The translations under genes and the position numbers were made by a program. The notes under the pieces were generated by a model. The model was not told the DNA's origin and ran no database searches. It was given only the letters and a program-made list of their open reading frames with translations. A stretch of 64,000 bases of DNA from NCBI GenBank assembly GCA_003327425.1, contig QOQW01000002.1, positions 62,001 through 126,000 on the forward strand. Direction: 5' to 3'. How positions within the stretch are numbered: the stretch's first letter is position 1; each line of letters opens with the position of its first letter. Shown here one piece after another: positions 1-64,000 of the stretch. The stretch comes from Candidatus Ozemibacter sibiricus (lineage in GTDB: Bacteria; Muiribacteriota; Ozemobacteria; Ozemobacterales; Ozemobacteraceae).

Positions 1-1530
<1,530 letters not shown>

Positions 1531-1837
1531 TACCTACGATAAGAGACCCAGCCATGCTATTTCGTTTCCATCAAACCGCTCCTCGGCAGCCCCTGACCAT
1601 GTCGGCCGCGGCTGGACCAACCCATGCCGGCCCCGTTGGCAGCCCTTCGGCCAACGCCAGCCAAGGAGCCGGCTCAACTTGTGCCAGCCGGTCGGAGCCC
1701 GCGCCGGCACCGGCGGCGACCGACCTCCTCGGCCGTCTTCCTGCCTCGCCTGAGGCGGCCCCCGGGCCGCTGACGGCCGCCTCGCTCAGCCCCACCGATC
1801 CCGGCGGTGCCGCGCTGGCCGCCGATCGGAGGCCGCA
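1531..1837. other. 307-base spacer between pyrG and kdsA
   Basis: No recognisable gene. A 95-codon plus-strand frame (1554-1841) overlaps the kdsA start by ATGA, but its product is an Ala/Pro/Ser-rich string without domains and lacks a clear ribosome site, so I treat it as chance coding in GC-rich DNA. The 3' end holds the kdsA Shine-Dalgarno GGAGG at 1828-1832. Confidence 0.5.
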
Positions 1838-2656
1838 ATGACGCTGGCGCTGACCGACCTGACCGGGCGTGGCCCGTTCTTCGTGATCGCCGGCCCCTGC
1901 GTCATCCAGGATCGGGCCGAAACCCTGGCCATCGCGGCCACGGTCAAGGAGATCACGAGCCGCCTGGGCCTGCCCGTCGTCTTCAAAGCCAGCTTCGACA
2001 AGGCCAATCGCACCTCGGGCAAGGGCTTCCGCGGCCCCGGCCTGACCGAGGGCCTCGCCATCCTGCGCGAAGTGCGGGAAGGCCTGGGCCTGCCCCTGCT
2101 GACCGACGTCCATCTGCCTGACCAGGCCGCCGCCGCCGCCGAGATCTGCGACATCCTGCAGATTCCCGCCTTCCTGTGCCGCCAGACCGACCTGGTCGAG
2201 GCGGCCGCGCGGGCCGCCCCGCTGGTCAACGTCAAGAAAGGCCAGTTCCTCTCGCCCTGGGATACCCGTCACATCGTCGACAAGGTGCGGGCTGCCGCGC
2301 CCGCCACGCGGGTCCTGCTCACCGAACGCGGCACCACCTTCGGCTACGGCAACCTCGTCGTCGACATGCGCAGCTTCCCCGTGATGAAGGGCTGGGCCGA
2401 CGCGGTCGTCTTCGATGCCACCCATTCCCTGCAACTGCCGGGCGGGGCCGGCGACAAGACGGGCGGCCAGCGCGAATTCATCCCCCACCTGGCCCGCGCC
2501 GCCATGGCCACCGGCTGCGTCGACGGCCTCTTTCTCGAAGTGCACCCCGAGCCGGCCCGCTCGCCGTCCGATGCCGAGAACATCCTGCCCCTCGATCGCC
2601 TCGAGCGCCTGCTGCGCGAGCTGGTGGCCATCCGCACCGCGATTCTGCCCGGCTGA
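1838..2656 (+). CDS. kdsA: 3-deoxy-D-manno-octulosonate 8-phosphate synthase
   Basis: KdsA condenses arabinose 5-phosphate with phosphoenolpyruvate to Kdo-8-phosphate, the first committed step toward the Kdo of LPS inner core. At 272 residues it is of normal family length. Visible family blocks are FFVIAGPCVIQ near residue 10, the phosphate/PEP-binding FKASFDKANRTS, TDVHLPDQA, NVKKGQFLSPWD, TERGTTFGYGNLVVDMRS and FDATHSLQLPGG. GGAGG five bases before the ATG supports this start. Its product would be dephosphorylated by KdsC (61307-61837) and used by WaaA (47719-49074). I cannot tell the metal-dependent from the metal-independent class by eye. Confidence 0.97.
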   Translation: MTLALTDLTGRGPFFVIAGPCVIQDRAETLAIAATVKEITSRLGLPVVFKASFDKANRTSGKGFRGPGLTEGLAILREVREGLGLPLLTDVHLPDQAAAAAEICDILQIPAFLCRQTDLVEAAARAAPLVNVKKGQFLSPWDTRHIVDKVRAAAPATRVLLTERGTTFGYGNLVVDMRSFPVMKGWADAVVFDATHSLQLPGGAGDKTGGQREFIPHLARAAMATGCVDGLFLEVHPEPARSPSDAENILPLDRLERLLRELVAIRTAILPG

Positions 2657-2755
2657 AGCACCGCGCTTGCGGCGGGGAAACACGGCGCTCTCCCCGGCGG
2701 CCGCGCGGCTCGGCCCACGCCCGCCCCGGATCAAGACTTCCGAGGGTCATGCCGG

Positions 2756-2785
2756 TTGCATGGTCGGAAAGGGGGGGCGTATAAT
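2756..2785 (+). promoter_or_regulatory. sigma70-type promoter upstream of ilvE
   Basis: TTGCAT (2756-2761) and a perfect TATAAT (2780-2785) are separated by 18 bases, 50 bases before the ilvE start. This suggests that ilvE-cysQ is transcribed independently of kdsA. Confidence 0.7.
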
Positions 2786-2835
2786 GGGTCCCGATCGGCC
2801 GACCAGGGCCGGGCCAACGACGCGCCAGGAAAGGA

Positions 2836-3942
2836 ATGGCTGAGATGAAGATCGAGATTCATCCTTTGAAGAAGAACGAATTGAAGCCGCTCTTTACCAA
2901 TCCCAACGAACTGGGCTTCTGCAAGCTGTTCACCGACCGCATGTTCGTCATGAACTACACCGAGGTCGATGGCTGGCATAATCCCGTGATCAAGAAACTG
3001 GCTCCGTTCCAGATGGAGCCGTCCACCATCGTGCTGCACTATGCCCAGGAGATCTTCGAGGGGCTCAAGGCCTTCCGCACCAAGAAAGGAGAGATCAACC
3101 TCTTCCGCCCCGAGATGAATGCCAAGCGGTTCAACCGATCGGCCGCCCGCATGTGCATGCCGGCCATTCCGGAATTCGATTTCCTTGAAAGCATCGAAAC
3201 GCTGGTCCGCCTCGAGGAACGGTGGGTTCCGGCCGCCTCGACCGGCGCTTCGCTCTACATCCGGCCGTTCATGTTCGCCTGCGACACCACGCTTGGCGTG
3301 CGGGCCTCCTCGGCCTACACCTATTGCGTCATTCTGAGCCCGGTCGGCCCCTACTACGCCGAAGGGTTCAACCCGATCAGCCTCTACGTCTCGGATGAAT
3401 ACACGCGGGCCGCGCGCGGGGGCACCGGCGAAGCGAAGACGGGCGGCAACTACGCCGCCAGCCTGCTGGCCGGTAGGGTAGCGCGCGAAAAGGGCTGCGC
3501 CCAGGTGCTGTGGCTCGATGGCGCCGAGCACCGCTTCGTCGAGGAAGTGGGCGCCATGAACATCTTCTTCGTCTTCGGCGATCGGCTGGTCACCCCTGCC
3601 CTCAACGGCAGCATCCTGCCCGGCATCACCCGCGACAGCGTGCTGGTGCTGGCCCGCGAGCAGGGTTTGAAGGTCGAGGAACGCCCGCTGCCCATCGATG
3701 AAGTCATCGGCGGCATCACCACCGGCTCGGTGACCGAGATCTTCGGCTCCGGGACGGCGGCCAGCATCTCGCCCGTCGGCAGCCTCCGCTACCGCGACCA
3801 GGACTACGTCGTGGGCGGCCGCAAGGTCGGCCCGGTCAGCAAGAAGCTGTATGACCTGTTGCGCGGCATCCAGTACGGCGAGATCGAGGACCGCCACGGC
3901 TGGATCCGCAAGGTAGCGCTCGACCAGCACGCTTCGGCGTGA
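2836..3942 (+). CDS. ilvE: Branched-chain amino acid aminotransferase
   Basis: A PLP enzyme (fold type IV, class IV) that transaminates Val, Leu and Ile with 2-oxoglutarate. The 368-residue length and N-terminal extension match the longer, eukaryote-like BCAT subgroup rather than the ~310-residue E. coli type. The Schiff-base lysine is K201 in GEAKTGGNYAAS. Other family blocks are LHYAQEIFEGLKAFR, YIRPFMFACD and EEVGAMNIFFVF. An AGGAAAGGA ribosome site lies just before the ATG, and a strong promoter lies at 2756-2785. The stop overlaps the GTG of cysQ by four bases (GTGA), so the two are probably translationally coupled. Confidence 0.95.
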   Translation: MAEMKIEIHPLKKNELKPLFTNPNELGFCKLFTDRMFVMNYTEVDGWHNPVIKKLAPFQMEPSTIVLHYAQEIFEGLKAFRTKKGEINLFRPEMNAKRFNRSAARMCMPAIPEFDFLESIETLVRLEERWVPAASTGASLYIRPFMFACDTTLGVRASSAYTYCVILSPVGPYYAEGFNPISLYVSDEYTRAARGGTGEAKTGGNYAASLLAGRVAREKGCAQVLWLDGAEHRFVEEVGAMNIFFVFGDRLVTPALNGSILPGITRDSVLVLAREQGLKVEERPLPIDEVIGGITTGSVTEIFGSGTAASISPVGSLRYRDQDYVVGGRKVGPVSKKLYDLLRGIQYGEIEDRHGWIRKVALDQHASA

Positions 3943-4784
3943 TCCCTCTGCCCTTTCCCCATCCCGATCTCGAGGTCGCGGTCGGGGCGGTGCTGGCGGC
4001 CAGCCAGGCCATCCTGGCCATCTACGAGCAGGGGTTCGACGTCGCCTTCAAACCCGGACAGGAACCCGTCACCCAGGCCGATCGGCTGGCCGACCGGCTG
4101 CTGGTCGAGGCGCTGCATGCGGCCTTTCCTGGCGACGCCATCCTGAGCGAGGAGCAAGGCTTGCAGCATCGCCAGGCTCAGCCTGAGCAGCGGGTGTGGT
4201 TCATCGACCCGATCGACGGCACCAAAGAATTCATCAAGCGCAACGGGGAGTTCGCCATCCAGGTCGGTGCCGCCCGCGCCGGTCGCCTGGAGCTGGGCAT
4301 CATCTGCCAACCGACCGCCCAGCGATGGTGGGTGGGCGTGCACGGGCACGGCTGCCATACCCGCCAGGGCGACCAGGCCTGGCAGCACGTTCGCCTCCCC
4401 GCTCGCCAGGGCCCGCCGATCCTGGCGCTGAGCCGCTCCCACCCGAGCGCTCGGGCCCTGCAACTGGCCGCTCGTCTGGGCTCGAAGCAACAGTTGGCCC
4501 GCGGCAGCGTCGGGTTGAAACTGATGGCCATCGCCGCCGGCGAAGCGCATTTCTACCTCAACGATTCGAATTCGACCAAAGCCTGGGATCTCGCCGCCCC
4601 AGAGCTGCTGTTCACCGAAGCCGGCGGCATGGTCACCGATCAGCGCGGGCGCCCGTTCGTCTACGACCCGGCCCGGCCCCATCATGAAGCGGGATTGCTG
4701 GCCACCGCCGATGGCGACCTCCATCGGCAGATTCTCGATCTGCTGGCGAGCCTGCCCCACACGCCCGCTGACCGCTCCGCCTGA
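3939..4784 (+). CDS. cysQ: 3'(2'),5'-bisphosphate nucleotidase, CysQ type (inositol monophosphatase family)
   Basis: The predicted role is hydrolysis of 3'-phosphoadenosine 5'-phosphate, a by-product of sulfotransfer and of 4'-phosphopantetheine loading, to AMP. The inositol-monophosphatase metal motifs are present: SEEQG (S70-G74), DPIDGT (D90-T95), and the second signature KAWDLAAPELLFTEAGG in the C-terminal half. At 281 residues it is close to CysQ length, and TKEF after DPIDGT is typical of CysQ rather than SuhB. It starts at a GTG overlapping the ilvE stop. Inositol monophosphatase activity cannot be excluded from sequence. Confidence 0.88.
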   Translation: MIPLPFPHPDLEVAVGAVLAASQAILAIYEQGFDVAFKPGQEPVTQADRLADRLLVEALHAAFPGDAILSEEQGLQHRQAQPEQRVWFIDPIDGTKEFIKRNGEFAIQVGAARAGRLELGIICQPTAQRWWVGVHGHGCHTRQGDQAWQHVRLPARQGPPILALSRSHPSARALQLAARLGSKQQLARGSVGLKLMAIAAGEAHFYLNDSNSTKAWDLAAPELLFTEAGGMVTDQRGRPFVYDPARPHHEAGLLATADGDLHRQILDLLASLPHTPADRSA

Positions 4785-4966
4785 CCCTTCCCCCCGTCGG
4801 TACGGAGCGGTGCCCCAAGTACCGAGTGCATCAGCGCCCGCGGCGCCGGCAAGGCATGAGGCGCGTTCTCTTCGTTCTCTCCGCAGCAGGCCGGGGATCT
4901 TCCTTTTTCCCTCAACGGATCGATCACGGAGCCCGATGTATGGGAAAACCCCTGCGGAGGTGAACC

Positions 4967-5179
4967 GTGATCGACCTGAAAGCTTTTCTCGAACAGCAGC
5001 AGCAAGTGGTGGCCGCCGATGCGCCGGAACGGGAGGGTCTCACCATCCTGCCCGCCCGCCATCGCCTGCTGGCCAAAGCCAAAGGCGCCATCCGCCAGCA
5101 TCTGGAGATGCAATTGGCCGAGGCGCTACGCCGATTCGAAGACGGGCTCCCCCCCCAGAATGATCGAGAAATTTCCTGA
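4967..5179 (+). CDS. Small protein of unknown function, 70 residues
   Basis: I do not recognise this protein. It starts at a GTG preceded by an unusually complete Shine-Dalgarno (GGAGGTGAA, 4956-4964), the main reason to call it. The product is hydrophilic and predicted mainly helical, with a Gln run (FLEQQQQVV, residues 7-15) and an amphipathic Ala/Leu/Glu/Arg stretch in the second half. There is no signal peptide, membrane span or cysteine. The stop lies beside a short inverted repeat (TTCCTG/CAGGAA, 5173-5189). Confidence 0.6.
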   Translation: MIDLKAFLEQQQQVVAADAPEREGLTILPARHRLLAKAKGAIRQHLEMQLAEALRRFEDGLPPQNDREIS

Positions 5180-5330
5180 ATCCCAGGAATGAAACGATTC
5201 GACCCTGCCCATTACCAGGAAAAGGCCGAGGGCACGGAAAAAATCGTCGGTTTGTGTCTTCGCCTGATCAGGGCACTAGGACATCCCGCCAAACCCTCAT
5301 CAGCGCAAGGGAAAAAAGTCGATCAGATGG

Positions 5331-5359
5331 TTGCCAAGGATCGATGCATCCGCTATGAT
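5331..5359 (+). promoter_or_regulatory. Promoter for the 94-residue protein
   Basis: TTGCCA (5331-5336), a 17-base spacer and TATGAT (5354-5359) lie 50 bases before the ATG at 5410. This promoter lies inside the 5189-5413 open frame and is one reason that frame is not called a gene. Confidence 0.65.
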
Positions 5360-5409
5360 GGCCCCACTTTTCTGCTACCCCCAACCCTACCCCCGCCAGC
5401 GAGGTTCCC

Positions 5410-5694
5410 ATGACTATTGCCCAACCCCTGCAGGACGTGCACATTTCCTCCGAGTCGACCAAAGCCGCTGAAGCGCCTGTCGAGAAGCCCAGACTGACTC
5501 TGGTGCCCACCACCGACCCTGCCACCGACATCCTTCAGGTGCTGAAGGTCTACCAGACCCAGAAACGGGAATGCTGGCTGTGCGAGAAGATCGCCGGTGC
5601 CCTCCTGGGCGGGAAGGACACGTCCGACGACGAGAAGTGGCATTTCACCACCTGCGTGCTGAGCTGGGAGAGCCTCGTCAGTCCGAGCCGCTGA
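5410..5694 (+). CDS. Small cysteine-containing protein of unknown function, 94 residues
   Basis: Unknown function. The first 40 residues are polar and probably unstructured. The second half has CWLC (C55, C58) followed by H78 and C82 (HFTTC), a spacing that could bind one zinc ion as a minimal knuckle. There is no signal peptide or membrane span. It has its own promoter (5331-5359) and a ribosome site (GAGG) before the ATG, and a perfect stem-loop at 5781-5801 ends the unit, so it appears to be monocistronic. Confidence 0.65.
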   Translation: MTIAQPLQDVHISSESTKAAEAPVEKPRLTLVPTTDPATDILQVLKVYQTQKRECWLCEKIAGALLGGKDTSDDEKWHFTTCVLSWESLVSPSR

Positions 5695-5780
5695 AAGGCG
5701 GTCGATACGACGCTTTCCCTGTTCCCGGCGGCTCCGCTCGGCAACTCCAGCGGTTGCCGCCCATCACCAGGCCATTCGAT

Positions 5781-5810
5781 CGGGCACCGTCACGGTGCCC
5801 GATGCGTTTT
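5781..5810 (+). terminator. Intrinsic terminator
   Basis: A perfect 9-base stem (CGGGCACCG / CGGTGCCCG) with the three-base loop TCA at 5781-5801, followed by ATGCGTTTT. It lies 87 bases after the 94-residue gene and before the transglycosylase gene. Confidence 0.75.
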
Positions 5811-5898
5811 CTGGAGGTTCATCGCTAAGCAAACCCGCGAAACCCGTCGATAGGGGGAATGGACTGCACTCTCCGGAACCTTCTAGGGAGGAACGACG

Positions 5899-6969
5899 TT
5901 GGGACGCCGAACCGCTCTTGCCATGCTCTGCCTTCTGCTCATCGGGAACGGGGTAGCCCACGGGGCCATCTATTCCTATCGCGACGAGAAGGGCCGCCTC
6001 TTCCTGACGGACAACCCGCCCAACAAAAAGTACAAGATCGTTGTCACCACCAAGAAGGACCGGGCCGATCCCGACATTCCCACCTCCGGCGGCGGGACCC
6101 TGCAGATCCTGACCGAGATGGCCCCTCAGAAGATCCTGCTGCCCAACGATGAGACCTTCAGCACCTATATCAACCAGGCGGCCCGCATGTTCGGCCTGGA
6201 TCCCTATCTCATCAAGTCGGTCGTCAAAGTCGAATCCGACTTCGATCCGTCGGCGGTCTCCTCGAAAGGGGCCCAGGGCCTGATGCAACTGATCCCGTCG
6301 ACGGCCCGGCTGGTCGGCTGTTTCGATCCGTTCGACCCCTTCGAGAACATCAAGGGAGGCGCCCGCTACCTGCGGATGATGCTCGACCGGTTCGAGGGCA
6401 ACCTCGAACACGCGCTGGCCGCCTACAACGCCGGCCCCGGCCGCGTGGAGCAGTATCGCGGCGTGCCGCCCTTCCGCGAAACCCGCAACTACGTCAAGAA
6501 GGTGCAGCACTACTATGCGCAGTATCGGGCCGGTCTGCCCGAAGCCAGACCGCTCTATCGCAAGACGGTCAAGGCCATGCCGGTGGCTCCTTCCGCCTTG
6601 TCGCAGAAGCTGACGGCCGCCTATCGGCTCTACCAGAACCAGGACATCGATGGCGCCATCCGCGCCTACCAGGATATCCTCAACATCTACCCGCGCAACA
6701 CGCAGGCCCTCTACAACCTCGCCTGCCTGCTCGACAGCGAGCGGCGCTACGACGAGGCGATCGACGCCTACCGCGCCGCCCTGCGCGAGGATCCCTACCT
6801 CGACAAGGCGCTCTACAATCTGGCGATCATCTACGAGCGGCTGGGGCAGCACCAGGAGGCCATCGCCACCTGGCGCAACTACATGCTGGCCACCAAGGAC
6901 GAAGAAAAGCTGACCATGGCCGAACGCTACGTCAAGGAACTCGAGGAGTACGCCGCCCTCGGTCACTGA
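5899..6969 (+). CDS. Exported lytic murein transglycosylase (SLT family) with C-terminal TPRs
   Basis: Predicted to cleave the MurNAc-GlcNAc bond of peptidoglycan, forming 1,6-anhydro ends, in the periplasm. It starts at TTG with AGGGAGGAA upstream. An N-terminal signal peptide (about residues 1-22, ending VAHGA) leads into a short DUF4124-like segment (YSYRDEKGRLFLTDNPP). The SLT domain follows (about 95-215): catalytic E112 in VKVESDF, GLMQLIPSTA, and AAYNAGPGRVEQY. Residues 230-356 hold TPR-like helices (YQDILNIYPRNTQALYNLA). The partner may be the pseudopilin trio that begins 32 bases downstream, since envelope-spanning machines often carry such an enzyme. Confidence 0.92.
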   Translation: MGRRTALAMLCLLLIGNGVAHGAIYSYRDEKGRLFLTDNPPNKKYKIVVTTKKDRADPDIPTSGGGTLQILTEMAPQKILLPNDETFSTYINQAARMFGLDPYLIKSVVKVESDFDPSAVSSKGAQGLMQLIPSTARLVGCFDPFDPFENIKGGARYLRMMLDRFEGNLEHALAAYNAGPGRVEQYRGVPPFRETRNYVKKVQHYYAQYRAGLPEARPLYRKTVKAMPVAPSALSQKLTAAYRLYQNQDIDGAIRAYQDILNIYPRNTQALYNLACLLDSERRYDEAIDAYRAALREDPYLDKALYNLAIIYERLGQHQEAIATWRNYMLATKDEEKLTMAERYVKELEEYAALGH

Positions 6970-7001
6970 GGAGATCCAACCGCCCCCTGCGGAGGAGGAG
7001 C

Positions 7002-7379
7002 ATGAAGGAGCAAGGTCGGACCACCTTCGAGTGGTTGCTGTATATCGGCATCCTGACCTTCTTCCTGTGGCCGTTCGTGCAACTGTGGTCGATCCAGGCC
7101 ATTCCCGCCTGGGATTCGGATGAACACCAGCGCGCCGCGGTGGCGCTCGGCAACCTGATGGCCGAAGCGCTGGCCCGGCCGGTGACCGGCGCTCTGCCCA
7201 ACCAACCATTCACGCCCATTCCGGGGGGCGAGAGCATGTCCCTGGAAGGCAGCGTCGAATATCAACCTCACCTTGAATCGGCGGGCATGACCCTGGTCAG
7301 GGCGCAGGTGCGCTGGGGCCTGCCCATCTTCCGGAAGTATCTGACCCTGGAAACCCTGGTCGGAAGGTCGCGACCATGA
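7002..7379 (+). CDS. Pseudopilin-like protein, 125 residues
   Basis: A short N-terminal leader ends in glycine (G5), then RTTFEWLLYIGILTFFL: glutamate sits at +5 of a prospective prepilin-peptidase cleavage site and is followed by a hydrophobic helix, the type IV pilin/pseudopilin layout. The +1 residue is Arg rather than Phe/Met, which is unusual. The small C-terminal globular part matches nothing I recognise. GGAGGAGG precedes the ATG. The stop overlaps the next gene by ATGA. It is the first of three coupled pilin-like genes. Confidence 0.7.
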   Translation: MKEQGRTTFEWLLYIGILTFFLWPFVQLWSIQAIPAWDSDEHQRAAVALGNLMAEALARPVTGALPNQPFTPIPGGESMSLEGSVEYQPHLESAGMTLVRAQVRWGLPIFRKYLTLETLVGRSRP

Positions 7380-7963
7380 TCCGCCCCGCCCACCTGCCCC
7401 ATGCCGACCGCGGCCCGACGGGAAGGCCGTCGTGGCCAGGGCGCCGCCGAGCGCGCGGCGGCTTCGAATTCTGGGAGATGGGGCTGTTCGTCTTCTTCCT
7501 GGCCATCGCCGGGGGCGCGTCGATCTTCTTCTTCTTCCTGTCCTCGCGCGACATGAAAGCCGCCCAGGCCCAGGCCGCCACCCTGCAGCGGATCGAGCAG
7601 ATCCTCGATCTGATCGGTCGCGACCTCGAGAACGCCGTCACTCTCTCCGAACCGTTCACCGGCGCGGGGAAGGAATGCTTCTTCCGGCGCGCGACCCCGA
7701 GCGGGTCTCTCCCGCCCTCCCTCGTCGAGGAAGGCTTCGTCTTCCGCGACAATGCCTTGCTCCACGTGGTGCGAGACGCGGCCGGTGTGCCGCTGGCCCG
7801 CCCGCTGGGCGACCTGGACAACCCGCTGATCGCAGGGCTGCAGGCCGGCAGCTTCGAGCGGCTCGGCCCCGGTCTGCTGCAGATCAGTCTGAAGATCGCT
7901 CTGCCCACCGATCCGGAAGCCTCGCGCGTGTTCACGCGCACCATCTTCCTGAGGAACCTATGA
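7376..7963 (+). CDS. Pseudopilin-like protein, 195 residues (GspJ-like position)
   Basis: A 29-residue basic leader ends RARGG, followed by FEFWEMGLFVFFLAIAGG, so Phe is +1 and Glu is +5 after a canonical Gly cleavage site. A hydrophobic helix and a helix rich in polar residues follow (about 60-85), then a beta-rich globular domain. The size and position resemble minor pseudopilins of type II secretion or type IV pili (GspJ/PilW-like), but the family assignment is by architecture only. The ATG overlaps the previous stop and its own stop overlaps the next ATG. Confidence 0.7.
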   Translation: MIRPAHLPHADRGPTGRPSWPGRRRARGGFEFWEMGLFVFFLAIAGGASIFFFFLSSRDMKAAQAQAATLQRIEQILDLIGRDLENAVTLSEPFTGAGKECFFRRATPSGSLPPSLVEEGFVFRDNALLHVVRDAAGVPLARPLGDLDNPLIAGLQAGSFERLGPGLLQISLKIALPTDPEASRVFTRTIFLRNL

Positions 7964-9723
7964 AACTGCCGGCACTGATGCGGGATTCGACCTTCCCCAT
8001 CCTGGTGATGGTCGGGTTCACTCTGCTGCTGCTGCTGTCTCTGGCAGTGCGCGTCTATCTGGCCGACCGCGACCTCGCCCGCGAGCGGGTGGCCCAGATG
8101 CAAGCCGCTCTGGCAGCCGAGAGCGGGGTCCAGCTGGCCGTCCAGAGCATGCACGAGATCCTGGCCCGCACCTTCCCCTCGCCCGAAACGCCGGAAAGCC
8201 TCCAGCGCGCGTTCGCCGAGCAGATCCAGACCGATACCTGGCTGAAAGGAGGCCTGCGGGGCGACACGGCGTTCCGCATCGTCCAGATCAAGCACATTCC
8301 CGAGATCGACCGGCCCGAGACCGCGTTTCTCGACGAAGGACTGCTGTTCTCGGTGACCGCCGAGGGACGCGCCGGCCGGTTCCGCTTCCGCTCGACCGGG
8401 GTGGCGGCGGTCAGCCACCTGGTACGCCAGTTCGCCGTGGTCAACAGTCTCAACCAGCATTACTACGGCTTGCCGCTGCAGCCCTGGATCAATCGCGCGG
8501 GCGGGCTGGAGAAGTTCGTCTCCGCCAATGCGACCCTCTTCCAGAAGGGCGAAGTGACCCCCACCGGCATCTGCCATGCGCCGGGCCTGCTGTACAAGAT
8601 GTTCATGCCCGAGGGGAAGGACCCCTTCCAGCCCCCCGCCGGCCAGCCCGCGATGGCCGGCAACTACGGGCGGACCTGGCAACGCGATGGGGTCTCGCCC
8701 TGCCGCGGGCCGCTGTACTGCCAGACCCCGATCGTGGTCGATTCCCACACCTTCTGGGGCCCCCTCCAGACCGCCCTCTATCTCTACCGGCGCACCAACG
8801 GCCGGCCCAAGATCCAGACGCCCGATGCCGTCCTGGCCCTGCATTCGAGCCGCCGCATGCAGGTCGCTGCCGACAGCCGCGAAGGCGAGCCGCCCCCCGA
8901 GTGGTTCATCGATCGCGACACCCAGCCCGGGATCGGGTTCCGCCAGTCCTGGCGGCCCGACTTCCGGGCCTTGCGCGCCTTCGCCCGCCAGCAGGGCATC
9001 TACATCGATGCCAACGGCAAGGGCTTCCTGCGCGGCGAGCCGATGGACGTCGACTTCCATCCCGGCCAGCATCAGGCCTATTCCGAGACCTACTTCGGCC
9101 CGACCTCGGTGCTGCCCGAGCAGGATGTCGAAGAAGACGCCTGCATCGTGCTGTCGACCGCCCCGAAATACAACGACCGCAACAATCTCGACAGCGCGGT
9201 GCTGAAAGGGGCGCGGATCCTGTTCGCCGAGTCCTCGATCTACCTGCGGGGCGATGTCGGCGGCGATCTGGTCATCGTCACGCCTCGCCACATCTACCTC
9301 ACCGGCTCGCTCAACCCCGATGCCCATTTCCACGTCTTCCTGATCGCGGGGGAAGGGGTCGGCCTGTCCACCACCGATCTCGAGAAGGTCATCTTCGAGA
9401 AGGGGGACGATCCCGGTTTCGCCGAAGCCGCCAGCTACTGGCTGGTCAACGGCGTGATCTACAAGCCGGGAGCGGGCTGGTACGGCTCCTGGTCGAAGCG
9501 CGCCGGCAGCGGCAACCCGGTCGAACCCACCGGTGTCCTCGGCCGGTATCCGGTCCGCCTGCAGATCCAGGGGGCGACCCTGGAAGGCAATCTGCAGCGC
9601 TGGATCCAGCATTCCCCCCCCGACGGCATCCAGGTGCACTGGGCCCGAGACGGCCTCGACCGCCTGCCGGTGATTCCCTACAGCGTCAATCTGCTGCGGC
9701 TCCGCACCCTGCCGGGAGAGTGA
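7960..9723 (+). CDS. Large exported pilus-assembly-like protein (GspK/PilX-like N-terminus), 587 residues
   Basis: I start it at the ATG overlapping the previous stop (ATGA), not at the earlier in-frame start. The N-terminus has one membrane helix (about 14-32, FPILVMVGFTLLLLLSLAV) followed by a helix rich in Ala/Gln/Glu (ARERVAQMQAALAAESGVQLA), typical of PilX/GspK-like proteins that begin without a full pilin leader. The remaining ~500 residues are large, extracytoplasmic and unlike any family I can name. The segment around 390-460 (SAVLKGARILFAESSIYLRGDVGGDLVIV) reads like a right-handed beta-helix or bactofilin-like turn series. It probably caps or tips the structure made by the two smaller pseudopilins. 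Confidence 0.7.
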   Translation: MKLPALMRDSTFPILVMVGFTLLLLLSLAVRVYLADRDLARERVAQMQAALAAESGVQLAVQSMHEILARTFPSPETPESLQRAFAEQIQTDTWLKGGLRGDTAFRIVQIKHIPEIDRPETAFLDEGLLFSVTAEGRAGRFRFRSTGVAAVSHLVRQFAVVNSLNQHYYGLPLQPWINRAGGLEKFVSANATLFQKGEVTPTGICHAPGLLYKMFMPEGKDPFQPPAGQPAMAGNYGRTWQRDGVSPCRGPLYCQTPIVVDSHTFWGPLQTALYLYRRTNGRPKIQTPDAVLALHSSRRMQVAADSREGEPPPEWFIDRDTQPGIGFRQSWRPDFRALRAFARQQGIYIDANGKGFLRGEPMDVDFHPGQHQAYSETYFGPTSVLPEQDVEEDACIVLSTAPKYNDRNNLDSAVLKGARILFAESSIYLRGDVGGDLVIVTPRHIYLTGSLNPDAHFHVFLIAGEGVGLSTTDLEKVIFEKGDDPGFAEAASYWLVNGVIYKPGAGWYGSWSKRAGSGNPVEPTGVLGRYPVRLQIQGATLEGNLQRWIQHSPPDGIQVHWARDGLDRLPVIPYSVNLLRLRTLPGE

Positions 9724-9845
9724 CCGCCGACCTCGGCGATCGGATGGTGTCTGGCCCGGCCAGCCGCCAGCGAACCCGCCGGCGACCAGCCCAGGCCCCC
9801 TGGCGCCTGTCAGCGAGCCCTCGTCGGCCCTCGTCAGGCGACCGC

Positions 9846-9875
9846 TTGGCAACGCCCACCCCGATCCCGTATGAT
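9846..9875 (+). promoter_or_regulatory. Promoter for yggS-yggT
   Basis: TTGGCA (9846-9851), an 18-base spacer and TATGAT (9870-9875) lie 50 bases before the yggS ATG. Confidence 0.65.
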
Positions 9876-9925
9876 GGGAGGGTCGCGCGCGCCCGGGGCG
9901 CCGCGGCAAGGAGGAATGAAGGCCC

Positions 9926-10615
9926 ATGGGAATCGCTGACCGACTCCGCGCGGTCCAGGATCGCATCGCTCAGGCGGCGCGCGCCGCCGGCCGCGACCCG
10001 GCGACCATCCAGCTCGTCGCCGTCAGCAAGACCGTCGAGGCGGCCGCCATCGCCGAGCTGCTCGCCGCCGGGCACACCGTCTGCGGCGAGAGCCGCCCCC
10101 AGGCTCTGCGCGACAAGGCCCGCGCCCTGGCCGGCAGGCCGGTCCGCTGGCATTTCATCGGCCCGCTGCAGACCAACAAGATCAAATACGTCTACCCGAT
10201 CGTCGAACTGATCCACTCGGTCGATCGTCCCGAACTGCTCGACGCCCTGCGGCAGTGGGCGCGCAAGACCGGCCGACGCTGCCCCTGCCTGCTCGAGGTG
10301 CACATTTCCGACGAGCCGACCAAGCAGGGGTTCGCCCCGGACGAAGTTCTGTCGGTCATCGCCGGCTTGCGGAACGACCCCGACCTCGATGTGCGCGGCC
10401 TGATGGGGATGGCCCCCTTCGTGTCGGAGGAAGCCCCGGTTCGGAGCGCGTTCCGACGGCTGGCCGAGCTGTTCCGGGCCAGCCGCGACCTCGAGGGCCC
10501 GGCCTACCACGCCCAGGAGCTGTCGATGGGCATGACCGACGATTACCCCATCGCCATCGAGGAAGGCGCGACCATCGTGCGCATCGGCCGCGCCTTGTTC
10601 GGCGATCATCCCTGA
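9926..10615 (+). CDS. yggS: YggS/PROSC family pyridoxal phosphate homeostasis protein
   Basis: A cytosolic PLP-binding protein that buffers vitamin B6 and affects amino/keto acid balance; no catalytic reaction is established for the family. The 229 residues form one alanine-racemase-like TIM barrel. K35 in AVSKTV is the PLP lysine, and HFIGPLQTNK, VHISDEPTKQGF, GLMGMAPF and LSMGMTDDY are family blocks. The usual GENY motif reads CGES here, a mild deviation. GAAGG lies 4 bases, and AGGAGG 11 bases, before the ATG. It is followed 14 bases later by yggT, its usual neighbour. Confidence 0.95.
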   Translation: MGIADRLRAVQDRIAQAARAAGRDPATIQLVAVSKTVEAAAIAELLAAGHTVCGESRPQALRDKARALAGRPVRWHFIGPLQTNKIKYVYPIVELIHSVDRPELLDALRQWARKTGRRCPCLLEVHISDEPTKQGFAPDEVLSVIAGLRNDPDLDVRGLMGMAPFVSEEAPVRSAFRRLAELFRASRDLEGPAYHAQELSMGMTDDYPIAIEEGATIVRIGRALFGDHP

Positions 10616-10629
10616 CGCGAGGCGACGCC

Positions 10630-10899
10630 ATGCTGTCACTGGCCACCACGCTGCTCCATCTGCTGCGAATCCTGCAACTGGCCGTGCTGGGCCGGGTGAT
10701 CCTCAGCTGGATCGATCCCGCCCCCCGGCACCCCTGGGTGCGCGGCTATGTCCGGGCGATCGACGCCCTGGCCCGGCCGTTCCGGGTGGTGATCCCGATG
10801 GGGGCGGTGGCGCTCGACCTGGGCCCGTTGTTCCTGCTGCTGATCATCGAAGGGGTGCAGCAGCTGGTCGCCCGCGCCGCCCTCATGTTCCTTCTTTGA
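10630..10899 (+). CDS. yggT: YggT family integral membrane protein
   Basis: An 89-residue membrane protein with two hydrophobic segments (about 3-25 and 62-85). Between them lie the family landmarks VILSWIDPAPRHP, the ARPF.V.P turn, and LDLGPL before the second helix. The molecular function is unknown; family members sit beside yggS and, in some lineages, with cell-division genes. E. coli YggT is a tandem duplication, and this is the single-repeat form. Its 3' end overlaps the end of the convergent gene at 10883 by 17 bases. Confidence 0.88.
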   Translation: MLSLATTLLHLLRILQLAVLGRVILSWIDPAPRHPWVRGYVRAIDALARPFRVVIPMGAVALDLGPLFLLLIIEGVQQLVARAALMFLL

Positions 10900-12307
10900 G
10901 CCCCTCCAGGAGGACGGGCAACGGCTCCTCGTAGGCCAGTCGGACGGCCTCGTCGAGCGAACACTGGCGCCCCAGGTTGCCCAGGAGTTCGCGCATCGCC
11001 GGCAGCCCTTTTTCCCGCAACAGGTGCTGCACCATCAGCAGCGACTGCGCATACAGCCGTTCGGCGGTCTCCCGGTCGGGAGCCGCCGAAAAGGGCCTAG
11101 CCAGCTCGTCGAGGGGCCGCAACCGGAGGGAACCTTCCTCGTCGGCCAGAAGACGCTCGGCCCGCCGGGCGTCGACGCCCTCCATGATCTGGGCCAGACC
11201 TTCGTTCAGCCAGGTCGGGCAGTTGCCGTGGGTCAGGACGAAGACGAGATGGTGGCAGTATTCATGCGAGATGGCGGGAGTCAATTGATCGGGGGTCGCG
11301 GTCAGGGAAGGCACCGGCAGGCGGATCTTCCCGTCATAGACGCCGCCGGCCCACTCGGGCAGGGATCGCGCCTTGTGCAGGTCGCGGGCCGCATAGACGA
11401 TGACCTGCACGCGCTGGGCCGGGCGCACGCCGAGGAACTCGCCCCCCCGTTCGTAGGCCTCTTCGAAGAGGTCGAGCAGATCGCGCGCCCATTCGCGCGA
11501 GAAGACGGTCTGGTAGGTCAGGGCGAAATGGAGGCTGGTCTCCTGCTCGAAGGTCGATTCGAGGGGTTCCTCGGCATTGAGGCGGGCCAGGAGGTCGCGG
11601 GCCTCGGCCCGCCGGGGGTCGATCTCGAGCGCGCGGTTCACCTGGAACCGGGCTTCGGCGAAGTTGCCGCGGCGGTACTGCAGGCGGGCCATTTCCAGGC
11701 GGGCGCCGCCGTGCCGTGGGTGGGCTTCGAGAACCTTCTCGAGGATGGCGACCGCCGCTTCGTCATCTTCCATCTTCTGCAGGGCCAGGGCGACCTGCAG
11801 ATGGAGATCCGGGTCGTCGGGGCGGATGACCAGCAGGGCGCGGGCCTCCCGGTCGGCCGCCTCCAGGTCGCGAATGGCGATCAGGGCAGCCAGCAGATTG
11901 AGCCGGATCTGGATGTCTTCAGGTTTCTGGGCGGCCGCCGCCCGGAAATGCCGAATGGCCTCGCGATGCCGGTGTTCCTTGACCAGGAAGACCCCGATGT
12001 TGTTATGGGTGCAGGCCAGGTTGGTCAGGGCCGTGTCGTCGAACGGATTGAGGCGGCAGGCGGCCTCGAGGGCGGCCAACGCCCCCTGCCAGTCCCCCTG
12101 CTGGGCGAGCCGCACCCCCTCCCGGTTCTGGATGCGAGCCTCGTCTTCCAAGCCGGCATTGGCTGGCGGGGAGCCGGCGAGCAGCCCGATCAGATTGCAC
12201 AGGAGCAGGAAGCCGACCAGGCGGGAACGCGGCTTCCTTCGGCAGAAGGATGACCACGTCCCCCCAGCGCGTTCTGGAAGCATTTCGATCGGGTGCCTTC
12301 CCATCAT
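10883..12307 (-). CDS. Exported TPR protein with peptidase-MA-like zinc protease domain
   Basis: I chose the ATGATG at 12307; a longer frame exists upstream and an ATG at 12283 is also possible. A basic N-region and a hydrophobic stretch (about 31-48, VGFLLLCNLIGLLAG) form the export signal, ending near ANAG. Residues 55-240 are TPR-like repeats (EGVRLAQQGDWQGALAALE, NNIGVFLVKEHRHREAI). The C-terminal part has the gluzincin motif HEYCH (H348-H352) and the downstream glutamate E369 in WLNEGLAQ, characteristic of the peptidase MA group. Its substrate is unknown. It is divergent from the gene at 12419. Confidence 0.85.
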   Translation of the reverse strand: MMGRHPIEMLPERAGGTWSSFCRRKPRSRLVGFLLLCNLIGLLAGSPPANAGLEDEARIQNREGVRLAQQGDWQGALAALEAACRLNPFDDTALTNLACTHNNIGVFLVKEHRHREAIRHFRAAAAQKPEDIQIRLNLLAALIAIRDLEAADREARALLVIRPDDPDLHLQVALALQKMEDDEAAVAILEKVLEAHPRHGGARLEMARLQYRRGNFAEARFQVNRALEIDPRRAEARDLLARLNAEEPLESTFEQETSLHFALTYQTVFSREWARDLLDLFEEAYERGGEFLGVRPAQRVQVIVYAARDLHKARSLPEWAGGVYDGKIRLPVPSLTATPDQLTPAISHEYCHHLVFVLTHGNCPTWLNEGLAQIMEGVDARRAERLLADEEGSLRLRPLDELARPFSAAPDRETAERLYAQSLLMVQHLLREKGLPAMRELLGNLGRQCSLDEAVRLAYEEPLPVLLEGLKEGT

Positions 12308-12418
12308 GACATGCTCTCTGGTATGTTCTTCGGCAGAGGGCCCGATCTTCGGAAGGTCTTCGGCCGCTTTCGCCGGCGGCCATCTGCTCGCCATGTTCTT
12401 CTAGGCAGGAGGTCCGCG

Positions 12419-13051
12419 ATGTTTCCGCTCCCGGCGATCCTCGACCAGCTTCGGAGCACCGCTCTTCGGGCCGAGGCTTGGACGATGTTTCTCGAAGCCA
12501 TCGATGACCTGCAGAAATTCATCAGCCAGTATCAACACCGAGCAGGGGAACCCGCCCCCGTCGTGCCGGGCGTGGAAAAAGCCGCCTTTCTGGCGGCGGT
12601 GGATTTCATCTGCGCCGCCACGCCCCACCAGCATCGGCTGGTGGGCCACCCTCATCTGCAAAAGTTGAGCTTTTCCCTGTGCGAGACCGGAGAACTGAAA
12701 TTGCGGCAAGCCGGCCGGCGGCTGTACCGGGAATTCCGCCTGGACCAGCCTGCCACGACAGGGGCCAAAGCCGCCGCGGGCGCCGGCTCACCCAGCCCCT
12801 CGACGACCCTTACCGGCGAGGTGACCACCGCGAAAGTATTTTCCCTGGCCAGCCGGGGCGAACCTTTCCTCATTCTGGCGGTCAAAGAGCAGGGCTTCCG
12901 CCTGCGAGAATACCGATTGAAATGCCACGATCCCGACCTGTGGGAACGCTTGCGCCAGGCGGAAGGCCAGCTCGTCACCGTACGAGGGCAGCTAGCCGAG
13001 GAACCCGGCGAGGTGATGGCGATCCTGCACGTGCAGAGCCTCGAGGAATGA
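12419..13051 (+). CDS. Hypothetical protein, 210 residues
   Basis: Not recognised. The start is set by a strong GCAGGAGGT (12405-12413) before ATG 12419; the longer upstream frame overlaps the divergent gene and has no support. The product is soluble, with a helical N-terminal half (AILDQLRSTALRAEAWTMF) and, after an Ala/Gly/Pro/Ser linker (about 120-130), a beta-rich C-terminal half (TGEVTTAKVFSLASRGEPF, VTVRGQLAE) that might be a small OB-like barrel. That last point is only an impression. A GC-rich hairpin follows the stop. Confidence 0.7.
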   Translation: MFPLPAILDQLRSTALRAEAWTMFLEAIDDLQKFISQYQHRAGEPAPVVPGVEKAAFLAAVDFICAATPHQHRLVGHPHLQKLSFSLCETGELKLRQAGRRLYREFRLDQPATTGAKAAAGAGSPSPSTTLTGEVTTAKVFSLASRGEPFLILAVKEQGFRLREYRLKCHDPDLWERLRQAEGQLVTVRGQLAEEPGEVMAILHVQSLEE

Positions 13052-13080
13052 CCGCCGGCCGGCGCCGCACCCGCCGGCGG
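13052..13080. repeat. GC-rich hairpin between convergent genes
   Basis: CCGCCGG (13052-13058) and CCGGCGG (13074-13080) form a 7-base stem between the stops of two convergent genes. There is no T run, so it is either a weak bidirectional terminator or an mRNA 3' end stabiliser. Confidence 0.4.
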
Positions 13081-13081
13081 C

Positions 13082-13411
13082 TCACACCTTGACGTCGATC
13101 AGTCGGCCCCGCACCCCGTCTTTCACGGGGGGGGCGGGCTCTTCTTCGGTCTCGCCCTCTTTCTTGGGCTGACGCGGCTTCGGCTCGGGGGGGCTCTTCC
13201 CTTTCTCGTGCTCTTCGTCTTCTTTGCGGATGTTCTTGTGCTCGGTGGCCTGCGTGTCGCGCACCGTCTCGACTTTCTGCAGGTCGGCCGCCTGATTCTG
13301 GGCGGCATACTGGCTCTGCCCCGCTTCCTGGGCTTTGGCACCCTCGCGGAGCCGGCTGGCTTCGTTGTTGACCAGCACGGTGGCCTTCACATCGATCGGT
13401 TTGATCGTCAT
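13082..13411 (-). CDS. Small charged hypothetical protein, 109 residues
   Basis: I start it at ATG 13411 (MTIKPIDVK), because the upstream part of the frame lies across a hairpin and adds an unlikely sequence. Residues 1-60 are helix-forming (ASRLREGAKAQEAGQSQ); residues 70-100 are very rich in Lys, Glu and Pro and probably disordered. There is no signal peptide, cysteine or known motif. The ribosome site is poor. It lies 94 bases downstream of the phosphohexomutase gene, on the same strand, separated by a strong stem-loop. Confidence 0.55.
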   Translation of the reverse strand: MTIKPIDVKATVLVNNEASRLREGAKAQEAGQSQYAAQNQAADLQKVETVRDTQATEHKNIRKEDEEHEKGKSPPEPKPRQPKKEGETEEEPAPPVKDGVRGRLIDVKV

Positions 13412-13460
13412 ACTAAAAATGTACTCAAAATCCGCATCTAAGCAAGTCAGATCAACGAAA

Positions 13461-13489
13461 CGGGGGCGGGAATCCGCTCCCCGCCCCCG
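13461..13489 (-). terminator. Strong stem-loop after the phosphohexomutase gene
   Basis: A perfect 10-base stem (CGGGGGCGGG / CCCGCCCCCG) with a 9-base loop, 17 bases beyond the pgm stop. In the minus direction it is followed by TTTCGTT, a weak U tract, so it is probably a terminator or attenuator for the downstream small gene. Confidence 0.55.
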
Positions 13490-13505
13490 CTCTTCGCTCG
13501 GCAAG

Positions 13506-14921
13506 TCAGCCTTTCAGCAGTTTCTCCCCGAACGCGCACAAGGCGTCGAGCACCTCGGGCGAGCGGGCCTCGGCGTAGTAGCGCACGACGGGTTCGGTGC
13601 CCGAGAACCGCAACAGCACCCAGGCCCCATTCTCGAGCAGGAACTTGGTACCGTCGATCTTGACTGTATTCCCCACTTTGAACCCCGCGATTTCCTTGAA
13701 CGGCTCGCGGATCTTCTGCTCGGCTCGTTGCTTCTGTTCGGGGGTCAGGCGGAAATTGAGCCGGCGCGTGACATAGGTGCCGACCTTGCGATAGAGATCG
13801 GCCAGGAGCTGGTCGAGCGACTGGCCGCGGCTCGCCACCATCTCGGCGACCAGCAGGCACGCGATGATGCCATCTTTTTCGGGAACATGTCCCTTGATGC
13901 TCAAGCCGGCCGATTCTTCGCCCCCGAGCAGGATCTTGTCCTTGGCGATCAGATCCCCGATGTATTTGAACCCGACCGGGGTCTCGAACACCTCGATGCC
14001 GTGGTGCTGGGCCACGGCATCGATCAGATGGGTGGTGGCCACCGACCGGGCCACGCCGCCGGTCCAGCCCCGGGAGGTCTTGAGGTGGTCGAGCATCAGG
14101 CCCAGGATCTGGTTGGGTTCGAAGAACTTCCCGCCCCGGCCCAGAATGCCGAATCGGTCGGCATCGCCGTCGGTAGCCAGGCCGAGATCGAAATCGCCTT
14201 CCCGCATGCGGGCGATCATGTCGGGAATGTGGCTTTCGGAGGGCTCGGGCGGTTGGTTCCCGAAATAGGGATCGAGATGGTCGTTCATGACCTCGATCTG
14301 GCAGCCCGCTTCGCGCAGGAGGCGGTCGAGGTAGCCGCGCGCCGTGCCGTAGAGCGGGTTGACCAGGATCTTCAAGCCGGCCTTCTTGATGACCTCGAGC
14401 CGCACTTTCTCGCGCAAGGTGGCCAGATAGGGCTCCATCGGGTCGATCTTCTCGACCCGCCCCTGCTGCAGGGCCTCGGCCAGGGGCATCGTCTTGGGGG
14501 CCGGGCCGTTCTTCAGCAAGGCATTGGCCCGCCGCTCGATGTCGCCGGTCGTCTCGGGGAGGGCCGGGCCGCCCCAGTCGGGACTGAACTTCAAGCCCTG
14601 GTATTCGGGGGGATTGTGGCTGGCCGTGAAATTGAACCCGCCCGCCGCCTTCCGCCGCAGGATCTCATGGCTGATGACCGGCGTCGGCGTATCGCGAATG
14701 CACAGGTAGCTCTTGATGCCGTTGGCGGCCAGCACCTCGGCCGCCGTCTCCATGAACCGGCTGGACAGGAACCGGGTGTCGCTGCCGATGACCACCCCGC
14801 CGGTCTTGCCGTGGGCGTTCAGATGATCGGCGATCGCCTGGGTGCAGATGCGCACATTCTGGAACGTGAAGCCATCGGCGATGATATCGCGCCAACCGGA
14901 CGTACCGAATTTGATTTCCAT
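13506..14921 (-). CDS. Phosphohexomutase (phosphoglucomutase/phosphomannomutase, alpha-D-phosphohexomutase family)
   Basis: Interconverts hexose 1- and 6-phosphates through a phosphoserine enzyme. The four-domain family signatures are present: FGTSGWR at the N-terminus, the active-site serine loop TASHNPPEYQG, metal-binding DGDADR, sugar-recognition GGEESAG, and the phosphate-binding RFSGTEP near the C-terminus. At 471 residues the length is normal. The specificity (glucose versus mannose versus glucosamine) cannot be fixed by eye; the GEESAG loop and FGTSGWR start are common to PMM/PGM-type enzymes rather than GlmM. It would supply sugar nucleotides for envelope polysaccharide. Confidence 0.92.
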   Translation of the reverse strand: MEIKFGTSGWRDIIADGFTFQNVRICTQAIADHLNAHGKTGGVVIGSDTRFLSSRFMETAAEVLAANGIKSYLCIRDTPTPVISHEILRRKAAGGFNFTASHNPPEYQGLKFSPDWGGPALPETTGDIERRANALLKNGPAPKTMPLAEALQQGRVEKIDPMEPYLATLREKVRLEVIKKAGLKILVNPLYGTARGYLDRLLREAGCQIEVMNDHLDPYFGNQPPEPSESHIPDMIARMREGDFDLGLATDGDADRFGILGRGGKFFEPNQILGLMLDHLKTSRGWTGGVARSVATTHLIDAVAQHHGIEVFETPVGFKYIGDLIAKDKILLGGEESAGLSIKGHVPEKDGIIACLLVAEMVASRGQSLDQLLADLYRKVGTYVTRRLNFRLTPEQKQRAEQKIREPFKEIAGFKVGNTVKIDGTKFLLENGAWVLLRFSGTEPVVRYYAEARSPEVLDALCAFGEKLLKG

Positions 14922-15315
14922 GCATTCCTCCCTTGATGTCGATGGTCTCCAGTCTACCCCCCACCCTCATCCCTCGCAACCACCGTGGCGCTACGTCTGG
15001 AAGGCCCACGGGCGGACCCTGGTATACGCGCGAAGGCCACCCACTCGCAGCCACCGTGGCGTACGTCTGGAAGGCCCACGCCGTCATGGCGAGCAGGGGG
15101 CCGAACGTGGGCGCGACCGGCTCCTGACCCTGGCGAATGCCCATGGCATCGATTGCGGGCGGGGGCCATCGCCTTCGGCCGCCCAGGAGACCAGGTTCCC
15201 CAGCCCCGTCGGAATTCCTCTTCACCGGAGCGACCCTGCTGACAAGACCTTGGGAGGCATGACACTTTTGCGCCGGCGCCATCGCCATACCAGGCCCCCC
15301 AGGCGACCCTTGCCT
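14922..15315. other. Non-coding interval between pgm and arsR, with a direct repeat
   Basis: About 390 bases without a convincing gene. It holds two copies of a 37/38-base sequence (14973-15010 and 15044-15080), described separately. Open frames crossing it on both strands are low-complexity and stop inside neighbouring genes. Confidence 0.6.
14973..15080. repeat. Two near-identical 37/38-base direct repeats, 71 bases apart
   Basis: Copy 1 (14973-15010) and copy 2 (15044-15080) both start CTCGCA, share CCACCGTGGCG and end TACGTCTGGAAGGCCCACG. They differ by one substitution (A/G at the seventh base) and one inserted C. The 71-base period with non-identical spacer between copies does not look like CRISPR with only two units. 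Confidence 0.75.
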
Positions 15316-15345
15316 TATAATTCCAAAAATGGAATATTGGAATAT
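15316..15345 (+). promoter_or_regulatory. arsR promoter -10 and probable ArsR operator
   Basis: TATAAT (15316-15321) runs into a perfect inverted repeat ATTCCA-AAAA-TGGAAT (15320-15335), followed by a tandem copy of TGGAATAT (15330-15337 and 15338-15345) ending at the start codon. No good -35 is seen. An AT-rich dyad over the -10 and start is the usual place for an ArsR/SmtB autorepressor. Confidence 0.65.
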
Positions 15346-15651
15346 ATGCAATCGGAGTTGAAAACCTTCCAACGGCGGGCGGCCATCGCCGGCGCCCTGG
15401 CCCACCCCCTGCGTCTGCGAATTCTCGATCATTTGCATCGCCATGGAGCCACTTGCGTCTGCCAGCTGGTCGCCGCCTTCGGCTGCCAGCAACCGGTCAT
15501 GAGCAAGCACCTGCTCATCCTGAAGCAACATGGATTGGTCGACATGTGGAAAGAAGGGTTGAAGACCTTTTATTTCCTTAAGACCCCATGCATTCTGAAA
15601 TTTTTCGAATGCGCCGACCGGGCCTTCGAAAGCCACAAAAATTCGCTCTAG
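15346..15651 (+). CDS. arsR: ArsR/SmtB family metalloid-responsive repressor
   Basis: A 101-residue winged-helix repressor. The ATG at 15346 directly follows the operator-like repeats; longer in-frame extension to 14842 is not protein-like. The family pattern is complete: ALAHPLRLRILDHL (helix 1-2), CVCQL with C37 and C39, the recognition helix QQPVMSKHLLILKQHGLV and a wing. The CxC pair is the As(III) site of ArsR proteins; additional cysteines C47, C82 and C89 could complete a three-thiolate site. It probably represses itself and the downstream thioredoxin/permease genes, releasing them when As(III) or a similar ion binds. Confidence 0.93.
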   Translation: MQSELKTFQRRAAIAGALAHPLRLRILDHLHRHGATCVCQLVAAFGCQQPVMSKHLLILKQHGLVDMWKEGLKTFYFLKTPCILKFFECADRAFESHKNSL

Positions 15652-15669
15652 GCAAAGGAGACTACCCCA

Positions 15670-15903
15670 ATGAAGATTCAGATCCTGGGAACTGGTTGCG
15701 CCAAGTGCACCAAGCTCGCGGAACTCGCCAAGCAGGCGGCTGACGAGCTGAATCTCTCGTACGAACTGGTGAAGGTCACCAATCTCAACGAAATCATGGG
15801 CTTCGGGGTGATGGTCACCCCCGCCCTCGCCGTCGACGGCACCGTCAAGGTCTCCGGCAAGGTTCCCTCCCTCGACGAGATCAAGAAGCTTCTGCAGTCC
15901 TGA
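15670..15903 (+). CDS. Small thioredoxin-fold protein (MTH895/TM0996 redox-disulfide family)
   Basis: A 77-residue cytosolic thioredoxin-like protein with the active site CAKC (C10-C13) after the first beta strand and the cis-proline context VMVTPALAVDG. AAGGAGA precedes the ATG, 18 bases after arsR. This short family is often found beside arsR and DUF318/ArsP permeases; the presumed role is to pass electrons to, or collect metalloid for, the membrane proteins encoded next. That role is inference from neighbourhood. Confidence 0.9.
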   Translation: MKIQILGTGCAKCTKLAELAKQAADELNLSYELVKVTNLNEIMGFGVMVTPALAVDGTVKVSGKVPSLDEIKKLLQS

Positions 15904-15923
15904 CAGAAACGCTCCCACGCCAA

Positions 15924-15939
15924 CGGGCTGATCAGCCCG
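15924..15939. repeat. Perfect 16-base palindrome between the two thioredoxin genes
   Basis: CGGGCTGATCAGCCCG (15924-15939) is its own reverse complement. It sits in the 75-base gap between 15903 and 15979, so it could be an mRNA stem that tunes relative expression within the operon or an operator. Confidence 0.55.
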
Positions 15940-15978
15940 CGGTTCGCCCCTGCCCATATCTGCCCCAAGGAGAAACTC

Positions 15979-16524
15979 ATGCCTCGGTTTGTTCGTTTTT
16001 GTCTGCTGGGTTTGATCGCCCTCGCCCTGGTTTCTGGGGCCTTCCAGTTCGACGCGGCGCCCTGCTCTTGCAGCAGAGAGGCGGCCTTCGCCCAAGGCCC
16101 CGCCGATTCCCCGGCCGCCCCCGCTGGTACCCCTGTTCCAGAAGATGCCGGCACGGGTTCGTTTCCCGCGCCGGCGGCCTCCGCCCCCCCACCGACGGCC
16201 GCGGCCAGCCCCGCGGCTACCCCTGCCCCGGCCCGGCCTCTGCCCAAAATGGTCGATCTCGGGGCCGGCAAATGCCTGGCCTGCCAGAAGATGAAGCCAG
16301 TGCTCGAGGAAGCGACCGCTCGCTTCGCCGGGAAGGCCGAAATCGTTTTCATCGACGTTTGGGCCGACCGCGAGGCCGGCAGCCAGTATGGCATCCGGAT
16401 GATCCCGACCCAGATCTTCTTCGACGCTGATGGCAACGAAGTCTTCCGGCACGAGGGATTCTTCTCCCTCGAAGACATCACCGCCCAGTTCGAAAAGATG
16501 GGCGTGGTGGTCAAGAAGGAATAG
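15979..16524 (+). CDS. Exported thioredoxin-domain protein, 181 residues
   Basis: An N-terminal signal (about 1-27, RFCLLGLIALALVSGA) is followed by CSC (29-31), then a Pro/Ala-rich linker to residue 90 and a thioredoxin domain. The active site is CLAC (C99, C102), with cis-proline P143 in MIPTQIFFD and the family ending GFFSLEDITAQF. The linker suggests that a membrane- or surface-tethered domain reaches into the periplasm. Two bases separate it from the CcdA-like gene, the natural partner that would carry electrons across the membrane to reduce this protein. CAAGGAGAAA lies before the start. Confidence 0.9.
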   Translation: MPRFVRFCLLGLIALALVSGAFQFDAAPCSCSREAAFAQGPADSPAAPAGTPVPEDAGTGSFPAPAASAPPPTAAASPAATPAPARPLPKMVDLGAGKCLACQKMKPVLEEATARFAGKAEIVFIDVWADREAGSQYGIRMIPTQIFFDADGNEVFRHEGFFSLEDITAQFEKMGVVVKKE

Positions 16525-16526
16525 GC

Positions 16527-17210
16527 ATGGATTTCGGCGCCCTCGAACAGAGCCTCGCCGAGCTCATCGCCACCTCGGCCTGGCTGGCCCCGCTGGCCGC
16601 CTTCGTGGGCGGGGCGCTGACCGCGCTCAACCCCTGCGTCCTGGCCACGGTCCCGTTGATCATCGGCGTGGTCGGCGGCTATGCGCCGGGCGAAGGCGCC
16701 TGGAAGCGGGCAGCCGGGTTCAGCTTCTTCTTCGTCGTGGGCTTCGCGCTCGAGCTGGCGGTCCTGTTCTCGGTGTCGGCCGCCGTCGCCCCGTATCTGA
16801 CCGGGCCCTCTTGGCGCTATGTCATCGCCGCGATCTGCTTCTTCCTCGGCCTGCACCTGCTGCTCGAGTTCCAGATTCCGGCGGTGGTCAGCCTGCCGGC
16901 CGGGAAATGGGGCGGCATCGCCGGGGTGACGATGCTCGGGTTCCTGTTCGGCCTCGTGTCCATGCCTTGCTCGGGCCCAGTCTTGATGCTACTGGCCAGT
17001 CTCGTCCCCGAACTGGGCGTGCCTCGGGCCGGCACCCTGCTCTTCTTCTACGGCGTTGGACACTCGATCCTGATTCTGATCGCCGGCATCTCGGTCGGAA
17101 CGGTGCAGGCGCTGGCCGATGCCAGGGGCATGCACCGGGCCGTTCGGGTGGTCAAGAAGATCGCGGCCGTCTTGATCCTCGGCGTCGGCCTCTATTTCCT
17201 GCGTTCTTGA
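16527..17210 (+). CDS. ccdA: CcdA/DsbD-type transmembrane thiol-disulfide electron carrier
   Basis: A 227-residue membrane protein with about six helices. The paired active cysteines lie in NPCVLATVPL (C37) and MPCSGPV (C148), the hallmark of CcdA. The family moves reducing equivalents from cytosolic thioredoxin to periplasmic thioredoxin-fold proteins. Here both likely partners are adjacent: the CAKC protein (15670) on the cytosolic side and the exported CLAC protein (15979) outside. No cytochrome c maturation genes are near, so the target is probably the metal/metalloid system rather than cytochrome assembly. Confidence 0.9.
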   Translation: MDFGALEQSLAELIATSAWLAPLAAFVGGALTALNPCVLATVPLIIGVVGGYAPGEGAWKRAAGFSFFFVVGFALELAVLFSVSAAVAPYLTGPSWRYVIAAICFFLGLHLLLEFQIPAVVSLPAGKWGGIAGVTMLGFLFGLVSMPCSGPVLMLLASLVPELGVPRAGTLLFFYGVGHSILILIAGISVGTVQALADARGMHRAVRVVKKIAAVLILGVGLYFLRS

Positions 17211-17324
17211 GCCGTGACGGTGACGCCCCCGGTCTCCCTGACCGTGGGAGATCGGTCTGACTCACCATCCCCCTTCTTCCCTCAGGCTTTTACCCAGGAG
17301 GGAGCAACACCAGGAGCCGCCTCG

Positions 17325-18791
17325 ATGAACTGGAAAGACGAATGGAAGACCTTGTTGACCATGATCCTCGTATTCCTCGGCTGCTACTACCTGCCGGTGG
17401 GCACGCCCCGCTTCGACCAGGCGACCATGGAAGCCCTGCATCTGGTCAAGTGGTATGCTCGCGAGCACGTGCTGCTCTGCCTGGTTCCGGCCTTTTTCAT
17501 CGCCGGCGCCATCACCATCTTCATCAGCCAGGCCTCGGTCATGAAATACCTTGGACCGCATGCCAACCCCGTGCTGGCCTACGCCGTTGCCTCGGTATCG
17601 GGCTCCATCCTGGCGGTCTGCTCCTGCACCGTGCTGCCGCTGTTCAATGGCATCTACAAGATGGGGGCCGGCCTCGGCCCGGCCTGCACCTTCCTGTATT
17701 CCGGCCCCGCCATCAACGTGCTGGCCATCATCATGAGCGCCCGCGTCCTGGGCATGGATCTGGGCATCGCCCGGGCCATCGGCGCCATCGGATTCAGCAT
17801 CGTCATCGGCGGGCTCATGCACCTGATCTTCCGTGACGAGGAAGAAGCCAAAGCCAGCGCGGCCGCCCAGATGCCTGCTGCGGACACCGGGCGGCCCCTC
17901 TGGCACAACCTCGTCTTCTTCGGAGCGATGATCGGGGTGCTGGTCTTCGCCAATTGGGGAAAACCTCAGAGCGTCGAGCTGACCTTGCGCGACGGCGCCG
18001 TAATCATCGGGGATATCCAGGAAGAGATCGAGGGTGCCCCGGATCTCAAGGTGAAGATCGCGACGGCCACCGGTCGAGCCTGGGCGCCCTCCTCGGTCCA
18101 GGCGATCCCCCTGGCCGACATCGTGCAGCGCTCGATTCCCGACAGCCCCTGGAAGACCATCTGGCGCGCGAAATGGGCGGTGACCGCCGCGTTCGCCCTG
18201 GCGTTGCTCATCATCCTGGGCACGCTGCTGCGCATGGCCTGGTGGCGCGTCGGCGTCACCCTGGCCGCCGGGGTGATCGGGTATCTGGCCAGCCCCGACG
18301 ACCCGCTGGTGCCTTTCGTCGCCGGCGTGATCGCCCTGAGCGCCATGACCTCGACCGCCGACGACGAGACCAGGGACTGGTTCGTCGCCAGCTGGGACAA
18401 TGCCAAGATGATCCTGCCGCTGCTGCTGGGAGGGGTGTTGGTGGCCGGTCTGCTGCTCGGGCGCGTCGGTCACGAGGGGCTCATCCCCAGCGCCTGGGTC
18501 ACGGCGATGGTCGGCGGCAATTCCCTGTTCGCCAATCTGTTCGCCTCGGTGTTCGGCGCCTTCATGTATTTCGCCACCCTCACCGAGGTGCCCATCGTGC
18601 AAGGCCTGATCGGCAGCGGCATGGGCAAAGGGCCGGCCCTGGCCTTGCTGCTGGCCGGCCCTGCCCTGTCCTTGCCCAACATGCTGGTCATCTGGGAAAT
18701 CATGGGTACCAAGAAGACGCTCGTCTTCGTCAGCCTGGTCATCGTCATGGCCACCCTGGTCGGCCTGCTGTTCGGCGCTTTCTTCGGTTAG
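17325..18791 (+). CDS. DUF318/ArsP-type permease, 488 residues
   Basis: I start it at ATG 17325 (AGGAG at 17312-17316) rather than an upstream in-frame GTG at 17214 without a ribosome site. There are about ten hydrophobic segments. The N-terminal half carries the family signature VCSCTVLPLF (C99 and C101) followed by GPACTFLYSGPAINVLA; a related half repeats near the C-terminus (TEVPIVQGLIGSGMGKGPALALLLAGPALSLPN). Residues about 205-265 form a soluble loop between the halves. Family members include ArsP, which exports trivalent organoarsenicals, and close relatives proposed to export Cu/Zn. The arsR and arsM context favours arsenic, but the substrate is inference. Confidence 0.85.
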   Translation: MNWKDEWKTLLTMILVFLGCYYLPVGTPRFDQATMEALHLVKWYAREHVLLCLVPAFFIAGAITIFISQASVMKYLGPHANPVLAYAVASVSGSILAVCSCTVLPLFNGIYKMGAGLGPACTFLYSGPAINVLAIIMSARVLGMDLGIARAIGAIGFSIVIGGLMHLIFRDEEEAKASAAAQMPAADTGRPLWHNLVFFGAMIGVLVFANWGKPQSVELTLRDGAVIIGDIQEEIEGAPDLKVKIATATGRAWAPSSVQAIPLADIVQRSIPDSPWKTIWRAKWAVTAAFALALLIILGTLLRMAWWRVGVTLAAGVIGYLASPDDPLVPFVAGVIALSAMTSTADDETRDWFVASWDNAKMILPLLLGGVLVAGLLLGRVGHEGLIPSAWVTAMVGGNSLFANLFASVFGAFMYFATLTEVPIVQGLIGSGMGKGPALALLLAGPALSLPNMLVIWEIMGTKKTLVFVSLVIVMATLVGLLFGAFFG

Positions 18792-19134
18792 CCCCACTTC
18801 GCTCCTCGCACCCTGCGGTCCTGGGGCCCCGCCCAGGCCGCCGCCGCGGCAGAGGGCGGGCGGGACTGATCAGACCACGGAAAGCAACGGATGACAATCA
18901 ATCAATACGCAACGCGCCAGGCTCGCGCCGCCGCCGAACCGAACGATGGCCCAGGGGCGACAGCGCCCTCCCCGCCCGTCCCGTTCGCCCCAAGCCAGCC
19001 GGTACACCCTTGGGCAGCCACCGCATTCCCCGCTTGCCCGGGGGCCGATCCGTGTCTGGCTCAAGCCCTCCCATGCACGGTGGCTGGTCCGCCCCGTCAA
19101 CCCAATACCGGTGACCGCTCGGCAGGCCCGCCCC
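18792..19134. other. Non-coding interval between permease and porin
   Basis: About 340 bases with no supported gene. Short Pro/Ala-rich frames (18891-19158) have weak start signals and overlap the porin promoter. A possible hairpin between CCCCGCCC and GGGCGGGCGG at about 18828-18865 may end the permease transcript, without a T run. Confidence 0.5.
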
Positions 19135-19185
19135 TTGACAGGCGATTTTATTAGATAGTATAAAATAGCCAGCAGTACGGCTGGC
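19135..19185 (+). promoter_or_regulatory. Strong promoter and dyad before the porin gene
   Basis: A consensus TTGACA (19135-19140), 18-base spacer and TATAAA (19159-19164): the best promoter match in the window. An inverted repeat GCCAGC-AGTACG-GCTGGC (19168-19185) covers the expected start point and could be an operator. The porin/ABC genes therefore look like a separate, controlled transcription unit. Confidence 0.75.
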
Positions 19186-19213
19186 AGTTATTCGTCACTC
19201 CATAGGGGGTTGC

Positions 19214-20743
19214 ATGGCCAAGGGGATCGCCTACGGTATCGCCTGTCTTCTTCTCGCAACATGGATCCTTCCGGCTTGGGCCGCGCCCTCGACCACGGCG
19301 GCCAGCGCCACCGCGGCCGTGGTTCCGCCCGGTTCGAAGAAGGAGAAGCCGCCGACCAAGCCCACCGCCGGCTGGAGCTTCTCCAGCACGAATACCTTGC
19401 GGCACGAATACTGGAACACCTTCCAGGCGGTCAACAGCCCCCTCGATCCTTCCTATTCCCTGCTGGCCGATCGTCTGGCCTTGACGCTCAAGCATCAGAA
19501 CCCGGCCACCGTTTTCACCGCCACCCTCAATGTCGTCAAATTCCTGAACCTGCCCGAAGACACCTCCTTCGGGTCGGCCTCGACCTATTCCACCAATGGC
19601 GTCCGCGAAAACGACGCCAAAGTATATGTCCGCGTCATGAACTTCACCTTCAAGCGCCTGGGCGACAAGCGCCTGACCGCGACCATCGGCCGATTCAACT
19701 TCGCCAACGGCACCGAATGGAAGGGCAGCGATCCCACCGTGGAATGGGTGAAGAACAACCGCATCGCCGACCGCCTGCTCGGCCAACCCAACTGGACCAT
19801 GCTGCAACGCTCCATGAACGGCCTGGTGCTCAAACACGATCTGCCGCGTTTCCAGCTCGCGGCTTCGGCGTGGAAACCCACCGCCGGCACGTATTCAGAA
19901 CAAGCTGGCGATCTGATCAACGACATCAAGGTCTTCACCCTGGCCGGCACCCACAAGTTCGATACCGCCCTCCCGCGCCAGGAGGTCCAATGGTTCGCCT
20001 ACGAGTACGACGATCACCGCCCCATCGTGGCCCCGCGCGGCGACAACGCCGTCACCGGCGCGGCCCAGACTCCGCGCCGCTCGACCGATGGCATCGACGT
20101 GCGCATCCGAACCTATGGAGTATCAGCCGTCGGCGCCTATGACTGCCCCACCGGCCGGGTCGATACCATGGTCTGGTGGGCGGTGCAGCGGGGCGACTGG
20201 TATGAGCTCACCCATCGGGCCCATGCCGTCGCCCTCGAGCTGGGCCACCAATGGACGAAAGCCCCGTGGAAGCCGTGGCTGCGTGCCGGTCTGAACCAAT
20301 CATCCGGCGATGCCGATCCGCACGACGGCACCCATGGCACCTTCTTCTTGATGCTACCCAGTCGCAAGTATTCCAACTGCAATGCCTACAATCAATCAAA
20401 CCTCAAGGACTACCTTCTGCAACTTTCCGTCAAGCCATCCGCGCGAGCCGACCTGCGTTTCGACTATCACCGGTTGCGCCTGACCGAAGGGGCCGATCGC
20501 TGGTATACCGGAGGCGGGGCCATGGCCAACACCGGGCCAGGCAACGGCTTCACGGCGCGCAAGACCGGCGGCAAGACCGATCTCGGTTCAGTATTCGAAT
20601 TCCTTGGCACCTACACGTTGTCCAAAGAGCACAAGGTCAACCTGTTCGTCAGCCGGCTCAGAGGCGGCGATGCCATCGACGCCTCTTTCGGAGCCAAACG
20701 AGATCAGACCTTTTCCTATCTCGAGCTGGTCACCGATTTTTGA
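19214..20743 (+). CDS. Outer-membrane beta-barrel porin (alginate-export/DUF1302-like)
   Basis: A clear signal peptide (1-23, ending PAWA) is followed by a Thr/Lys/Pro segment and about 430 residues of alternating beta-strand pattern rich in Tyr, Trp and Arg. The protein ends YLELVTDF, an outer-membrane beta-signal with terminal Phe. The local motifs (WSFSSTNTLRHEYW near the mature N-terminus, ATIGRFNFANGTEWKG, LRFDYHRLRL) resemble alginate-export-type barrels, which form anion-selective channels in relatives. It precedes the ModA-like binding protein by 29 bases, so it may supply the same anion across the outer membrane. The exact family is a judgement by eye. Confidence 0.8.
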   Translation: MAKGIAYGIACLLLATWILPAWAAPSTTAASATAAVVPPGSKKEKPPTKPTAGWSFSSTNTLRHEYWNTFQAVNSPLDPSYSLLADRLALTLKHQNPATVFTATLNVVKFLNLPEDTSFGSASTYSTNGVRENDAKVYVRVMNFTFKRLGDKRLTATIGRFNFANGTEWKGSDPTVEWVKNNRIADRLLGQPNWTMLQRSMNGLVLKHDLPRFQLAASAWKPTAGTYSEQAGDLINDIKVFTLAGTHKFDTALPRQEVQWFAYEYDDHRPIVAPRGDNAVTGAAQTPRRSTDGIDVRIRTYGVSAVGAYDCPTGRVDTMVWWAVQRGDWYELTHRAHAVALELGHQWTKAPWKPWLRAGLNQSSGDADPHDGTHGTFFLMLPSRKYSNCNAYNQSNLKDYLLQLSVKPSARADLRFDYHRLRLTEGADRWYTGGGAMANTGPGNGFTARKTGGKTDLGSVFEFLGTYTLSKEHKVNLFVSRLRGGDAIDASFGAKRDQTFSYLELVTDF

Positions 20744-20772
20744 TTCCCACCCACCTTCCAAGGAGAACGCAC

Positions 20773-21645
20773 ATGTTGAAGAAAATCCTGGCAGTCCTAG
20801 TCGCCTGCACGATGATGACCCTGCCTGCCGCCTCGCCGGCCCGTGGGGAGGAACGGCTCCTGTTCATGTGCGGAGCCGCGGCGGCCCCGGTCGCCGACCT
20901 GCTGGCCAAGGGCTTCGAGGCCAAGACCGGCGTCAAGGTCGATGTCAACACTGGGGGCTCAGGGATGCTGCTGTCGCAGATCAAGCTGGCCAAGAAAGGC
21001 GACGTCTATTTCCCCGGTTCGATCGATTTCATCGAACAAGCCAAGGCCGAGGGCCTCATCGACCCGACCACCATCGCGCCGATCGTCTACCTCGTCCCGG
21101 CCATCCTGGTACAGCCCGGCAATCCCCACGGCATCAGGTCGTTGAAAGACCTGTGCCGGCCCGGCCTCAAGGTGATCATCGCCAACCCCGAAACCGTCTG
21201 TCTTGGCGTCTTCGCCACCGAAATGGTCGAGAAGTTGTTTTCTCCCGAAGAGAAGAAGGCGTTTCGAGCCAATCTCGTCAACTACACCGAAAGCTGCGAG
21301 AAAACGGCCAATGCCATCAGCATGAAAGCGGCCGATGCCATTCTCGGCTGGAGCGTCTTCCAGCACTGGAATCCGGAACTGATCGAGGCGGTCAAACTGT
21401 CCCCCGACGAGGTCCTGCGCATCAGCTACCTGGCGGTGGCCGTGCCATTGTGCGCCCAAAACCCCAAGCGAGCAAAAGAATTCATCGAGTATATGAAATC
21501 GCCAGAAGGGCTCGAACAGTTCAAGAAGTTCAAGTATTTCACCACCCCCGAAGAAGCCCTGGCCTACCTCGGCGCCGAGAAACCGGTCGGCGGCGAACCG
21601 TACAAGGTTCCGTCCGAATGGCTGAATCCCCCTTCCCAACATTGA
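20773..21645 (+). CDS. ModA-like periplasmic oxyanion-binding protein
   Basis: The start at ATG 20773 follows CAAGGAGAA. A signal peptide (1-26, ending SPARG) leads into a 265-residue type 2 periplasmic binding fold. It opens with LLFMCGAAAAPVADLLAKGFE, followed by GGSGMLLSQIKLAKKGDVYFPG and later GVFATEMVEK, the layout of molybdate/tungstate-type proteins. The FMCGAA segment replaces the usual FAASSL, so a Cys/Gly sits in the first anion-binding loop. With the adjacent permease and ATPase it makes a complete importer. The ligand (molybdate, tungstate or another tetrahedral anion) cannot be read from the sequence. Confidence 0.85.
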   Translation: MLKKILAVLVACTMMTLPAASPARGEERLLFMCGAAAAPVADLLAKGFEAKTGVKVDVNTGGSGMLLSQIKLAKKGDVYFPGSIDFIEQAKAEGLIDPTTIAPIVYLVPAILVQPGNPHGIRSLKDLCRPGLKVIIANPETVCLGVFATEMVEKLFSPEEKKAFRANLVNYTESCEKTANAISMKAADAILGWSVFQHWNPELIEAVKLSPDEVLRISYLAVAVPLCAQNPKRAKEFIEYMKSPEGLEQFKKFKYFTTPEEALAYLGAEKPVGGEPYKVPSEWLNPPSQH

Positions 21646-21646
21646 G

Positions 21647-22426
21647 ATGAACAACGGTTTTCGGCGGCTGACGATCCTGACCGCCTGGGCGCTGTTCGCC
21701 TTCTTCGGCGTTCTCATCCTCAGCCTGTCCGGATTCGTCACCCCCGCCCGCCTGGTGGCCGTGGCGACCTCGCCGCGCGTGCTGTTCTCGATGAAAATCA
21801 GCGTGGGGGCGGCGATGCTGGCCACCCTGCTGTCGCTCGCCGTCGCCATTCCCACCGGCTATGCCCTGTCGCGCTTCGAGTTCTTCGGCAAGCGGGCGAT
21901 CGACCTCGCCCTGGAGATCCCCATGGTGGTCACGCCGGTCGCCCTGGGGGCTTTGCTCCTCATGTTCTTCAATACTCGGCTTGGCGAACTCATCCAACAG
22001 AGCCGGATCTCCTTCGTCTTCGAGTTTCCGGGCATCGTGCTCGCCCAGTTCGTGACCACGGTCGGCATCGCCACCCGCATGCTCAAGACGACGTTCGACG
22101 AGATCCCCGCCCGCTACGAGGCAGTCGCCTGCACGCTCGGCGCCACGCCCGCCCAGGCCTTCCGCCTGGTCACCCTGCCCATGGCCGTGCCGGGCATCCT
22201 CGCCGCCACCGTGCTCACCTTCGCCAAGTGCATCGGCGAGTTCGGTGCCACCATCATGCTGGCCGGATCCATGCCGATGAAGACCGAGACCCTGCCCATC
22301 TCGATCTTCATGCGGCTGTCCGGGGCCGACGTCGAGGGCATGGCGGTCCTCATCCTGATCCTCCTCGGCGTCGGACTGTCCTCGTTGGCCCTGGTCAAAT
22401 CATTGATCAGACGGTCCTATGATTGA
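21647..22426 (+). CDS. ModB-like ABC transporter permease
   Basis: A 259-residue inner-membrane permease with about six helices. The EAA coupling loop is EAVACTLGATPAQAFRLV, with LPMAVPGILAA after it, matching ModB/CysT-type permeases. The segment AKCIGEFGATIMLAG is also characteristic of molybdate-type permeases. It starts one base after the binding-protein stop and overlaps the ATPase start by 8 bases, so the three are translated together. Confidence 0.9.
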   Translation: MNNGFRRLTILTAWALFAFFGVLILSLSGFVTPARLVAVATSPRVLFSMKISVGAAMLATLLSLAVAIPTGYALSRFEFFGKRAIDLALEIPMVVTPVALGALLLMFFNTRLGELIQQSRISFVFEFPGIVLAQFVTTVGIATRMLKTTFDEIPARYEAVACTLGATPAQAFRLVTLPMAVPGILAATVLTFAKCIGEFGATIMLAGSMPMKTETLPISIFMRLSGADVEGMAVLILILLGVGLSSLALVKSLIRRSYD

Positions 22427-23519
22427 GCTGCAGGGAGTCCATGCCCGTGTGGGGTCCTTCCGGCTGGCCGACATCCATGTCGCGATCGGCCCGGGCGATT
22501 GCCATGTCATCGTCGGTCCGACCGGCTCGGGCAAGACCTTCCTGCTCGAGACGCTGATCGGCCTGCGCCCGATGGAGGCCGGAACCATCCGCATCCATGG
22601 CCAGGACGTCACCGGGCTTCCACCCAATCAGCGTCAGATTTCCTACGTTCCTCAAGATATCTGCCTCTTTCCCACGTTGACGGTCCGGCAGAATATCCAG
22701 TTCGGGCTCGACCTCCGCCCCCGCTTCGACAGCCAGGATCTCGCCTTCGTCGGCCGGCTGGTCGATTTCCTGCGGCTTTCCGCCATTCTCGATCGCTACC
22801 CTCGCAACCTGAGCGGCGGAGAACGCCAGCGGGTGGCTTTGGCCCGGGCCCTGGCGACCAAGCCCGCCCTGCTGGTACTCGACGAACCGTTTTCGGCGAT
22901 CGACCACTCCTTGCGCGAAGAGATCCGCCGCATGATCAAAGACCTGCTCGAAGAGTTCAAGACCACGACCCTCATCGTCACCCACGACCTCGACGAAGCC
23001 TTCTTCCTCGGCGACCGGATCTCCATCATCCTGGGCGGGCGCATCGTCCAGTCGGGGCCTCGCGACGAGATGTACTACCATCCGAAATCCCTGCCGGCCG
23101 CCGAGTTCCTCGGCATCCGGAATCTCTTCGCCGGCCGCGTCGAGCAGCTCGCCCAGCACGAGATCACCATCTCCAGCCCCGACCTGGAACGGACCTTCAC
23201 CGTCCCCTGCCGGTGCGCTCACAAACGGTTCACCGCCGGACAGGCCATCCGGTTCGGCATTCGCTCGGAAGCGGTCCACATCCTGCGCCACCAGCCGACT
23301 CCCGAAGACAGCCGGCTGGTCTTCGGCGCCCGCGTGCGCCGGGTATTCGTTCGCGGTACCATGCACACCCTCATCGTCGAGCTGGGCACTCCCCGACCGG
23401 TCACGGTCGAGATCGATCTGCACGATGCCGCCATGCGCAAGCTCGGGGTGACCCTCGGGGCGGCACTCCAGGTCAGCCTGAACCCCCGGCACATCTTCCT
23501 GCTTCCTGAGCCGGCTTGA
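22419..23519 (+). CDS. ModC-like ABC transporter ATPase with C-terminal TOBE-type region
   Basis: The 366-residue ATP-binding subunit has Walker A GPTGSGKT (33-40), signature NLSGGERQRVALARAL, Walker B LLVLDEPFSAID and the switch histidine in IVTHDLDEAF. After residue ~240 comes a C-terminal region with RFGIRSEAVHIL and ARVRRVFVRGTMHTLIVEL, typical of the TOBE/MOP-like regulatory domains of ModC and FbpC-type subunits. Mo-responsive feedback would be plausible but depends on ligand identity. Confidence 0.92.
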   Translation: MIELQGVHARVGSFRLADIHVAIGPGDCHVIVGPTGSGKTFLLETLIGLRPMEAGTIRIHGQDVTGLPPNQRQISYVPQDICLFPTLTVRQNIQFGLDLRPRFDSQDLAFVGRLVDFLRLSAILDRYPRNLSGGERQRVALARALATKPALLVLDEPFSAIDHSLREEIRRMIKDLLEEFKTTTLIVTHDLDEAFFLGDRISIILGGRIVQSGPRDEMYYHPKSLPAAEFLGIRNLFAGRVEQLAQHEITISSPDLERTFTVPCRCAHKRFTAGQAIRFGIRSEAVHILRHQPTPEDSRLVFGARVRRVFVRGTMHTLIVELGTPRPVTVEIDLHDAAMRKLGVTLGAALQVSLNPRHIFLLPEPA

Positions 23520-23608
23520 TCGCCCTGCCCCTCCGAACTCGCCGGGCCATCGCAGGCCAAGCCGCCGCGGCCGCCGCTGACAACCTTGCCCCCGGGCTCA
23601 CCAGAGGC

Positions 23609-24058
23609 TCACGTCGGCGGGTCTTCCTCTTCCGTGCGGCGCGAGCGGTAGATTTTCTTGGGACGCAGCTTGCACGCGCACTGCCCGATGAGCATCTCGT
23701 CGTCGATGATCTTGGTCGGCAGCCCGTCGCGTTCCCAGTCGACGATCCCGCCGTTCAGATTGGCGATCTCCGTGTAGCCGCGCTCCTGCAGCAGCAGGAA
23801 GGCCTTCTTGCTGTTCACCCCGACCGAATCAGCCAGGATCAAGGGGCGATCCCGCGGCAGCCGGTCGCATTCTTCCGGAAAACGGCTGAAGGGAATGCTG
23901 ATCACGTTCTCCACGGCGAAATACTTCCCGTTCTTTTCCATGTCTTCCCGGACATCGACCAGGGTCGCGCCCTGCCGGACCAGTTCGAACGCCTCCCGTG
24001 GCGACAGATGGATCACCCCGGCAATGTGTAGACCGCGCTCACCGAAGAATCTGCTCAT
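23609..24058 (-). CDS. Rhodanese-like protein without the catalytic cysteine
   Basis: A 149-residue single rhodanese domain: HLSPREAFELVRQGATLVDVRE, the IPFSRF loop and NLNGGIVDWERDGLP are all in register with the family. The active-site loop normally CRSGxRS reads ADSVGVNS (76-83), with Asp at the cysteine position (D77), so sulfur transfer by the classical route is not possible. A C-terminal extension has CAC (C127, C129) followed by basic residues, and C64 lies in the middle. It is the last gene of the arsM-arsR-acr3 unit, 42 bases after acr3, suggesting a metalloid-binding or regulatory job. Confidence 0.85.
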   Translation of the reverse strand: MSRFFGERGLHIAGVIHLSPREAFELVRQGATLVDVREDMEKNGKYFAVENVISIPFSRFPEECDRLPRDRPLILADSVGVNSKKAFLLLQERGYTEIANLNGGIVDWERDGLPTKIIDDEMLIGQCACKLRPKKIYRSRRTEEEDPPT

Positions 24059-24100
24059 GAACCTTCCCTCCTCATGTTGGCACGATCCCGGCTTCGGAGA

Positions 24101-25306
24101 TCATGCCGCGTTCTCAGGCCGGGGCGCGAACCAGTGGACGGTCCCCTGGCAGATGCGGACGAGCCAGAGCATGAGCGGCACCTCGATCAGCACCCCGACT
24201 ACGGTCGCCAGAGCCGCCCCCGACGACAGCCCGAACAGCATGGTGGCAGTGGCGATGGCCACCTCGAAATGGTTCGAGGCCCCGATCATGGCGGACGGGG
24301 CCGCATCTTCGTAGGTCAGCCCCAGCAGCTTGGCCAGCCCGTAGCCGAGCCAGAAGATCAGCAAGGTCTGGATGCACATGGGAATGGCCAGCCACAGAAT
24401 GGTCAGAGGGTTGCCCAAAATGACCTCGCCTTTGAATGAGAACAGCAGCACGAGCGTCAGCAGCAAGGCCCCGACGGTGATCGGGGTCAGGAAGGGCAGG
24501 AACGATCGATTGAACCATTCTTCCCCCTTGGCGGCGATGATCCACCGCCGGGAGAAGTAGCCGGCCAGCAGCGGCAGAGCGACATAGACGCCGATCGACA
24601 GCAGCAGGGCCTGCCATGGCACCGGCAGCTTGCCGACGCCGAGCAGGAAACCGCCGAGCGGCCCGTACAAGAAGAGCATGGTCAGGCTGTTGATGGCCAC
24701 CATGACCAGGGTGTGCCCGGCGTTGCCGCGCGCGAGGAAGCCCCACACCAGCACCATCGCCGTGCATGGCGCGATGCCGAGCAGGATGCAACCCGCCAGA
24801 TAGCTCCGCCACAGCGGCACTTCGAGCATCTTGACCCCGTTGACCAGCACGACCTTCCCCTCGCCATGGCGGGCATCGACCGGCAGGTCGAGCCCTAGAG
24901 GCATCTTGACCAGGTCGGTGGCGTCGGGACCGATGAACCCGAGAAACACGGTGCCCAGGAAGAACAGGCAGATGGCATACATGGTGAAGGGCTTGATCGC
25001 CCAGTTGATGAACAGCGTCAAGCCGACGGGCTTCACGCTCCGCCCTGCCTTGAGAACTTCGGCGAAATCGATCTTGACCATGATCGGGTACATCATGAAG
25101 AACAGGCAGATGGCGATGGGAATCGAGACCACCGGCGCCTCGTTGACGGTGATGGCGAGGCTGTCCAGCCAGGTCGCCACCCCGGGCGCCACTTTGCCGA
25201 GGACGATGCCGGCCACGATGCAGAGCGCGACCCAGATCGTCAGATAGCGTTCGAAGAAACCCAGCCCTTGGGGTTCTTTGGTGATGCAAGCGTCGGTGGT
25301 GGTCAT
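24101..25306 (-). CDS. acr3: ACR3 family arsenite efflux permease
   Basis: Exports As(OH)3 from the cytosol using the proton gradient. The 401-residue protein has ten predicted helices. Key landmarks are [24 protein letters not shown] with the essential cysteine C181, and [14 protein letters not shown] with the conserved Glu in the C-terminal half. Compared with family members as I know them, there is an extra ~25-residue polar segment before the Cys helix (about 138-163, [18 protein letters not shown]). The start overlaps the arsR stop by ATGA, so the pair is coupled. Confidence 0.95.
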
Positions 25307-25695
25307 GGCAGGGAACGCTCCTTTCGCGTGCGCGCGCGCTTGAGGGGAGGGCAGATCTCCTCGACCGGGCGCGCCAGAATCTTTTTCAGACGGGCCGCAT
25401 CGCGGGTTCGGATGGGATCATCCCGCAGACTCCGGTCGACCAGGGCCAGAGCTTCCCGTACGAGGCGGGGGGCCCGCGCGCCAGCTCGACGGCAATACAC
25501 CCACTTGCCTTCCTGCCGGCGCTCGATCAACCCGGCGTGGGTGAGCAGGAAGAGATGCCGCGAGATCGTCGATGGCGCCAGCTTCAGCAAGGCGATGAGC
25601 TGACAGATGCAGAGTTCGCCGGCTTCGAGGGCGAGCAGGATGCGCAGGCGAGAGGGATCGGCCAGGGCTTTGGCAATGGCCAGCAGCGCGTTCAT
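25303..25695 (-). CDS. arsR: ArsR family repressor of the arsM-acr3 operon
   Basis: I use the ATG at 25695, overlapping the arsM stop (ATGA), rather than an upstream in-frame ATG at 25725. The 130-residue protein has [16 protein letters not shown], the As(III)-type ELCICQL (C29, C31), the recognition helix [17 protein letters not shown] and wing EGKWVYCRR (C68). A ~45-residue basic C-terminal tail is longer than usual. It differs clearly from the other ArsR at 15346, so each half of the island has its own regulator. Confidence 0.93.
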
Positions 25696-26597
25696 GTCGC
25701 TCGCCCTCCAGGGGCGACCTCGCACGCGCCCGGTTTGATCGCCGCAATGGCGAGACTGGTGACGTAATCGGCCAGCGAGGCACCGGCCGGCAGGGCGGCC
25801 ATGATCTCCTGATAGAGCGGGTCGTGGCTCGCCAGCATGGCCTCGATCGCCTGCGGCTTCTCGGCGAACCGCACCTCGTCGAACCCAGCGGCGGTCATCC
25901 AGGCCCGGATCTCGTCGATGGGCGCGGCGCCTGCCACACAGCCGATCAAGGCCGCCACCGACTGGCGGATCGCCGGGGGAAGAGGCCGGCGCAACGCCAG
26001 ATCGGCGATGGCCAACCGACCGCCCGGCCGCAGCACCCGGAAGATCTCGCGCCAGACCTGGGCCTGGTCGGGCGAGAGATTGAGCACGCAGTTGGAAATG
26101 ACCACGTCGACCGACTGATCGGCCACCGGCAGATGCTCGATCTCACCGAGCCGGAACTCGACGTTGGCCAGCCCGGTGCGGGCAGTGAACTCGGGCAGCA
26201 GACCGCGCGCCCGCGTCAGCATGTCGGGTGTCATGTCGACCCCGATGACCCGACCGGCGGGCCCGACCCGGGGGCCGGCCACGAAACAGTCGAACCCACC
26301 GCCGCATCCCAGGTCGAGCACGACCTCGCCCGGCCGCAAGGCCGCCAGGGCGGTGGGATGTCCGCACGACAGGCCCAGATTGGCCCCGGCCGGCAGCGCC
26401 GCCAGATCGGCGTCCTGGTAGCCGAGAGCGGCGACCAGTTGTTCCGGAGCGGGGCTCCCGCAGCACGAAGAAGGAGACGCCGCCCCCGCGCCACAGCAGC
26501 CGCCTTGCCCGCGCGCGATCCGGCCGTAGCCGTCCCGCACCGTCAGGCGAATCTGATCGGGGCGGATCGCGGTCACCTTCACGTCCTGGTCAGCCAT
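25692..26597 (-). CDS. arsM: Arsenite S-adenosylmethionine methyltransferase
   Basis: Methylates As(III) to mono- and dimethyl species with SAM and thiols. The 301-residue protein has the SAM-binding motif VLDLGCGGGFD (93-103), then GVDMTPDML, and the three ArsM cysteines C78 (LGLSCGHP), C170 (ISNCVLNL) and C220 (ALIGCVAG). The N-terminal pairs CC (34-35 and 45-46) resemble the extra Cys pairs of bacterial ArsM. It is the first gene behind the 26649-26677 promoter. Its volatile or organoarsenical products are natural substrates for an ArsP-type permease (17325). Confidence 0.95.
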   Translation of the reverse strand: MADQDVKVTAIRPDQIRLTVRDGYGRIARGQGGCCGAGAASPSSCCGSPAPEQLVAALGYQDADLAALPAGANLGLSCGHPTALAALRPGEVVLDLGCGGGFDCFVAGPRVGPAGRVIGVDMTPDMLTRARGLLPEFTARTGLANVEFRLGEIEHLPVADQSVDVVISNCVLNLSPDQAQVWREIFRVLRPGGRLAIADLALRRPLPPAIRQSVAALIGCVAGAAPIDEIRAWMTAAGFDEVRFAEKPQAIEAMLASHDPLYQEIMAALPAGASLADYVTSLAIAAIKPGACEVAPGGRAT

Positions 26598-26620
26598 CGT
26601 CTCCTCCTCATCCGGTCAAT

Positions 26621-26677
26621 TCATTTCGTCAAATGTCGAAACGAGGAAATGATACCGCCAGGTGTCCTGGTTGGCAA
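26621..26677 (-). promoter_or_regulatory. ars operon promoter with nested inverted repeats
   Basis: On the minus strand TTGCCA (26672-26677), a 17-base spacer and TATCAT (26649-26654) make a good promoter for arsM-arsR-acr3. Just downstream lie TTTCG-N8-CGAAA (26624-26641) and TCATTTC-N18-GAAATGA (26621-26652), overlapping dyads that are probable ArsR binding sites covering the start point. Confidence 0.7.
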
Positions 26678-26919
26678 GCACTCACCTTTTCCCATCTGCT
26701 TTCGCCTTGGGCGCTCTCGGGGATGGATCTGGAGGGAGGGCGCATGTTTTCCCACCGGCCACTCGGTGCCTTCTTTCGCCCGCTGCCGGAGTCCGACCGA
26801 CCATCCTGCTCCTGAACCCATGGCGCAGCCTGTCCCGGGCATCCGCCCCCCCTTGCCCCTCTCATCATTTCACAAGTCATCCCGTCCAGCCGGTCCAGCG
26901 GGCGGCAAGATGCCCGAAC
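26678..26919. other. Non-coding interval between ars promoter and thiolase 3' end
   Basis: No convincing gene on either strand; the open frames seen here are compositionally random. It separates the ars operon from the thiolase-SDR unit. With the neighbouring promoter and hairpin the total gene-free gap is 398 bases. Confidence 0.5.
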
Positions 26920-26960
26920 AGGCCAAGCGGCCGGCGGAGGTCCCGCCGGCCGCTTGGCCT
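26920..26960 (-). terminator. Perfect 18-base stem-loop downstream of the thiolase gene
   Basis: AGGCCAAGCGGCCGGCGG (26920-26937) pairs perfectly with 26943-26960 around the loop AGGTC. It lies 35 bases past the thiolase stop on the minus strand. There is no T run, so it is either a factor-independent end with a poor U tract or a 3' stabilising stem. Confidence 0.6.
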
Positions 26961-26995
26961 CCTGGGGGGGGGAATCGTGGCCCCGACCGCAGGTC

Positions 26996-28243
26996 TTACT
27001 TGATGCGGCGCAACACGGTGACGCAGTTGGTGACGGCGGCACCGCCGACGTTGAAGGTCACGCCAATGGTCGGCGCTTTCTTGGGCGCCAGCCCGATGGG
27101 CTCGCCGATCAATTGTTTGTAGACCAGCGCATGCATCGAAGCGCCGGTCGCCCCGACGGGGTGCCCCTTGGCCTTCAGCCCGCCGGACAGATTGACAGCC
27201 ACCTTGTCGTCGGCGGTGAACCGGCCGGCGGCGTAGTCGAAGCCGGCTCGCCCTGGCTCGGACAGCCCCAGGGCCTCGGTGGTGAGCAGCTGATTGATGG
27301 TGAAGCAGTCGTGCACCTCGGCGATGTCGAGATCGGCCGTGCTGATGCGCGCTTCCTGGAAGGCCTTGGTGACGGCGTGCCGGCCGGCTTCGAGCACGTG
27401 CTTGTTGGCCCGTTGCGAGAGCGGGAACACCTCGACCGCATGGCCGATCCCGGCGATTTCCACGACCTTCTTGCGGGTGGCTTTGGCATGTTCAGTGGAG
27501 GTGAGCACCACGGCGGCCGCGCCATCGGAGACGAGAGAACAGTCGTGCAGACGCAGGGGCGGGGCGATCATCATGTTCGAGCCTTTGCCGGTCTCGGGCA
27601 GGGCCAGAATGGCTTCAGCCGAAGCGGGGCCGTTCTGCACATGGGCGAGGGGATTGGCCGCGGCATTGCGGTAGCAGAGGGCGGCCACATGCGCCAGCTG
27701 GGTGCGCAGCTCCTGGTCGGTCAGCTTGTAATGCGCCTGATAAGCCTTGGCCAGCTCGGCGAACAAGCCGGGGAAGGTGGCTCCCTTGGCGCCTTCCTCG
27801 GGATAATAGGAACAGGTGGCCAGCGTCGCGGTCATGGCCGGAGTATCGAGCAGGGTCATCTTCTCGACGCCGATGACCAGCACGTTCTTATAGCGGCCGG
27901 CCTCGATGGCATAGACCGCATCATAGATGGCCACCGACGAGGAGGCGCAGGCGCATTCGGCGCGAGTCATCGGTTTGAACCGCAGCGCCGGATCGATCAG
28001 GGTGGCGATGGGCGCCACGTGTTCCTGATTGACGAAGCGGGAAGGCGAGCAGGACCCGATCCAGACGGCATCGATGTCTTTCGCTTCGAGCCCGGCGTCC
28101 TGGATGGCACCCCGCCCGGCTTCGATGATGAGATCATAGAACGAGCGGGTATCGATCTTGCGCTTGAACGAGATCATGTCCTTGACCTCGATCAGGGCTC
28201 CGAATTTGGTGTTGTAGGCGCCGATGATGCTGACGTTGCTCAT
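26996..28243 (-). CDS. Thiolase family protein (SCP2-thiolase-like acetyl-CoA acyltransferase)
   Basis: A 415-residue thiolase-fold protein. The acylated cysteine is C99 in ECACASSS. EVHDCFTINQLL replaces the classical NEAFA loop, and GGLKAKGHPVGATG holds the second His. This combination marks the SCP2/sterol-carrier thiolase branch (as in acetyl-CoA C-acetyltransferases of degradation pathways) rather than FadA or PhaA. The DUF35 partner found beside some relatives is not visible. It is followed upstream (16 bases) by an SDR dehydrogenase on the same strand, so the two probably act on the same acyl-CoA. Confidence 0.88.
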   Translation of the reverse strand: MSNVSIIGAYNTKFGALIEVKDMISFKRKIDTRSFYDLIIEAGRGAIQDAGLEAKDIDAVWIGSCSPSRFVNQEHVAPIATLIDPALRFKPMTRAECACASSSVAIYDAVYAIEAGRYKNVLVIGVEKMTLLDTPAMTATLATCSYYPEEGAKGATFPGLFAELAKAYQAHYKLTDQELRTQLAHVAALCYRNAAANPLAHVQNGPASAEAILALPETGKGSNMMIAPPLRLHDCSLVSDGAAAVVLTSTEHAKATRKKVVEIAGIGHAVEVFPLSQRANKHVLEAGRHAVTKAFQEARISTADLDIAEVHDCFTINQLLTTEALGLSEPGRAGFDYAAGRFTADDKVAVNLSGGLKAKGHPVGATGASMHALVYKQLIGEPIGLAPKKAPTIGVTFNVGGAAVTNCVTVLRRIK

Positions 28244-28259
28244 GGATGGTCCTCCTTGT

Positions 28260-29051
28260 TCACTTGGCCAGGCCGTTGGCGATCAACCCACCGGTGATCT
28301 CCAGGCAGGTCGCGTCGATGGCTTCGTTCTGGGCGGCGTAGGCGATGAGATCGGCGATCTCCTCAGGTTCGATCAGGCGGCCGATGTGGACGCCCTGCAG
28401 AATGCCGGCCAGGGCTTCCTGGTTCATGCCACGGACCATGGGGGTGCCGACATAGCCGGGGGCGATCGCGACGCAGCGAATGTTCTTGATCCCGCGCATC
28501 TGGAACTCGCCGATGATGATCTTCGGCCAGAGGGCGATGGCGGCCTTTGTCGAGGAATAGTTCAACTGCCCGGTCTGGCCCGCCTTGTTGACCGAGGAGA
28601 TCGGCACCAGCAGCCCCTGATAGCCGTTGTTCACCATGCGAATGGCGGCCTCGCGGATGGTGATGAAACTGCCGACGAGGTTGACATCGACGACCGCCTT
28701 GAACTGTTCGGTGGTCATCGCCTTGCGGACCTTGCCGGTCTCCTTGTCGGTGCTGATCATCAAGCCATCTTTGATGATGCCGGCGCTGGCCACGCAGATA
28801 TTGAGCTGGCCGAACTTCTCGATGGCCAGATCCATCAGAGTGGCCACCTCGTCATCGCTGGTCACGTTGCAACGCGTCCAGGCCACCTGCCCGCCGGCAG
28901 CAGTGATCTCGCCGGCCACGCGCTCCAGGCCCTTGACATCCATGTCGCCAATGACGACCCGCACGCCCCTGGCGGCCAGAGATTTCGCCACCGCTTCGCC
29001 GATGCCGCTGGCCCCTCCGGTGATGACGGCTACCGCATTCTTCAGTTCCAT
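28260..29051 (-). CDS. Short-chain dehydrogenase/reductase, 263 residues
   Basis: I start it at ATG 29051 (GAGGTAAC upstream), since the longer frame adds 66 residues without SDR character. The Rossmann motif TGGASGIG (11-18), the NNAG-like ASAG (88-91), and the catalytic S153-Y165-K169 set are in place. D36 in VIGDMD after the second strand suggests NAD(H) rather than NADP(H). As first gene of the SDR-thiolase unit, it could be a 3-hydroxyacyl-CoA dehydrogenase supplying the thiolase with 3-ketoacyl-CoA; that pairing is inference. Confidence 0.88.
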   Translation of the reverse strand: MELKNAVAVITGGASGIGEAVAKSLAARGVRVVIGDMDVKGLERVAGEITAAGGQVAWTRCNVTSDDEVATLMDLAIEKFGQLNICVASAGIIKDGLMISTDKETGKVRKAMTTEQFKAVVDVNLVGSFITIREAAIRMVNNGYQGLLVPISSVNKAGQTGQLNYSSTKAAIALWPKIIIGEFQMRGIKNIRCVAIAPGYVGTPMVRGMNQEALAGILQGVHIGRLIEPEEIADLIAYAAQNEAIDATCLEITGGLIANGLAK

Positions 29052-29414
29052 GTCGTTACCTCGCTTCTCGCTGTTGATGGATGACGGGCCACGCCGGCCC
29101 GATCGGTTCGCGCTGCGACGCCACGCGCTCTCCGAGCAGGGGCGCGACGAGCCTCCGGCCCCGAACGCCCCTCGATTTTGCTCCGCACAACCGCCACGCC
29201 GACCGCCCCGCGTTCGCAGACCTCTCCCGACATCGGGTGATGCGGCCACCTATGCTTGCGGATCTTGGATCGTAGCGCATGATGGTATGATGCCATACTT
29301 TTCGGCAAAAAGCCAGCAAAATTTTTTGCGACGCAAAAAGTCGCAACCAAGACTCTGAGGCTCATCCTCCCGCCTTATCGGACCCCACGACCGCTGGGAT
29401 TCAGCGACCGCGCC
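29052..29414. other. Intergenic region upstream of the SDR gene, with a palindrome
   Basis: About 360 bases without a supported gene. It contains TTTTTGCG-A-CGCAAAAA (29323-29339), a perfect 8-base dyad with one central base, and on the minus strand a poor promoter candidate TTGCTG-16-TATGGC just downstream of it. A TetR-type regulator would fit such a dyad; none is encoded in the window. Confidence 0.5.
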
Positions 29415-31505
29415 TCAGGGCCCGGCGACTCTCTGCAGGATCCGTTGGGCCGCGGCGCGATCCTCGGCCACAGCCGCCGCCAGGGAGGCGATTCCGGCGG
29501 GGCGATACCAATCGTAGAGGCGAGGCGGCAGGTCGAACTCCGGATCGGTGGTCAGCACCCAGGTCAACTGGCCGTCGGGCGGCAGATTGAACAAGGTCAT
29601 CCGGTCGGATCGCCGCAGCACCAGCCGCTCCGGCGCGGAAAAATCCAACGTCAGCAGATGGTCGTGCCCCCCTTCCAGCATGTTTCGGCCGGGCAGCCCG
29701 GTCGCCTCGATGCCCAGCAACGCCGCCAGCGTCGGGATCACATCGAGGTGCTGAGTGAAACTCGTCACCCGTCGTGGCGACAAGCCCGGCCCCAGCAACA
29801 AGGCGGGAACATGGAACTGGATCCGCTGCGGCCCGGTCCCGTGCGCAAAATGGCCATTCTCGCCGAAGGCTTCTCCATGATCACCGATGATCAAGACGAA
29901 GCTGCGTTCGAGCAAGCCGGCCGCTTCGGCGCGGCGCAAAAAGCCGTCGAGTAGATCATCGAGGAAGAGCAGGGAGTTGCGATACCGGTTGATCATGCGC
30001 GCCAGCAGGTCGGCATCCATGTTCAGCAGCATGGCGTAATCGACGCCCCCATCGGGGACGACGGGCGCGAAGCGTTCATACGCCGGAGGATAGAAATAGT
30101 TGAAATGCGTCACGTAGAGGTAGGCATCCAGATAGACCGGGCCGGGTTGTCGCCACACTTCCCAGGCGGTGTCCAGGACATCCTGAGCCGTCATCCATTC
30201 TTTTTCCCGGCGTGGCACGATGATCATGGGGAGATTTGGCACTGGCATCAAATCTTCGGGGCTCATGACGCAGGCCAGGCGATATCCAGCCGAGGCCAGG
30301 GTCTCCACCCAGATCGAGGGAATCCTGGCCGCCATGAACTCGGTGTGACGCCAAGGAAAGATGCCACAATGGAGGCTGAGATTGCTCGGCACGCTCATGT
30401 TGGCCTGGGCATGATGTCGTTCCAGCCACACGCCCCGAGCCGCCCAGGCCCTCCATTTCGGCATCATGGCCGTGGCCAGATCGGCTCGCCAGCTTTCCAC
30501 CCTGATGATGACCACATTCAGAGTGGGGGGCGGATCAGGAATCCGGAACTGTCCCTGCTGCCAAACACTCTCCCGGCGGACCGGGGGAGATGAAGCCAAA
30601 GCCGCAACCAGAGCGGGATGCCGAAAGCGCCGGGGCCAGGGATGGGGAATCCCGTCGAGGTGGTAGCGGAATTGGAGATACTCTTCTATGGGTTGCCGCT
30701 CGGCCAGCAGATCGAAGGACAGCCACCCGCATCCCAGCGCGATCATTCCAGCGAGCAGCACCGAGCTGGGCGGTGGTGCCAGCCGCAAGCAGCGAGGCCA
30801 CCACCTCGCCAACGCGGCCAGTCCCAGAGAATAGGCGATGGCCTGCCCCACCGTCACCAAAATTAGATGGCGGGCCGCCCCCATAGCCTCGATGTGTTCT
30901 CGAAACTGCAAGGCCAGCAGATGATGCAAGCCAAGTCTGGTTCTGGTGACGATGAAGAAGATGACAGCCACATAGGCGAAACTCAGACCTACCTGGTTGC
31001 CCATCGCCATCACCAGTGCCCACCACGGCCGTCCACGCACCAAGCGGAGCTGGAGGGCCCACCCTGCCCACAGCAAGCCGGCCCCCATGGCGAACACCCA
31101 CCAGACCAACTGATGGAGGATCAAGACGTTGGCAGCCTGCAATACCGTCAAGGCAAGGGGCGGCACCAGCCCCAGGAGGCGACCTGTGGCCCGTTCCGAG
31201 GGCAACAGGACCGTGATCAACAGAGGACCGAGCAGGTGACCGGCCAGGGCGGCTTCGAGGATCCAGGGATAGTCGAACGTCCAGGCGAACTCGGTCGGCC
31301 GCATCGCGGTCAGGAAATGGAGGAACAGCAACAGGGCCGCCCCGAGCTGAACGGTGGCCAGGAGGGGAAACCGCTCGGCCCACGAGCGTGGGACGGCCGC
31401 CGCCGAAGGTGACGAATGGCACTGGCGTTCGGCGCGCGGCGAATCTGTACCCGAGATCTCCGACGCCTCCAGCTCACCCATGGTGCGTCCCCTTCTTGTG
31501 CTCAT
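29415..31505 (-). CDS. Membrane-anchored sulfatase/alkaline-phosphatase-superfamily protein (YejM/PbgA-like layout)
   Basis: A 696-residue protein with about five hydrophobic segments in residues 45-270, then a periplasmic sulfatase-fold domain. Domain landmarks are VVIIRVESWRAD, QANMSVPSNLSLHCGIFP (candidate nucleophile Ser/Thr region), VLIIGDHGEAFGENGHFAHGTG (metal-binding DHG and His) and FTQHLDVIPTLAALLG. The order membrane region then sulfatase domain matches YejM/PbgA-like proteins of outer-membrane lipid homeostasis and also phosphoglycerol or phosphoethanolamine transferases. The second ATG at 31481 has a better GAAGGGG ribosome site and may be the true start. Confidence 0.8.
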   Translation of the reverse strand: MSTRRGRTMGELEASEISGTDSPRAERQCHSSPSAAAVPRSWAERFPLLATVQLGAALLLFLHFLTAMRPTEFAWTFDYPWILEAALAGHLLGPLLITVLLPSERATGRLLGLVPPLALTVLQAANVLILHQLVWWVFAMGAGLLWAGWALQLRLVRGRPWWALVMAMGNQVGLSFAYVAVIFFIVTRTRLGLHHLLALQFREHIEAMGAARHLILVTVGQAIAYSLGLAALARWWPRCLRLAPPPSSVLLAGMIALGCGWLSFDLLAERQPIEEYLQFRYHLDGIPHPWPRRFRHPALVAALASSPPVRRESVWQQGQFRIPDPPPTLNVVIIRVESWRADLATAMMPKWRAWAARGVWLERHHAQANMSVPSNLSLHCGIFPWRHTEFMAARIPSIWVETLASAGYRLACVMSPEDLMPVPNLPMIIVPRREKEWMTAQDVLDTAWEVWRQPGPVYLDAYLYVTHFNYFYPPAYERFAPVVPDGGVDYAMLLNMDADLLARMINRYRNSLLFLDDLLDGFLRRAEAAGLLERSFVLIIGDHGEAFGENGHFAHGTGPQRIQFHVPALLLGPGLSPRRVTSFTQHLDVIPTLAALLGIEATGLPGRNMLEGGHDHLLTLDFSAPERLVLRRSDRMTLFNLPPDGQLTWVLTTDPEFDLPPRLYDWYRPAGIASLAAAVAEDRAAAQRILQRVAGP

Positions 31506-31720
31506 GACCTGCGCTTCAAGGTCAGCATCTGATGGCCGTCAGGCCTGTCTCTGACCTTGCCAGCGCGCCCGCTCCTGGACGTGGTCCGGCGTAATCGCCC
31601 CGCGACCTCGAAAGCCCCTTGGCCGAAATGCCCATCGGGCTCGAGAGCCTCGTCGATCGGATGGGCCAGTCGCCACGACTGGTCTGGACCAGACATTTCG
31701 CCGGATCCAGCCCCTCGGCC

Positions 31721-32119
31721 TCAACGTCCCTCCTTCTCGCGCAGCTTGGCTTGCACCAGCCGACAGAAGGTCTCGACCGTGAAGAGATAGGGAAGCCTCG
31801 CCAGCGGCATGCCGGCGACGATGTGGTGGGGCTCGACCTCGGGCAGGACTTCCCGCAGGCGCGCGGCCCCCCGTTCGGTGATCTGGCCGTCCACCTCGAA
31901 CTCGGCATCGGGAATGCCCTGACGCGCCATCGCCTCGATCTGCCCCCGCTTGATCTTGATCCCGAATTTCTCTTCGAGCGCGAACAGGATGTCGAGCAGG
32001 TCGAGCGAGTCGCTGCCCAGATCATCGATGAGACGCGCTTTGAGGGTGATGCGGTCTTTGGTCACGCCGAGCGATTCGTGGATAGCGTCACGCACACGGT
32101 CAAAGATGTCTTCGTACAT
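31721..32119 (-). CDS. Acyl carrier protein-like, extended to 132 residues
   Basis: Residues 1-80 are a canonical acyl carrier fold: DIFDRVRDAIHESLGV, then DDLGSDSLDLLDILFALEE with S38 the phosphopantetheine site. The C-terminal ~50 residues (EVEPHHIVAGMPLARLPYLF) are an extension found in a subset of long ACPs linked to dedicated lipid or polyketide pathways rather than in AcpP. A minus-strand promoter TTTTCA-17-TAGAAT (32191-32219) precedes it. With the ketosynthases (35501, 44718), ketoreductase-like SDR (34627) and dehydratase (46158) it could complete a second type II synthase. Confidence 0.9.
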   Translation of the reverse strand: MYEDIFDRVRDAIHESLGVTKDRITLKARLIDDLGSDSLDLLDILFALEEKFGIKIKRGQIEAMARQGIPDAEFEVDGQITERGAARLREVLPEVEPHHIVAGMPLARLPYLFTVETFCRLVQAKLREKEGR

Positions 32120-34549
<2,430 letters not shown>

Positions 34550-34626
34550 TCACGCCAGGATCGGCCACGCCCTGTCCCAAAAGCGGCGTTGCCCCCAGTC
34601 GCCCAGGCTCGTGACCATGTGCCGGT

Positions 34627-35370
34627 TCAGAGGTTGAACCCGCCATCGATGGCGATCACCTGGCCTGTCAGCCAGGTCAGATCAGGAGCCAGCAGGTGAG
34701 CCGCCAGCGCCGCCACTTCGGCCGGCTGCCCCAGCCGCTTGAGCGCGATCCGTCGCACCACCTCCTCGCCGGCCAGCGTCATGACATCACGCGTCATACG
34801 CGACTCGATCGGCCCGGGAGCCAACGCGTTGACCAGCACGCCCCGCGGGGCCAGATCGGCCGCCAGACTGCGCACGAAGCCTTCCAGGCCGGCTTTCGAA
34901 GCCGCATAGTTGGCCTGCCCCCGCCCGCCCTGTCGCCCCGCCACCGAACTCACGAACAGCAGGCGCCCCGCCTTCTTCCGGAAGAACAGCTTGCCGAACG
35001 CCCGCCCGACCCGGAACGCCCCCGTCAGATTGACCTCGAGCACGCGCTGCCAGTCTTCGTCTTCCATCCCCAGCACGGGCTGGTCCCTGATGATGCCGGC
35101 GTTGTACACCACGGCGTAGAGGTCGCCACCCCGGCCCGCGGCAGCCGCCAGCTCCTGCACCGAAACCTCGTTCGTAACATCGACCCGCTCGATCGCCAGC
35201 CGGTCGCCCACGGCTGGGAAGTCCGTCAGCAGGCGCTCGGGATGCGAGCAGGCGGTCGCCACCACCGTGGCTCCTTCTTCCAGAAAACGCGCCACCATGG
35301 CCCGACCCAGGTCTCCCGAGCCACCAACGACCACGATCCGTCGTCTGTCCAACATTCCGAATCCACCCAT
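34627..35370 (-). CDS. SDR ketoreductase, FabG-like
   Basis: I start it at ATG 35370 (GAAGGGTGG upstream); the earlier frame is not SDR-like. The 247-residue protein has VVGGSGDLG (15-22), YNAG (89-92), SS at 141-142, Y155 and K159 in ANYAASKAG, and ends IAIDGGFNL as FabG does. The first loop GGSGDLG replaces the usual TGxSxGIG. It is downstream of the ketosynthase at 35501 on the same strand, 130 bases away, consistent with reduction of the 3-ketoacyl-ACP made by that synthase or its partner. Confidence 0.87.
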   Translation of the reverse strand: MGGFGMLDRRRIVVVGGSGDLGRAMVARFLEEGATVVATACSHPERLLTDFPAVGDRLAIERVDVTNEVSVQELAAAAGRGGDLYAVVYNAGIIRDQPVLGMEDEDWQRVLEVNLTGAFRVGRAFGKLFFRKKAGRLLFVSSVAGRQGGRGQANYAASKAGLEGFVRSLAADLAPRGVLVNALAPGPIESRMTRDVMTLAGEEVVRRIALKRLGQPAEVAALAAHLLAPDLTWLTGQVIAIDGGFNL

Positions 35371-35500
35371 GGGACCACCCTTCGCCCGACATTCTCCCCC
35401 GGATCGGCTCGCCAACGACAGCCAGCCACACCGATCCGTGGCCAGGTCGCCAAACGGGCGACCTCGCTTTATTCCCAGGAAACACCCTCGGGGCACGAAA

Positions 35501-36733
35501 TCAACCGACCAGCAGTCGCACCCCCGCGGTGTTCTCCCCGAAACATTGCCCCAGCACGAGCACGCGGTGCACCAGATCCGCCTTCCGGGACTCGTCCGCC
35601 TCAGGGTGCGTCAGGCCCAATCCCTGTTGCAGATCGAGGATCGCTACTACCATCTCGAGGGGGAATGATGCTGAAAAGGCATGCCCCAGCCAGGTCTTGG
35701 CCCCGTAGAGCCGATGCGCCCGCGACCCGAGGGCCTGGGCCAGCCCCCGGCGCTCGGCGGCGTCCCAGCGGGCCAGCCCGACGCCCGCCCCGCAGATGGC
35801 CAGCGGTTCTTCGCCGGGCAATTCAGCCAGCAGTTCGCCGACGACGCGAGCGATGGCCGCGCCGTCCTCCGCCGGCGCCAGGTCATCGGCGCCGGTCGCG
35901 GTCAGCGCCACCGCTTCGACCACCGCCAGCGGCGACGCCCCCCGGGCCCGCGCCCGCGCTTCGGTTTCCAGCACCAGGAACGCCGCCCCATCGCTCAGGA
36001 TCGCCCCGCGCCCTGCGCCGCCCCAAGGCTGCCAGGGCAGCACCTCGGCGGGCGGCCCCGATGCCAGGAACCCGAGCGTGAAGAGGTCGGACATCATCTG
36101 CCAGTTGACCGGCGTGTCGGCCCCACCGACCAGGGCCAGATCGATCTCATCTCGGGTCAGGGCCTCGATGGCCCGATCGAGAGCATACGCCCCGGCCACG
36201 GCCGCCTGGCACAGGTTGGTATTGGGCCCGCGCACCTGCAGGAAATGCGTGATGAAGAAGATCAGATTGTTCGAGATCGCCGTCAACAACCACCAGGGGT
36301 GAATCCGGTCGAGGCCGTCGGTGGTCAGCCGCGCCAGGTCGAGCTGGCCGTCTTCCCCGGCCGAGACGGCGAAGGCCGGGAACAGCCCCTCGGCGTTATG
36401 CCCGTTGGTGCCCGTCGCGATGAAGGCCCCCGCCCGGTCAGGATCATAGGAGCCGGGCACCCAGCCGGCCGCGGTCAGCGCCTGCTGGGCGGCCAGAACC
36501 CCAATGCGCACATACTTCCCCATGCCCCGCAGCTTGTTATGAATCACTCCGAGCTGGTCGGGGGCCAGCTCTGGAACCCATCCCCCGACCTGCACCGGCC
36601 AGGTGGCGACCGCTGGTTCGCGCAGAGCGCCGTAGGCGGGGCGGCGCTCGCGCAGACCGGCCACCAGAGGGTCGAGCCCGACCCCGTAGGGCGTGACCGC
36701 GCCCATCCCGGTGACGACGATGCGTGCGCTCAT
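35501..36733 (-). CDS. Beta-ketoacyl-ACP synthase-like protein lacking one catalytic histidine
   Basis: A 410-residue ketosynthase fold beginning RIVVTGMGAVTPYGVG and starting at ATG 36733; the longer frame upstream is unrelated. Landmarks: ATGTNGHN, the nucleophile C175 in NTNLCQAAVAGAYALDRA, GGADTPV, GAFL-type SDGAAFLVLE, and K346/H351 in KTWLGHAFSAS. The position of the HGTxT histidine (H303 in E. coli FabF) reads CGAGVG at 314-319, and the C-terminal GFGGxN reads CFGENT. The retained Cys and one His make it neither a standard condensing enzyme nor a plain chain-length factor (which lack the Cys). Confidence 0.85.
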   Translation of the reverse strand: MSARIVVTGMGAVTPYGVGLDPLVAGLRERRPAYGALREPAVATWPVQVGGWVPELAPDQLGVIHNKLRGMGKYVRIGVLAAQQALTAAGWVPGSYDPDRAGAFIATGTNGHNAEGLFPAFAVSAGEDGQLDLARLTTDGLDRIHPWWLLTAISNNLIFFITHFLQVRGPNTNLCQAAVAGAYALDRAIEALTRDEIDLALVGGADTPVNWQMMSDLFTLGFLASGPPAEVLPWQPWGGAGRGAILSDGAAFLVLETEARARARGASPLAVVEAVALTATGADDLAPAEDGAAIARVVGELLAELPGEEPLAICGAGVGLARWDAAERRGLAQALGSRAHRLYGAKTWLGHAFSASFPLEMVVAILDLQQGLGLTHPEADESRKADLVHRVLVLGQCFGENTAGVRLLVG

Positions 36734-36902
36734 CGCGCCCATTCTACCGCGAGATCCCCCAGGAGCAAACAGGCATTCTGCCCACCGAAACCAGCCAACG
36801 CTTTCAAGATCACCCGGGGCCGCCCCTTTGCCTTCATCAACTTGTCCCGTGAACCCCAGTGACCCCGCTGGCGTACGGTTCTGAAGAGCATGGCAATTGA
36901 CC

Positions 36903-37403
36903 ATGTGCGAGAACCTGTGTACGCTGAAAGAGATGACACCTTCCCGCCGAGGTTCTGCCTGCCAAAGCTGCCGATGCTCGGCCTTGAGCCGGCAAGGTCT
37001 TTCGATGATCGAGCTTCTCCTGGGCATCACCCTGTTCGTGCTGATCTTCTCGCACGTCATGACGGCCTTCGCTCCCACGGCCACCGATTACCAACGGATC
37101 GTTCGCGGCTATTCGTTCGCCATCACCATCGCCAACTGGTACATCAACCGCCAGGAAGGCCTGATCTTCTATCACGGCCATCTGCCCGCCTCCGAACTCG
37201 GACTGCAACGAGACATCACCGCCCTCATCCAGCAGCATTTCCCCAATCTCCCGAAGGAACTGCCCAAAGCCAAGGCCCTGGTCAATCAAGCCAAGGTCGG
37301 CGACCATCTCTATCAGATCGAGTTCATCCTCGACTGGGAGGCAGGTTCGAAACGGCATCAGTACAAGATCAACCGTCTGAAGACCGCCCCCGGCGCCCTG
37401 TGA
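36903..37403 (+). CDS. Type IV pilin-like protein, 166 residues
   Basis: A basic, Cys-rich leader (SACQSCRCSALSRQG) is followed by LSMIELLLGITLFVLIF: cleavage after Gly would leave Glu at +5 of a hydrophobic helix, the classical prepilin pattern. The globular part (about 60-166) has no family I can name. Start choice is uncertain among ATG 36903, ATG 36933 and a TTG at 36897, since none has a clear ribosome site. It is the first of a second set of three pilin-type genes, 17 bases before the next. Confidence 0.72.
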   Translation: MCENLCTLKEMTPSRRGSACQSCRCSALSRQGLSMIELLLGITLFVLIFSHVMTAFAPTATDYQRIVRGYSFAITIANWYINRQEGLIFYHGHLPASELGLQRDITALIQQHFPNLPKELPKAKALVNQAKVGDHLYQIEFILDWEAGSKRHQYKINRLKTAPGAL

Positions 37404-37420
37404 CTTCCGGAGCCCCCCGC

Positions 37421-38026
37421 ATGGACCACCATCCGACCACTCCCACGGCCACGGCCGCCACCCCTCTCTCGCTTGGAACCCCAGGGCGCCCCCGTCGTCC
37501 GTCCGACAACCTGCCTCTGGGGCATCGCGGCGGCCGCCATGGCGCCAGCCTCATCGAGGTGCTCCTGGCCTTCGTGTTTCTGAGCACCCTGCTGTCCCTG
37601 TTCGTCTATGCGTTCTATTTCTCCGGGAAGACCCAGCGAGTGACCGAGCAGCTCGACGCTTTCCACGAAGCTCGCATGGTCGATTATGCTCTCTCGTCGG
37701 AAATCAAGTTCAGCACCGGCATCCTCTACCCGCTTCTTCCTGAAGATGGGTCGGGGCCGTCGCCGACGGTCCATCAAGTGATCTTCCGCGATCCCCTCAA
37801 CCGCGTGAAAGCGGTCTTCCTCACCCCGGAAAAAGACCTCGTCCTGATCGACTACGACCGGATCGTCGGCAACCGCCTCGCCCCACCCCGCGTTCTCGGA
37901 CGGAACGTCGAGAAGTTCGAGGTGACCCTGCTCCCCACCCGCGTTGTCGAATATCGTGCCCGTTTCAAAATCGGCACCCAGGACCATGAGATCGTCAACC
38001 AGATCCTGCCCGTCAACCAGTTCTGA
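37421..38026 (+). CDS. Type IV pilin-like protein, 201 residues (GspJ/PilW-like position)
   Basis: A 42-residue leader ends GRHG, then ASLIEVLLAFVFLSTLLSLFVYAF: Ala at +1, Glu at +5, hydrophobic helix. The helix continues into a basic coiled stretch (FHEARMVDYALSSEIK) and a beta-rich domain. The size and DLVLIDYDRIVGNRLAPP segment are reminiscent of minor pilins of the GspJ/PilW type. A GTG at 37400 could extend it upstream and overlap the previous stop. It precedes the giant PilX/GspK-like gene by 37 bases. Confidence 0.75.
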   Translation: MDHHPTTPTATAATPLSLGTPGRPRRPSDNLPLGHRGGRHGASLIEVLLAFVFLSTLLSLFVYAFYFSGKTQRVTEQLDAFHEARMVDYALSSEIKFSTGILYPLLPEDGSGPSPTVHQVIFRDPLNRVKAVFLTPEKDLVLIDYDRIVGNRLAPPRVLGRNVEKFEVTLLPTRVVEYRARFKIGTQDHEIVNQILPVNQF

Positions 38027-38063
38027 ACATTGCCGGCCCTTGGTCGGCCCAGGGAGGAAGAAC

Positions 38064-40865
38064 ATGCCTCGCCTCGCGCATCGGTTCGGCCCGCCCGCCC
38101 GTCGTGGTTCCGCCATTTTCATGGCCCTGATCATGGGCATCGTCTTCTTCATGGTCGTCTCTTCGCTCCTGCATTACCTGTCCGGGGAACGACGACAGGT
38201 CAAGCACGTCATCGGCAAGAAACAGGCCGAACTGCTGGCCATCTCAGGAATCGACTGGGCCGACCAGGAATTGCGCCAGAAGCGGTGGTACCAACCGCCC
38301 TGGGGAACCACCGTCACCGGCGGGGGCCGGCCGTCATCAGGCCTCGTCGAGCTGACGCCGTTCGGCCCGGGTATGGGCAAGGTGACGGTGGTCTGCGAGG
38401 ATGTGCCCGCCCGTCAGCCGGTCAGCAACATCCGCAACCGCCAGCAATTATGGCTGCTGCATCATATCAACGTCTTCTCTCTCGGCGAATTCGGCGACGC
38501 GCGCTGTCTGCTCTACGGCCGGTTCATCATGTCCCCCGAACCCGCTCTCAACGACGATTCCACCGATGCGGTCATCTTCGCCGACGAGGGAACCAACCCC
38601 GATCAGATCGTCATCAAACTGCCCGCCGACAGTGGCGAGCGCCTCAAGGTGACCCAGATCCTCTGCCAGCCCGGCAGCCCGGTCGATATCAACCAGGTGC
38701 TGATCCGCCTCACCACCGAGGGCGCCAACCCGCGCCTTGTCGAGGTCCGGCCCCCCGCGCACGGGGTCGTCCGCCTGGTCCGCTGCCGCGTGGGAGACAG
38801 CGTTCCCCCCGGAGCCACCCTGGTCGTGCTCGACAAACCTGGCAGCAGTGCGAGGCGCACCCTCAAACGCATGGTCCGTGTCACCCGCATCGATGAAGCG
38901 CCCTGGAACAGCCTCGATATCACCGATTTCCATGACCGCCGCGCCCTGTCGGAATATATCAGTCTCCTATCCGAGGTCTTCCTGTTGAATCATGGCGCCC
39001 GCCCCGATCTGCAGAAGGCGGCCCTGGCCCATCGCCACGGCGGGCTCCCGCCGACGATGACCCCCGAGGAATTCCTCAAGACGTTCCCCGCCGGCGTGCG
39101 CAACACCACCCGCGATCGCGCCGAGAACGAGTTCATGGCCGACCTGCTGCGCCGGTTCACCCTGACCCCCGCCAAGGACTGGCCCGAGGCCCTGAAGAAG
39201 ACCGCCCTCCAGCTCGACCACCCACGCATGGACGTGCCCCCCGAATTGCGGGCCATCCTCCAGGATCTGAACCTCCTCAACCTGCGCGACACCGCGCCTC
39301 GCCGCGATCCCCGCCTGTATCGACCCCGCCTCGCCCTCGACGAGTTCCTCGACCTGCTGAAACCAGCTTTCAACCAGGATCCCGAGGCCTTCATCAAGAC
39401 CCTTTCCGAACTCCCCGACGCCTCGCGCTGGATCGAGGTGACCAAGGATCCCAGTCTGCGCCGCCAGCCCGGCTCCCACCAGGAGACCGAACGGGGCATC
39501 CGGATCGTCAAGCCCGAATCAGAAGCCAGCATCAGTGTCGACAAGCTTTCGAAACCCTACGACTTCACCGATCCCGGGTCGGGGTATCAGGGCCGCGCCG
39601 AACATGTGCTCGGATTCATCCGGAAATACTATTCCGACCAGGGAGCCATCCTGCCGCACGAGCCGGTGCGCAACCTCGAATTCCTCGACTGGCCCCTGCC
39701 CGATCCGCCCCCGCCGCCGCCTCCACCGCGCCAAGGCGGGGAATGGGTCTGGGTGCCCGGCGAACCCGGGGTGCCGCCCGGCCCCCCCACCTGGACCTAC
39801 CAGGGCGGCCGACCGATCGAAGTCCGGTTCCCCAGCGGCGGGGAACGCGACCACGAGCCGCGCGGCGGCCCGCCCGACGGCGGACAGCGCACCTACGGCA
39901 TTGTCGGCCTGGCGCCGAGCGGGGCCACCCGCGGCACGACACGCCCTGGCCGCTCGCCCGAGAGCAGCAGCGGGGCCGGGGCCAACCCCGCTGGCGCCCC
40001 CACCCAGGGTGGAGCCAGCCGTGACCGCGATGGGCGAGCCCCGGACAGCGGCGGAGCCCAAAGCCAGACCCCGGGACGGGCCCCTGAAGGGGGCGGTGGC
40101 CAGGGCGGCGGGCCCGGCCGCGGCCCTGGCCCCGCGTCGTCGATCTTCTCGACGCAGCGCCCGCCCGTGCAGATCCCGACCGGTGGCCGGTTCGTCGGAA
40201 CGGCCGGCCCGGCCGGCATCCCGCCCAAGCAGGGGGAATACGCCTGGGTCGAGCCGTGTCCTCCTGGCGGGGCCCCCGCGGGAGGCGGCGGCCAGGGCGC
40301 CTGGGCCCAGGGCGGCACCGCCCCCGGCAGGGGCCGCCAGGATGGCAGCGGCTTCGGCGGGAACACCCCCGGCGGCGCCGGACGCGCCGATGGCCGCGGG
40401 CACGATCTCGACGGCTCGCCCGCCGCCGCCGACGGACACGGCCGCGGGCTCGACGGCGCCGCCGCCGGGGCTGACGGACACGGCCGCGGGCTCGACGGTT
40501 CCCCCGGCGCCGCCGATGGCCATGGGTACGCCCAGGATGGCCGACCGGGCGGCGCCGCCGGGGCTGCCACCGGCCTCGACGGCCGCCCGGGAGCTGGGGT
40601 GGCCGATGGCCGCGCCACCAGCGGCCAGCCGGGCAGCGCCGGTGGCCAATCGACCACCCGCACCGGCCCTCCGTCTGGAACCTCGGGCGGAGCCGGCCGG
40701 CCAGGCTCGCCGGGCAGCTCGGCCAGCCCGGGGCCGATCAACACCACCAGCCCCGTCATCAAATGCCCCATCTGCGGGAAACTGCACAAGAACCCGCACT
40801 ATGGCGGGGCGCAGAACGCCCCCGGCGGCGGGGGCGGCAGTTCCACGACGCGTGGCGGCTGCTGA
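38064..40865 (+). CDS. Giant pilus-assembly-like exported protein with Gly/Pro-rich tail and terminal CxxC
   Basis: A 933-residue protein starting after GGGAGGAAG. Residues 1-35 are a basic leader and membrane helix (RRGSAIFMALIMGIVFFMVV), as in PilX/GspK. Residues 40-530 are a large folded region with several helical blocks (for example DDSTDAVIFADEGTNPD, DFHDRRALSEYISLL). From about 550 the sequence becomes Pro/Gly/Ala/Ser-rich, with imperfect 14-residue repeats of the DGHGRGLDG type (about 775-825). The end carries CPIC (C901, C904) and a last Cys (TTRGGC), so metal binding or intermolecular disulfides are possible. It is far longer than GspK (~330). Confidence 0.8.
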   Translation: MPRLAHRFGPPARRGSAIFMALIMGIVFFMVVSSLLHYLSGERRQVKHVIGKKQAELLAISGIDWADQELRQKRWYQPPWGTTVTGGGRPSSGLVELTPFGPGMGKVTVVCEDVPARQPVSNIRNRQQLWLLHHINVFSLGEFGDARCLLYGRFIMSPEPALNDDSTDAVIFADEGTNPDQIVIKLPADSGERLKVTQILCQPGSPVDINQVLIRLTTEGANPRLVEVRPPAHGVVRLVRCRVGDSVPPGATLVVLDKPGSSARRTLKRMVRVTRIDEAPWNSLDITDFHDRRALSEYISLLSEVFLLNHGARPDLQKAALAHRHGGLPPTMTPEEFLKTFPAGVRNTTRDRAENEFMADLLRRFTLTPAKDWPEALKKTALQLDHPRMDVPPELRAILQDLNLLNLRDTAPRRDPRLYRPRLALDEFLDLLKPAFNQDPEAFIKTLSELPDASRWIEVTKDPSLRRQPGSHQETERGIRIVKPESEASISVDKLSKPYDFTDPGSGYQGRAEHVLGFIRKYYSDQGAILPHEPVRNLEFLDWPLPDPPPPPPPPRQGGEWVWVPGEPGVPPGPPTWTYQGGRPIEVRFPSGGERDHEPRGGPPDGGQRTYGIVGLAPSGATRGTTRPGRSPESSSGAGANPAGAPTQGGASRDRDGRAPDSGGAQSQTPGRAPEGGGGQGGGPGRGPGPASSIFSTQRPPVQIPTGGRFVGTAGPAGIPPKQGEYAWVEPCPPGGAPAGGGGQGAWAQGGTAPGRGRQDGSGFGGNTPGGAGRADGRGHDLDGSPAAADGHGRGLDGAAAGADGHGRGLDGSPGAADGHGYAQDGRPGGAAGAATGLDGRPGAGVADGRATSGQPGSAGGQSTTRTGPPSGTSGGAGRPGSPGSSASPGPINTTSPVIKCPICGKLHKNPHYGGAQNAPGGGGGSSTTRGGC
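40386..40540 (+). repeat. Coding repeat, 42-base period
   Basis: A 26-base block encoding DGHGRGLDG occurs identically at 40431-40456 and 40473-40498, with related units on each side. It lies inside the C-terminal tail of the 933-residue protein. Confidence 0.8.
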
Positions 40866-41108
40866 GACGAACGAGCGCCTGATCGCGCGCGTTGTCGCGA
40901 CCGGAGTCGCGTCGCGAGAGAGGGGCCGGCCGCCATCCACCGGGCGAGCCGATGAGGCTGGGATGGAGCCGTGGACCGGGAAGCCGACGCTGCCCCTCGC
41001 AGCTTCAAACTGCTGAAGGAGGAGCGTTGAACGCTTTGGAACGTTGGGCAAGGTTCGGTTCCGTATGGTATTCTGAGGCGACATCTTGCATCGAAAGGGA
41101 GTTGGATT

Positions 41109-41651
41109 ATGCCAAAGCGTCCTCGTTTGTTCTTCGTCCTTTTCCTCCTGGCCGGGCTGGCCATGGCCTGGTCGGCGTCCGGTCCGCTGGGTTCTCCTGT
41201 CCGCGCCGCCGAGGAACAAGACCAGACCGTAGGCAAAGAAGCGGACGATCCCGACCCCGCCGACCTCCAAGGCGAGCCTGATGAAGAAACCGACGAGAAG
41301 GACGCCGAGGAAGAACTGACCTACATCTGTCCGACCTGCGGCTTCACCAGTGACGAAGCCGGCAACTGCCCAGCCTGCAAGATCCCGTTGGTCGAAGTCG
41401 CTTCGGCCTCAGGCGCGCAGGTTTCCACCAAAAACGGTCTCACGGCCACGGCGGGCGACAACCAGGCCACCATCGACGCTTCTGGCAACATCAAAGCCCG
41501 GTCCGGCGGCAGTTCCGCCGGCGTGTCGACCGACGGGGCCGTGCGGGCCGACGACGGCAAGGGCAATGCCGTGGAGGTCGACGGTGGCAAGGGCGTCCGC
41601 GTCAAATCGGGCAACCTCGAATTGAACATCCCCATCCCCGGCGGCAATTGA
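41109..41651 (+). CDS. Exported zinc-ribbon protein, 180 residues
   Basis: A signal peptide (1-33, ending VRAA) is followed by an acidic stretch (35-70, EADDPDPADLQ) and a zinc ribbon: C74, C77, C87, C90 in YICPTCGFTSDEAGNCPAC. The C-terminal half is Gly/Asp/Asn/Ala-rich (GGSSAGVSTDGAVRADDGKGN), resembling beta-roll or surface-displayed repeats. An extracytoplasmic zinc ribbon is uncommon. It lies 243 bases after the giant gene, which itself ends with a CPIC motif, so a shared surface function is possible. The 40866-41108 gap has no gene. Confidence 0.75.
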   Translation: MPKRPRLFFVLFLLAGLAMAWSASGPLGSPVRAAEEQDQTVGKEADDPDPADLQGEPDEETDEKDAEEELTYICPTCGFTSDEAGNCPACKIPLVEVASASGAQVSTKNGLTATAGDNQATIDASGNIKARSGGSSAGVSTDGAVRADDGKGNAVEVDGGKGVRVKSGNLELNIPIPGGN

Positions 41652-41847
41652 TCACGCCGCCACGCGCCGGCTGCCCCAAGACCCACTCAGACTTGCCCGA
41701 CCGGCGCGGGTTTTCGCGATCCCTTCCTGGGAGCGGAGGAGGTGGACCCAGGCTTGTCCTGGGTCCGCCCCGGCGGCCCACCACCGACGAGCAGCGGCGG
41801 CGGCGCGACGATCCCACACTCTCCGATACCCGCGATTCCCAAGAACC

Positions 41848-42351
41848 ATGACCAGAGATCAACCCCCGGTCACTCTGGCGGTGCGATTCCTGCGCGACCG
41901 CCAGATTCCTTTTTCCACCCACCTGTATGACTATCGCGACCATGGTGGAGCCGCCTGGGCCGCCGAGGCGCTCGGCCTGCCGCCCGGGCAGGTGATCAAG
42001 ACGCTGGTCTTCGAAACCGACGATCGACGGCCCCTGCTGGTCTTGATGCCCGGCACCCTGGAGGTATCGACCAAGGCCCTGGCCCGCCACCTGGGGGTGA
42101 AAGCCGTCGCGCCCTGCGAACCCGCCAAAGCCCAGCGGCTTACTGGCTACCAGGTCGGTGGCATCAGCCCCTTCGGCACCCGTCAAGCGCTGCCCATCTA
42201 TGTCGAGCGCTCGATCTTCGCCCTGCCCCGGCTCTACATCAACGGCGGCAAGCGGGGCTTCCTGGTGGGGCTGGTCCCCGCCGATCTTCGCCGCGCCTTG
42301 CCCGACTGCCACGAGGTCGACGTCGGCCTCACCCACGGCTTAACCGACTGA
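41848..42351 (+). CDS. ybaK: YbaK/EbsC-family aminoacyl-tRNA deacylase
   Basis: A 167-residue single-domain deacylase, best matching YbaK, which hydrolyses Cys-tRNA(Pro). Family blocks: DHGGAAWAAEALGLPPGQVIKTLVF, the catalytic-lysine region near KTLVF, LTGYQVGGISPFGTR, and INGGKRGFLVGL. ProX- or EbsC-type specificity cannot be excluded. It reads as a stand-alone gene between exported proteins; the 196-base gap before it holds nothing recognisable. Confidence 0.93.
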   Translation: MTRDQPPVTLAVRFLRDRQIPFSTHLYDYRDHGGAAWAAEALGLPPGQVIKTLVFETDDRRPLLVLMPGTLEVSTKALARHLGVKAVAPCEPAKAQRLTGYQVGGISPFGTRQALPIYVERSIFALPRLYINGGKRGFLVGLVPADLRRALPDCHEVDVGLTHGLTD

Positions 42352-42398
42352 ATGTCCCCCGTTTCAGCCCTGCTACTCCTCGCTCAGTCGCATTTTAG

Positions 42399-42572
42399 AA
42401 TACCGGTCGGTTATTCAGCGCGTCATTCTGGGATCTCGGCCACTGGCGATCGCAGGCGTTCACCGTGGCCATGGCGCTGGAAGCCCTGACCAAATATGCC
42501 ATCGCCTATGACCTCGACGATGCTCCCTTCGCCAGTCGCCGCCTGAAGCTATCCCCATCCCGCCCGACGCCC
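42399..42572 (+). pseudogene. Possible gene remnant in the 384-base gap
   Basis: An open stretch of about 57 codons ending at 42572 translates into protein-like sequence (FWDLGHWRSQAFTVAMAL, then EALTKYAIAYDLDDAPFASR) but lacks a start region, ribosome site and downstream domain. I cannot assign it. It may be the 3' stub of a lost gene or chance coding. The rest of 42352-42735 shows nothing else, apart from the ribosome site AGGAGGAGAT before 42736. Confidence 0.25.
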
Positions 42573-42735
42573 TGAGCGGCAGGGCCCGCACCATCGGGCC
42601 CGTTGAGAGCCACCAGGCCGTTGCCAGATTTTCCCGGAGACTGTCACAAAAAGCGGCCGAACCTGGTCAACGAAGATGGGAATCGAATGGTTGTCTGGGA
42701 GCTGATCATCCTTCGGTGAACAGGAGGAGATTGCG

Positions 42736-44457
42736 ATGAAACAGGGTATGACGGTCCGCTTCTTTGCTCTTGGTTGCTTGATCCTCCTCATCCTGACCTG
42801 CAGCCATGTCCGACCGGCAGGAGCCCTCATCCCGTCACACACCCCCCCACTCGAAATCATGCTCGAAAAAGTCGAAGCGGCCGGCCTCGTCGGCCAGAAG
42901 GAATGGCTGCGCTTCGTCTGGCAGGATGTCCTCCACCTCGATCTGAATCTTTTGCGAGATTGGCAGAGAATATGCAACGCGATTCCGGCTGGCTTCATGG
43001 AACAAGAACGACAGTTTTTCCCCCAACCCGGGCAGAAAAGGCTCTTCTCCAAGATCAATCCGGATTTCGTGTATGTGGTCAACCGAGTGCGCGTCAGCAA
43101 CGAGCAGGAATTGCTGGCAGCCATGGGCCTCGATCCCGCCTCTCCTGCTTTCAAACCAGGACAGCAGGCTTTGCTGACCCTGTTCCGGACCCTGCATTCG
43201 AAACAGATCAGCAACTTGCGAAGCTATACCTATCGGCCGCAACTCAAGGTCCTGCTGTGCGATCTGTCGATGTTCGAGGATTACCCTGATGGCCTTAAAG
43301 AAACCTACCGAGGCATCACGTATCGGGAAATCATTTTGCATGATTTCTGGCCTTGCGCTGGAGACATCATGCAATTCGGCTCCATGTTCTTCCGCGGACT
43401 CAGCGACGATATCGTCGCCCGAGTCATGGTTCATGAGCATGCCCACACCATGGACAAAATGGTCCCCAGCCTTTACAGTCCGCTGGCCTTCTTCATAGGC
43501 CGTCTCCAAACCGAGCATCTTCGGAGCTTGATGTTGGAGGGGAGAGGCAATTATGGCAAGGATCAGACCCACTATCTCAACGAGGTGCTTTTGCCTGCCG
43601 CAGCCCACGCCGAAGGATGGGCGGTCTTCAATGAACTCATCAATCCCATTGTCGCCCGTGCCAGCGGGAAGAGCGGCTCGGCATTTCTGGGGATTCAACT
43701 CGGTGCAGAGGAGACGAGAAATCGCGAAGAGGAAGTGCGCAAATGCCTTTCCGTCTTGCTGTTCGAAAAACCGAATTCGGCCATCGGCCGTCGCCTCGAG
43801 GAGAATTATGACCAGGTACCCTGGGAGGACCCTCGGGTAAATGGCCAGACAGCCCTGTGCGTCGAAGGCGTGCAAGCTCTCATCATGTCCCGGATGGCCC
43901 GCCAGCTCGCCCAGGGGTGGCGAGCCGTATTCGAGGCCTTCAAAACGGTCAACCGGAGCCGCCGCCAGTTCAGAGATGTGATCAGAGCGTACCTCAATGC
44001 CCATCCCCAGCAAACCCTGGCGGTCATGAAGATCATCGACGAAGAAACCCATCGCAAGATGACGGTGAACGATCTGGTCGATTTCTATGGGATCACCCCG
44101 ATCACCTACGCCGCCTTGCATGAGTTGCGACCAGGCGAGGCCAATCAGATCCATCCTCCGGTCACTCCCGCCCCCACTCCTCTTCCGCCGTCCTCCACTC
44201 CGACAGGTTCGGTCGCATCTCCGACCAGCCCGATGCCTGGCACACCCTCTGCTCCAACCCCGACCCCCACTCCGACCGCGTCGGGCACCCCCACCGCCAC
44301 CGGTTCGGCAAACGCCACCGCGGCGGCCACCCTTCCTCTTACCCCCACGCCACCCTCTCCTCCCGAACCGACACCCACGCCAACTCCGGTCCATGATCAG
44401 CACTCCAGCGAGCAGACCGATCTTGGCACCGTCCTCGACATCGGCCTGGACGAGTAA
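42736..44457 (+). CDS. Exported HExxH zinc-protease-like protein with Pro/Thr-rich tail
   Basis: A 573-residue protein behind a strong AGGAGGAGAT. A signal peptide (about 1-30, LGCLILLILTCSHV) is followed by a ~430-residue largely helical domain with HEHAH (H233-H237) in MVHEHAHTMDKM and E293 in HAEGWAVFNEL, so H-E-x-x-H plus a distant Glu are available to hold zinc. Residues 478-555 are rich in Pro, Thr and Ser with (PT)n tracts, then an acidic end (DLGTVLDIGLDE). No named family. The layout parallels the other HExxH exported protein (32553), though the two domains are not alike by eye. Confidence 0.85.
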   Translation: MKQGMTVRFFALGCLILLILTCSHVRPAGALIPSHTPPLEIMLEKVEAAGLVGQKEWLRFVWQDVLHLDLNLLRDWQRICNAIPAGFMEQERQFFPQPGQKRLFSKINPDFVYVVNRVRVSNEQELLAAMGLDPASPAFKPGQQALLTLFRTLHSKQISNLRSYTYRPQLKVLLCDLSMFEDYPDGLKETYRGITYREIILHDFWPCAGDIMQFGSMFFRGLSDDIVARVMVHEHAHTMDKMVPSLYSPLAFFIGRLQTEHLRSLMLEGRGNYGKDQTHYLNEVLLPAAAHAEGWAVFNELINPIVARASGKSGSAFLGIQLGAEETRNREEEVRKCLSVLLFEKPNSAIGRRLEENYDQVPWEDPRVNGQTALCVEGVQALIMSRMARQLAQGWRAVFEAFKTVNRSRRQFRDVIRAYLNAHPQQTLAVMKIIDEETHRKMTVNDLVDFYGITPITYAALHELRPGEANQIHPPVTPAPTPLPPSSTPTGSVASPTSPMPGTPSAPTPTPTPTASGTPTATGSANATAAATLPLTPTPPSPPEPTPTPTPVHDQHSSEQTDLGTVLDIGLDE

Positions 44458-44489
44458 CCGCATCCTTTTCCGCCTGAATCGCTTTCCCT

Positions 44490-44511
44490 GCGGGGGCCAC
44501 CTGGCCCCCGC
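44490..44511. terminator. 10-base stem-loop after the HExxH gene
   Basis: GCGGGGGCCA-CC-TGGCCCCCGC (44490-44511), 33 bases after the stop. No U tract follows on either strand, so it is a candidate 3' stabiliser or weak terminator. The rest of the 260-base gap to 44717 holds no supported gene. Confidence 0.5.
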
Positions 44512-44717
44512 CACGCGGCCAGCGCTCCACCACAAGCGTAGGTGCTCCGGATCACTCGCCTTCGTTCCGCGCCCAGCGTCACGACCCACGGCAGGAACCG
44601 CGAAGCGGAGGCCGCGGCCTGCCCGGGCGATCCAGAATCTCGCCCCTGAGAGAGTTGAGAGGCAGCAACGGCCTCGCGCGGAGGCGGGCCGGGAAAACGG
44701 TCGACGCGCTGGCGGCG

Positions 44718-46034
44718 TCAGCCGGGGGGAGCGGCGAACAGCAGGGTGCTGTTGATCCCGGCGAAGCCCAGGGAATTGGACAGGACGCGGTGCACCGGAC
44801 GGAAACGCGCGCCCTCGCTGATGAAATCGAGATCGCAGGCGGGATCGCGCCGCTGCAGATTGCGCGTCGGATGGAGGCGCCCCTGCCGGATCGACTGGAC
44901 GCAGACGACCGCCTCGACCGCCCCCGCCGCGGCGATCAGGTGGCCCACCATCGATTTCGTCGAACTGATCGGCACCTGGGCCGCCCCAGCTCCGAACAGC
45001 TCCTTGATCGCCCGGGTCTCGGCGGGGTCGTTCATGGCGGTGCCGGTGCCGTGGGCATTGATGTAATCGATGTCGCCGGGGGCGCATCTTCCCTCGGCCA
45101 GGGCCGCCGCCATCGTTTGATAGATGCCTTCCCAGGTGGTCTCGGTGATCTTCTGCGCGGTCGCGCCGGCGCCATAGCCGGCGATCAAGGCGAGAGGGAC
45201 CGCCCCGCGGGCCAGCGCCCGGGGCAGGGCTTCCAGCACCAGCAGACCGGCTCCTTCCCCCAGCACGAACCCGCGCCGGCCCAGGTCGAACGGTCGGGAA
45301 GCCGTCTCCGGCGGCAGGCCGGTGGCCAGGGCCCCCAGCAGGTGAAACCCGATCGCCATGTATTCGTCGACCATGTCGTCGGCTCCCCCCGTGATGGCCC
45401 AATCGAGATGCCCCGCGGCGATCTTGCGATAGGCCTCGCCGATGGCCTGGTTGGCCGATGAGCACCCATTCGAGATGCTGCGCGCCTCGGCCCCGGTCGC
45501 CCCGGCCAGCCGCCCGATCAGGCCGGCCAGGAAGAACGGCTGTTTGGCCAGCACCTCGCCGGTCGTCAGGTACTGGAAGCACCGCTCGCCGAACGCTGTC
45601 GCATCGAGCCCCTGCGGCGTGCCCGCCTGCTGGAACAGGGCGAACATCCTGGCGATGGCCGGCCGCCCGATCTCGATGCCCAGGAAGATGCCGCCGCGGC
45701 CATGCCGCAAGTGGGCTGGCCCGCCGCTCTGCGCCAGGGCCTCTTCGAGGGCGCGGGCGGCAAACACGGCTTTGCGCGATCGGTACCTCTGGTACAGCGG
45801 ATCGGTCGCCAGATCGCCCAACCCATCGACCACTCCGCCATAGGTCACGGGAAACCCGGCGGCTTTCCAGGCCGAAATCTCACGAATCCCGTTGCGCCCA
45901 TCGCACAAGGCGGCGAAGGTGGCCTCGGCCCCGATGCCCAGGGCCGTCACCGCGCCCACGCCGGTGACGGCCACCGGCACGCGGTCGGGCCTGCTCTCCG
46001 CCAGGTCACAGCGGATGGACGTTCCGTTCACCAA
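44718..46034 (-). CDS. Beta-ketoacyl-ACP synthase II-like protein with full catalytic set
   Basis: A 438-residue FabF-type condensing enzyme: PVAVTGVGAVTALG, nucleophile C191 in SNGCSSANQAIGEA, GGADDMVDEYMAIGF, H328 in YINAHGTGT, K360 and H365 in TKSMVGHLIAAAGAVE, and NSLGFAGIN at the end. FabF usually has A-C-A-T at the nucleophile; the SNGCSS context is unlike housekeeping FabF, which fits a specialised synthase. It is downstream of the FabZ-like gene (46158) on the same strand, 123 bases apart. Confidence 0.92.
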   Translation of the reverse strand: MVNGTSIRCDLAESRPDRVPVAVTGVGAVTALGIGAEATFAALCDGRNGIREISAWKAAGFPVTYGGVVDGLGDLATDPLYQRYRSRKAVFAARALEEALAQSGGPAHLRHGRGGIFLGIEIGRPAIARMFALFQQAGTPQGLDATAFGERCFQYLTTGEVLAKQPFFLAGLIGRLAGATGAEARSISNGCSSANQAIGEAYRKIAAGHLDWAITGGADDMVDEYMAIGFHLLGALATGLPPETASRPFDLGRRGFVLGEGAGLLVLEALPRALARGAVPLALIAGYGAGATAQKITETTWEGIYQTMAAALAEGRCAPGDIDYINAHGTGTAMNDPAETRAIKELFGAGAAQVPISSTKSMVGHLIAAAGAVEAVVCVQSIRQGRLHPTRNLQRRDPACDLDFISEGARFRPVHRVLSNSLGFAGINSTLLFAAPPG

Positions 46035-46157
46035 GCTCTCTTTGCCTCTTGGAAGCGGGAATGGTCAACCCCGTCAATCCCTCGTGCCAGCCGAACCGAA
46101 CGCTGGCACACGCTCCCGACCATCCTCGGCCGCCCCCACGGGCGACGCCGGGACCGT

Positions 46158-46610
46158 TCACCGCCGGCGCAGGGCATGCAGCAACGCGGCCCGTTCTTGG
46201 GCCAGGACCTCGACAAAGGGGGCTGGCACCTTGAGCAGGACGAAGGTCAGGCGAGTCTGGGCGATCGCTTCTCCGTCCACGCTGGCCGCCACTTCGACCC
46301 GCGCCCCCTCCTCGTCGATCAAGACGAGATCGGCCGCCAGATCGACCCGATCGCCGGGCCGCACCATCTTCTTGAATTTGACCCGATCGACGATCGAGAG
46401 GAGGGCCTTGCGATCCTTGCCCTCGGGAGTCGTCTCGACCAGCAACCCGGCCAGCTGGGCCATCGCTTCGATCAACACCACGCCGGGCACCACCGGGAAC
46501 CCAGGAAAATGGGTGGCGAAGTACGGCTCGCTCATTGCCACGTTCTTGTAGCCGCGAATCCGCTGCCCGGGCACGAGGTCGGTGATTCGATCGACGAAAT
46601 AGAACCGCAT
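46158..46610 (-). CDS. FabZ-like 3-hydroxyacyl-ACP dehydratase
   Basis: A 150-residue hotdog-fold enzyme. I start it at ATG 46610; an extended frame to 46667 adds 19 non-family residues. The signature THFPGFPVVPGVVLIEAMAQ has H34 and E48 as the catalytic pair, and KFKKMVRPGDRVDL matches FabZ. The C-terminal ~25 residues (VLAQERAALLHALRRR) form a helical extension. It is the first gene of a dehydratase-ketosynthase pair; with the KR-like SDR, second ketosynthase and long ACP elsewhere in the window it may serve a special lipid or polyene. Confidence 0.92.
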   Translation of the reverse strand: MRFYFVDRITDLVPGQRIRGYKNVAMSEPYFATHFPGFPVVPGVVLIEAMAQLAGLLVETTPEGKDRKALLSIVDRVKFKKMVRPGDRVDLAADLVLIDEEGARVEVAASVDGEAIAQTRLTFVLLKVPAPFVEVLAQERAALLHALRRR

Positions 46611-46936
46611 GGAAAGAAGCTCCGATTCCGCAGGCCGGTCGACTGCCGAAGGGCGGTCGGCGACCACATCAGGTCAGATCAGCCCCCTGGGCCAATTGGG
46701 TCTTCCAGCACCGCACCGTGCGGTCGCCCATGACAGGCCGCTCAGACAGCGTAGCGGAAAGGTTCCCCTCTTGCAACTCGCCATGGCATCGAAATGCCAC
46801 CTTCCTGCGCCTGCCGCCAGGGGAGAAGAGCCTTCCTGTCGACATCGCGTCGAGGCCCGGGGTTTCCCTGGCGCCCTAACCTGGGCCATGACTTCTGCCG
46901 ATGGATGTTTCACAGATCATCTCCCGGAGGCATCCA
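46611..46936. other. Divergent intergenic region, 326 bases
   Basis: Lies between the FabZ-like gene (minus) and the VOC gene (plus). I see no gene and no clear consensus promoter; the plus-strand ribosome site GGAGG is at 46924-46928. Confidence 0.5.
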
Positions 46937-47365
46937 ATGGTCGGCGTGACGCCCGTCGGTATCGTGACCAGCAAGCCCGAAGAAAGCCGGCAGTTCTACG
47001 GCCGGACCATGGGCATCGAACGCGTGCAGGTGCTGCGACGCCTGTTCATGGAAGGCATGGAAGGCGTCGTCATGCGCCTGGAGAGTCCGCAGCTCGAACT
47101 GCTCGAAACCGAGACCAAAGTGCTCGAGCGCTCCGTCAACCAGACGATCCGCCGCGAGTTCCGCATGATCCTGCGCCCCCGCGACATCGGAGGGGTCCTG
47201 CACCGCCTCGCTCAGGAGGGAATCACCCCGCAGACCAGCCCGTACGGCAGCTTCATCTTCGACGATCTCAACGGCATCTCCTGGGAGATCAAATCCGGTC
47301 TGTCGGGCATCGTCTACGACAATCCCCTCGCCGATATCCCCGGGATCACCCCCAGAGCATCTTGA
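46937..47365 (+). CDS. VOC/glyoxalase-superfamily protein, 142 residues
   Basis: GGAGG seven bases upstream selects ATG 46937 over the ATG at 46901. A single vicinal-oxygen-chelate domain with two beta-alpha-beta-beta-beta modules: GVTPVGIVTSKPEESRQFYG at the start, LESPQLELLE, and in the second half RMILRPRDIGGVL, DDLNGISWEI. The last (D-x-x-G-x-x-W-E-[IL]) is the usual metal-ligand end of VOC proteins. No specific function (glyoxalase, dioxygenase or resistance) can be assigned. It ends convergently, overlapping the TauE-like gene by 20 bases. Confidence 0.8.
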   Translation: MVGVTPVGIVTSKPEESRQFYGRTMGIERVQVLRRLFMEGMEGVVMRLESPQLELLETETKVLERSVNQTIRREFRMILRPRDIGGVLHRLAQEGITPQTSPYGSFIFDDLNGISWEIKSGLSGIVYDNPLADIPGITPRAS

Positions 47366-47708
47366 TCCCTACCACGATCAGGACTGTTCCGAAGACCTGA
47401 CGCAAGGTCTGCTCGCTCAATCGCTCGGCGATCTCGGCCCCGAAGAACCCGCCCAGGAAGAAGCCGATCGCGCCGCACACCGCAATCGGCACGATGACGT
47501 GCCCGTGCTGGTAGTACCGCCACGCCGCCATCAGCCCGATCGGCGGGATCATCAACGCCACGCTGGTGCCTTGCGCCTCGTGCTGCTTGAGGCCGAACAG
47601 GTAGATCAGGGTCGGCACGATCAGAATGCCGCCACCCAGGCCGATAGCGCCGCTCAGCGTCCCGATCGCCATCCCCCACAGCACGTAGATCAGATAGGTC
47701 GTCATCAT
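47346..47708 (-). CDS. Half-length TauE/SafE-type membrane permease
   Basis: A 120-residue membrane protein that starts at ATGATG 47708 behind GAGGCGGTGAGG. Four hydrophobic helices and GTLSGAIGLGGGILIVPTLIYLFGL with QGTSVALMIPPIGLMAAWRYY match the N-terminal half of TauE/SafE (sulfite exporter) proteins, which normally have two such halves (~250 residues). Half-size members probably dimerise. The substrate is unknown. It follows waaA by 10 bases on the same strand, so it could be co-transcribed with the lipid A genes. Confidence 0.85.
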   Translation of the reverse strand: MMTTYLIYVLWGMAIGTLSGAIGLGGGILIVPTLIYLFGLKQHEAQGTSVALMIPPIGLMAAWRYYQHGHVIVPIAVCGAIGFFLGGFFGAEIAERLSEQTLRQVFGTVLIVVGIKMLWG

Positions 47709-47718
47709 CCTCACCGCC

Positions 47719-49074
47719 TCACACGGATTCAAGTTGCCCCCCGGCCTGCTCCGCGGTCGGCAGGCCCAGGAAGGGGCGCAGCAGCGCCATGGTCCGGTCG
47801 AGGGCGCCCCGATGCCGGGCGATCACCGCCTGGGCCTGGCTGACCTGCCGCGCCGCGGCCGCCCGATCGGCCATCAACTCGGCGATAGCCGTGCCCACGG
47901 CCGCCGCCTCGGCCGCCACCGCGATGCCGCCGGCTTCCCGCAGTTCGGCGATCAAATCGTCGAAATTGCGGACATGCGGACCGACGACCAGGGGAACCCG
48001 GTGCGCGATCACTTCCAACGGGTTGTGCCCGCCCACCGCCGGATCGAGCGTCCCTCCGACGAATGCCACCGTCGCCAAGGCATACAGAGCGGCCAGCTCG
48101 CCGACCGTATCGAGCAGCACCACCTGATGGGCCGGCGCCCAGCCGTCGGCCGCCGACCGCCGGCCCACCGCTAACCCCCGCGCCTGCAGCCGGCCGGCCC
48201 AGGCGGGGGCATTCGTCACCGCCCGCGGCGCCACCAGCACCCGGCATCCCGCCTGCCTGACCAGCCGCTCGATCACCGGCAGCAGCCCATCGAATTCCGA
48301 CGGATGCAGCGACCCCAACACGATCAAGGGGCGCTCGCCGCGCCATTGCCGCGCGGCCGCCAGCCCTTCGGGTGAGCAGGCGGGCACCAGATCGACCTTG
48401 ATGTTGCCCAGCACCTTGATCGCCGCAGCCGGCGCCCCCATGGTCAGCAACCGGGCCCGATCGGTCTCGCTCTGCACGCCCAAACAGCGGAACCCGCTCC
48501 ACAGCGCGGCCGCCAGACCCGGCACCCGCCGCCAGAACGCCTCGTGCTTCTGGCTGATCCGGCCGTTGACCAGCACCACCGGAACGTGCAGGGCCCGCGC
48601 CACCCCGACCAGGCCCGGCCACAGATCGGTCTCGGAGATCACCACCAGGCGCGGCCGCCAGCGCCGCAGCGCCCGCCAGACGAAGCAAGCCGCATCGAGG
48701 GGCGCATATCCCATGACCTCGGCCAGCCTTTTCCGCTGCACCAAGGTCATCACATCAGGATGGGTGGTCGTGAACCCGATCCGCCAGCCGGTCGCCTCCT
48801 GCCGGATCCGCTCCATGAGGGCGAACGCCACCAGGCTCTCCCCCAGCGAAACCCCATGCACCCAGACCAACGGCCCGGCCGGCGGGCGAGGCAGGCCCCC
48901 CAGATACGCGCGAAACCCCGTAGCGACCCGAACGCTTCGGCGCACCAGCCACGGCACAGCCCCCGCCCCGGCCAGGAACGCGGCACCGAACAGCCACTGA
49001 TACCCCAGCCAGGCCCCGCTCTCCCGCCAGGTCCAGGCCGATGGCGGCCGTCCTGTCGCCCCCGGCCGGGTCAT
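47719..49074 (-). CDS. waaA: 3-deoxy-D-manno-octulosonic acid transferase
   Basis: WaaA (KdtA) transfers Kdo from CMP-Kdo to lipid IVA at the inner membrane. The start at ATG 49074 overlaps the acyltransferase stop. The 451-residue protein has an N-terminal membrane anchor (about 20-45), HGVSLGESLVA with the catalytic glutamate, ISETDLWPGL, GNIKVD, GSLHPSEF, and the C-terminal GGTLDPAVGGHNPLEVIAHR, VVGPHVRNF block of the GT30 family. Slight variation (ETD for ETE, SLHP for STHP) does not touch the core. The substrate is supplied by KdsA/KdsC. Confidence 0.95.
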   Translation of the reverse strand: MTRPGATGRPPSAWTWRESGAWLGYQWLFGAAFLAGAGAVPWLVRRSVRVATGFRAYLGGLPRPPAGPLVWVHGVSLGESLVAFALMERIRQEATGWRIGFTTTHPDVMTLVQRKRLAEVMGYAPLDAACFVWRALRRWRPRLVVISETDLWPGLVGVARALHVPVVLVNGRISQKHEAFWRRVPGLAAALWSGFRCLGVQSETDRARLLTMGAPAAAIKVLGNIKVDLVPACSPEGLAAARQWRGERPLIVLGSLHPSEFDGLLPVIERLVRQAGCRVLVAPRAVTNAPAWAGRLQARGLAVGRRSAADGWAPAHQVVLLDTVGELAALYALATVAFVGGTLDPAVGGHNPLEVIAHRVPLVVGPHVRNFDDLIAELREAGGIAVAAEAAAVGTAIAELMADRAAAARQVSQAQAVIARHRGALDRTMALLRPFLGLPTAEQAGGQLESV

Positions 49075-50114
49075 GACCCGGCCTCCCCCGGCAGGAGACC
49101 CAAGCAGGCGCCCCCGCCTCGCATCGGCACCCCGGCCTTCTTCAGCCGGGCCAGATGCTGGTGATGGCGCGGCTTGAAGCGATCGTAGAACCACAAGTAT
49201 TGATGGGGCAGCGCCAGGATGACCTCTTCCATCCAGGCGACCAGACGCCTGGTGCGGCTGATGACCCGTTCCTCCATGGGGCCGGTCGTCTCGGCCGGCA
49301 AGGCCGGCAGGAACCGGGCTCGAAACCGCCCCGTATGCCCGCATCGCCAACTGTAGAGCGGCACCACGGCCGCCCCCGTTTTCAGGCTCCAGTTGGCGGG
49401 GCCGGCCGGCACACTCACCCAGTGCCCCAGGAAGTCGAGGAACACCCCATGGTTTCCCCCGTCCTGGTCGGGCATCATGCCGAGGATGGCCCCTTGTTTC
49501 AAGGCCTTCAGCGCGCCCACCAGGCCGCGATCCCGATCATGCAGGACGATCCTGGTGAACTGCCGGAAATGATCGAGCGCCCGGCCCAGATCATCCTCTT
49601 TCTGCGCCATATAGAAAGAATGCAACGGGAACCCGGCATGGGCGATGGCGCCTCCCAGCAGCTCCCAGTTGCCCAGATGCGGCACGGCCAGCACCACGCC
49701 GCGCCCGCCCGCCAGGGCCGCTCGCAGGTGTTCGAGCCCTTCGAAGGTCACCCGCGCCTGGAACTCTTCCCCGGTCATGGCGGGGAACCGGAGCACCTCG
49801 GCGATGACCAGGGCGAAGTGCAGGAACCCTTGCTCGATGATCGTCTCCACCGGCTGCGGCGGCGGTCGGCGGCACCGGTGGTAGATGCGGTCGATCGTCT
49901 CGCGCCACCGCTCGCGCTCGTGGCGCCATGCGTGGGCGACCAGCAGGCCCAGCGCACCGGCCATCCACCGGCTCACCCGTTCGGGCAGGGCGCAGCAGAC
50001 CGCCGACGCCTTCACCAGCGCCGAAAACAGAGGACCCCCGTCCTCGCCGGTCGCCGACGGCCGCATCCCCTGACCGTCAGCCTGGCGGCTGGTCCGCAGT
50101 TCGGCTGCCGTCAT
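49071..50114 (-). CDS. lpxL: LpxL/HtrB-type lipid A late acyltransferase
   Basis: Starts at ATG 50114, 10 bases after lpxB-1. The 347-residue protein has the HX4(D/E) catalytic motif HLGNWE, GFPLHSFYMAQK, a GMMPDQDGG substrate block and WFYDRFKPR near the end, matching LpxL/LpxM-type enzymes that add a secondary fatty acid to Kdo2-lipid A. An unusual ~35-residue N-terminal extension (TSRQADGQGMRPSATGEDGG) precedes the domain. The position between lpxB and waaA fits. Confidence 0.93.
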   Translation of the reverse strand: MTAAELRTSRQADGQGMRPSATGEDGGPLFSALVKASAVCCALPERVSRWMAGALGLLVAHAWRHERERWRETIDRIYHRCRRPPPQPVETIIEQGFLHFALVIAEVLRFPAMTGEEFQARVTFEGLEHLRAALAGGRGVVLAVPHLGNWELLGGAIAHAGFPLHSFYMAQKEDDLGRALDHFRQFTRIVLHDRDRGLVGALKALKQGAILGMMPDQDGGNHGVFLDFLGHWVSVPAGPANWSLKTGAAVVPLYSWRCGHTGRFRARFLPALPAETTGPMEERVISRTRRLVAWMEEVILALPHQYLWFYDRFKPRHHQHLARLKKAGVPMRGGGACLGLLPGEAGS

Positions 50115-50124
50115 CGGCCTGGCC

Positions 50125-51306
50125 TCAGTCCATGGGTTCGCCCAGCAGATGCATGGCCATGCGGGCCACCCGCTCATGCGCTCCCGGCCGGCCCAGATGG
50201 CTCACCACCTCGGCCAGATCGCGCTTCTGCCGAGCGTAGAGTTCGGGCGACTGCAGGATCTCCCAGGCGGTGTCGGCCAGCTTTTCCGGGGTGAATTCCC
50301 ATTGGATCAGCTCCGGCACCGCCTGCCGCCCCAGAATGATGTTGGGCAGACCGATAAACTCTGGCAGCTTGTAGAACAGCCGCGCCACGATCTCGGTGAC
50401 GACCGAGACCCGATAGGTGATCACCATCGGCGTGCCGATGTTGGTGGCCTCGAGGGTCGCCGTGCCCGAACTGATCAGCAGGATCCGGCTGATGTTCATC
50501 ACGTCGTAGATCTTCCCCTCGACCAGCCGGATGGGCAGGCCCGATTCCTCCAACATCTTCCGCAACCCGGCCTTCGACACCCCGAACACTTCGGGGCCAT
50601 CGGACACCGCTACCGGCACCACGAACTGGAAGGAGGGGTCGCGCTGCCGCAACAGCCGCCCGGCTTCCAGCATGACCGGCAGGATCTGGTCGAGTTCGCT
50701 GCGTCGGCTGCCGGGGCAGAGGGCGATGACCGGGCGCGCGGGATCGAGCCCGAACTGCCGGAACGCCTCCTCGCGCGACATGGTCGGGCGCGCGATGTCG
50801 AGCAGGGGGTGCCCGACCAGCTCGACGTTGGCCCCCGCCTTCTTGTAGACCTTGTAGGTGAAGCTGAAATTGGCGGCCACGCTGGTGATGTGGCGAGCCG
50901 CATCCGCCACGTCGCGCGGATCGACCGCGAACTTGCTGGGCGGGAAGTAGTACAGCGTGGGGATGCCCAGGTGGTTGGCCTCGCGCGCCAGCCGCATGTT
51001 GAACCCGGGATAATCGACCAGCAGCACCAGATCGGGACGCATGTGGTAGAGGAAGCGCTTGAGCCGGCGCAACACGAACATCAGGCGCGGCGCCTGCTTG
51101 ATCGCCTCGATCAGGCCGATGGCCGCCCAGGCCGAGCTGTCATAGAGCAGCTTGACCGGCCGTTTGGCGGTCTGCGGCCCCCCGACCGCGAAGATCTCCA
51201 GGTCCATGTGCCGCAGCAGCACATCGATCAGCGTGCTGGCGTAGATATCGCCGGAGGTCTCGCCGGCCACGATCAGCACCCGCTTGCGGAACATCGCGCC
51301 ATTCAT
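50125..51306 (-). CDS. lpxB: LpxB-like lipid A disaccharide synthase, divergent paralog
   Basis: I start it at ATG 51306, overlapping the DUF374 stop (ATGA). The 393-residue GT19 protein keeps LIVAGETSGDIYAS, DYPGFNMRLA, LCPGSRRSEL and SSGTATLEATNIGTPM. However, GPxM-x-x-G near residue 43 is altered (VGGPQTAKRPVK), VMGFxEVL reads AIGLIEAIK, and the loop YYFPPSKFAVDP (119-130) replaces the canonical SPQVWAW. This suggests another acceptor or nucleotide sugar than in the sister protein at 53755, which has the standard motifs. Confidence 0.88.
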   Translation of the reverse strand: MNGAMFRKRVLIVAGETSGDIYASTLIDVLLRHMDLEIFAVGGPQTAKRPVKLLYDSSAWAAIGLIEAIKQAPRLMFVLRRLKRFLYHMRPDLVLLVDYPGFNMRLAREANHLGIPTLYYFPPSKFAVDPRDVADAARHITSVAANFSFTYKVYKKAGANVELVGHPLLDIARPTMSREEAFRQFGLDPARPVIALCPGSRRSELDQILPVMLEAGRLLRQRDPSFQFVVPVAVSDGPEVFGVSKAGLRKMLEESGLPIRLVEGKIYDVMNISRILLISSGTATLEATNIGTPMVITYRVSVVTEIVARLFYKLPEFIGLPNIILGRQAVPELIQWEFTPEKLADTAWEILQSPELYARQKRDLAEVVSHLGRPGAHERVARMAMHLLGEPMD

Positions 51307-52022
51307 GCGCACAACCTCCGCTCGGCGAGGGCTTCGCATTCGGCCAGCCGCGCTTCGAGCAGGCGCTGGCCCGCTTCGACGGACAGATCGGCCGGCACCA
51401 TGAACGGCTCGCTCGTCGCCACCACCACTCGCGAGAACGGCAGCGGGATTTCGAACCGGTCCCAGTTGCGCAGTTGCCAGGCCCGCCCGTAGCGGGCCCC
51501 GACCGCCAGCACCACCGCTTCCGCCCGCTGGGCGAGCAGCACCGCCCCCGGCTTGGCGACATGGCGCGGCCCCCGGGGGCCATCGAGGGTCATCGAGACC
51601 GCCTCCCCCTGACGCAGGCGCCGCACCATCTCGAGCAGCGCCCGCCCGCCCCCGCGCGAACTCGACCCGCGCACCGTGCGATAGCCCAGGCAGTTCAGGC
51701 TCTGCGTCTGGATGTCGCCATCCCGGGACAGCGAGGTCATGATCCAGATGCCGCGATCGCGGTAGACGTAGGTCGGCGCCAGTTGCGAGCCATGCCAGCA
51801 GACATAGATCACCGGCCGCCCGCTGGCCAGGGCCCGCGCGTTGGCCTCCCAGCCCGGGCGCTCCAAACGCAGGGAAGCTCCGAGCAAGCGAATGAACCAC
51901 GCCGCCGCCCGCCCCTTCATCGCCACGCGCGCCGCATAGCCGGGCTCTTCCCAGCGGCCGTCGTCGATGCCGCTGCGGAAGGCCTGCCGGTCGCGCGCGC
52001 TCCGCGCCAGTCGCCCGCTCAT
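51303..52022 (-). CDS. DUF374 lysophospholipid acyltransferase-like protein
   Basis: A 239-residue acyltransferase relative. It has the family landmarks VIYVCWHGSQLAPTY, SLSRDGDIQTQSLN, SSSRGGGRALLEMVRRL and MTLDGPRGPRH. The catalytic WHG-type motif replaces HX4D in this family. Members sit in lipid A operons beside lpxB, msbA and waaA; their acceptor is not established to my knowledge. The start overlaps the msbA stop (ATGA) and its stop overlaps the lpxB-1 start. Confidence 0.9.
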   Translation of the reverse strand: MSGRLARSARDRQAFRSGIDDGRWEEPGYAARVAMKGRAAAWFIRLLGASLRLERPGWEANARALASGRPVIYVCWHGSQLAPTYVYRDRGIWIMTSLSRDGDIQTQSLNCLGYRTVRGSSSRGGGRALLEMVRRLRQGEAVSMTLDGPRGPRHVAKPGAVLLAQRAEAVVLAVGARYGRAWQLRNWDRFEIPLPFSRVVVATSEPFMVPADLSVEAGQRLLEARLAECEALAERRLCA

Positions 52023-53758
52023 CGCAACCCCACCGCCAGCTGATTGGAATACTGCGAATGGTAGAGATGGGCATACAGCCCGTTCTGCTCGAGCAGACGG
52101 GCATGCGGACCGCTCTCCACGATCCGACCGTGCTGCAGCACCACGATCTTGTCGGCATTGACCACCGTCGACAGCCGATGGGCGATGATGAACGTCGTAC
52201 GATTCTTCATCAGGCGCGCCAGCGACTCGCGGATCAGGTTCTCGGTCTCGGAATCGAGCGCCGAGGTGGCCTCATCGAGGATCAGGATGCGCGGATCCTT
52301 CAGGAAGGCGCGGGCCAGCGCCAGCCGCTGGCCTTGCCCACCCGACAGGTTGACCCCGCGCTCGCCCAGTTCGGTCTGATAGCCCTTGGGCTGGGCCAGG
52401 ATGAACTCATGGGCGTTGGCCAGCCGCGCCGCCGCCTCGACCTCGGCATCGGTGGCATCGAGCCGCCCCAGCCGGATGTTGTCGGCGATCGTTCCCGAGA
52501 ACAACAGGATCTCCTGCGGCACCAGGCCGATGTGCCGTCGCAGCGACGCCAGCGTCAGATCGCGCACATCGCGCCCGTCGATGCGGATGCTCCCCGCCTG
52601 GATGTCGAAGAACCGCGGCAGCAGATTGACGAAGGTGGTCTTGCCCGCCCCCGACGGCCCGACCAGGGCCACGATCTCGCCCGGTTCGACCGACAGGGTG
52701 ACGCCGTTGAGCACCGGATCACGCCCGTTGTAGGAGAAGACGACCCCCTCGTAGTCGACCTTGCCCCGACACTCGGCCAGCGGGACGGCCCCCGGCCGGT
52801 CCTGGATCTCGACCGGCGCGTCGAGGATCTCGAACACCCGTTCCCCCGCCCCCACCGACTGCGAGATGACGTTGCTCAGCTTCGACAGGTTCTTGATCGG
52901 CGTGAACAGCCCGACCAGGGCGGTCAGGAAGCTGATCAACTGCCCCGCATCGAGCCGGCCCTGGATGACCTCGTAGCCGCCGTACCAGAAGATGATGGCC
53001 AGCCCGACGGTGTTGATGAACTCGATGACCGGCGAGGTCGCCGCATTGATGCGGTTGCCCTTCATCGTCTCGCGGAAATTCTCCTCGTTGGCCTTCTCGA
53101 ACCGTGCGCGCACCAGCTCTTCCAGGGTGAACGACTTGACCACCTTGACCCCGGTGATGACCTCCTGCAGGACGGTGGCGATGTCGCCGATGCGGCTCTG
53201 CATGCGCGTGCCGATCTTCTTCATCTTGCGCGAGAACTTGTTGATCAACGCCCCGATGATGGGAATGATGATGATCGAGATGAACGCCAGCTTCCAATGC
53301 AGGTAGAAGATGTAGAGACAGAACCCGACGAAGGCGATCAGATCGCCGACCAGGCCGGTGGAACTCGACAGCAGATGCTGCAGCACCAGCACATCGCTGG
53401 TGATGCGGCTCATCAGCTGCCCCGTGCGCTGCTTCTCGAAATAGCTGAGCGAGAGCTGGATCAGCCGGTCGAAGCAGGCCGACCGCATCACCCGCAGGAT
53501 GTCCTGCGCCACCCAGGTCATCAGGTAGGTCTGGATGAAGTTGGCCACGCCCTTGATCCCCATCACCACGACGAGCGTCCAGGCGATGTAATGCAGCATC
53601 TGCAGATCGCGCTGCACCAGCACGTCGTTGATGACGCTCTTCATGATCCAGGCGGGGTAGATGGTGCAGACCGCCTGCACGAAGCTGAAGAAGAGGGCCA
53701 CCCCCAGGTACCACAGGTAGGGCCGGAAATACCCGAGAATGCGGAACAACGTGTTCAC
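52019..53758 (-). CDS. msbA: MsbA-type lipid A flippase (ABC exporter)
   Basis: Flips core-lipid A from the inner to the outer leaflet. The 579-residue protein has six membrane helices (about 15-300) and a nucleotide-binding domain with Walker A GPSGAGKTT, the signature LSGGQGQRLALARAF, Walker B ILILDEATSALD and the switch H in IIAHRLSTV. It starts at ATG 53758, overlapping the lpxB-2 stop (ATGA). The position in the lpx operon, not sequence alone, identifies it as MsbA rather than another homodimeric ABC exporter. Confidence 0.92.
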   Translation of the reverse strand: MNTLFRILGYFRPYLWYLGVALFFSFVQAVCTIYPAWIMKSVINDVLVQRDLQMLHYIAWTLVVVMGIKGVANFIQTYLMTWVAQDILRVMRSACFDRLIQLSLSYFEKQRTGQLMSRITSDVLVLQHLLSSSTGLVGDLIAFVGFCLYIFYLHWKLAFISIIIIPIIGALINKFSRKMKKIGTRMQSRIGDIATVLQEVITGVKVVKSFTLEELVRARFEKANEENFRETMKGNRINAATSPVIEFINTVGLAIIFWYGGYEVIQGRLDAGQLISFLTALVGLFTPIKNLSKLSNVISQSVGAGERVFEILDAPVEIQDRPGAVPLAECRGKVDYEGVVFSYNGRDPVLNGVTLSVEPGEIVALVGPSGAGKTTFVNLLPRFFDIQAGSIRIDGRDVRDLTLASLRRHIGLVPQEILLFSGTIADNIRLGRLDATDAEVEAAARLANAHEFILAQPKGYQTELGERGVNLSGGQGQRLALARAFLKDPRILILDEATSALDSETENLIRESLARLMKNRTTFIIAHRLSTVVNADKIVVLQHGRIVESGPHARLLEQNGLYAHLYHSQYSNQLAVGLR

Positions 53759-55056
53759 GCCGGCCCGCCCTCCCGCGTCGTCGTCACCGTCGCCGGCCGT
53801 GCCGGCGCGGCAGTGGCGTCAGAGGCATCCGGCGCGCCCGCCGTCGCCACCGGCCCTGCTTCCATCGAGGAGGCGGGAGCAGCCGTCGCGGCGGCCCCCA
53901 CCAGCTCGCCCAGCCGATCGAGCAGGTGGCGCGCCACCCGCTCGCTGGCCCCCGGCGGCCCCAGCAGCGCCCGCACCTGGGCGAGCTGCCGCCGGATGGT
54001 GTCCTGCCGCCGCGGCGAGGCCAGGATCGACAAAGCCTCGTCGGCGATCAGGCGCGGCCGGAACCGCCAGCGGATGAACTCGGGCACGATCTGCCGGCCC
54101 GCCACCACGTTGGGCAGCCCGATGTGCGGTTTCTGGATCAGGAATTTCGACATGATCGAGGTCAGCAGGTTGGTCTGGTAGACGATGATCATCGGGGTGC
54201 CCAGCAGCGCCGTCTCGAGCGTCGCCGTCCCCGAGGCCACCAGCGCCAGGTCGGAGGCGGCCACCGCCTCGTAGGTCTGCCCGCGCAGCAGGGTCAGCGG
54301 CAGGTTCCGGCCCTTCAGGTGCGGCAGCACCAGCGATTCCTGGATCGTCCCCGCCAGGGGCAGCAGGAAACGGGTGGTGGGCCGCGCCTTCAGGATCAGC
54401 TCGGCCGCGTCGAGCAACCCCGGCAGGATGTAGCGGATCTCCTGCGCCCGGCTTCCCGGCAGCAGGCTGATCACCGGACCGTCGCCCAGCTCCAGTTCCG
54501 CCCGGAACTGATCGGGCGGCAGCCGCGCCTCGGTGATGCCGACCAGCGGATGGCCGAACCAGGAGACCCGCGCCCCGGCCCGTCGCCAGATCTTCTCCTC
54601 GAAGGAAAACACCACCACCGCCTCGTCGATGATCCGGGTGATCTTGTGGACCCGGCTGGGATTCCAGGCCCAGACCTGCGGCGTGATGTAGTAGACGACA
54701 TGGATGCCCAGCTCTTTCGCCACCGTCGCCACCCGCGTGTTGAAGCCCGGGTAGTCGATCAGCACCAGCAGATCGGGGCGGTGGGCGGTCAGATGCTGCT
54801 TCACTTCCTCGAAGACGGACAAGAAATGGCGCAGGTTCTTCAGCACCTCGATGAACCCGATGACGGCCAGCTCATCGATGCTGTGCAGGCAGTGCAGGCC
54901 CGCTTTCTTCATCAACGGCCCGCCGATGCCCTCGGCCACCAGATCGGGCCGCCACCGCTTCAGATGCGCCAGCACCAGCGACCCCTGCAAATCGCCGCTG
55001 TGCTCGCCGGCGATGAAGAACACCCGCGGCGGCCGTCCGCCCGAGATGACGTTCAT
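53755..55056 (-). CDS. lpxB: Lipid A disaccharide synthase, canonical copy
   Basis: Condenses UDP-2,3-diacyl-GlcN with lipid X to the lipid A disaccharide. It starts at ATG 55056, overlapping the methyltransferase stop. The 433-residue protein has FIAGEHSGDLQGS, GIGGPLMKKAG, AVIGFIEVL, the catalytic D101 in DYPGFN, YITPQVWAWNP (123-133), GHPLV, LLPGSRAQEI and ASGTATLETALLGTP. A 55-residue Ala/Thr/Pro-rich tail (from about 380) is extra to the family. Confidence 0.93.
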   Translation of the reverse strand: MNVISGGRPPRVFFIAGEHSGDLQGSLVLAHLKRWRPDLVAEGIGGPLMKKAGLHCLHSIDELAVIGFIEVLKNLRHFLSVFEEVKQHLTAHRPDLLVLIDYPGFNTRVATVAKELGIHVVYYITPQVWAWNPSRVHKITRIIDEAVVVFSFEEKIWRRAGARVSWFGHPLVGITEARLPPDQFRAELELGDGPVISLLPGSRAQEIRYILPGLLDAAELILKARPTTRFLLPLAGTIQESLVLPHLKGRNLPLTLLRGQTYEAVAASDLALVASGTATLETALLGTPMIIVYQTNLLTSIMSKFLIQKPHIGLPNVVAGRQIVPEFIRWRFRPRLIADEALSILASPRRQDTIRRQLAQVRALLGPPGASERVARHLLDRLGELVGAAATAAPASSMEAGPVATAGAPDASDATAAPARPATVTTTREGGPA

Positions 55057-55649
55057 GCCGCGGCCCTCCCGGAGCGCCAGCGCTCGCATGCCCACAGCAG
55101 GGCCAGCAGCAACCCGCTCGAAGCGAAGGTCCGACGTTCCGACCACAGGGCTTCTCCCAGCGAATGCGGGCCGCGGGCGTCCCAGCCGGGCAGCAGGGCG
55201 TGCGGCACCAGCACCGGCACCCGCGCCCGATAGTCCGCGAAGGCTGCGGGGAACTTCTCGCTCAGGAACTGCTCCTCGAACGGGATCACCGTCGCGTATT
55301 CGAACGCGTAGAAGGCCAGGGCCAACGCGGCGAACAGGCCATGCCCTGCGATGACCAGGAAGCCCGCCACCTTGCAGAGATTGGCCAGGTAGAGGGGGTT
55401 GCGGGTCAAGGCGTAGGGCCCGGTCATCACCAGCCGGTCGGCGCAGATCTCCCGGGTACGGGTGGTGGGCCCGATGTGCATCAGCGACCAGAGGCGCAGC
55501 GCTTCCCCCAATAGGAGCAATGGCAGGCCCGCCGCCCAGCGCCACGGGGTGGGCCGGGCCACGCAGGCCAGCCCGGCCACCAACGGAACCGGCAACAGGT
55601 CCCGCCAGCGGAACAGGGCCGCTCCGATCGTCCGCGCCAGGCTCGTCAT
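55053..55649 (-). CDS. ICMT/PEMT-like membrane methyltransferase
   Basis: A 198-residue protein with about five hydrophobic segments and the isoprenylcysteine carboxyl methyltransferase-like core: MTGPYALTRNPLYLANL, then FEYATVIPFEEQFLSEKF and Y-x-x-RVPVLVP, the SAM and substrate-binding pattern of ICMT/phospholipid methyltransferases. Bacterial relatives act on diverse membrane lipids. The overlap with lpxB-2 (ATGA) suggests a lipid A or linked-lipid substrate; that is inference from context. Confidence 0.85.
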   Translation of the reverse strand: MTSLARTIGAALFRWRDLLPVPLVAGLACVARPTPWRWAAGLPLLLLGEALRLWSLMHIGPTTRTREICADRLVMTGPYALTRNPLYLANLCKVAGFLVIAGHGLFAALALAFYAFEYATVIPFEEQFLSEKFPAAFADYRARVPVLVPHALLPGWDARGPHSLGEALWSERRTFASSGLLLALLWACERWRSGRAAA

Positions 55650-55683
55650 GGTCGGGGGGTGGGGCTGCCGCCCGCGTCTCCGT

Positions 55684-56631
55684 TCAGAGGTTCTTCCAGC
55701 TCGCCTTGATCAGGGCCAGGATCTCCAGAGCGACTTCGAGGGCGTTCTTGCCGTCTTCGATGGTGACCAGCGGCTTCTTCTGCTCCCGGATGCATTGGAT
55801 GAAATGTTCCAGCTCCAGGCGCAGCGGTTCGACCTTCTCGACCGCGAGATCTTCTTTGAGGATCTTCGGCTCGAGGCTCGATTTGCGCGCCATCGTGATC
55901 GCCTGATTGGCGTAATCGAGCGAGAGGTATTTGTCCATTTCGAAGATGCGCAGCTTGCGGATCTTCTCCTCGCTGACCCGCGACGCGGTCAGGTTGGCGA
56001 TGCACCCGTTCTCGAACACGATGTGGGCATTGGCGATGTCTTCATTGTTCGACAGCACTGGAATGCCCACCGCGTCGATGCGCTGGATCGGCGAATGCAC
56101 CAGCGACAGGACGATGTCGATGTCGTGGATCATCAGATCCTGGACGACCCCGACATCCTGGATGCGGTTCGAGAAGGGGCCCATACGCTGGCACTCGATG
56201 AAGCGCGGCGCCTCGCATAACGATTGCAGCTTGATCATGGCCGCGTTGAACCGCTCGACGTGCCCAACCTGCAGGGTCAACTGCTTGTGATTGGCGACCT
56301 GCAGCAGATCGGTCGCCTCTTCGAGCGTCTTGGTGATCGGCTTCTCGATGAAGGTGTGGACATTGCGCTCCAGGAAGAAGCGAGCCACCTCGTGGTGCAG
56401 CACGGTCGGCACCACCACGGTGACGGCGTCGACCATGCCCTCGAGAGCCTTGTAATCGGTGAAGGCGGGCACCTTGTAGGTCTCGCCGATCTCTCTGGCG
56501 ACGGCTTCGCGGGTGTCGACCACCCCGACCAGGCGCGCTTCGGGCATCGAGGCCAGGATGCGCGCGTGATGCTTCCCCAGATGGCCGGTGCCGATGACGC
56601 CGACCCGGACAGCGTTGCTGCTCATAGTCAT
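55684..56631 (-). CDS. Gfo/Idh/MocA-family NAD-dependent oxidoreductase (possible GnnA)
   Basis: A 315-residue Rossmann-fold oxidoreductase: VGVIGTGHLGKHHARI at the N-terminus, FIEKPITKT (catalytic lysine in EKP) and the dimerising second domain with DLMIHDIDIV. Its place between lpxI and lpxB-2 is that of GnnA, which oxidises UDP-GlcNAc at C-3 in the pathway to diamino lipid A sugar, but no GnnB aminotransferase is in the window, so this is only a possibility. The SSLEP block near residue 240 is not diagnostic. Confidence 0.85.
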   Translation of the reverse strand: MTMSSNAVRVGVIGTGHLGKHHARILASMPEARLVGVVDTREAVAREIGETYKVPAFTDYKALEGMVDAVTVVVPTVLHHEVARFFLERNVHTFIEKPITKTLEEATDLLQVANHKQLTLQVGHVERFNAAMIKLQSLCEAPRFIECQRMGPFSNRIQDVGVVQDLMIHDIDIVLSLVHSPIQRIDAVGIPVLSNNEDIANAHIVFENGCIANLTASRVSEEKIRKLRIFEMDKYLSLDYANQAITMARKSSLEPKILKEDLAVEKVEPLRLELEHFIQCIREQKKPLVTIEDGKNALEVALEILALIKASWKNL

Positions 56632-56652
56632 TCCTCCCTTGAGGGGTGGCGG

Positions 56653-57453
56653 TCAGACCACCACGATGGCCAGATCGGCCTCGTCGGCCAGCGCGACGAC
56701 CTCGGCGCGATCCAGCAGCAGGGTCTTCTTCTCTTCGATGGCCAGACAGCGGGCCTTGGCCTCGATGCAGGTGCGGATGGTATCGGTGCCCACCACCGGC
56801 AGATCGAACCGCATGTCCTGCTCGGGCCGCGCCACCTTGACCACGGTGACGCCCCCATTGCCCAGCCGCCCCCCGCGCAGGATCGTCTCGTCGGTGCCTT
56901 CGATCGCCTCGACCGCCAGGATGGCGCGGTTCTTCACCACGACCGTCATGCCGATGTCGAGCCCGGCGATCTGCTTGGCCAGCTCGTAGCCGTACTGGAT
57001 GTCGAGCTGCTCTTCCCGGCTCGGAGCGCGGCGCGTCAGCGTGCCCTTCTCGGGCAGCAGCGCGCTCAGGAAGGTGGTCGAGTCGCAGACATGGATGCCC
57101 TCGGCGATGAACTCGCCGGCCAGCGCCTTCAGCAGCGCGTCATCATTGCGGATCGGCGTCTTCTCGAAGACCCGCCGCAGGCGCGCATCGGGATGCAGCT
57201 GGTTGAACATCCGGGTCTTGGTGATCTTGCCCGCCATCACGATGCGGTCGATGCCGCGGGTCAGGAAGACGTCGATGATGGCCTGCAGCTCGCCCACGTG
57301 GAGCCAATGGATCTCCTCGACCCTGCCCTCGAGTTCGGGGGAGGTCTCCTCTTTGATCGCCACCGCGATCACCTGGTATCCACCCTGCCGTGCCGAATCG
57401 GCGAAATTCAGGGGGAACCGCCCGTTTCCTGCGATCAGTCCTATGCGTGGCAC
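56653..57453 (-). CDS. lpxI: UDP-2,3-diacylglucosamine pyrophosphatase LpxI
   Basis: The 266-residue DUF1009 enzyme cleaves UDP-2,3-diacylglucosamine to lipid X and UMP, the step done by LpxH in E. coli and by LpxI in many other bacteria. Family blocks: IGLIAGNGRFPLNFA, VMAGKITKTRMF, RNDDALLKALAGEF, GRLGNGGVTVVKVARPEQD, RFDLPVVGTDTI and the C-terminal AVVALADEADLAI-type sequence. GGAACGA lies in front of ATG 57453; the frame is isolated by 91 bases from ricT and 21 from the oxidoreductase. Confidence 0.95.
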   Translation of the reverse strand: MPRIGLIAGNGRFPLNFADSARQGGYQVIAVAIKEETSPELEGRVEEIHWLHVGELQAIIDVFLTRGIDRIVMAGKITKTRMFNQLHPDARLRRVFEKTPIRNDDALLKALAGEFIAEGIHVCDSTTFLSALLPEKGTLTRRAPSREEQLDIQYGYELAKQIAGLDIGMTVVVKNRAILAVEAIEGTDETILRGGRLGNGGVTVVKVARPEQDMRFDLPVVGTDTIRTCIEAKARCLAIEEKKTLLLDRAEVVALADEADLAIVVV

Positions 57454-57544
57454 ATCGTTCCTCGCTCATCCTGGAGGGGGTGGGCCCTCCGGCATTCAAG
57501 TCGTCGAATATCCTGGCGGCCGCCAGACGAACCGCCCGGCGACC

Positions 57545-58879
57545 TCAGTTCTCATCAGGTTCTTCATCGTCCTCCAGACCGGCCAGATCGACCTCGGCCT
57601 CATCTTCTGCCGCTTCGCCCGGGAAATCCTCTTCAGGGGCTGGGAAGAGGTCATCGGGCTCGGCCGCCCGTTCCTGGCCATCGCCTGTCGCTGGCGGCCG
57701 GCCCGCCTGGGAAGGCTGGGCAGGCTGGCGGGAGGAGCTGACCCGCGCCCGGTCGCGGTCTCCGCGATCGTCGCCGGCCCCTGCCCCGGGGTCTCGTCGG
57801 GCAGCCTCGCCCGCGCCGGCAGCCGGGGCCGGCCCGGCCCCTTCGCCGCCCTCCGCGGTCGCCGGGGCGGTCCGCCGGGACCGCGGCTGGCCCGCCCCCG
57901 GGCCGCCGGCCCCCTCCTGCCGCTTCTCGCGCTTGCGGGCCTCTTTGGCTTCTTTCGCCTCGCGGGCCTTCTGCACCACCTCGGTGATGCCATAGACCGC
58001 GAGCAGCGTGTCGAGGTCGGGTTCGGGCTGCCCTTCCTCCTGGGACCACCAGAGGTTGCGCCCGGTGACCGGCTCCTTGCGACCCTTGATCTGAGCCAGC
58101 GGCACGAACAGCTTGCGCCGGTCGAGGAAGCCGACCAGCGCCTTCTGGGTGATGAAATTGATGTCCATCACCTTGGCCTTCTCGCTGCCGATGGCGATCT
58201 CCGCCCCCAGTTTGGGATATTTGCCATGGAAGGACGCGTAGTATTCGTGCTCATGCGCCAGGCAGCAGAGCAGACGGCCGCAGATGCCCGACAGCTTGGC
58301 CGGATTCAGGCTGAGGTTCTGATCCTTCGCCATCTTGGTCGAGACCTGGCCGAACGAGGTCATGAACTGGGCGCAGCAGACCTCCTTGCCGCAGCAGCCG
58401 ATGCCGCCCAGCAGTTTGGCCTCATCGCGCACCCCGATCTGCCGCAGTTCGATGCGGGTGCGGAAGGCCTGCCCCAGACTGCGCAGCAGATCACGGAAAT
58501 CGACCTTGATCTCAGATTTGAAGTAGAACAGCAGCCGGCTCTGGTCGAACAGGTATTCGGCCCGCAGCAGCTTCATGTCGAGCTTGTGCTGGGCGACCAG
58601 GGCCCGGGCCTTCAGAAAGGCTTCCCGTTCTTTCTGGCACAGCTCCTGGAGTTTCTGCTGGTCTTCGGGACTCAAGGGGCGGAGGATCTCTTTGACGAAC
58701 TGGTCGTCGCCCCGCTTGACGGGCACGTCGGTCGGGCGCGTGCGCAGGACCGTGGCGACTTCCTGGCCCTGCTGGGTGCGCACCAGCACCTTCTGGGTGC
58801 TTTCCAGTTCGAGGTTCGGCTCCAGGAACCAATGGACGACAGGCAACTTGCGCAGACGCAGCGCGACGAACTGGCTCAA
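57545..58879 (-). CDS. ricT: PSP1-domain protein RicT (YaaT) with disordered C-terminal tail
   Basis: A cytosolic RicT-like protein: GGIGCCGKEVCC (159-169) and SGICGRLLCC (197-206) hold the Cys cluster ligands, with KMAKDQNLSLNP between, as in B. subtilis YaaT, part of an Fe-S complex linked to RNA processing. Residues 320-444 are Gly/Ala/Arg/Pro-rich, then strongly acidic (ending EDDEEPDEN), an extension not part of the core. It overlaps holB (ATGA), as the pair does in many bacteria. Confidence 0.93.
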   Translation of the reverse strand: MSQFVALRLRKLPVVHWFLEPNLELESTQKVLVRTQQGQEVATVLRTRPTDVPVKRGDDQFVKEILRPLSPEDQQKLQELCQKEREAFLKARALVAQHKLDMKLLRAEYLFDQSRLLFYFKSEIKVDFRDLLRSLGQAFRTRIELRQIGVRDEAKLLGGIGCCGKEVCCAQFMTSFGQVSTKMAKDQNLSLNPAKLSGICGRLLCCLAHEHEYYASFHGKYPKLGAEIAIGSEKAKVMDINFITQKALVGFLDRRKLFVPLAQIKGRKEPVTGRNLWWSQEEGQPEPDLDTLLAVYGITEVVQKAREAKEAKEARKREKRQEGAGGPGAGQPRSRRTAPATAEGGEGAGPAPAAGAGEAARRDPGAGAGDDRGDRDRARVSSSRQPAQPSQAGRPPATGDGQERAAEPDDLFPAPEEDFPGEAAEDEAEVDLAGLEDDEEPDEN

Positions 58880-60183
58880 GGAGCATTTCCTCCGATCGAT
58901 GTCAAGACATGTTCAAGGACCAGCCCGGGCTGGACGTGGCGCGACAACAGCTCCAGGCTGCGCGAGAGAAGCCGGATCCCTGATTCGGCGGCGCCGAGAC
59001 CCCGCCCCAGAGACAGGGCCATGATATCCTCTTTGCGGTCGAGGTTCAACAACCAACTTTCGTCGCCGGTATGCGCGAAATGGAAGATATCCTCGTACCA
59101 TTGGCGCAGACACTCGAGGAAGGCGGTCAACTGCCCCTGGAACAAGGCCTGGACCGCCGGACCGAACTGCTTGTCCATGTCTTTGAGGATCTCGGAGGCG
59201 TAGGCCGCTTTCTGCCGCGCGATCACCCCGTCGAGCACCTTCTCGACGCCCCGACGCCCGCGGTCGAGGGTATCGAGGAAGACCCGAGCGAACAGCACCG
59301 GGAAGGCCGCCGGCAGGCTCTCGGCCAGTAGCAATCCCCGGACCAGGGCCCGGCGGGAGACCAACAACGGGGGGAAGGATGGCAGCTCGGGGTTCTCGAG
59401 CGCGGCCAGGGCCGCTTCCAGCGAGGGGGCTTCCTGCAAGCCGGCCTGGACGTGTTCGGCGAAGCGGTCGAGATCTTCCAGGAACCGGACCTGGGCTTCG
59501 CGCAGGGGAAGGGGATCCGCCGCGACGGCCTCCTGCCCGGCCAGGGCCAGGGCCGCCCCGAACGCCCCGCCGGTCAGGGCGTAGGCGCAGGCCGCCGTCG
59601 TGGCCGAGACGCCGGTCGCCTGGGCGATGACCTCGCGGGCCGAGCGGTGCGAGGGGTGATGGAAGGTCACGATCTCGGCCCGGCTGCGGATGGTCGGCAG
59701 CATGTGTTCGAGCTGCTCGGCCACCAGGATGAACACCACCCGCTCGGGGGCTTCCTCGAGGATCTTGAGCAGGCTGTTCGACGACGACTCGTTGAGCCGG
59801 TCGGCGGGGTCGATGATGAAGATCCGCCACTTGCCGAGGTAGGGATGGAGCAGGGCCAGTTCCTGCATCTGCCGCACCTGCCCCACTCGGATCTCAGTGC
59901 CCAGCGGCCGCAGGAAGGTGACGTCGGGATGGCTGCCGGCCGCCACCCGCTTGCAGGAGAGACAGCGGCCGCAGGCGTCGGGCGCCCCGCTCGGCCCGGT
60001 CGTCGGCTCGAGGCACTGCAGGAGCGCGGCGAAGGTCTTGGCGGCGCGGGTCTTGCCGACCGAGCGGGCTCCGACGAAGATGTAGCTCTGGGCGATCCGG
60101 CCTTTGGCCAGCGAGGCGGTCAGCAGCCGGATCGGCTCCTGCTGCAGATGGAGGGTGGCGAATCTAAGCGGACCGCTTTTCAT
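58876..60183 (-). CDS. holB: DNA polymerase III delta' subunit
   Basis: A clamp-loader subunit. I start it at ATG 60183, as the earlier frame leads into a different reading of the WecA-like gene. The 435-residue protein has the AAA+ P-loop GARSVGKT (38-45), a four-Cys zinc module (C57, C71, C74, C77), HPYLGKWRIFIIDPADRLNESSSNSLLKILEEAP and the SRA-type sensor near RSRAEIVTF. The C-terminal half is helical, as in delta'. The stop overlaps ricT. It starts 34 bases inside the previous gene's 3' region (20-base overlap). Confidence 0.9.
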   Translation of the reverse strand: MKSGPLRFATLHLQQEPIRLLTASLAKGRIAQSYIFVGARSVGKTRAAKTFAALLQCLEPTTGPSGAPDACGRCLSCKRVAAGSHPDVTFLRPLGTEIRVGQVRQMQELALLHPYLGKWRIFIIDPADRLNESSSNSLLKILEEAPERVVFILVAEQLEHMLPTIRSRAEIVTFHHPSHRSAREVIAQATGVSATTAACAYALTGGAFGAALALAGQEAVAADPLPLREAQVRFLEDLDRFAEHVQAGLQEAPSLEAALAALENPELPSFPPLLVSRRALVRGLLLAESLPAAFPVLFARVFLDTLDRGRRGVEKVLDGVIARQKAAYASEILKDMDKQFGPAVQALFQGQLTAFLECLRQWYEDIFHFAHTGDESWLLNLDRKEDIMALSLGRGLGAAESGIRLLSRSLELLSRHVQPGLVLEHVLTSIGGNAP

Positions 60184-61216
60184 GCACTTTCCGGAAGAAG
60201 AAGACGACGCAGGCGACCACCATCGCGACGAACAGGAAGGCGATGACGGTCTCGATGCCCCGATGCCGGATATCGGCGGCCAGAATGGCCAGCAAGCCGA
60301 AACAGCTCGAGACCATCCAGAGGAACCGCGTGGTCTCGGCCTGGGTGAAGCCGCGGTGCAGCAGCTTGTGGTGCAGGTGCTCGCGATCGGCCTGGAAGAT
60401 CGGCACCCGCTTGCTGCGACGACGCAGGATGGCCAGGCAGACATCGATGACCGGCAGACCGAAGGCGACCAGCGGCACGATCAGGGCCAGCAGGATGCTG
60501 CCTTTGGCCGCTCCTGCCACCGACAGGGCGGCGGTCATGAACCCGAGGAAATACGCCCCGCTGTCGCCCATGAAGATGCTGGCCGGGAAGACGTTGAACC
60601 GCAGGAAGGCCAGCAGCGCCCCCATCAACGCCGAACAGAAGACCATGACGTTGGCGATGACCGCCGAATCTTGCGCGGCGGGAATGAGGAGCCGCACCGC
60701 CAGCAGCGTCGAGAGGGCGATGAAGACGATGCCCCCAGCCAGCCCGTCGACCCCGTCGACGAGGTTGACGGTGTTGGTCAGTCCGATGATCCACAGCAGG
60801 GTCACGGGGTAGGTCAGCAGCCCCAGACCGACCAGGCCCTGGCCGGCGATGAAATCGGTGACGAACTCGATCCGCACCTGGAAGGCGAACAGGATCAGAC
60901 AGGCCAGGATCTGCCCGCCCAGCTTGACCCGGGGCGGCAGATCGAGCAGGTCGTCGAGCAGCCCGACCAAGAAGATGAAAATGCCCGCCACCATCACCCC
61001 GGTCGTTTTGCTGTCCGGCACCAGGAACGGCAGCGCTCCGACGAAACTGGCCACGAAAAGGGCCAGACCGCCGATCCGGGGGATCGGCTGCGCATGGATC
61101 TTGCGCGAATCGGGACGGTCGACCAGGCCCAGCCGCAGCGCGATCCGCCGCACCAGCGGCACCAGGAAAAGCCCCCCGATCCACGCCAGCAGGAATGGCA
61201 GGACCAGCTGTTTCAA
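60164..61216 (-). CDS. WecA/MraY-like polyprenyl-phosphate sugar-1-phosphate transferase
   Basis: A 350-residue membrane enzyme with about ten helices. The family sites are DRPDSRKIHAQPIPRIGG, FLVGLLDDLLDLPP, LTNTVNLVDGVDGLAGG, FMGDSGAYFLGF and ADREHLHHKLLHRGF. The HIHHxLL-type pattern points to WecA/TagO rather than MraY, so the likely donor is UDP-GlcNAc for a polysaccharide or enterobacterial-like antigen. It starts at TTG 61216 behind a divergent promoter (see 61220-61310); the near-absent leader may mean the mRNA is leaderless. Confidence 0.93.
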   Translation of the reverse strand: MKQLVLPFLLAWIGGLFLVPLVRRIALRLGLVDRPDSRKIHAQPIPRIGGLALFVASFVGALPFLVPDSKTTGVMVAGIFIFLVGLLDDLLDLPPRVKLGGQILACLILFAFQVRIEFVTDFIAGQGLVGLGLLTYPVTLLWIIGLTNTVNLVDGVDGLAGGIVFIALSTLLAVRLLIPAAQDSAVIANVMVFCSALMGALLAFLRFNVFPASIFMGDSGAYFLGFMTAALSVAGAAKGSILLALIVPLVAFGLPVIDVCLAILRRRSKRVPIFQADREHLHHKLLHRGFTQAETTRFLWMVSSCFGLLAILAADIRHRGIETVIAFLFVAMVVACVVFFFRKVHEKRSA

Positions 61217-61219
61217 GGG

Positions 61220-61310
61220 GCATGCAGTATACCAGATCCTTCCCCTCCGTCACAATGCTTCTCCCCGAGATTTTGAACTCGCGGCCGGAATCTGGTATAA
61301 GGGAGCATGC
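61220..61310. promoter_or_regulatory. Symmetric divergent promoters for wecA-like and kdsC genes
   Basis: Plus strand: TTGAAC (61273-61278), 17 bases, TATAAG (61296-61301). Minus strand: TTGTGA (61250-61255), 18 bases, TATACT (61226-61231). The two -10s are embedded in a 10-base perfect inverted repeat, TATACCAGAT (61228-61237) and ATCTGGTATA (61290-61299), each with a GCATGC outside it (61220-61225 and 61305-61310). Start points would fall within a few bases of both start codons. Confidence 0.6.
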
Positions 61311-61837
61311 TTCCCTCCGATCTGGCCGGGGCGTGTCGCCCCGTCAAACTGTTGCTCTTCGATTGCGACGGCGTCCTGACCGGCGGGCAGATCGTGCTCG
61401 GCAACGGCGACCTCGATCTCAAACTGTTCTCCACCCGGGACGGCCTCGGCATCGGCCTCTGGCACCGCGCCGGCTATGCCTGCGGCGTCGTCACCGCCCG
61501 CTGGTCGGAAGCACTGGCCCGGCGGGCCCAGGAATTGAAGTTCGAAGAGGTCCATCAGAGCACCTCGAACAAACGGGAGACGGTGCGCGCCATCCGGGAA
61601 CGCCGCGGCCTGCGCCGAGAAGAGGTGGCCTACGTCGGCGACGACCTCAACGACCTCTGCGTCAAGCACGAGGTCGGCCTCTTCTTCGCCCCCGCCGACG
61701 CCCACCCGGCCGTGGCGTCCCGCGCCGATCACCATCTGCGCACTCCCGGCGGGCAGGGGGCGGTGCGCGAGGCGATCGATCTCATCCTGACCGCGCAGCA
61801 TCGCTACGATGACCTCATCGCCACCTACCTCGACTGA
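61307..61837 (+). CDS. kdsC: Kdo-8-phosphate phosphatase
   Basis: A HAD-family phosphatase of 176 residues that completes Kdo synthesis. FDCDGVLTGG (D19 and D21) is motif I, VTARWSEA motif II, and GDDLND motif III. It has no cap domain, as in KdsC. The ATG at 61307 carries GGGAG immediately before it and the -10 lies so close that the mRNA could be leaderless. The stop lies 29 bases inside the lpxL-2 frame. Confidence 0.94.
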   Translation: MLPSDLAGACRPVKLLLFDCDGVLTGGQIVLGNGDLDLKLFSTRDGLGIGLWHRAGYACGVVTARWSEALARRAQELKFEEVHQSTSNKRETVRAIRERRGLRREEVAYVGDDLNDLCVKHEVGLFFAPADAHPAVASRADHHLRTPGGQGAVREAIDLILTAQHRYDDLIATYLD

Positions 61838-62741
61838 GGAGTCCCGCCCGCCCCTCGCCTGGCGCGACCACGCCAAGACCTTCCGACGCTGGGTCCGCTA
61901 TCACCTGGTCGCCGGGCTGATCCGCCTCATCGAACGGCAACCGCTCACCGCCCTGCCCCGCCTGCGCCGCCTGCTGCTGAAGGTCTTCCCCCTGGTCTTC
62001 GCCGCCCAGACCCGCCGCGCCGCCGAACTGCTGCCGGCCGAGTTCGCCCCGCGCCGCGAGGCGATCCTGCGCGGCATGACCGTCAACCAGGTCATGAACC
62101 TCCTCGAGATCTTCTTCTACGAGAAGCTGCTGGCGGCCCGTCCCGACCTCGTGCAGATCGAAGGCGGCGAGCACCTCGAGCGCGCCCGCCAGGCGGGGCG
62201 CGGCCTGATCGTCCTGGCCGCCCATTTCGGCAATTGGGAGTTGCAGGCCTACACCCTGGTCCGCCTCGGACTCCCCCTCCACGTCATCGCCCGCCCCCAG
62301 GCCCTCGACCAGATGACCGCCTTCATGAACAGCTTCCGGGAACGGCGCGGCGTGCGCGTGCTGATGGCCAACAATCTGACCGAATCCCTGCGCTTGCTGG
62401 GTCAGGGCGCGGCGATCGGCATCGTCTCCGATCTCGACGCCAAGGAACACGGCTTCCTGGTGCCGTTCTTCGGCCGGCCCGCCTCCTTCTACCCGACGCC
62501 GGTCATCCTGTCGGTGCGGGGACGCGCGCCGCTGCTGCCGATGTTCATGGAGCGCCAGGCCGATGGCTCGCATCGGTTGTGCATCGAACCGCCCCTCGTC
62601 TGGGAACGTGGCGAGTCGATGACCGCCCGCATCCGCCGGTATGTCGAACGGTATGAAGCGGCCTTCCGACGGCGACCCGATCTGTGGGTCTGGTTCCACG
62701 AACGCTACGCGCATGCCCACCTGGCGCGAGTCGAACCATGA
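61809..62741 (+). CDS. LpxL/HtrB-family acyltransferase, second copy
   Basis: A 310-residue relative of lipid A late acyltransferases: HFGNWE carries the HX4E catalytic motif, then RPQALDQMTAFMNSF, NNLTESLRLLGQGAAIGIVSDLD, GFLVPFFGRPASFYPTP and WVWFHERY. The overlap with kdsC (29 bases) and ATGA junction with lptC set it in the export operon. It probably adds a second secondary acyl chain or uses another acyl donor than the copy at 49071. Confidence 0.9.
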   Translation: MTSSPPTSTEESRPPLAWRDHAKTFRRWVRYHLVAGLIRLIERQPLTALPRLRRLLLKVFPLVFAAQTRRAAELLPAEFAPRREAILRGMTVNQVMNLLEIFFYEKLLAARPDLVQIEGGEHLERARQAGRGLIVLAAHFGNWELQAYTLVRLGLPLHVIARPQALDQMTAFMNSFRERRGVRVLMANNLTESLRLLGQGAAIGIVSDLDAKEHGFLVPFFGRPASFYPTPVILSVRGRAPLLPMFMERQADGSHRLCIEPPLVWERGESMTARIRRYVERYEAAFRRRPDLWVWFHERYAHAHLARVEP

Positions 62742-63694
62742 ACATCTTCGCGAAGGGATGGTTCTGGTTCCTCGTCCTCCTCGTCTTCCTGGTCATCATC
62801 CTCAAGGATGACTCTCTCGAGAAGGATCTGCGTTCGACCTATGCCAAGGCCCGCATGCGCCTGCGGCAGGTCCACTTCAGCGAGATCGACCAGGGCTTCG
62901 AGCACGCCCGACTCTATGCGGTCGAGGTCGACATGGACGACTCCCAGACCAATATGAACGCCACCCAGGTCCAGACCCTGTTCTTCGACAAGCAGGTGGC
63001 CACCCGCACCGGACAGCTCGTGGCCTCGTGGGCCTTCAAGACCCCCTTCGAAGCCCGCTTCTGGGGCGATGTCCGGTTGCGGTCATCGGATGGTGAACGC
63101 ATGCGCACCGAGGAGCTCCGCTATTTCTTTTCCCGCAAAGAGTTGTATACTTCCATGCCCGTGACCATCTGGAAGGACAACATGATCATCACCGGCCGCG
63201 AGTTCCGCTTCAACACCCAGACCCGCGCCGGTTCCCTCGAGCGCGACGTGCTCATCCGCATCTGGCCGGCCGCCACGAGCACCGTGGCATCGCCCGCCCC
63301 CGCCATCGCGAGCGCGGCCGCGCCCGAGGACGCCGGCCACTTCGTGGAGATTCCTTCTTCCCAGTTCGAAGAGGAAACCACCCCACCGGCCACCGCTCGC
63401 CCCGACGATCGAGAACCGGCCTCCCCCCCCGCCGGCATTCCCAAGCCCACCGCCCGCCCGGTAACAGCTACCTCAGCCGCCACCCTCCCGCCCCGCCATG
63501 CCACGGCCCCCGCCGGCATCACCACTAGCACGGTCAGCCTGACCAGCCCGGCCTCGCCGGCGGCCGCCGCCACGCAGGCCGCATCGGCCAGCTCGCCTCG
63601 GCCGACCGTTCCCCGGGCCGCAATGGCGCCCGCTTCTCCTTCGACCTCGCTGACGCCCGTGCACCCTCGCCCCACCCGGAGGCCCCGCCGCTGA
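62738..63694 (+). CDS. lptC: LptC-like periplasmic LPS transport protein with Pro/Ala/Ser/Thr-rich tail
   Basis: The start at ATG 62738 overlaps the acyltransferase stop (ATGA). The 318-residue protein has a short N-terminal membrane anchor (about 8-21, WFWFLVLLVFLVII), then a beta-jellyroll LptC domain of about 150 residues (DKQVATRTGQLVASW, FWGDVRLRSSDGERMRTEEL). From about residue 185 onward a ~130-residue Pro/Ala/Ser/Thr-rich tail follows that normal LptC (~190 residues) lacks. LptC bridges the LptB2FG extractor to LptA. The family call rests on position and fold pattern. Confidence 0.8.
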   Translation: MNIFAKGWFWFLVLLVFLVIILKDDSLEKDLRSTYAKARMRLRQVHFSEIDQGFEHARLYAVEVDMDDSQTNMNATQVQTLFFDKQVATRTGQLVASWAFKTPFEARFWGDVRLRSSDGERMRTEELRYFFSRKELYTSMPVTIWKDNMIITGREFRFNTQTRAGSLERDVLIRIWPAATSTVASPAPAIASAAAPEDAGHFVEIPSSQFEEETTPPATARPDDREPASPPAGIPKPTARPVTATSAATLPPRHATAPAGITTSTVSLTSPASPAAAATQAASASSPRPTVPRAAMAPASPSTSLTPVHPRPTRRPRR

Positions 63695-64000
63695 TGCATC
63701 GACATCCCGTCACCCACACCTGGCTTCTACTGCTGCTCTGCATCTTCGTCGTCGGAGTCGCCCTTCCCCTCGCCTGGGCGCTCACGTCGATCACCGCCGG
63801 CGACATGGTGATCACCAGCCGCTTGATGACCTTCGAGAACAACATCTACGTGGCCCGCGGCGGGCTCAAAGCCACGCAGAAAGACACGGTCCTCACCGCC
63901 GAACGGGGCATCTACGATCGCAACCTCGAGCTGGTCAAAGCCATCGACAACGTCGAGGTCACGCAACCCGGCTCGGTTCTGACCTCCGACTATCTCGAGG
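63694..64000 (+). CDS. lptA: LptA/OstA-like periplasmic LPS carrier (3' end outside window)
   Basis: Starts at ATG 63694, overlapping the lptC stop by one base, and runs off the right edge after 102 codons. A signal peptide (about 1-29, LLLLLCIFVVGVALPLAWA) precedes ITAGDMVITSRLMTFENNIYVARGGLKA, the OstA repeat that forms the beta-jellyroll bridge, with VLTAERGIYDRN and KAIDNVEVTQPGSVLTSD next. The remainder lies outside. Confidence 0.85.
   Translation, partial: MHRHPVTHTWLLLLLCIFVVGVALPLAWALTSITAGDMVITSRLMTFENNIYVARGGLKATQKDTVLTAERGIYDRNLELVKAIDNVEVTQPGSVLTSDYLE

Follow-up and report, generated by a model that had tools for sequence, protein, structure and literature searches.

A rhodanese-fold family with aspartate at the catalytic cysteine position and a conserved CxC tail, probably an arsenic-handling protein

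Background

Single-domain sulfurtransferases of the PF00581 family, such as GlpE, possess an active-site loop with a motif that we take to be C-x-x-G-x-x-S. The product of the gene that we denote rhd (hereinafter Rhd) has in common with these enzymes the fold and the length of the loop, which reads D-S-V-G-V-N-S, but differs from the GlpE type in that aspartate replaces the catalytic cysteine and a C-terminal CxC tail is added. The arsenite metallochaperone ArsD has a fold different from that of rhodaneses; like Rhd, it is a small cytosolic cysteine-containing protein of ars operons, and the job that we propose for Rhd is similar.

Arsenate reductases of the Acr2p or Cdc25 type share with Rhd the Rhodanese/Cdc25 superfamily and the arsenic context. 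According to the accessible part of PMC6272796, these reductases require a His-Cys-x5-Arg motif in a seven-residue loop; this identity was rejected for Rhd, the loop of which, ADSVGVNSK, contains no HCx5R motif, no cysteine and no arginine. The R773 ArsR repressor binds As(III) through Cys32, Cys34 and Cys37, and two cysteines suffice for methylarsenite, MAs(III) (PMC11868830, in the portion available). The CxCx(L/I) stretch of this type 1 site (Cys32-x-Cys34..Cys37) is common to the Rhd tail and to the ArsR encoded in the window, that is, the whole 64,000-nucleotide stretch of DNA analysed here; in ArsR, the site belongs to the DNA-binding domain and is completed for As(III) by a third cysteine, whereas in Rhd the stretch is located in the tail and comprises two cysteines.

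Inactive rhodanese domains that carry aspartate are already known (same part of PMC6272796), and so is the type of operon in which rhd resides; the novelty lies in a conserved branch for which we found no description in the open-access literature. A search of open-access full texts, judged by title and the start of the abstract, yielded no published account of a D-loop/CxC-tail rhodanese family; in the parts that could be viewed, PMC5525254, PMC6620896 and PMC9751042 deal with other rhodanese proteins or contain too little to tell.

A rhodanese-fold protein encoded at the end of an arsenic operon

The rhd gene is the last one in a compact minus-strand operon with the order arsM-arsR-acr3-rhd (Table 1). 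The acr3 gene shares 4 nt with arsR and lies 42 nt from rhd, and an in-frame ATG at 25695, as an alternative start of arsR, would produce a 4-nt overlap with arsM. The original prediction, made from the DNA alone, had placed rhd in an ars operon, and the profile matches above the respective cut-offs for acr3, arsR and arsM, all on the strand of rhd, confirm this placement; there is no arsC within the operon. The start codon of rhd is backed by relatives that align from residue 1, and a Shine-Dalgarno-like GAGGAGG is located immediately 5' of the gene. A consensus scan of the region yielded two promoter-like sites against 0.3 expected, which is no evidence of function.

Table 1. Features of the rhd operon and of the second arsenic-type cluster in the window
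Feature	Position	Strand	Basis
rhd, D-loop / CxC-tail rhodanese-fold protein P0001, 149 aa	23609..24058	-	ORF, PF00581 match
Loop A76-K84, ADSVGVNSK	23807..23833	-	translation and alignment to 6pfz; coordinates computed from ORF start
Asp77 codon, catalytic-Cys position	23828-23830	-	residue-by-residue match to 6pfz
C-terminal tail G125-Q-C127-A-C129-K-L-R-P-K-K135	23654..23686	-	family conservation; coordinates from ORF start
Cys64, not conserved	23867..23869	-	2/58 family rows
acr3, arsenite efflux transporter	24101..25306	-	TIGR00832 371.3 bits, cut-off 282.8
arsR-family repressor	25303..25725	-	NF033788 82.4 bits, cut-off 55
arsM, arsenite methyltransferase	25692..26597	-	NF008823 304.2 bits, cut-off 263
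Promoter-like TTGCCA-17-TATCAT, 5' of arsM, candidate whole-operon promoter	26649..26677	-	consensus scan, 10/12 matches
ArsR-like part with C-V-C-Q-L	within ORF 14842-15651	+	second arsenic-type cluster
Thioredoxin-like protein	15979-16524	+	second arsenic-type cluster
CcdA/DsbD-like protein	16527-17210	+	second arsenic-type cluster
ArsP_1 permease	17214-18791	+	243.1 bits; second arsenic-type cluster

The second arsenic-type cluster of the window spans positions 14842-18791 (+), and a set resembling it adjoins the related gene of another genome of the sample, G010. Downstream of the ars operon and convergent with it, positions 20251-23519 (+) are occupied by genes for a ModA/WtpC-like ABC transporter; the best model for the ATPase of this molybdate/tungstate-kind transporter is WtpC, with a score below the cut-off, and we do not count the transporter with the ars system.

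Rhd contains a rhodanese-like domain, with a Pfam profile match (PF00581) over residues 25-110 at 39.7 bits (cut-off 22.2). In a residue-by-residue alignment with the solved rhodanese domain of NoxA-3 (6pfz), D77 of the loop A76-D77-S78-V79-G80-V81-N82-S83-K84 pairs with the loop cysteine, so that no other cysteine takes the position of the nucleophile, and a substitute cysteine there is ruled out. Rhd thus lacks the catalytic cysteine that opens the six-residue loop of an active sulfurtransferase, and its translation contains three cysteines in total, at positions 64, 127 and 129. The prediction of a rhodanese fold without the catalytic cysteine, with ADSVGVNS in the loop and a C-terminal CAC, is borne out by the profile match, the alignment and the translation. 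Among the NCBIfam rhodanese models, 12 matched Rhd weakly and none scored above its cut-off, as was also the case for three relatives; the GlpE model NF001195 gave 18.8 against a cut-off of 102, and no ArsD profile was among the Pfam and NCBIfam matches to Rhd up to an E-value of 0.1. An AlphaFold2 model built from a two-sequence input (Rhd and its relative L001) was unusable, with a mean pLDDT of 48.2 and values of 28-35 for residues 91-140. The genome that encodes Rhd has five PF00581 matches above the cut-off, at least two of them with the cysteine, and hence the cell possesses ordinary rhodanese domains besides Rhd.

Conservation of the aspartate and of the CxC tail

Genomes were sampled from the phylum of the window and from that of L001. 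Single-sequence searches identified relatives with 63-70% identity in 2 of the 38 other genomes of the window's phylum, and one with 53-54% identity in a Bacteroidetes MAG. A family profile seeded with five D-type (aspartate-bearing) members, with a hit threshold of E 1e-22 or better, recovered hits in 48 of 247 genomes of a Bacteroidota order (that of G039), that is, about one fifth, in 7 of 164 genomes of the order of G485 and in 4 of 391 genomes of the class of G074, these three samples being overlapping. Within the window's phylum, full-length copies scored 228-235 bits in 3 of the 39 genomes, and the next match scored 48.7. A scan of viral contigs detected no family relatives, and the plasmids searched yielded only Cys-type relatives, all below 60% identity (loops read in five).

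We aligned the window sequence with 62 rows that comprised all hits from the G485-order and G039-order samples and the two relatives from the phylum; because all profile seeds are D-type, rows with the aspartate and the tail are favoured in these searches. Position 77 is occupied by Asp in 57 rows, Glu in one (L112), Cys in four and Ser in one. Both tail cysteines are retained in 57 of the 58 Asp/Glu rows, L138 being the sole exception, and the combination of Asp and CxC persists in relatives down to about 41% identity; among the same 58 rows, G80 is found in 56 and W108 in all. The CxC tail thereby stands as a conserved thiol site, in accord with the emphasis that had been placed on it from the single sequence. 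The additional cysteine at position 64 that had been pointed out along with it is indeed present in Rhd; a role for this residue was rejected, given that it is conserved in only 2 of the 58 rows.

The idea of a single decaying sulfurtransferase gene, for which nothing speaks beyond the lost cysteine, can be dismissed with near certainty: 57 of the 58 rows share the aspartate, 57 share the CxC pair, and the phylum holds three high-scoring copies. Lone decay, which would have undermined the prediction, was accordingly ruled out. It is also rather improbable that Rhd is an inactive scaffold or regulator, with a fold that serves for partner binding and a CxC pair that ligates zinc or another structural metal. 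A role in signalling has been suggested for known rhodanese domains with Asp or Gly in place of the cysteine (PMC6272796); however, a structural zinc site would normally call for more than two lone tail cysteines, and a near-invariant CxC amid variable surroundings points to thiol chemistry.

Association with arsenic detoxification genes

Gene neighbourhoods were compared within a 5 kb radius for 55 loci of D-type genes with the tail, the window excluded. Neighbours were labelled by phmmer comparison with reference proteins from the same loci at fixed score limits, so that other neighbours are unlabelled, and some contigs end close to the D-type gene. The most frequent neighbours are arsC (28 of the 55 loci), acr3 (26), ArsP-type permeases (24), thioredoxin or CcdA genes (22), arsR (19) and arsM (12), followed by MacB-like ABC transporters (10), ThiF/ThiS (4), arsD (2) and aldehyde:ferredoxin oxidoreductase (2). 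At least one of acr3, arsC, arsM and arsD was found at 33 of the 55 loci compared to none of 20 Cys-type controls treated in the same way, which were hand-picked high-scoring hits from distinct genomes of a phylum-wide sample and did not come from the same order. Together with the operon of the window, this recurrent linkage in several genomes identifies the family as a component of ars operons. When arsR and the permease are added to the four genes, 40 of the 55 loci are covered; at 11 loci, none of these genes and no ThiF/ThiS or oxidoreductase gene was recognised in the stretch examined.

The linkage extends to operon-like arrangements and to whole genomes. Short same-strand gaps or overlaps of D-type genes with arsR, arsC, arsM and acr3 recur; among 55 D-type rows (54 with the tail plus L138, L098 left out), the gene immediately downstream is arsC in 12, and the one immediately upstream is an arsR in 8. 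An acr3 gene is present in 44 of the 48 genomes with a family hit versus 83 of the 199 without one (odds ratio 15, Fisher 1e-10, ignoring relatedness; this test and that of loci against controls take genomes as unrelated). One of the former genomes, G938, has only a Cys-type copy; when it is excluded from them, the counts become 43 of 47 versus 84 of 200.

The abundance of arsC could indicate a redox partner, in which the CxC dithiol/disulfide would reduce the disulfide of an ArsC of the thioredoxin type or connect ArsC with the thioredoxin and CcdA proteins encoded in these islands. For the ArsC of one locus (L046), the best match is the model of the thioredoxin-coupled type (TIGR02691, 127.4 bits, below the cut-off of 174.3), and the frequencies of arsC, nearby as well as immediately downstream, and of thioredoxin or CcdA genes fit this possibility. 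Nevertheless, we consider it unlikely: thioredoxins are already present at many loci, the window operon lacks arsC, and no arsC was recognised within 5 kb of 27 of the 55 loci.

Several neighbourhoods deserve mention in their own right. In G016 (L004, 837-1439, +), an ArsD fused to a carboxymuconolactone-decarboxylase (AhpD-like) domain is encoded directly upstream of the D-type rhodanese, and in G010 (L044, 4624-5130, -), the gene for a DUF2703 protein (114.6 bits) overlaps the D-type gene by 8 nt. A chromate transporter (L134) and a sulfate permease (L118) are each encoded near a single copy. For the gene beside the L137 copy, a MobB-like identity was discarded, Pfam having given no match.

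ThiF-ThiS and tungsten-enzyme contexts

At 4 of the 55 loci (in G074, G543, G458 and G719), the window not being among them, the D-type gene directly follows genes for ThiF and ThiS. Profile models support these neighbours (ThiF, 249.5 bits, cut-off 159; ThiS, 44.0, cut-off 37.45) as well as WtpA. A tungsten-type aldehyde:ferredoxin oxidoreductase (PF01314/PF02730) is encoded close by in G074 and G543. The G074 locus (L045) is, in addition, located near a tungstate importer, the likeness of which to the convergent transporter of the window is perhaps a coincidence. The same aspartate and CxC are kept at the ThiF-ThiS-linked loci, and acr3 is found elsewhere in three of the four genomes. In the G458 copy, the beginning of the protein is missing from the reading frame that was translated. 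The accessible part of PMC1779556 describes rhodanese domains as common on E1-like proteins of ThiS/MoaD systems, of which they are a usual sulfur partner, and MoaD genes beside aldehyde:ferredoxin oxidoreductase were described there in 2006. A ThiF-ThiS-linked rhodanese without the sulfur-carrying cysteine suggests that, here as in the arsenic operons, it is the tail that does the work, and the four loci, two of them with the tungsten-type oxidoreductase, suggest that the tail is used beyond arsenic contexts.

These loci bring up a sulfur relay, with the tail CxC acting as a persulfide swinging arm that delivers sulfur to a ThiS-type carrier, or to arsenic (as thioarsenate) or arsenic enzymes. 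The position directly after ThiF and ThiS and the customary partnership of rhodanese domains with E1/ThiS systems favour such a relay. We nonetheless hold it to have a low probability because the sulfur-receiving loop cysteine is absent from all 58 Asp/Glu rows, none of the 33 loci with core ars genes has ThiF/ThiS nearby, and none of the recurrent neighbours was recognised as a known sulfur donor.

A putative arsenical-binding tail

Dozens of relatives share the same change and are mostly encoded beside arsenic detoxification genes, and for this reason Rhd is probably not a defective enzyme but a protein that handles arsenic and has so far gone undescribed. Judging from sequence and gene context, our tentative reading, which we put at somewhat short of an even chance, is that this conserved branch of dead rhodaneses binds trivalent arsenicals through the tail and passes them on. 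Rhd would then act in the cytosol as a small thiol protein that belongs to arsenic operons and comes from a rhodanese branch without sulfurtransferase activity. The sequence shows that the persulfide chemistry of the loop is lost, aspartate having replaced the catalytic cysteine, and the fold may have been kept as a docking or recognition module. The conserved G-x-C-x-C-x-L-(R/K) tail, presumably flexible, would be the working site, with its two close thiols binding As(III) or, especially, MAs(III). The tail could hand arsenicals over from ArsC or ArsM to the exporters Acr3 and ArsP or, alternatively, shield other thiols from them. A pair of thiols would suit MAs(III), a possible product of ArsM; it would also suit As(III) if a dimer or a partner supplied the third ligand.

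Besides the conservation of Asp and CxC, the split in the tree and the linkage to ars genes, the presence of arsM in the rhd operon supports the arsenical reading, as does the similarity of the tail C-A-C-K-L to the C-I-C-Q-L of the ArsR from the same operon (C39-I-C41-Q-L). Counting against this reading are the normally three-coordinate binding of inorganic As(III), compared with the two thiols of the tail, and the dispensability of the second cysteine of the pair in Arsenicibacter ArsR (both from PMC11868830), along with the four ThiF-ThiS-linked loci that retain D and CxC, the 11 loci without a recognised partner, the low support of the tree split and the occurrence of arsM or ArsP near only 22 of the 33 ars-linked loci. 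Because ArsD adjoins the D-type gene in one relative, the role is not simply that of replacing a missing ArsD. As for the earlier suggestion of a redox, sensor or metalloid-chaperone function instead of sulfurtransfer, its negative half holds up: with the nucleophile lost, the CxC conserved and the family recurrent in arsenic operons, classic thiosulfate sulfurtransfer by the loop is unlikely.

In Acr3-type systems, no carrier is, to our knowledge, generally accepted as delivering trivalent arsenic to ArsM or the exporters. A conserved dithiol protein encoded in Acr3-type operons and found in 48 of the 247 genomes of one Bacteroidota order is a concrete candidate for such a carrier, and would clearly exemplify an enzyme fold that gave up its catalytic residue while an appended tail took on the role of active site. 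A more elaborate and less likely scenario would have the family represent a new class of chaperones for trivalent arsenicals, chiefly methylarsenite, built on a dead rhodanese with a swinging CxC arm, that is widespread in Bacteroidota, was passed to the phylum of the window and has a sister branch that was recruited, with its arm, to ThiF-ThiS/tungsten-enzyme clusters. If true, one dithiol arm would serve both arsenic detoxification and cofactor assembly.

Phylogeny and Cys-type cousins

A FastTree phylogeny of 95 domain sequences (about 100 alignment columns, after masking of the nucleophile column and removal of the tail) separates all 55 D rows and one E row from the 39 other sequences with a low support of 0.25. 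The closest companions of the window sequence in the tree are G016, G010 and the Bacteroidota copy from G039; this group is nested among the Bacteroidota rows, and a transfer between phyla is therefore suggested. The five rows with Cys or Ser in the loop are lower-scoring cousins of the D-type family, with profile scores of 89-105 bits compared to 109-236 bits for complete D rows; three incomplete D rows score 91, 115 and 122 bits.

Cys-type rhodaneses from permease-thioredoxin clusters on plasmids (Cereibacter ORIO, NT-25, Citrobacter and Comamonas) show 34.7-39.4% identity to Rhd and share with the family the permease/thioredoxin vicinity and cysteine-rich tails; the Comamonas gene adjoins acr3/arsC/arsA. 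They differ from the Rhd family in keeping the loop cysteine and in ending with SCCG or a similar tail rather than GxCxCxL(R/K). Three Cys-type cousins, L128, L116 and L133, have CGC-type ends (GCGC, CGCGC and GGCGC), and therefore cysteine-rich tails either are older than the loss of the loop cysteine or had multiple origins. In L133 (G863), a Cys-type and a D-type rhodanese gene form a tandem pair, with a thioredoxin gene and acr3 as neighbours, and a division of labour between the two rhodaneses is possible.
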